6,517 bases of DNA from the NCBI GenBank assembly GCA_030637775.1, contig DAOWFY010000054.1, positions 1-6,517 of the forward strand, given 5' to 3'. The stretch comes from DAOVGU01 sp030637775 [NCBI: bacterium]. GTDB lineage: Bacteria > Ratteibacteria > UBA8468. A program made the position numbers and the translations under genes. The notes under the pieces were generated by a model, which worked only from the letters and a program-made list of their open reading frames with translations, did no database searches and was not told the DNA's origin. Position 1 is the stretch's first letter, and every line of letters begins with the position of its first letter. Positions 1-6,517 of this stretch are shown one piece after another.

Positions 1-132
1 CATAAAGTTAGGCCACATGCTTCTCTTGATTATTTAACCCCAGAGGAGTATTATTATAAACATCAGGCTAATAAATTAAATGTTGAAAATGGAGTCGAAA
101 TGAAGGTGTCTCAATTCTTACCCATGTATTGA
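1..132 (+). CDS. Transposase, C-terminal end (cut by the window edge)
   Basis: Frame 1 is open from the first base to TGA at 130-132. It reads HKVRPHASLDYLTPEEYYYK near its start and ends in VSQFLPMY. The pattern RPHxxLxYLTPEEY is the signature of the C-terminal end of rve/integrase-core (DDE) transposases of the IS3/IS481 type, lying just past the catalytic Glu helix. Only the last 43 residues are present, so the DDE triad cannot be inspected and the exact IS family cannot be named. The gene points toward the HEPN/MNT pair, whose start codon is 57 bp after the transposase stop. Whether the complete transposase is intact depends on sequence left of the window. Confidence 0.8.
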   Translation, partial: HKVRPHASLDYLTPEEYYYKHQANKLNVENGVEMKVSQFLPMY

Positions 133-152
133 ACCTGCGCATTTAGTTGACA
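133..152 (+). mobile_element. Probable right end of the insertion sequence
   Basis: The 20 bases after the transposase stop end in TTGACA. Read on the minus strand they start TGTCAACTAAATGCGCAGG, which begins with TG and has the look of a terminal inverted repeat of an rve-type IS. The matching left end is outside the window, so this is inferred from position and base pattern only. Confidence 0.35.
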
Positions 153-175
153 TTTTGAATAAATTGTGGGAAAAT
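147..175 (+). promoter_or_regulatory. Candidate promoter for the HEPN/MNT pair, with the -35 inside the IS end
   Basis: A perfect TTGACA at 147-152 is followed after 17 bp by GAAAAT at 170-175, which matches 4 of 6 bases of TATAAT. Transcription would start about 182, leaving a very short leader before the ATG at 190. The -35 box coincides with the proposed outer end of the insertion sequence, so this would be a hybrid promoter formed by insertion. The -10 is weak and no strong Shine-Dalgarno precedes the ATG. Confidence 0.35.
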
Positions 176-189
176 GAACTGATATAGCC

Positions 190-600
190 ATGGATAAACG
201 AAAGGAGGAAGCAAGCCGCTGGTTGAAACAGGCAGAGAAGGATTTGAAGACAGCAGGAGATATGATTGAGAAAGAAAATTATAATTGGGCTTGTTTTATT
301 TGCCAGCAGGCAGCAGAAAAAGCTTTGAAGTCTGTCTATATCTCACGTGCAGAAAGTAGCGAACCAGTTCACAGTTTATTCTATCTCCTCCGAGGTGATG
401 CCAGGAAAGGCCTAAAGGGAATTCCTGAACTGCAGAATATGGTAAAGGAAGCACAGGAACTGGATAAAGTCTATATACCTACCCGTTATCCTAACGGAAT
501 ACCTACGGGAATCCCTTCAGAATTCTATACCCAAAAGGATGGAGAGAAATGTCTAAGAATGGCCAGGAAAATAGTTGGCGCAGTGAAAAAGCTCTTTTAG
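190..600 (+). CDS. HEPN-domain protein (likely toxin of a HEPN/MNT module)
   Basis: This 136-residue, all-helical protein matches the PF05168 HEPN pattern from end to end. RWLKQAEKDLKTAGDMIEKENY is helix 1 (residues 10-31), CFICQQAAEKALKSVYI is helix 2 (35-51), HSLFYLL follows at 61-67, LDKVYIPTRYPN is at 91-102, and a last helix rich in Arg and Lys ends the protein. HEPN proteins paired with MNT nucleotidyltransferases are commonly RNase toxins or nucleotide-binding partners. The classical Rx4-6H motif is not present in its usual form: R53 and H61 are seven residues apart, and R99 has no following His, so RNase activity cannot be assumed. The length is normal. ATG 190 is the first usable start, because an ATG at 174 is closed by a stop after two codons. 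The MNT gene starts inside its 3' end, which implies coupled translation. Confidence 0.85.
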   Translation: MDKRKEEASRWLKQAEKDLKTAGDMIEKENYNWACFICQQAAEKALKSVYISRAESSEPVHSLFYLLRGDARKGLKGIPELQNMVKEAQELDKVYIPTRYPNGIPTGIPSEFYTQKDGEKCLRMARKIVGAVKKLF

Positions 601-965
601 ATTACATTGCAAGGTTATCCCGAAAGCTCAAAGAGGTAAAAATTATTCTTTTTGGCTCGCAGGCTAGCGGTGAAAATTGCCGCTACAGCGACTATGACCT
701 CTTAGTCATTTCTGATAGTCTTCCTTCCGATTTCCACAAAAGAATTGACCTTCTCTGGGAAGAAAAACCTTCCTTTATTGATGCGATTGGTCTTAAAGTT
801 GATGAGACTGAAGAAATGATTCACCGCACTTTAATTCTGAAGGCTCTGACTCAAGGAGTTGTCCTTAAAGGAAATGTAGATTTTCTCAAAACACTTGCCC
901 ATAGATATATAAAAAAGGAAGGCCTTGTTCCTACTCCTATTGGCTTCACTCACTATAGGCCTTAA
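549..965 (+). CDS. MNT-type minimal nucleotidyltransferase (likely antitoxin)
   Basis: The pol-beta superfamily signature is complete: FGSQASGENCRYSDYDLLVI at residues 35-54 gives the G36-S37 pair and the metal-binding D48 and D50, with D78 in FIDAIGLKV as a plausible third acid. In studied HEPN/MNT modules the MNT protein neutralises HEPN by transferring AMP to it. The start ATG 549 lies 52 bp inside the HEPN gene in another frame. AAGGA at 535-539 and GGAG at 541-544 provide the ribosome site. The catalytic core ends near GVVLKGN (residue 109). Most proteins of this kind stop about there, whereas this one runs on for about 29 residues to FTHYRP. That tail is encoded antisense to a terminator-like site and to the end of a minus-strand gene remnant, so it may be foreign to the family. 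Confidence 0.85.
   Translation: MSKNGQENSWRSEKALLDYIARLSRKLKEVKIILFGSQASGENCRYSDYDLLVISDSLPSDFHKRIDLLWEEKPSFIDAIGLKVDETEEMIHRTLILKALTQGVVLKGNVDFLKTLAHRYIKKEGLVPTPIGFTHYRP
911..932 (-). terminator. Weak intrinsic terminator candidate for the minus-strand operon
   Basis: On the minus strand AGGAA (932-928) can pair with TTCCT (920-916) around a 7-base loop, and a run of T follows (916-911). It begins 13 bp after the stop of the remnant that closes the minus-strand operon. The stem is only five pairs, so efficiency would be modest. It lies antisense within the MNT reading frame. Confidence 0.35.
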
Positions 966-1080
966 ATAAGGCGCGGTAATAGTGAAGTAGCCTCTCCGGC
1001 TCTGGATTTGCAGGAATTTCCGCAAGACAGAAGCCATTGTACCCGCCTTTCAGTTTATTTGCCCACAATTTCACTGACAT
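946..1080 (-). pseudogene. C-terminal remnant of a xylose-isomerase-like TIM-barrel protein
   Basis: A 44-codon frame from ATG 1080 to TGA 946 reads MSVKLWANKLKGGYNGF, then CLAEIPANPEPERLLHYYRA and LFKAYSE. The pattern (helix)-LKxxGYxGFxxxEIP-x-NPEPExxLxxYRxLF is how sugar phosphate isomerase/epimerase (AP endonuclease 2, xylose-isomerase-like) proteins end: last beta-strand with Glu, then the last helix. Such proteins are about 250-300 residues, so roughly 85-90 percent is missing. A TGA lies directly before the ATG, so this frame does not extend further upstream. The first codons overlap the end of the PD40 gene in another frame. There is no clear ribosome site. It is most likely the tail left after a deletion removed the rest of the last operon gene; a real small protein is the less likely alternative. 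The family call is from motif recall only. Confidence 0.55.
950..985. repeat. Nested inverted repeat between convergent genes
   Basis: TCACTAT (950-956) is the exact reverse complement of ATAGTGA (979-985). Inside it GCCTTA (959-964) pairs with TAAGGC (967-972). Together they allow 13 base pairs with an asymmetric internal loop (2 versus 6 bases). The hairpin spans the stop codon of the MNT gene and the last codons of the minus-strand remnant. No T-run follows on either strand, so it is not a standard intrinsic terminator, but it could protect or stop convergent transcripts. Confidence 0.4.
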
Positions 1081-2194
1081 TCAATACATAAATCTGCCGG
1101 CTTCCTTCATGGGCTGAGTCTATACATATCTTTTTGCCATCACGGCTCCACCGGGGGTGAAGGTCACAACGGATTTCACCGGTAAGTTCCGGAGGAGAAA
1201 AGAAATCTCCCGGATTTATTCTCTTGCCATCTACTACCCGATACAGGATAAGTCTTCGCATTTGTTTAGCATCTGGATAGGTATCGGTAAGGATATACTT
1301 TCTATCCGGGGAGTAACTGCAATGCCCATCAGAGGTCAATACTCCTTCTCCGACAATTTCTTTTTTAGAAGTTTTGTCAGTAAATAGCAAATAATGATTA
1401 TGAAAATATTCCCAGGCTAAAATTTGGGATGAGTTATACCAGTCAAAATGTGATATTTGGTCGGATAGATGAAAGATATCGGAACCATCTACATTCACCG
1501 TAAACATCCTGGTATATAAAAGATTTTTCTTTCTCCACCGATGAAGAAAAAGGAATCGGGAATTGTCTGAGTTGAATAACAAATGGTTGAAATAATGCTT
1601 GCATCCATCCATGCTGTCTTTATGCTTGAACTCCACAATCTGTTTTATAGATATTATTAGTTTATATTCGCCGGTTTCTATATCCATTAAATAAATGCCA
1701 TCATCCGCCGGAGCCAACTCATCTTCCCAGGGGTCAGCCAGTCCAACGTAGCCGTAGCCAGGACGCATCTTATGAATTCGGGCAAAGTTCACACTCAGAG
1801 CAAGTTTCCCGTCATTACTTACGGCATATACCGGCAAAGGTAACTGCCTGCTTTCACCAGTGAATAGATTGCGAATGTGAGAGACAAATCTATCCTTTTC
1901 ACGCGAATTATAAATGATAAGACTCTCAGGGGCGCTCGGCATCCACCTGAGCATCGTCCCCTGCTGCCAATTCCAGGTTTTAGTTTCGGCTATCGGTCTC
2001 CAGCGATTATTATTTTCTGTATCGATTAAGCCAATTACGGCGGTATCGTCAGGTCCAGGAGGATGGTCCATAAATTCAGTCTCCATGCCCAGCATATATC
2101 TACCGGTTTTATCCCAGGGAGATTTATCATAATAGCCGAAAAAGCGGTGCTTTGGACCAGATGTTACCGCACGAGCGATAAACCTATTTTTCAT
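1055..2194 (-). CDS. PD40 beta-propeller protein, oligogalacturonate-lyase-like
   Basis: This 379-residue protein is built of repeated beta-propeller blades with the PD40 signature: AVSNDGKLALSV (124-135), LLFNSDNSRFLFLHRW (205-220), SYSPDRKYILTDT (293-305) and HPRWSRDGKKICID (346-359). It opens with HRFFGYYDKSPWDKTGRYML, typical of a well-conserved family of uncertain function related to PL22 oligogalacturonate lyases. Conserved histidines in HFDW (249), DGHCS (291), DLHP (346) and SAHEG (362) recall the metal-binding site of PL22 enzymes, but I cannot align them here. No signal peptide or membrane segment is visible, so it should be cytoplasmic. It starts 7 bp after the UroD-like gene C stop, without a strong Shine-Dalgarno, so translation probably depends on coupling. 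Its end, IYVLNVSEIVGK, looks like a natural family end. The substrate is unknown; a role with a sugar or uronate polymer fragment is inference from the fold. Confidence 0.8.
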   Translation of the reverse strand: MKNRFIARAVTSGPKHRFFGYYDKSPWDKTGRYMLGMETEFMDHPPGPDDTAVIGLIDTENNNRWRPIAETKTWNWQQGTMLRWMPSAPESLIIYNSREKDRFVSHIRNLFTGESRQLPLPVYAVSNDGKLALSVNFARIHKMRPGYGYVGLADPWEDELAPADDGIYLMDIETGEYKLIISIKQIVEFKHKDSMDGCKHYFNHLLFNSDNSRFLFLHRWRKKNLLYTRMFTVNVDGSDIFHLSDQISHFDWYNSSQILAWEYFHNHYLLFTDKTSKKEIVGEGVLTSDGHCSYSPDRKYILTDTYPDAKQMRRLILYRVVDGKRINPGDFFSPPELTGEIRCDLHPRWSRDGKKICIDSAHEGSRQIYVLNVSEIVGK

Positions 2195-2201
2195 TATTAT
2201 A

Positions 2202-3389
2202 TTACAGCCAACCGGTCAGTTTTGCCAGGAGGCGGGAGTATTCAATATAATTGTCCCAGGAAATATCGGAGGGAACGCCATGGTCACAGGAGGGAATAAA
2301 TCCTCCCTTTTTTAATAATGGTGGTACTACCCGCATCACTTCCTTTTCTATTATCTTACCACCCTTGGCAATGGCACGCTTATCAATCCCTCCGTGGTAA
2401 GCCATTTGCTTACCATAGGTTTTGCGGTATTGCACAATGTCATTTCCGGCGGCCACCTCCATTGGACAACAGCAATTGATACCGGCTTCAATCCAGAGAG
2501 GGATTAATTCGCCAATATAGCCGTCGGAATCCAGATCAATTATGGGACAGCCCCCTCCTCTGTCTTCCCCTCCCTCGAGGGGAGGGGATTGAGGGGAGGG
2601 CGATAGTTGCGAAATTTTCTTAATCTGATTAGCCCAGCGCTTCCAGACCGGCAGGAGAAATCTTCTAACCATCTCTGGCGAAATCATACTATGTTCTTTG
2701 TAAGCCATATCCTCGGAGATACAGATATGGTCAACCGCAACATTTTTCAGGATCGGGGACAATGTTTCCGAGATAAATTTGCTCCAGAAATCAATCATCT
2801 CGGCCACAAAATCTGGCTCTTTAATCATCAGCATACAGAGATTCTCAAATCCGCACCATTCCCGTAATTGCCAGAATGGACCGTTAACTCCGAGACTAAC
2901 AATATCATCTCTATCTTTCAATTTTCGGCATCTCTCCGCAAAATCTTCCGGGAAACGACCCGGTGTCTCAGGATTATATCTTTCCTTCATCCTTTCCCAG
3001 TCTTTTCTATTTTCTACCGGGAATTTGTGCCATTTTCTGGTGACAAAGTCCTTGGCACTGCGGATATAGGTGTAGTCGTATTTGTCCGAAATCTCGGTGA
3101 TTGCTCCCATCCAGTCCTGAACAATGTAATGCCCATCCTTGTGCTCCAGCACCTTCTCCTCAAATTTAGGCATCATCTGGAAGGAAACACCCAAGCTCAC
3201 CTGGGGTTTTGTTTGTTCCGGCTCTATTCCTAAGATTTCAAGAAGAACATCATAGTAGTTTTTCCCTTGGGGAAGGCCCTGTTTATGCCAGGCGGCAAGA
3301 GTAGATTCCCTTGCTCCTCCCGGAGAGAAAGGTATTTTATCCGGCTTTCCAAACAATAATGCCTCTCTAAATCTTTCCCTCGGATTCAT
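2202..3389 (-). CDS. UroD/MtaA-superfamily protein C, carrying an in-frame repeat insert
   Basis: From ATG 3389 the protein has 395 residues and opens MNPRERFREALLFGKPDKIP, the usual start of the uroporphyrinogen decarboxylase/MtaA superfamily. A longer frame to 3503 exists but would read back through the end of gene B, and its extra residues look non-native. The chosen ATG lies 1 bp after the gene B stop (TAA-A-ATG). Family landmarks follow: SLGVNGPFWQLREW (165-178), the MIKEPDFVAEMIDFW module (188-202), ISEDMAYKEHSMISPEMVRRF (224-244), PIIDLDSDG (282-290), YHGGIDKRAI (331-340) and GGFIPSCDHGVPSDISW (362-378). DLDSDG stands where MtaA-type proteins have the zinc-binding HxCG, so classical zinc chemistry is doubtful. 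Residues about 259-280 (ISQLSPSPQSPPLEGGED plus RGGG) interrupt the join IKK-CPIIDLDSDG and come from a palindromic repeat. Without them the length is about 373, normal for the family. Exact reaction unknown; not a heme-pathway HemE. Confidence 0.85.
   Translation of the reverse strand: MNPRERFREALLFGKPDKIPFSPGGARESTLAAWHKQGLPQGKNYYDVLLEILGIEPEQTKPQVSLGVSFQMMPKFEEKVLEHKDGHYIVQDWMGAITEISDKYDYTYIRSAKDFVTRKWHKFPVENRKDWERMKERYNPETPGRFPEDFAERCRKLKDRDDIVSLGVNGPFWQLREWCGFENLCMLMIKEPDFVAEMIDFWSKFISETLSPILKNVAVDHICISEDMAYKEHSMISPEMVRRFLLPVWKRWANQIKKISQLSPSPQSPPLEGGEDRGGGCPIIDLDSDGYIGELIPLWIEAGINCCCPMEVAAGNDIVQYRKTYGKQMAYHGGIDKRAIAKGGKIIEKEVMRVVPPLLKKGGFIPSCDHGVPSDISWDNYIEYSRLLAKLTGWL
2550..2615. repeat. 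Palindromic dispersed repeat inserted in frame in UroD-like gene C
   Basis: A C/T-rich then G/A-rich block is centred on CTCGAG (2574-2579). CCCCTCC (2567-2573) faces GGGGAGGGG (2579-2587), and an outer pair CCCCCTCCTC (2551-2560) and GAGGGGAGGG (2591-2600) gives further imperfect pairing. The composition is wholly unlike the surrounding gene. Read with the gene it gives SPSPQSPPLEGGEDRGGG, a peptide resembling a repeat I recall being scattered through many uncultivated-bacterium genomes. Its span is about 66 bp, a multiple of three, so the frame is kept. The boundaries are estimated from the protein family and may be off by a few codons. Confidence 0.7.
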
Positions 3390-3390
3390 T

Positions 3391-4554
3391 TTAAGTTGTG
3401 TCAGCATCAGGAGATGCTTCCCACTTAAACATTTTATCCTGAACTGAATGCCAGAGAGAGAGGACTGAGGACGGTTCTTCCCCTTCGGGTAAGTTAAAGA
3501 CAAGAAGAAGGGTTCCCTTTTTATGAAGGGGTTTTAAAAGTCGCACAAAGTATTCTTCCGTTCCTTCTTTTTCTTTCCTCGGAAAGGAGCCATAGTAGAT
3601 TTTCCCTTTAGATTCTAATTTTGGCAAGATTTTAGCCGGGTCATAATTTTCCGGATTGCCAAAGTTGATTCCCTTAACCTCGGGTATCCCCAAGAAGATA
3701 TCAAGAAGATGATTCCCTTTACCACAGAAGTGGAGCCAACCCCCTTCAAAAGGAGACAATGCTTTTTTAATATAAGGGGCGACAAATTTCTTAACTAAAT
3801 CGGGAGAGAGGAGGGTGGTTGTATCCTCACAGCAGCGCACTCCACAATTCCCCATAGAGAGAGAGTTGCCATGATACCCTGTATTTAAAGGTTCGTCAAC
3901 TACCTTCTTTAAATATTTTGTTGCCGCAATATAAACATAAGTAGAAAGCTCCATCAAATGGTGGACAAAATCCGGGTCATCATAGAGATCGGTAAATATC
4001 TCGTCCCCCCTGATTAAATGGGCAAGGTCGAAAGGACTCTGGGTATCGGGAAGGTAAACTGCCACCTTCCCCGTCAATCTTTCTTTAAAAAAACCCATAT
4101 ACTCTTTTGCTCGGGATATCAAGCCCTTTTCTGAAATTGGGTTTAAACCCTCTACGGAAAGTTTCTTAATCTCCTCCTTCTTCAAATGCTCTTTTAGCCA
4201 GGGCATCTTATCCGCAAAGACCTCTTCTTCAAGACCAAAAACAGAAGCAAGAAAACCGGTTCCCAGATTAGCTCGTACCGAAGGTAGGGCATCGCCTCCT
4301 GCCCTTACCGTGGACAGTGCTGCCCAGGCCTGTTCATACAACATTTTCTCCTTATCAAAGAACTGTTCCTTGAGGTTATAAGAAGGGGAATTTTTTCTTT
4401 CTAAGATTGAACCCCCTGCGAGCAAAAGAGGAAGATAGTCTAATTTCTCTCCTCTCCAAACGGCTGCCTGCCGTGCCTGACTCTGTAGTGGCGCTTGCTC
4501 TGCTCCTAACAAATTTAAAACTTTATCTAAAGGTACCCGCGAACTTGTATTCAT
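3391..4554 (-). CDS. UroD/MtaA-superfamily protein B
   Basis: This 387-residue protein belongs to the UroD/MtaA superfamily in its middle and C-terminal parts: VAVYLPDTQSPFDLAHLIRG (164-183) with the following DDPDFVHHLMEL module (192-203), GNCGVRCCEDTTTLLSPDLV (235-254) and GGWLHFCGKGNHLLDIFL (271-288). H275 and C277 form the HxC pair that binds zinc in MtaA/CmuA-type methyltransferases. The third ligand, a Cys near the C-terminus, is not visible; LLLVFNLPEGEEP (349-361) stands in that part. Extra cysteines C237, C241 and C242 could serve instead, but that is a guess. The N-terminal 100 residues are divergent from proteins A and C. Its ATG overlaps the gene A stop as ATGA, so the two are translationally coupled, and gene C follows after 1 bp. 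Methyl transfer or a decarboxylase-like reaction is possible; no corrinoid-binding protein is in the window to support the former. Confidence 0.8.
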   Translation of the reverse strand: MNTSSRVPLDKVLNLLGAEQAPLQSQARQAAVWRGEKLDYLPLLLAGGSILERKNSPSYNLKEQFFDKEKMLYEQAWAALSTVRAGGDALPSVRANLGTGFLASVFGLEEEVFADKMPWLKEHLKKEEIKKLSVEGLNPISEKGLISRAKEYMGFFKERLTGKVAVYLPDTQSPFDLAHLIRGDEIFTDLYDDPDFVHHLMELSTYVYIAATKYLKKVVDEPLNTGYHGNSLSMGNCGVRCCEDTTTLLSPDLVKKFVAPYIKKALSPFEGGWLHFCGKGNHLLDIFLGIPEVKGINFGNPENYDPAKILPKLESKGKIYYGSFPRKEKEGTEEYFVRLLKPLHKKGTLLLVFNLPEGEEPSSVLSLWHSVQDKMFKWEASPDADTT

Positions 4555-5537
4555 TTTAGAGGGTAATCTCCATACTTATGAAGAGTCTCCAAGGCGGCCA
4601 TATAGTTATCATATTTACTTCCAAAACATACACTATTACTGGTGCCTGAAATGAATCCTCCGCCAGGAGCTGCGTATTTTAAAGCGTAGAGCACATCTTT
4701 CCTGTTCTCTTCCGGTGTTCCATCGACAAGAGTCTCAATATTTATTCCTCCCCAAAAGGCTATTTTGTTGCCATATTTTTCCTTTAATCTTTTAAGGTCC
4801 ATATCTGCTGTCTTGCAGGCAATAGATTGCCAGCACTCATAGCCAGCCTCAATCAGTATATCCATTATCTTCCAATTATTGCCACAATTATGGCTCATTA
4901 CCCTTACTCCCCTTTGGTGCCCATAATCACTTAATTTTTTCATCCCGGGCAGAAATATTCTTCGGATAGTCTCGGGAGAAACCATCGGACCGTTAGAATC
5001 AGAAAAATCTCCCCCCGGCATAATGGTGTCCACCCCTTCATCGATACAGATTTTTGCTTTGCCATCTTGCCCTTTCTTCTTTATTTTAAATCCTGCATCA
5101 GGTGCATATTCTGATTCAAAAAATTCTCTTACCTCTTCTTTCGACTGAAATCTCCTTATTGAAGGAGTAGATACGCACAATATAGCATCATTTCCGGCAG
5201 AGTATTTAAAGATGCGTCCCCCTTGATCTTCCCATGTTTTTTCGTCTATTTGTTTGATTTTCTCCGGTTGTAAATCCCTGGGAGGAACAAAATGTACCGG
5301 CACCAAATCCTGGTCAAGTTTTTCTATAAGTTCTACTAAATCCTTCTTATAACTTTCTACTACCTCATCTCTTTTGCCAGCCCACAGGGCTAAGGTTTCT
5401 TTCCGCCTATTTCTCCAGTAGGTATCTCTTCCGATTACCTTTTCTGCTGTATCATGGTCTATTCCCCATTCTCCTATCGGAACCCGATCTGGCTCCTTAT
5501 AGTCTAAGGTTTGTAACACTCTCTCTTTTGAATTCAT
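4551..5537 (-). CDS. UroD/MtaA-superfamily protein A, probably with an internal deletion
   Basis: This 328-residue protein starts MNSKERVLQTLDYKEPDRVP, a standard superfamily N-terminus. Its C-terminal half is very typical: GVDTIMPGGDFSDSNGPMVS (168-187), VMSHNCGNNWKIMDILIEAG (213-232), FWGGINIETLVDGTPEE (261-277) and GGGFISGTSNSVCFGSKYDN (292-311). H216 and C218 form the HxC pair, and C304 fits the late third zinc ligand of MtaA-type enzymes. It is thus the only one of the three with a complete candidate metal site. Between about residues 148 and 165 the chain jumps from EYAPDAGF through a Lys-rich stretch to DEGVD. It lacks the module (GxExL...PDFV...) that B and C carry at this place, so about 60 residues seem to be missing in frame. 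No good Shine-Dalgarno precedes ATG 5537, but the stop of an upstream gene tail overlaps it as ATGA. Confidence 0.8.
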   Translation of the reverse strand: MNSKERVLQTLDYKEPDRVPIGEWGIDHDTAEKVIGRDTYWRNRRKETLALWAGKRDEVVESYKKDLVELIEKLDQDLVPVHFVPPRDLQPEKIKQIDEKTWEDQGGRIFKYSAGNDAILCVSTPSIRRFQSKEEVREFFESEYAPDAGFKIKKKGQDGKAKICIDEGVDTIMPGGDFSDSNGPMVSPETIRRIFLPGMKKLSDYGHQRGVRVMSHNCGNNWKIMDILIEAGYECWQSIACKTADMDLKRLKEKYGNKIAFWGGINIETLVDGTPEENRKDVLYALKYAAPGGGFISGTSNSVCFGSKYDNYMAALETLHKYGDYPLK

Positions 5538-5608
5538 AATAAAGAATTTATTTCTCTAAAGATCTCCAGCACCTCCAAGCATGAATGTGTTTCCGCCCCT
5601 TCTTTATC
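5534..5608 (-). pseudogene. Orphan gene tail coupled to UroD-like gene A
   Basis: The minus frame after a TGA at 5611-5609 reads DKEGAETHSCLEVLEIFREI and then NSLL before TGA 5536-5534, which overlaps the gene A start as ATGA. That arrangement copies the A/B junction and marks the end of a coupled operon gene. The sequence looks like a C-terminal amphipathic helix of a real protein, but I cannot name the family. Its 5' part is replaced by the DUF3368 toxin remnant, with a junction near 5590-5605. Reading it as coding is inference from the overlap pattern and composition. Confidence 0.4.
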
Positions 5609-5787
5609 TCAGTAACGCCAACTTTCCTTTCTCCCTTAATTATTAATTCTTGGTAAACAGTTTCTGAGATAAGGATTTTTCCAAAAAGAGTTTTAAGTAG
5701 ATGGAGACTCTTTATGAGGAATTCTTCTATAAGTTGGGTAGATAGGTAACACTTTCTGATATTTTGCTGTATTTTCTTATTCAACAA
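5548..5787 (-). pseudogene. Decayed DUF3368-type PIN toxin fragment
   Basis: Residues 16-63 of the open frame, STQLIEEFLIKSLHLLKTLF then GKILISETVYQELIIKGE and RKVGVTEIKKG, follow the N-terminal half of DUF3368 PIN-like proteins (pattern SSPLI-x7-LxLLKxLFGxIxIPxxVYxEL). The family is about 150-160 residues, and the second half with the remaining acidic residues is absent: after EIKKG the frame enters unrelated sequence and stops at 5548. The N-terminus also looks damaged. There is no ATG (the first possible start is a TTG overlapping the VapC end), the usual Asp before SSPLI is not present, and Pro is replaced by Gln. It lies directly after the VapC gene, so two toxin genes may once have been stacked here. 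Confidence 0.55.
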
Positions 5788-6151
5788 TGATAATTTCTAT
5801 CCCCTTTTTCTTATATCTTAAGAAATGAGGATCTTTGGTTAAAATCCTTTTGCATCCGGTCTCTAATAAAGAGGCAAGAATTAAAGCATCTAGACTGGGG
5901 ATCCCTGCTCCCTAGGATATGTGAGAAGCTCTAATAGCTACTTCCAGGTTTACAGGGACAATCGTGCAAGCCTCTTTTAATCTTTCTAAAAACCTTGACC
6001 AATGTGGGAAACTACCTTTCAAGAAAGCTTTCTCCAATTCGTATACTGTTATAGTAGAGATAACTAATTGCTCCTTCTCCCAGATTTGTAATGCTTCTAC
6101 TTTCTTCTTTTCTAAAGCGTAGAAGAAACCCGTATCAATCCCGACCAACAT
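5777..6151 (-). pseudogene. vapC: VapC-type PIN-domain toxin interrupted by one in-frame TAG
   Basis: From ATG 6151 the frame reads MLVGIDTGFFYALEKKK, with D6 as first catalytic acid and E38 in TVYELEKAF, up to RASHIS. A TAG then occupies codon 80 (5914-5912). The same frame continues without shift as GAGIPSLDALILASLLETGC, then KRILTKDPHFLRYKKKGIEI and IIVE, ending at TAA 5779-5777. D88 (SLDALI) and D107 (TKDPHF) are the remaining PIN active-site acids, so the full frame of 124 codons is a normal-length VapC, and truncation at codon 79 would leave no active enzyme. The protein would be an RNase of the VapBC type. It overlaps the antitoxin gene by 17 bp and has AAAGGA 9 bp before its ATG. The simplest reading is a recent nonsense change, for example CAG to TAG; a sequencing error is the alternative. 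Confidence 0.85.
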
Positions 6152-6374
6152 CAGCCCCTGTCCTTTCTTTATGTAGTTCTTTCCATGACTTCCCTAAAGG
6201 ACCTTTGGAAAGGATAGAAAGAATATCGGCCTTTGCCTTTGCTACTTTGTCTCTTTCTAAAAACTTAGAAACAGCTTTTTGAATTACCCTTGAAAAAGGT
6301 ATTCTTTCCTCTTTGGCCTTCAATTCTACCCCTTTTGCTAACTCTTCCGGAAGGTAGATACTTTCTCTTGGCAT
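6135..6374 (-). CDS. vapB: Ribbon-helix-helix antitoxin (VapB-like)
   Basis: This 79-residue protein has the order expected of an RHH antitoxin: a short strand ESIYLP (4-9), helix 1 EELAKGVELKAKEER (10-24), a turn IPFS, helix 2 RVIQKAVSKFLERD (29-42), then a charged tail with GKSWKELHKERTG (61-73) of the kind that wraps the toxin. It should bind DNA as a dimer at its own promoter and neutralise the downstream PIN protein. Translation has a strong ribosome site (AAGGAGG at 6386-6380, 5 bp before the ATG). Its stop lies 17 bp inside the toxin gene. It appears intact although the toxin is broken, a common stage in decay of such modules because loss of the toxin first is harmless. Confidence 0.8.
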   Translation of the reverse strand: MPRESIYLPEELAKGVELKAKEERIPFSRVIQKAVSKFLERDKVAKAKADILSILSKGPLGKSWKELHKERTGADVGRD

Positions 6375-6517
6375 TCCCTCCTCCTTTCATTTTACGTATT
6401 GTCAAAAACTTCCTGCTAATTTTCTGCTAAACCGTTGAATATCAAGCAGTTCCGATGATTTTGTCTTCCTCCCCCCTATTCTACAGGGTTTTTGAAATAT
6501 TAAAGTTAATAATAGTC
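6375..6517. promoter_or_regulatory. Upstream region of the antitoxin operon
   Basis: These 143 bases hold no reading frame that looks like a gene on either strand. The region is A/T-rich with one run of C (6470-6476). It must contain the promoter of the minus-strand toxin-antitoxin genes, but no -35/-10 pair with good spacing is visible. A TTGACA at 6405-6400 would place its -10 on the ribosome site. Confidence 0.4.
6413..6430. repeat. Paired 7-mer direct repeat, possible antitoxin operator
   Basis: CTGCTAA occurs at 6413-6419 and again at 6424-6430, with TTTT between, a period of 11 bp or about one helical turn. The position, 39-56 bp before the antitoxin ATG, suits an operator for an RHH repressor, whose dimers bind side by side on the same DNA face. 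Two copies of a 7-mer are weak evidence on their own. Confidence 0.3.

What the first reader, a model, noticed from the sequence alone, without database searches (positions are those of the whole stretch)
2550..2615. Palindromic repeat translated in frame within a UroD-superfamily enzyme
About 22 Pro/Gly-rich residues split an otherwise family-like protein just before DLDSDG, and the DNA there is a strong palindrome centred on CTCGAG. In-frame palindromic elements inside genes are best known from Rickettsia (RPE). Here the element adds a loop right next to the active-site region and keeps a length divisible by three, so the enzyme may tolerate it.
Basis: partly seen in the sequence, partly recalled or inferred. 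Interest (0 to 1): 0.7.

Follow-up and report, generated by a model that had tools for sequence, protein, structure and literature searches.

The report
Selfish DNA hairpins translated inside genes
A short, repeated DNA hairpin has spread into many genes of an uncultivated bacterium, including essential ones, and appears to be translated as an extra protein loop; similar elements are known from Rickettsia and other bacteria, but this family looks new and sits inside genes unusually often.

Summary
Positions 2550-2615 are 22 codons (net +20) read in frame in a URO-D superfamily gene, over a palindrome centred on CTCGAG (2574-2579). Neither refuting outcome occurred. The insert is absent from 27 of 28 named homologues aligned and present in a congener. 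The draft genome holds other copies: 37 merged model hits, at most 36 places. In samples from three related genomes, 60 of 102 hits lie well inside open frames of at least 150 aa. Hosts include DNA polymerase I, RecJ, topoisomerase I, PriA and a secretion/pilus ATPase. That share is below the random-interval control (0.785) but fits a model in which insertion is random and one in-gene insertion in three survives (0.549, p 0.49). The decorated UroD gene is under purifying selection (dN/dS 0.08). AlphaFold2 models the insert as a low-confidence loop; by barrel topology it lies opposite the catalytic face. The family resembles RPE and intragenic REP elements but lacks GTAG/CGTC tags and shows no link to Y1 transposases. 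No target-site duplication is established and the mobiliser is unknown. Verdict: real, a new family of a known kind.

The parts
2550..2615 (.). In-frame palindromic element: 22 codons read on the minus strand, net +20 residues against homologues without it
2553..2600 (.). Palindrome core (arms 2553-2580 and 2573-2600), centre CTCGAG 2574-2579
2602..2619 (+). AT-rich tail (GATAGTTGCGAAATTTTC) resembling the sequence beside two other copies (GATAATTATAAAGTTTTT, GATAGTTAGGAAGTTTTT); its last bases overlap codons of the host gene
   Evidence: compared by eye, modest
2205..3389 (-). Host gene: URO-D superfamily protein, 395 aa from the ATG

Best explanation
The stretch is one copy of an interspersed palindromic element, about 55 bp in the core and up to about 85 bp with an AT-rich tail in some copies, that spreads as selfish, non-autonomous DNA. 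It lands between and inside genes. Copies that keep the frame are translated as Pro/Gly-rich, probably disordered loops and survive because the host protein still works; copies that would break a gene are lost by selection. SHOWN by comparison: many copies, in-frame residence in conserved genes, lineage-limited presence, one filled/empty pair, purifying selection on decorated genes. INFERRED: mobility as the cause of spread, loss of frame-breaking copies, near-neutrality of the loop, and translation itself. NOT ESTABLISHED: target-site duplication, exact ends, and the enzyme that moves it.
For: Copies: model R1 gives 65 hits at E up to 1 in the draft genome, 37 after merging strands by hand; two are the ends of one copy split by a contig end, so at most 36 places. 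One BLAST place (C85:6015, E 0.04) is not among them. Specificity: model R2 has no hit at E up to 0.01 in 18 of 35 genomes. In genes: 27 of 37 hits lie fully in open frames of at least 150 aa; with at least 15 codons of the frame on each side, 23/37, 18/30 and 19/35 in G000, G001, G003, together 60 of 102; random intervals in the same loci give 0.80, 0.80, 0.76. The 0.588 observed differs from 0.785 (p 9e-6) but not from the one-in-three expectation 0.549 (p 0.49). Conserved hosts: PolA, RecJ, TopA, PriA, AlaRS, GspE type, EtfA and others. The best PDB match shows a gap at the insert in PolA, TopA, RecJ, GspE type and, less cleanly, EtfA. Recent: UroD insert in 1 of 28 named homologues aligned; PolA insert in G000 and, at the end of a contig, in G001, absent in G002, with an element-like peptide in the same loop in G004. 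Filled/empty pair: G003:C234 against G000. dN/dS outside the insert, G000 against G001: UroD 0.079, PolA fragment 0.168, TopA 0.208, AlaRS 0.204.
Against: No mobiliser found: Y1_Tnp and element presence are independent in 35 genomes (12/11/5/7, Fisher p 0.72), and no element was seen beside the two Y1_Tnp genes of G000. Target-site duplication is not supported: own flanks beat re-paired flanks in the first test (22 of 5000 reach the observed value), but with one row re-anchored it is 43 of 5000 and, without one copy whose repeat equals the element's own tail, 942 of 5000. In AlaRS, G001 has a different 18-residue stretch where G000 has the element, so that site is not a clean pair. The in-gene counts by design see only open frames; gene breakage was looked at in 10 of 42 other sites, by eye. 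No expression or protein data exist.
Confidence: 0.85

Rival explanations
1. The insert is an ancestral or adaptive loop of this enzyme that happens to be palindromic.
For: It is kept in both members of the genus.
Against: 27 of 28 named homologues aligned lack it; related DNA sits in unrelated genes and between genes; its length differs between the congeners (net 20 against 32 residues, two hairpins in G001).
Confidence: 0.03
2. The hairpin is skipped in translation (programmed bypassing, as I recall for byp elements of some yeast mitochondria) or removed from the RNA, so the protein carries no loop.
For: It is a hairpin inside coding sequence.
Against: 60 of 102 sampled copies are in frame and free of stops, which skipping would not require; the 10 of 42 other sites examined lie between what look like separate genes (by eye); no Rfam family matches the window. 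The count of in-frame copies cannot by itself exclude unseen out-of-frame ones.
Confidence: 0.04
3. It is a REP element moved by a RAYT (Y1) transposase.
For: Short interspersed palindromes; G000 has two Y1_Tnp genes.
Against: No GTAG or CGTC in the outer 15 bases of 16 copies; no association with Y1_Tnp across 35 genomes; element-bearing G005, G020 and G028 have no Y1_Tnp hit; no element was seen beside the G000 Y1_Tnp genes.
Confidence: 0.08

Closest known systems
Rickettsia/Wolbachia palindromic elements (RPE)
   Same: Palindromic, interspersed, in frame inside conserved protein genes; effect neutral or slightly detrimental, and the RPE-bearing guanylate kinase is active (PMC2229807, passages)
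   Different: RPEs are given as 105-146 bp in Rickettsia (PMC2229807); here about 55-85 bp, C/G-rich arms, in an uncultivated lineage. Sequences were not compared.
Intragenic GTAG/CGTC REPs (e.g. Opitutus terrae)
   Same: Short palindromes inside genes, often DNA repair genes including DNA polymerase I, and tRNA synthetases; more than half of inserts are dimers or groups encoding 20-30 residues (PMC3733652 section 15, read whole)
   Different: No GTAG/CGTC tag found, no Y1/RAYT association, and more than half of sampled copies are inside genes, whereas that paper finds most REPs intergenic
MITEs fused in frame (Correia/NEMIS 107 bp, ERIC/RU-1)
   Same: Non-autonomous repeats carried in frame inside genes (PMC2229807, passages)
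   Different: Those are tabled with terminal inverted repeats and target-site duplications; neither is established here

Membership tests
Protein-coding palindromic repeats (RPE-like, as a kind) | Repeated palindrome with many copies in one genome | tested here: met
   37 merged hits in G000, at most 36 places
Protein-coding palindromic repeats (RPE-like, as a kind) | In-frame insertion in conserved genes, absent from homologues | tested here: met
RPE proper | Sequence homology to a named RPE family | not tested
   no RPE sequence was fetched
GTAG/CGTC REP | GTAG or CGTC tag at one end | tested here: not met
   0 of 16 copies, outer 15 bases on each side
GTAG/CGTC REP | Association with a RAYT (Y1_Tnp) gene | tested here: not met
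   presence over 35 genomes and flanks of two genes only
MITE | Target-site duplication | tested here: inconclusive
   one search suggested it, one search shows that the signal rests on one copy
URO-D superfamily (host gene) | Pfam PF01208 above cut-off and family fold | tested here: met
   40.7 bits, cut-off 23.9; UroD and methyltransferase structures, best E 7e-10

The most novel reading that the evidence does not exclude
A family of mobile hairpins, patchy in this class and present in a few genomes outside it, inserts almost at random and is filtered in genes mainly by reading frame. It repeatedly and independently decorates the same essential replication genes, so in-frame selfish DNA is a general source of new protein loops in bacteria beyond Rickettsia, driven by a mobilising enzyme that is not a RAYT.
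Probability: 0.3. Interest if true: 0.75.

Novelty: new variant of a known kind. Interest (0 to 1): 0.5.

Why it matters
Protein-coding palindromes are best known from intracellular Rickettsia. Here a family in an uncultivated lineage has more than half of its sampled copies inside open frames, several in genes normally essential. The share fits a simple frame filter, which makes the question of how far proteins tolerate random loops measurable from genomes. Some contigs end inside copies (G000 C167/C53, G001 C79), so the repeat may break assemblies.

Tried and rejected
RAYT link: no association. Target-site duplication: first test favourable (15 of the 19 tailed copies, one badly anchored), not upheld on re-test. 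Rfam and tRNA scans of the window: nothing. PDB sequence search with the UroD protein: no hit at 0.01; the fold search served instead. The AlaRS PDB alignment shown stops at residue 452, before the insert. The M28 site first looked empty in G001 but is shared. Paper searches: in the titles and abstract openings listed I recognised no paper on this family; one search returned nothing. The library lacks most subscription journals. From memory I recognise similar Pro/Gly-rich peptides in other bacterial proteins; no call tested that, beyond model hits in 4 of 64 genomes outside the class.

Full report
WHAT IS THERE. The window lies in a draft genome of 1.40 Mb in 177 contigs, 83.5% complete. The gene at 2205-3389 (minus strand) is a URO-D superfamily protein. 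Its codons on + strand 2550-2615 encode ISQLSPSPQSPPLEGGEDRGGG where homologues have two residues. The DNA is a palindrome centred on CTCGAG; as RNA, 2 of 200 shuffles fold as well.

HOMOLOGUES. One search compared 30 loci from unnamed relatives: the window's own gene, one congener with a longer insert at the same place (G001), one fragment that does not reach the site (L045), and 27 without the insert. From the named collection (34 loci) I aligned 28; left out were L051, L064 and L078-L081. Of the 28 only L048 has the insert. The G001 insert holds two hairpins in tandem. dN/dS between the congeners outside the insert is 0.079 over 371 codons; within the 23 aligned insert codons there are about 11 nonsynonymous and 7 synonymous differences, so the insert itself is loosely held.

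OTHER COPIES. BLAST gives 17 rows, 13 places with the query itself. Model R1 (6 copies) gives 65 hits at E up to 1, 37 after merging strands; two are ends of one copy. Hits near E 0.1-1 may include chance. Several sequence variants exist, and two copies carry a second palindrome nested inside. Model R2 (16 copies) hits 17 of 35 genomes (own, genus, family, class) at E up to 0.01, with 1 to 136 hits counting both strands, and none in 18. At E up to 1e-5 it hits 14 of those 35 and 4 of 64 more distant genomes (stricter filters; Fisher p 6e-5).

INSIDE GENES. In G000, 27 of 37 hits lie in open frames of at least 150 aa. Under the stricter rule 60 of 102 in G000, G001 and G003 do. The G001 and G003 sites (30 and 35) are from the better-scoring rows, not all hits. 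The two halves of the split copy were counted as two hits outside frames. Random intervals in the same loci average 0.785. If one insertion in three survives in genes, 0.549 is expected against 0.588 observed (p 0.49). This ignores stop codons in some frames, contig ends, and selection on the loop. By eye at least four translated readings occur (LHPHLSPPPLRGRIEERG, SPSPQSSPSRGEEIGGG, TPTYLLPPRGGG, PPPISSPLEGED). Of the 42 other hits I looked at the flanking open frames of 10; all ten look like copies between separate genes, judged by eye from the ends of the frames, without a family search.

WHICH GENES. Pfam places copies in PolA, RecJ, TopA, PriA, AlaRS, a GspE/PilB-type ATPase, EtfA, aminotransferases, a glycosyltransferase and others; some frames had no Pfam match. 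Against Taq polymerase the PolA insert fills query 498-528 opposite six residues, just before the segment with RRIGKTVNF (the name O helix is recalled). TopA, RecJ (a second stretch there also looks like a degraded element), GspE type and, less cleanly, EtfA have gaps in the best PDB match.

HISTORY. PolA: G000 has the insert; a G001 contig ends inside the element at the same downstream junction; G002 lacks it; G004, of another family, has an element-like peptide in the same loop; G001 has two element-like peptides elsewhere in PolA. TopA: 3 of 30 loci (G000, G001, G003) carry an element-like insert at one site, and G000 has 30 extra bases there against G001. One filled/empty pair: G003:C234 filled, G000 empty. 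AlaRS is unclear.

ENDS AND MOBILITY. 19 of 102 hits have a tail like GGAAATTCCTATACAATTAAATT within 50 bases of the centre under a loose match; the same loose pattern occurs 49 times in all in the 286 kb of these loci. A test for direct repeats at the ends looked positive (22 of 5000) but rests on one copy (942 of 5000 without it). Two copies have private 8-9 bp repeats (ATCAAATTA, ATGAATTA). Y1_Tnp genes show no link.

STRUCTURE. AlphaFold2 from 29 sequences gives mean pLDDT 84.4; residues 261-278 are under 50, between helix 246-258 and strand 283-287; 92-97 and 103-118 are also under 50. Foldseek finds methyltransferase and UroD structures at E near 1e-9. That an alpha-to-beta connection lies on the non-catalytic face is general knowledge of barrels, not a measurement.

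LITERATURE. PMC3733652 (passages, section 15 whole) reports intragenic REPs, many in DNA repair genes. PMC2229807 (passages) reviews RPE and other in-frame repeats. PMC2635572 (passages) lists RPE-bearing proteins in Rickettsia. The finding adds a new family to a known kind.

Noticed in passing
190-965 (+): HEPN domain protein followed by an overlapping nucleotidyltransferase, the layout of a HEPN-MNT toxin-antitoxin pair (function inferred).
   Followed up: no
2205-5537 (-): Three URO-D superfamily genes in a row; the third has an HNCG motif, recalled as a zinc-site motif of cobamide methyltransferases, where the first has DSDG.
   Followed up: no
1055-2194 (-): A 379-aa protein with no Pfam match at E 0.001.
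   Followed up: no
L010 and L012 (G000:C167 and C127): A second palindrome (CCATCCCGTCCACCGGACGGGAG) nested inside two copies of the element, one of them in PolA.
   Followed up: partly
G001 PolA, L252/L166: G001 PolA carries two element-like peptides at other places than the shared one.
   Followed up: partly
G000:C167 end and C53 start; G001:C79 end: Contigs end inside copies of the element, so the repeat may break assemblies.
   Followed up: partly
L022 (G008 UroD homologue): A different 12-residue insert (VVANYSDSPKAG) nearer the C-terminus, not of this element type by eye.
   Followed up: no
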